Shown: piece by piece, positions 1-10,123 of the stretch
How the letters are laid out: each line of letters opens with the position of its first letter
Numbering within the stretch: position 1 is the first letter of the stretch
NCBI GenBank assembly: GCA_949290035.1
Contig: CASEQO010000100.1
Span: 1 to 10,123, forward strand
Direction of reading: 5' to 3'
Source of the DNA: an uncultured Mycoplasmataceae bacterium
Lineage (GTDB): Bacteria > Bacillota_I > Bacilli_A > Mycoplasmatales > Mycoplasmoidaceae
Length of the DNA: 10,123 bases
Notes under the pieces: model-generated
Seen by the model: only the letters and a program-made list of their open reading frames with translations
Database searches by the model: none
Told to the model about the DNA's origin: nothing
Made by a program: the position numbers and the translations under genes

Positions 1-1
1 A

Positions 2-829
2 AACTGTAATACCATACATTTTATAGATATCTTCAGTAATTTCTTCTTGTAATGCTGGTAAAATATCATTATCTGTAATCAACCCTACCATTACATTATC
101 ATTGTTTACAACTGGTAAAGATTCTCTTTCATATTTTTGGAAAATCTGGATTAATTCTTCTATATCATCATTGTTTTTAACACTTAATACAGATTTATCC
201 ATCACATCTTTTATTTTGATATTTTTTTTCTTTTCTAGAAAAATATCATAAATAATTATTTTTCCAACTAGTTGTTCAGATTCATTTAAAACATAAATGA
301 ATTTATCAAAATCATTTTTATCTATTTTGCTAGATATTTCTTTAATGGTTTTTGAAATTGTTCAATCTTCATAACATTTGAAAAAAGATGTACTCATGAT
401 ACTACTAGCTTCACCTTCTTCATCATATTTAGATAAGATGAATAATTCTTTTCTAGTATCTGGGTCTATAGCTATAATAACTTTTTTAAATAATTCTGAA
501 GGTAAATCCATTGAAAATTCAAATAAATCATCTATTTTAATTTCTTTCATTAAGTCATGAATGAATTTATTTTTAGAATTTTCTAAAACTTCTACTTTTT
601 TTTCAAATGATAAATACGAAAATATTTGCCCCATTTTAGAATTTCTAGTAGCAAATAAAACAAATTTTATTACTTCAACATTTTCTATTTCTTCTAATGA
701 ACTAACTATTAAGTTAATTGGTTTAATCTTAACTAATTTCTTAATGTTTTTCTCATTATTATATGTATATGAATCTAGGATTTGTTTTTGGATTAATGAA
801 ACATTATTTGTATTATTTTTTTTGTTCAT
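2..829 (-). CDS. mgtE: MgtE-family magnesium channel/transporter (C-terminal part outside window)
   Basis: MgtE proteins are Mg2+-selective membrane channels gated by their own cytoplasmic domains. The visible 276 residues are only the cytoplasmic half. Residues about 20-150 match the MgtE N-terminal helical domain, ending in the typical DPDTRKEL and EGEASSIMS segments. Two CBS domains follow from about residue 155; the second holds ESLPVVNNDNVMVGLITDND and runs into EDIYKMYGITV, the conserved junction before the membrane domain. The five-helix pore domain should lie beyond base 1. One TGA codon (362-364) is read as Trp just before the first CBS domain. The start at 829 is fixed by an AGGAG at 836-840 that overlaps the stop codon of the upstream diadenylate cyclase gene, so the two are almost certainly co-transcribed and perhaps translationally coupled. 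Identification rests on domain order and signature segments. Confidence 0.93.
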
Positions 830-835
830 AACAAA

Positions 836-840
836 CTCCT
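836..840 (-). promoter_or_regulatory. Ribosome binding site of mgtE, overlapping the cyclase stop codon
   Basis: On the minus strand the sequence reads TTTTAGGAGTTTGTTATG. The AGGAG shares its first two bases with the TAG stop of the diadenylate cyclase gene (839-841) and lies 6 bases before the mgtE ATG, which supports this start and tight coupling of the pair. Confidence 0.8.
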
Positions 841-1483
841 AAAATACATTAATATTTAGTTCTCTAAATATTCTTTGTTCTAGAACTTCATTAGATTTTG
901 GCAATGTTTCAAGCATACCTTCTTTAGCTATTGAAACTAATCCAGTAGTTTCACTAGTAACAAAAACAATTGAATCAGTTTTTTCACTCATTCCTAATGC
1001 TGCTCTATGTCTAGCACCATATTTTATATCAATAATGTTTTTAGTCATAGGTAAATACGCTGAAACTGCTATTATTTTAGTTCCTGAAACTATAACAGCA
1101 CCATCATGTAAAGCAGATTTTTTATTTGAAAAAATAGACATTATAAATTCAGGAGAAAATGTACCTTCTATTTTATAACCGTTTTTAGTATATTCAGATA
1201 AATCATTTTTTCTAGAAACTACAATAATTGATCCTATTTTTTCACTTCCTAAAATAGATAAAATATTAATTAATGATTTAGCAAAATAAAATTCTTCTAT
1301 TCTAGTATTTAATTCTTTATCTCTATTAGATTGTTTTTTTAAAATTCTAAATCCATATTCATACATGAATTTATATAATATAAAAATACCTATAGATAAT
1401 AATAAACATAAAAAAACTATTAATAATATAGTAATAATAGAAAGAGCATTATTATCACTTGAATATAATGTAGTTAATGACAT
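839..1483 (-). CDS. cdaM: Membrane-anchored diadenylate cyclase (c-di-AMP synthase)
   Basis: The enzyme condenses two ATP into cyclic di-AMP, the second messenger that in Mollicutes and Firmicutes controls potassium uptake and osmotic balance. It has 214 residues. One long hydrophobic segment lies at about residues 13-38, then a short charged linker, then a DAC (DisA_N) domain from about residue 60 to 200. The catalytic signatures are intact: the DGA motif in LHDGAVIV (Asp127) and the RHR motif in GARHRAALGMSE (158-160). A single membrane segment, rather than the three of Bacillus CdaA, matches the architecture described for the Mycoplasma pneumoniae CdaM type; the symbol follows that resemblance. 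No CdaR (YbbR) or GlmM gene is adjacent, unlike the usual Firmicute operon; mgtE follows instead. The start is set by a strong AGGAGGAG at 1488-1495. No Trp codon occurs in this gene. Confidence 0.95.
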   Translation of the reverse strand: MSLTTLYSSDNNALSIITILLIVFLCLLLSIGIFILYKFMYEYGFRILKKQSNRDKELNTRIEEFYFAKSLINILSILGSEKIGSIIVVSRKNDLSEYTKNGYKIEGTFSPEFIMSIFSNKKSALHDGAVIVSGTKIIAVSAYLPMTKNIIDIKYGARHRAALGMSEKTDSIVFVTSETTGLVSIAKEGMLETLPKSNEVLEQRIFRELNINVF

Positions 1484-1689
1484 ATAACTCCTCCTATTTT
1501 TAATATAAAAATTTTACTATATTTTTTTAAATCTTGCTATATACAATTATTAAAAATATAAAAATAAATTTATTTTCATAATAAATAAAAGTATATAATT
1601 GAATATGAAAAGAAAAATAAAATCTATTCGTTTTAAATCTTAATTTTAGATACTTTATATATAAATAAAAATTTAATGAGGAAAAAGTT
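1484..1689. promoter_or_regulatory. Divergent intergenic region with candidate promoters both ways
   Basis: This 206-base, almost pure A/T gap separates the leftward cyclase-mgtE operon from the rightward methyltransferase/cupin pair, so it must hold both promoters. Rightward, a perfect TATAAT sits at 1594-1599 without a convincing -35 box; GAGGA at 1678-1682 precedes the ATG at 1690. Leftward, TATAGT (1516-1521) with TTGTAT (1541-1546) is possible, but the 19-base spacer is long. No riboswitch-like fold or long inverted repeat was seen. In such AT-rich DNA, -10-like hexamers arise often by chance, so only the existence of the promoter region is firm, not the exact boxes. Confidence 0.45.
1488..1495 (-). 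promoter_or_regulatory. Strong ribosome binding site of the diadenylate cyclase
   Basis: The minus strand reads AGGAGGAGTTATATG, a near-complete Shine-Dalgarno 4 bases from the ATG. It is the strongest ribosome binding site in the window. Confidence 0.8.
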
Positions 1690-2457
1690 ATGGAAAATAA
1701 ATTAGTTGGCTATGAATTTTTAGCAACTCTAGGCAAAAAAGACTAAGACCTGGTGATAAAAAAGGAACTGATTTTTTAATATCAACTATAAAAGAATATT
1801 TTAAAGATACTAAAATCTAGACATCTTAGTAATATCTTGTAATAGAGGGTATTCATTAATAGAAATTTATAATAAATTAAAATGTAATATAGTAGGGATA
1901 GATATTAGTGAAACAGCTATTAATTTTGCTAATGACATGATTAATAAGAATAGTGAATATAAACAAAAAATTAAAGTTTATAAAATCAATGCTTTAAAAA
2001 TAAATTTTAATGATCAAAAATTTGATGTAATTATTAATGAAGCAATGTTAACTATGTATAAAAACAAAAATGATTTCTTAAATGAATATATTAATCATTT
2101 AAAAGATGATGGAATTTTATTAACTCATGATATTTGTTTAATAAATAAAAATTATGAAGATTTAGCAGATGGTTTTAAAGATGCTATAAATTTAAAACCA
2201 TATCCATTGTCACAACAAGAATGAACTCAAACATTTGATGAATCAAATTTTAAAGTATATAAAAATAAAATTATTAAATTTTCATTAGTTAATCCTATTG
2301 GATTAATTAAAGATGAAGGTTTAATTAATATGTTCAAAATAATGAAAAATGCTAGAAAAAAAATATAAATGATTTTAAAAATATGAGATCTTTTTTTAAA
2401 GAAAATAAAAAATATTTAAAAGCTATTTGTTTTGTTTTACTAAAAAATAAGGGATAA
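1690..2457 (+). pseudogene. Broken class I SAM-dependent methyltransferase gene (three frameshifts)
   Basis: The pieces together read as one methyltransferase of about 255 residues. Segment 1 (1690-1740) gives MENKLVGYEFLATLGKK. Segment 2 (1740 to about 1816) gives RLRPGDKKGTDFLIS. Segment 3 (about 1817-2363) holds the SAM-binding region SCNRGYSLIEIYNKL, then GIDIS, FDVIINEAMLTM and the late motif DDGILLTHD, and one TGA read as Trp (2222-2224). Segment 4 (about 2364-2457) gives NMRSFFKENKKYLKA and the stop. Each break is explained by loss of one base: in an A6 run (1735-1740), near 1816-1818, and in an A8 run (2356-2363). Motif I also seems to carry about three extra residues (ILDILVISCN instead of a shorter hydrophobic strand). 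RLRPG and INEAMLTM point to a family of small-molecule methyltransferases often found beside DUF1971 proteins. The substrate is unknown and the gene is almost certainly non-functional as it stands. Confidence 0.85.
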
Positions 2458-2462
2458 ATATT

Positions 2463-2729
2463 ATGAATAATGAAAAATTAATTAGTTCAACGCCTATATT
2501 AGATAATCAAACTTGTCCAAAAGGAATATTATCTGCACACCAAACAGCAAAAGGTGTTTATGCTAAACTAGTAGTAATTGAAGGAACGATAGAATTTGTT
2601 TGAGAAGATACAAATGAAAAAATAGTAATTGATTCTTCTAAACCATTTATAATAGAATCACAAAGAAAACATCATTTAAATTTATTATGAGAAGTAAAAT
2701 TCAAAGTAGAATTTTATTCATGTAAATAA
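2463..2729 (+). CDS. DUF1971 (TehB/YeaR-type) cupin-like small protein
   Basis: This 88-residue gene is visible only when its two TGA codons are read as Trp. The protein follows the DUF1971 pattern: AHQTAKGVYAKLVVIEGTI corresponds to the family's H-N-T-K-x-G-x-W segment, FVWEDT and IIESQRKHHL to the central P/E-x-x-H-x strand, and VKFKVEFYSCK to the closing F-x-V-E-F-Y. In the family this beta-barrel fold occurs alone (YeaR) or as the N-terminal part of Haemophilus-type TehB, joined to a methyltransferase, and is linked to tellurite or oxyanion stress; the biochemical role is not settled. Here it lies 5 bases after the broken methyltransferase gene, with AAGGGA (2449-2454) as ribosome binding site, so the pair was probably an operon that has lost its enzyme. 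The reading frame is intact, and its final codons are duplicated just downstream (2716-2743). Confidence 0.83.
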
Positions 2730-2743
2730 ATTCATGTAAATAA
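2716..2743 (+). repeat. Perfect 14-bp tandem duplication across the cupin stop codon
   Basis: ATTCATGTAAATAA occurs twice in direct succession (2716-2729 and 2730-2743). The first copy contains the last codons (Ser-Cys-Lys) and TAA stop of the DUF1971 gene; the second lies just outside. This is a recent slippage-type duplication that leaves the protein unchanged. Confidence 0.85.
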
Positions 2744-2780
2744 TTTAAATTTTTATTTATTAAGAATATTATGTATATAA

Positions 2781-2813
2781 AATAACAGTGTCTAAATATT
2801 AGATATTGTTATT
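2781..2813 (+). terminator. Rho-independent terminator of the methyltransferase/cupin unit
   Basis: A 15-bp stem (2781-2795 with 2799-2813) closes a 3-base loop and is followed by a T-rich tract (TTATTATTTAA). Two of the pairs are G-U in the rightward RNA (bases 2788 and 2790) and would be C-A mismatches in the leftward RNA. The hairpin is therefore selected for the plus strand. Confidence 0.8.
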
Positions 2814-2830
2814 TTATTATTTAATAAATA

Positions 2831-2859
2831 AAAAAGCACTTTTACATTTTGTAAAAGTG
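2831..2859 (-). terminator. Rho-independent terminator of the leftward nusG-cassette transcript
   Basis: A perfect 9-bp inverted repeat, CACTTTTAC (2837-2845) and GTAAAAGTG (2851-2859), with a 5-base loop, is followed on the minus strand by C and then a run of T (2835-2831 and beyond). It lies 28 bases past the stop of the P/Q/Y-rich protein gene and faces the plus-strand terminator at 2781-2813. Confidence 0.85.
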
Positions 2860-2886
2860 TTATCATTTAAATTCTTGATTATTATT

Positions 2887-3510
2887 TTAATTAGATGGAT
2901 CACTATTATTAGCAACTGGTTGTGGTGGTTGTTGATAATTTGGTTGAGAAGCATATTGAGGATTATATTGTTGATATTGTTGATCTGGGTATTGATAATA
3001 TGGTTCACTAGGAGTTATTCCTAATCTTGAATTTATATTAGCAAATTCATTACTAATATATCTCATATTTTGTTCATATGCTTTCTTATAATTAGATGTT
3101 TGATTATAAATATATTCTTTTATATCATTAGCCATTTCTCTAAACATACTTGGATCTATTGATACATTACCCCCTCCGTAATATTGAGGTGGTGGAGGAT
3201 AATATGGTGCTGGAGCTTGTTGCGAAGGTAAAACAATTATAGATGGTTGAGATTGTGGAATATACATTGGGTGATGACCATTACAACAATTGTTTTGTTG
3301 TTGCATTCCACCAATCTGGAAAAGCGGAGCTTTTAGATTTCTTCTTTTTTTACCAATTACTTTTTTTAATTCATTAATTGCTAATATTGTTTTTTCATCA
3401 AATTTCTTAAGACTAATCTTGCCAGTAAAAAGATCAGCGATTAAACCAACATTAACATTTTTAAATTTTGGATTTGCACTTAATATTTGTATTAATTGAT
3501 TTCTATCCAT
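2887..3510 (-). CDS. Unrecognised Pro/Gln/Tyr-rich protein, 207 residues
   Basis: I do not recognise a family. Residues 1-60 look like a small folded module, charged and helical, ending in the basic patch KKVIGKKRRNLK. Residues 66-115 are low complexity, with GGMQQQ, a Cys-Cys-Asn-Gly-His-His cluster (C75, C76, H79, H80) and APAPYYPPPPQYYGGG. Residues 117-165 are again ordered-looking and helical (MFREMANDIKEYIYNQ, then MRYISNEFANINSRLG). Residues 167-207 are a Q/Y/P/N tail with PYYQYPDQQYQQYNPQY. There is no signal peptide, lipobox or membrane segment. Composition differs from the Asn/Lys/Ile-rich neighbours. Start: ATG at 3508-3510 with AAAAGG 9 bases upstream. The gene follows the DUF2156 gene by 40 bases and is last before a terminator. 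P/Q-rich proteins occur in mycoplasma cytoskeletal and attachment structures, which is an analogy only. Function unknown. Confidence 0.8.
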   Translation of the reverse strand: MDRNQLIQILSANPKFKNVNVGLIADLFTGKISLKKFDEKTILAINELKKVIGKKRRNLKAPLFQIGGMQQQNNCCNGHHPMYIPQSQPSIIVLPSQQAPAPYYPPPPQYYGGGNVSIDPSMFREMANDIKEYIYNQTSNYKKAYEQNMRYISNEFANINSRLGITPSEPYYQYPDQQYQQYNPQYASQPNYQQPPQPVANNSDPSN

Positions 3511-3518
3511 ATGTTAAT

Positions 3519-3538
3519 ACCTTTTAAACATCATTATA
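3519..3538 (-). promoter_or_regulatory. Candidate internal -10 box and ribosome binding site of the P/Q/Y-rich protein gene
   Basis: On the minus strand a TATAAT (3533-3538) lies in the 40-base gap after the DUF2156 gene, followed by AAAAGGT (3519-3525) and the ATG at 3510. No good -35 box is seen. If used, the leader would be only about 16 bases. The ribosome binding site is convincing; the promoter is weak. Confidence 0.3.
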
Positions 3539-3550
3539 ATTTTAATACAA

Positions 3551-4477
3551 TTAAATTAATTTTTGTATTTTATTCTTTTTTATCTCAATTGGATAATATG
3601 ACAATTTAGATTTTCTAATATTTTCCATTCCAGCATCATCTTGTCTTGATACATACTTAGTATTAATATTATTTATTTTCAAATTAGATGATATTAAATA
3701 TTGATATGATCCTCTAAAATTTGTATCAGATCTTTCAAAAAATATTTCATAAATATCATTGTTTATAATACCTAATGTTGCTCCAATTATTTTATTATTA
3801 TAATAAATAACTGTTCCACTCATGAAACTATCATCATAATGATCTAAAACTTCTTTTAGGACATCATATTCATATTCGCCACTAGTTTCAGAATCATTAA
3901 TTTCTTGTTTGAAAAAATCTAAAAATTCTTGTTTTAAAGAAATATCAAACTGCTTTACTAAAATATCATTAGAATAATTATTTATAAAGAAATTTAAATG
4001 ATTTCTTTTCTTTTGTAATTTTTTACCAGCGAACGTTTTAAAAGATTCAGTTAAATATATAAAATTTGCATAAGTTTCATATATTGGATCACTAAATCCA
4101 TTTATTATTTCACTTGTTGAATTAATTAAATATATTTCTTTTTGATTATTATTAGTATATTCTTTTAAGATTTTTATTGATTTAGATATTAAATCATTTA
4201 TATTGTCTTTTTTATTATAAATAGGGCTAAAGATAACAAAATTCCCATCATAATTTCTTGAATCTAATTCATTATTAAATATTTGTTGCTTTTTTATATC
4301 TATTTGACCATATAAATAAATTGCATTATTATCATCATAAAAATAAATAGTTATTCCATAATGTGATCAAGTTAAATAGTTTAACATTGAAATATCATAA
4401 GTTGCATCTATTAAATTAACTTTGTTTTGAACTTCTTTATAATTGTTTCAATCTAATTTTATAAATTTATTATTCAT
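3551..4477 (-). CDS. DUF2156 protein, like the C-terminal domain of phosphatidylglycerol lysyltransferase (MprF)
   Basis: DUF2156 is the tandem-GNAT catalytic domain of MprF, which transfers an aminoacyl group from charged tRNA to phosphatidylglycerol. It also occurs as soluble stand-alone proteins of about 300 residues, mostly uncharacterised. This protein has 308 residues, fitting the stand-alone form, and lacks the flippase membrane part of MprF. The family hallmark is KTFAGKKLQKKRNHLNFF at about residues 150-167. Earlier, ISMLNYLTWSHYGITIYF matches the N-terminal half, and later, SGTVIYYNNKIIGATLGI plus the AGMENIRKSKLSYYPI segment match the second GNAT-like lobe. TGA codons encode Trp early in the gene. 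Its ATG (4475-4477) lies inside the end of the DUF368 gene, an 8-base overlap (ATGAATAA), so the two are translationally coupled. Lipid aminoacylation is a reasonable guess from the family; the true substrate is not shown. Confidence 0.86.
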
Positions 4478-5573
4478 TTATAATCACACTTTCTAAATTT
4501 ATATTAGTATCAATTTTTGTATTATTTTTATCATTTTTAATTTTTATGTAAATTAATGTATTAATAGATATAACTACAATAAGACTAACTATTATTAATG
4601 GAATAGCAATTGGATAATTTATAGATAAATCAGAATAATATTTTTTTCCAGCTAATAAAATAGCTATAAAAGATGAGCATATCATCCCAAAACAAAAATT
4701 ATAATATTGATCTTTAAATTTCTTGATTAATATATTAGTTGTAAATATGCAAGTAAATATCCCTAATAATATACATATTCCACAAATTAATAAATATATT
4801 ATATTAGATATAGGATGTTGAATAATCGTTCAATATATATCATCATATGTATTAAATAAGTATAAAGTTAAACTTCCACTTATTCCTGGAAATAACATAG
4901 CAAATCCAGCTACAAATGATGATATTGGAATTAATAATAAATTAGATACACTATAATCTAATTTATTAACATTTGATGAACTTGTTAAGTCAATACCATC
5001 TCTCAAAAAAAATACTATTAATCCAATTATTAATATTAATAAAAATCCTATAATAAATAATACTAAATTTATAATTTTCTTTTTATTATCTATATTCTCA
5101 TTTTTATAAAAAAATACTTTTGGCTTATTCGCTCATCAAAATAATGGTATGGAAAATAAACTAAAAAAAGAAAACATTAATATCAATACAATAGCATACC
5201 CTGTATCATTTATGAAAATTATATCTGAAAAATCTTTACCTAATATTTGACCAGTAGCTAAAAATTTACCAAAAACAGAAAACAAAACTAGCGATATTAC
5301 TCAAAACAAAACAAAAGGGACTAATCATAAAATATTTCTTCATCAAATATTTTTATTAAATGGTTTAAATATTCTTTTTGTTTTATAAATAAATGTTTCA
5401 TAAAAATTTAATAATGATAATGTTGTTCCTCCTGAATATCCAGGAATACCATCACTAATTCCCATTAATACACCATAAATAGATCTTTCAATTATCTTTT
5501 TTTTATGATCATTGTTAATGATGTTTTGATTTTCTACATTATCTATATTATTTTTAATATTAGATTTTGACAC
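4470..5573 (-). CDS. DUF368 polytopic membrane protein (undecaprenyl-phosphate translocase family)
   Basis: The protein has 367 residues. It carries the two inverted-repeat signatures of DUF368: GISDGIPGYSGGTTLSL near residues 38-54 and AGFAMLFPGISGSLTLYLF near 222-240, each at the start of a membrane half. About eight to ten hydrophobic segments are visible, with a hydrophilic 29-residue N-terminal and 25-residue C-terminal tail. DUF368 members (PopT) return undecaprenyl phosphate across the membrane in walled bacteria. Many TGA codons are read as Trp, including a consecutive pair at 5340-5345. The start is GTG (5571-5573): there is no ATG in frame between it and an upstream stop (5589-5591), and AAGGT sits 7 bases before it. 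The gene begins 48 bases after nusG with no clear terminator between them, and overlaps the DUF2156 gene by 8 bases. The carrier lipid in a wall-less cell is an open question. Confidence 0.92.
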
Positions 5574-5580
5574 AATTATT

Positions 5581-5585
5581 ACCTT
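5581..5585 (-). promoter_or_regulatory. Ribosome binding site deciding the GTG start of the DUF368 gene
   Basis: The minus strand reads AAGGTAATAATTGTG. The AAGGT is 7 bases from GTG, and the in-frame codons upstream run into TAA at 5589-5591 without an ATG, so GTG is the only start that gives the full N-terminus. Confidence 0.7.
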
Positions 5586-5621
5586 AAATTATCAATGTAT
5601 ATAATTATTAATAATAAATCA

Positions 5622-6446
5622 CTAATCTATTTTTTTAATTTCGTTTACATTTACTTTAACTAAATTAGATCTTCCAAATAAATCTATTTCTATTTCAATA
5701 GATTTATCTTCATCATTAATATTTTTAATAATACCTATCTCACCAAAAAAAGCACCAGTTAGTAATTGAACACTATGACCAATTTTAAATTCATTTATTA
5801 AATTTGAAGAATTATTTTCTATTGTGTTTAAATTTTCTTGAACTTGATCTGAATTTTCATTTTCTAAAACAACTTCATTTTGTTGTTCGTTATTGTTTTT
5901 TGTATCAAAGAAATCATCATTTTGTATATTGTTAATTTCTTTAATAGTTTCTGGAATTATTGGCTTATTTTTGTCACCAGGTTTATCATTTATATAAGTT
6001 ACTATTTCTTCATTTTCTTGTGAAAATAACACTTCTATTTCATCTTCACTTATTGGAATTGGCTTAGCACCTTTACCAGAAGAACCAATGAACCCTGTGA
6101 TACCAGGTGTGTTTCTAATAATATATCAAATTTCATCAGTCATTATCATGTTAATAAAAATATATCCTGGAAACTTGTTATATACTTTAGTAGTCACTTT
6201 TTTATATCTTCCATCATCTAATGCATATCAATTTATGTATTTACTATTTTTCATTGATCTTGGAGCAGGGTTATTTTCATCAAAGTATTCAACTTGAATA
6301 TCTTTGTAATTAATAATCTTCATTCCAGATATATGATCATCAAAATCATATGCTTTAATTTTATCCATAAGTGAATTAAAAATCGACTCTTCACTTCCAA
6401 TTATAGTAGTTGCTATATATCATTGAAAATATTTATTATTTGACAT
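5622..6446 (-). CDS. nusG: Transcription elongation/antitermination factor NusG, with long insertions
   Basis: NusG binds RNA polymerase across the clamp and couples it to the ribosome or to Rho/S10. At 274 residues this is about 90 longer than typical bacterial NusG. The NGN domain spans residues 7-145: QWYIATTIIGSEE at the start, KFPGYIFINMIMTDEIWYII near 91-110, and RNTPGITGFIGSSGKGAKPI at 111-130. It carries an insertion (about 45-88) before the FPGY strand. The KOW domain is residues 219-274, with FKIGHSVQLLTGAFFGEIGI and a basic-acidic end. Between them lies a roughly 70-residue acidic, Asn/Gln-rich linker (about 148-217) of low complexity. Three or more TGA codons encode Trp, including one in the conserved EIWYIIRNTPG. 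The ATG at 6444-6446 has AAGGAG about 9 bases upstream. secE lies 34 bases upstream, the standard bacterial order. Confidence 0.95.
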
Positions 6447-6480
6447 AATTATAATCTCCTTATTATAAAAATATATTTAA

Positions 6481-6789
6481 TTAATTAACGTATGCTGTAA
6501 TTACATAAGTTATTACTGAAAAAATTGCAGCTAAGACAACAACAACAAACACTGTTATTAAAAAATAATATAAAATTTTATTTTTACTAATTCAAGAAAT
6601 TCTTAGAAATTCTTTTCCTATACCAAAAAATAATCTTCTAACTTTATAGTATTTTTCTGGATTAGCTTCTTTTTTTGCTTTTTTTTCAGCTTTCTTTGCT
6701 TTCTTTTCTTCTTTAGTTAGCTTTTGTTTTTTTTCTTTTTTATCTTTTTTCTTTTTATTGGTTAAAATTATTTCTTCATTGTTTGACAT
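6481..6789 (-). CDS. secE: Preprotein translocase subunit SecE
   Basis: SecE clamps the two halves of the SecY protein-conducting channel. The protein has 102 residues. Residues 12-41 form an extreme Lys-rich helix (about two-thirds Lys, with Ala and Glu). Residues 46-70 are the amphipathic surface helix with KVRRLFFGIGKEFLRISW, and residues 72-97 are the single membrane segment (KILYYFLITVFVVVVLAAIF). The one-TM form is usual outside the enterobacteria. A TGA at 6592-6594 is the Trp of the conserved helix-to-membrane junction. The start at 6787-6789 is one base after the rpmG stop, and its AAGGAG (6800-6805) lies within the last codons of rpmG, so the two genes are translationally coupled. 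nusG follows. Confidence 0.95.
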
Positions 6790-6790
6790 A

Positions 6791-6937
6791 TTACCTAGTC
6801 TCCTTATGTAATGTTTTTTTATTACACAATTTACAATATTTATTTAATTCTAAACGTCTATTATCATATTCATTTTTTGTGGTTTTATAATTTCTTGATA
6901 AACATTCATCACAAATTAAAATAACTTTTTTAGACAT
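6791..6937 (-). CDS. rpmG: 50S ribosomal protein L33
   Basis: This is a 48-residue zinc-ribbon protein of the large ribosomal subunit. The sequence [17 protein letters not shown], then [20 protein letters not shown], follows the L33 pattern closely. Both Cys pairs (CDEC at 9-12 and CKLC at 36-39) are kept, so this is the zinc-binding (C+) form. The ATG at 6935-6937 is preceded by AAGGA. It is the first gene of the rpmG-secE-nusG unit, a gene order widely conserved in Firmicutes and Mollicutes, and lies just after a terminator that ends the dnaX-ybaB-recR transcript, so its promoter should lie in or near 6938-7056. Confidence 0.97.
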
Positions 6938-7056
6938 TTTATTTCCTTTTTAAATAAATATATGTTTGTGTTATAAAAAAAAGAGTACAACAATGAACTC
7001 TTTTAACACTATTATTATAAACAAAATAAATAAAATTAATTATATATTTTTAATTA
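6938..7056. promoter_or_regulatory. recR-rpmG intergenic region
   Basis: The 119-base gap holds the recR-operon terminator (6979-7004) and, presumably, the promoter of the rpmG-secE-nusG unit. Minus-strand -10-like boxes are TATATT near 6958-6963, after the terminator, and TATAAT at 7014-7019, before it. Neither has a good -35 box. Use of the upstream one would place the hairpin in the rpmG leader as a possible attenuator; this cannot be decided from sequence. Confidence 0.35.
6975..7004 (-). terminator. Rho-independent terminator after recR
   Basis: An 8-bp inverted repeat, AAAAGAGT (6979-6986) and ACTCTTTT (6997-7004), with a 10-base loop, runs on the minus strand into eight consecutive T (complement of the A run 6975-6982). 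It lies 53 bases beyond the recR stop, the right place to end the dnaX-ybaB-recR transcript. Confidence 0.82.
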
Positions 7057-7662
7057 CTACATTTTAATTTTATTTTTAATAGATTGTTTTAATGAATCTA
7101 TATCTATATAATCTATTGATGAATTAAATGGCATACCTGTTGCTAATCTATAAACAGATATATCTTTAAAATCTCTTTTTATAAGATTATCTAAATAATT
7201 AGCAGTTAATTCACCATCATAAGTAACACTAGTTGCTAATAATATATTATTAATATTATTATCTTCAATCATTTTTTTAATTTTTAGATATTGCATATCT
7301 ATTCTAGAAGTATCTTTTCTTTTATAATTTATTTCACTTAATAAAACAAAGTATAATCCATCATGTTCTTCTGATTCTTCTATTTTTGTAACATCATTAA
7401 AATTTGTTACAATTGCTAAATTATTTCTATTTAACTTACTATTTGTACAATATTGACAATAATTAGAACCTTGACATAAATTATTACAAACATTACATAA
7501 TGAAACATTATCTTTTAAGTTAGATATTCTTCTAATTAATTGGTGAATATAAGCATCATCTTGTTCTATTAAAAAATAAGATATTTTTTCTGCAGCTTTT
7601 CTTGATATTGAAGGTAAACTAGAAAAAGCATCTATTAATAATTCTATTTCTTCAAATTTCAT
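7057..7662 (-). CDS. recR: Recombination mediator protein RecR
   Basis: RecR forms a ring-shaped clamp and, with RecO and sometimes RecF, loads RecA at gaps. The 201-residue length is normal. Residues 9-27 are the helix-hairpin-helix (FSSLPSISRKAAEKISYFL). The zinc finger uses C56, C59, C69 and C72, with an extra Cys at 63. Residues about 80-175 are the TOPRIM domain, with DGLYFVL, NNILLATSVTYDGELTANYL and the closing YRLATGMPF. It is divergent: the usual hairpin loop with G-x-I-S-P-x-x-G is replaced by SEINYKRKDTSRID, and the usual P-V-G-x-x-L-E-Y-A-D-E end is PFNSSIDYIDI. No Shine-Dalgarno is visible before the ATG (7660-7662), although the neighbouring genes have strong ones. The spacing to ybaB is 24 bases. 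Position after dnaX and ybaB confirms the call. Confidence 0.95.
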   Translation of the reverse strand: MKFEEIELLIDAFSSLPSISRKAAEKISYFLIEQDDAYIHQLIRRISNLKDNVSLCNVCNNLCQGSNYCQYCTNSKLNRNNLAIVTNFNDVTKIEESEEHDGLYFVLLSEINYKRKDTSRIDMQYLKIKKMIEDNNINNILLATSVTYDGELTANYLDNLIKRDFKDISVYRLATGMPFNSSIDYIDIDSLKQSIKNKIKM

Positions 7663-7686
7663 TTTATATATTTACTAAATTAATAA

Positions 7687-7986
7687 TTAAAAAGGTAATC
7701 CACCAGGAACTAAATCCTTAGTAATTTTTTCTTTTTCAGCTAACACTTGCCCTACAGCTTTATTAGTTGCTGACATTATTACATCTTGTAATGTTTCAAT
7801 ATCATCTTTATCAATTAAATCTTCTTTTAAAATATTGATTTCTTTAATTTGCAATGAACCTAATATTTTTATAGATACTAAACCATTATATTCGATAACA
7901 AATTCTTTTTTATCATGTTCTTCCATTTTCTTTTGCATATCTGCTTGCATTTTTTTTGCTTGTTGCATCATTTTAACTATATTCAT
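7687..7986 (-). CDS. ybaB: YbaB/EbfC-family nucleoid-associated protein
   Basis: YbaB/EbfC proteins are small dimeric DNA-binding proteins. The protein has 99 residues, typical of the family. The N-terminus MNIVKMMQQAKKMQADMQKK is the family's signature coiled helix. The central strands (FVIEYNGLVSIKI) and the second helix with DDIETLQDVIMSATNKAV follow the expected fold, and LVPGGLPF is the family's typical C-terminal tail. The gene lies between dnaX and recR, as in most bacteria, 2 bases after the dnaX stop, with AAGGAGAA inside the last dnaX codons as ribosome binding site. Confidence 0.96.
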   Translation of the reverse strand: MNIVKMMQQAKKMQADMQKKMEEHDKKEFVIEYNGLVSIKILGSLQIKEINILKEDLIDKDDIETLQDVIMSATNKAVGQVLAEKEKITKDLVPGGLPF

Positions 7987-7988
7987 AA

Positions 7989-10123
7989 TTATTCTCCTTC
8001 TAATTCTTCTTTAAAAATTTCTAAAGCAATATTTTTAATATCTTTATTGATATTTAATGATGATTTAATATTTGATATATTAACATCATCAAAATTTTTA
8101 TTTTCTAACTTTAATTCTTTATAAGTTTCAGTTAGTTTTGCAATTTCTTTTTTAGATAAACCTATAACTTTATATATCCCATTGAATTTATTATAAATAA
8201 ATTCAATAAACTTTTTATCATCTGAAACTTTATTTAAAGTACTACTACTATATTCGTCTTCAAATAAGAAAACAATTCCATTTTTAGAAGCTAAAATTAT
8301 TTTTATTGCATCACTTATATAACCTTCTTCTGGTTGTTTTGGTATAGAAGTTTTTATTTCATCAAAGATTTTAGATAAATCATCTTTTATTTGGTTATCT
8401 TTATTATCTGCAATTTGAAAGAAAATTTGTTCAAATTGAACAATATCATTGTTATTAGTCTCTTCAACATCATTGTTAGATTTATCTTCTTTTTTTTGAT
8501 CTGGAATAATATTTTCTAATATTGATTCTTTAAGTTCTTTTTTTGATACATTTATGGTTTTGTCTTCAATAGTATTATTATTTAGATTGTTTGACTCTAT
8601 TTTATTAGTATTTTCAATAATTGGACTTGAATCATTAACTAATTCATCATCGTTGTTTTTATCAACTTCTAAATTAGTAAATAATGATATTTGTCCATTT
8701 GAAGTATCTTTTTTTGTTGAATTATTCTTTTGTTTTTCTTTTGATTTATCAATTATTATTTCTTCATATTTAAATATTTTTTCAAAATTAATTAATTGTG
8801 ATTCTTGTACTTTTTTCAATTTATTTTTATCACTTTCAAATTTTTTGTTTTCAGTTACTAATAAGTCATCATTTTTTTCATCATTATTTGTTTGATTATT
8901 AGAAATATTTCATTTTTCATTATTAGTTTGATTTTCTTCATATTTAAATGTAGATACTATATCATCTAATTTTACTGTAGACATTATTACATCAAATTGA
9001 ATATTATTTTGAATTTTAATGTCTTCTTCTTTTTCTGATTCTTCAGGTATAGTATTATCTTTATCTACTATATTTTCATTTTGTTTTGAATCACTAACTT
9101 TTTTAAAATCATTATGTTCTTTTTTTTCTTCAACATCAAATTCAAATAAATTTAATGATGATAAACAAGCTATTTTAAAATAAAACTTATCATTTCCATT
9201 ATTTTTTATATCTATTAAGCATTTTTCGAAAATACTTATCATTTTTAATGATTCATTTGTTGAAATATTAAATGATGAAACGTTATTAGAATTTAATACT
9301 TTAAAGTTATTTATTGATTTTGTTTTTTTAAAAATATATAAATCAATAATTATTTGAATAATTTGATATGTTAATTTATAAAAATCAATTCCATCTATTT
9401 CAAATTGATCTATTAATTTTAATAAGCTATTTATATTTTTAGAAGTAATTAATTTTATTAATTCAATTCTTTTTTTTATATCTGCAATTCCAAACATCTT
9501 ATTAATAGTTTCAACATCTATTTCATTTGAATATGAACTTATTTGAGAAAGAATACTTAATGAATCTCTAATAGAACCATCAGCTAATAATGAAATTAAT
9601 CTAATTGAATCATCATTATATTTAATGTTTTCTAATTCACAAACATTTCTTAAAAGTGATTCAATTTGAAACTCACTTAATCTATTAAAATTAAATCTTT
9701 CACATCTTGATATAATAGTAGGTATTATTTTAGATGGCTCAGTAGTTGCAAAAATAAATAAAACATGTTCTGGTGGGTCTTCTAATGTTTTTAAAAAAGC
9801 ATTTCACGCTTGATTTGTAAGCATATGAGCTTCATCTATTATATAAACTTTTTTATTTTGAATAGAAGGAAGAAAGTTTGAATTTTCTATAATATTTCTT
9901 ATTTCATTAACACCATTATTTGATGCTGCATCTAATTCTATTATATCTAGTGAATTATTTGATAATGCATCTAAGCAATTTTTACATTCATTACAACAAT
10001 CACCATTATCATTATTTATACAATTAATTGCTCTTGAAAATATTTTTGCTATAGATGTTTTACCTATTCCTCTTGGTCCGCTAAAAATATAAGCATGAGA
10101 TAACTTATTAAATAAAATTTCGT
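7989..10123 (-). CDS. dnaX: DNA polymerase III tau (gamma/tau) subunit, N-terminus outside window
   Basis: DnaX is the clamp-loader ATPase and scaffold of the replisome. The window holds 710 residues; about 35 N-terminal ones are missing. Visible order: Walker A GPRGIGKTS, the zinc module C-x8-C-x2-C-x2-C, Walker B VYIIDEAHML, sensor 1 FIFATTEP and the arginine-finger SRC motif (domain I); the lid (domain II); the oligomerisation domain III to about CLSSLNLFE (9137). A roughly 270-residue acidic, Asn/Glu/Lys-rich disordered linker follows. Then comes a folded C-terminal region of about 110 residues (EEGYISDAIKIILASKNG onward) that resembles the polymerase-binding end of tau. Two TGA codons encode Trp, in QAWNAF and at 8910-8912. 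Under the standard code it would appear as three separate genes. At about 745 residues it is long for a Mollicute. The linker contains an A8 run and short motifs described under findings. Confidence 0.97.
8679..8693 (-). other. Clamp-binding-like pentapeptide QISLF in the tau linker
   Basis: Within the disordered part of DnaX the residues NGQISLFTNL contain Q-I-S-L-F, close to the bacterial sliding-clamp binding consensus QL(S/D)LF. It is surrounded by polar, unstructured sequence, the usual setting for such motifs. Confidence 0.45.
9112..9127 (-). other. Candidate dnaX slippage site (A8) with -1 stop
   Basis: On the minus strand the coding sequence GAA GAA AAA AAA GAA CAT AAT contains eight A (9120-9127). 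A -1 shift at the end of the run gives AGA ACA TAA, stopping at 9112-9114, directly after domain III, which would make a gamma-length protein. E. coli dnaX shifts at A-AAA-AAG and Thermus dnaX slips at an A run. Confidence 0.4.

Follow-up and report, generated by a model that had tools for sequence, protein, structure and literature searches.

Described Relatives of the Two Families

DUF368 proteins are treated as undecaprenyl-phosphate translocases in the available part of PMC9876793, according to which Mycoplasma spp. lack DUF368, DedA and BacA, save a select few that carry DUF368 only. The DUF2156 family (PF09924) is represented in MprF, the lysyl/alanyl-phosphatidylglycerol synthase-flippase, and the aminoacyl-lipid synthases that carry DUF2156 form an established family (available part of PMC9437257). 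DUF2156 proteins with two GNAT domains are BT_3689 (PDB 2HQY) and H. pylori HPB8_1270; in the accessible portion of PMC10700544, HPB8_1270 is homologous to BT_3689 and 2HQY is reported with acetyl-CoA in its active site. Among the open-licence PubMed Central papers searched, DUF2156 occurs in 8 and DUF368 in 21, none contains both, and DUF2156 and GNAT appear together in PMC10700544 only. The parts available of PMC11630815, PMC10700544, PMC5898192, and PMC9437257 describe neither a DUF368-DUF2156 pair nor a DUF2156-GNAT fusion.

Gene Layout of the Locus

The window, by which we mean the whole 10,123-nt stretch of DNA that was analysed, is contig G000:C100 of a genome that uses genetic code 4 and is represented by an assembly of 876 kb in 159 contigs (78% complete). 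Its minus strand carries, in order, dnaX, ybaB, and recR, followed by secE, nusG, DUF368, DUF2156, and a gene for a Gln/Pro-rich protein. The nusG gene (5622–6446, minus strand; PF02357, E 1.8e-17) lies 48 nt upstream of DUF368, and with the adjoining secE (6481–6789, minus strand) it is the probable head of an operon; the order secE-nusG-DUF368-DUF2156 is matched in the congener G002. The secE assignment comes with a PF00584 match (E 4.7e-4, 20.5 bits) that falls below the cut-off of 22.7 and is outranked by two chance-like families. In the 274-aa NusG, a long acidic segment rich in Asn and Glu separates the N-terminal domain from the end of the protein.

Read with NCBI code 4, the frames for DUF368 (4470–5573, minus strand; 367 aa, GTG start) and DUF2156 (3551–4477, minus strand; 308 aa, ATG start) are both open exactly at these coordinates, with seven and two codons, respectively, that differ from a table 11 reading; under code 11 both break up. 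As originally noted, the DUF2156 start lies inside the DUF368 stop region, within its ATGAATAA end, and the overlap of 8 nt spans 4470–4477 (minus strand). AAGG precedes the GTG of DUF368 and AAGGAG precedes nusG, while DUF2156 has only AGAAAG ahead of it; given this, translational coupling of the two genes is plausible.

Downstream of DUF2156, where G002 has a convergent GNAT gene, the window encodes the 207-aa Gln/Pro-rich protein (2887–3510, minus strand), which matched no Pfam family and no GNAT. A plus-strand methyltransferase frame (1937–2729) matches the C-terminal part only of its Pfam models and may be truncated; a DUF1971 gene follows it. Scans of the whole window for tRNAs and Rfam families gave no matches.

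The DUF368 Protein and Polyprenyl Phosphate

The DUF368 protein was recognized by Pfam above the curated cut-off (PF04018, E 7.6e-14, 52.3 bits against 26), and its SDGIPGYSGGTT and FPGISGS segments align with those of relatives. It looks like a polyprenyl-phosphate translocase. With PopT/VCA0040 translocases it shares the PF04018 assignment, both PG-containing segments, and the presence of UppS in the genome; unlike them, it scores far under the cut-off of the NCBIfam PopT equivalog NF052563 (52.4 of 400 bits), and the group to which the window belongs lacks MraY/WecA and has no BacA over cut-off.

The host genome encodes UppS (PF01255, E 3.7e-59; G000:C30:1953–2591) beside a CTP_transf_1 gene. 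Among 149 related genomes, the host included, UppS was found in 47, comprising 14 of the 18 genomes with DUF368 and 33 of the 131 without it (Fisher p 2e-5, uncorrected for phylogeny); the four DUF368 genomes with no UppS match are assemblies 77 to 86% complete. MraY/WecA was found in none of the 149 and BacA in none over the cut-off, with two weak matches in one genome (G068). A penicillin-binding transpeptidase domain was found in a single relative (G009:C31:11047–11604, a 189-aa frame with no internal TGA), perhaps on a contaminating contig. Since UppS is mostly kept alongside DUF368, a polyprenyl-phosphate cycle without peptidoglycan is likely in these cells.

Three DUF368 loci of the genus g11 (L065, L066, and L067, in G029, G063, and G059) lack the N-terminal SDxIPGxSGG segment and keep the C-terminal PGxSGS. 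According to their database row labels, five proteins (P0146 and P0148–P0151) join DUF368 to a domain of the isochorismatase type (PF00857) in a fusion; an ORF of similar length in L057 (G049, 7113–8687; 524 aa) is perhaps like them.

The DUF2156 Protein

The sole Pfam family in the 308-aa protein is PF09924 (E 9e-17), above its curated cut-off, so that both family assignments of the original prediction held. The prediction had further described this family as containing the MprF catalytic domain, which is borne out for the window protein as regards the PF09924 domain with its tandem-GNAT fold; the closest solved structure, by sequence and by fold, is nevertheless 2HQY, with 22% identity in a structural alignment, and similarity to MprF is far lower. 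The stand-alone window protein is accordingly of the BT_3689/2HQY type, to which HPB8_1270 is connected by the homology to BT_3689 given in PMC10700544. Behind 2HQY in the VIA-align list, where the absence of a family does not exclude it, come FemX (16.8), MprF (16.3 to 14.9), and Sbb17/Sba18 (15.0 to 14.6), ahead of acetyltransferases at 12.5 and below. The FemX/Sbb17 aminoacyl-tRNA-dependent transferases are only 8–11% identical to the window protein in structural alignments, and searches of solved structures with the protein sequence and with its profile found 2HQY alone of this superfamily.

Unlike MprF, the window protein has no fused N-terminal flippase domain (PF03706), and the host's own 78% complete assembly gave no match to that domain. 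For an MprF control from the same class, 120 genomes were searched for PF03706; none of the 12 stretches retrieved matched the DUF2156 profile, and Pfam scans of four proteins yielded no protein with both PF03706 and PF09924. A single protein, of 786 aa, passed the PF03706 cut-off, and it has no PF09924. A tree of 44 DUF2156 proteins placed 27 rows of family f1, which is probably the Mycoplasmoidaceae (27 of 39 found), in one clade with support of 99/98, within which the positions of the window protein and those of its congeners G001 and G002 have no resolved branching.

A Recurring GNAT Partner for DUF2156

GNAT neighbours of DUF2156 were called with our own profile, built from DUF2156-adjacent GNATs; 12 of these came from the relatives and therefore match by construction. 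The relatives, GTDB, and phylum locus sets described here share some of their members and do not count as independent samples. Among the relatives' DUF2156 loci, a GNAT gene is directly adjacent, and often overlapping, in 22 of 42, and in three more (G010, G080, and G085) DUF2156 is fused to another GNAT, Acetyltransf_3, as assigned by a Pfam scan of one of the three (G010). The remaining 17, several of which end at contig edges, show neither link, the window among them. In loci from GTDB genomes, GNAT adjoins DUF2156 at 25 of 33. Seventeen of the 33 come from outside Mycoplasmatales, and 16 of those have the GNAT; the one that does not, a Bacteroidales locus, has a GT2 glycosyltransferase as its neighbour. 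The 30 loci examined from a phylum sample, taken from the top-scoring of its 65 positive genomes, comprise 16 single-ORF DUF2156-GNAT fusions, 11 with a directly adjacent GNAT, and three others, two of which have a contig edge at, or close behind, their downstream end.

Pfam confirmed PF13527 (Acetyltransf_9) in three relatives' neighbours, in the neighbours from G001, G002, G008, and G017, and in three DUF2156 neighbours from genomes outside Mycoplasmatales. The two kinds of call differ in places: the neighbour at L088 (G060) matched our profile at 8.7e-35 yet belongs to no Pfam family, and L147 is a DUF2156-GNAT fusion by Pfam and unfused by our profile. G018 and G026 have a PF13527 gene at a distance of about 5.6 kb from DUF2156, and none was found in G003 or G043. 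Nor was one found in the host's 78% complete assembly, and no GNAT adjoins DUF2156 in the window; the congeners G001 and G002 do have the GNAT link, and G002 combines both arrangements, with DUF368-DUF2156 followed by the convergent GNAT gene. Compared with solved structures, the GNAT of L090 is closest to the acetyltransferases 2i00 (E 5e-9) and 3n7z (E 1e-8), which we take to be Eis-like, and the GNAT sequences seen keep an R-x-x-G-x stretch, presumably a motif of the CoA-binding type.

In the three genomes with the Acetyltransf_3 fusion (L217, L218, and L219; genus g9), the fused gene lies directly upstream of a full-length alaS (896–903 aa), at spacings of 8 nt, 13 nt, or a 1-nt overlap. 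The arrangement may point to a tRNA connection in this one genus; no other locus examined showed it, many of these reaching just 1.5 kb to each side. A TupA-like ATP-grasp gene (PF14305) adjoins DUF2156 in L044 and L206 (G055 and G021). Genes of 130 aa ahead of DUF2156 encode the ATP synthase epsilon chain (one scanned) or ribosomal protein S9 (two scanned) and are of no use for function.

The GNAT and alaS links, with the order of fold neighbours after 2HQY (FemX, MprF, Sbb17/Sba18), are the grounds for a rather unlikely reading, in which DUF2156, in the manner of FemX, VlmA and Sbb17 relatives, would take an amino acid from aminoacyl-tRNA and attach it to an acceptor (a protein, a small molecule or a lipid), a GNAT would then N-acetylate the product, and DUF368 would be a mere neighbour. 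GNAT is adjacent or fused at many loci, the Acetyltransf_3 fusion abuts alaS, and the PF09924 proteins VlmA, which uses aminoacyl-tRNA on hydroxylamines, and Ady7, which does so by proposal, have non-lipid acceptors (available part of PMC9379638). The acetyl-CoA reported in 2HQY speaks against such a donor, as does the confinement of the alaS link to a single genus among the loci examined. A broader version, which we regard as improbable, makes the DUF2156-GNAT combination a class-wide two-step enzyme whose DUF2156 half would move a tRNA-borne amino acid, perhaps alanine because of the fusions directly upstream of alaS, and whose GNAT half would N-acetylate it; the host's genus would have partly displaced the GNAT and coupled the transferase to a polyprenyl-phosphate translocase, its acceptor there possibly being a membrane lipid of a wall-less cell.

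How Far the DUF368-DUF2156 Pair Reaches

Among the 149 relatives, PF04018 was found in 18 genomes and PF09924 in 42, and each of the 18 DUF368 loci was read together with its flanking sequence. DUF2156 adjoins DUF368 at only two of them, in the window and in G002. In G047 the DUF368 gene stops at a contig edge and the genome has no DUF2156 match; in G001, the third genome of the genus, DUF2156 stands elsewhere, behind uvrC, and DUF368 had no match. The proteins of the host and G002 are 57% (DUF368) and 36% (DUF2156) identical, from which we conclude that the pairing is genuine and predates any single species; that the order has been kept despite such divergence may reflect selection for the pair. 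Two further database contigs probably carry both genes, as judged from shared longest-contig values (11215 and 4229) that couple one DUF2156 match with one DUF368 match each (P0005/P0123 and P0006/P0126).

In a 392-genome phylum sample, PF09924 occurred in 65 genomes and PF04018 in 161; both were present in 26, against 26.7 expected (p 0.89). By listed coordinates the two genes are adjacent in the host genome only, the place of DUF368 being unlisted for G246 and incompletely listed for G171, G434, and G485; in G221 they are about 13.6 kb apart. The pairing thus recurs beyond the one strain, and in the genomes examined it belongs to one genus. At other-genus DUF368 loci, ten neighbouring proteins from 7 of 16 loci were scanned: an alpha/beta hydrolase adjoins DUF368 at three loci in two genera (L051, L058, and L061, in G008, G052, and G068), overlapping it in L058, and the others were a GDSL lipase, MraW, a PP-loop protein, phosphoglycerate kinase, DnaJ, DNA polymerase III, and one protein with no family.

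Within the 149 relatives, DUF2156 is present in 13 of the 18 DUF368 genomes and 29 of the 131 others (p 4e-5, uncorrected for phylogeny). This co-occurrence, together with the operon kept within the genus, the TupA-like gene beside DUF2156 in two genomes, and the GT2 glycosyltransferase of the Bacteroidales locus, would suit a one-pathway operon, with DUF2156 adding an acyl group to some sugar or lipid precursor in the same polyprenyl-phosphate-dependent envelope pathway that DUF368 serves, by a mechanism unlike that of MprF. Given the lack of association in the phylum sample and the non-significant co-occurrence of DUF2156 with UppS (17/42, p 0.17), we think this improbable as well.

The original prediction had instead read the pair as a possible split MprF, in which DUF2156 would use aminoacyl-tRNA to aminoacylate a membrane lipid and DUF368, from an unrelated translocase family, would flip it. 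The genes do overlap and are kept in a second species, the catalytic fold is common to MprF and DUF2156, and the aminoacyl-lipid synthases cited above belong to the same family. Yet in the genomes examined the pairing keeps to one genus, and what DUF2156 repeatedly goes with is GNAT rather than DUF368, for which reasons we dropped this as the leading reading; moreover, the window protein is nearer to 2HQY than to MprF, and DUF368 points to polyprenyl phosphate because UppS co-occurs with it. The observation was sound; the interpretation finds support in part but is unlikely as a whole, indeed distinctly improbable in our estimate.

Proposed Function and Implications

We read the pair as an operon particular to the genus that joins a polyprenyl-phosphate translocase to a transferase of the 2HQY type, the latter most likely acyl-CoA-dependent. 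In its full form, which we hold to be somewhat more probable than improbable, this reading gives the two proteins mostly independent functions: polyprenyl-phosphate recycling in the absence of a wall, and acyl transfer. UppS would make polyprenyl phosphate, and DUF368 would return it across the membrane of the wall-less cell to serve some non-peptidoglycan glycan or glycolipid. DUF2156 would be a cytosolic acyltransferase of tandem-GNAT fold and BT_3689/HPB8_1270 type, taking acetyl-CoA or another acyl-CoA as donor and a protein or an amine as acceptor, and in many relatives working beside, or fused to, a second GNAT. The overlap of the genes would then represent a genus-level rearrangement for co-expression. 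Several observations run counter to this reading: after 2HQY, aminoacyl-tRNA-dependent transferases outrank acetyltransferases as fold neighbours; fusions abut alaS in the three g9 genomes; the window, like the rest of the 17 relatives' loci that show neither link, has no adjacent GNAT; the DUF368-DUF2156 order has persisted through marked divergence within the genus; and DUF368 and DUF2156 co-occur above chance in the 149 relatives, though not in the phylum sample.

The locus warns that not every DUF2156 protein is half of an MprF. The stand-alone branch of the family is tied to GNAT by neighbourhood and fusion, and the lone experimental hint, in the parts of the literature available, is of acetylation. 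DUF368 in wall-less mycoplasmas has stood in print as an oddity (available part of PMC9876793); here it is mostly accompanied by a retained UppS, and these wall-less cells probably cycle polyprenyl phosphate for some purpose besides peptidoglycan synthesis, a proposal that can be put to a direct test.
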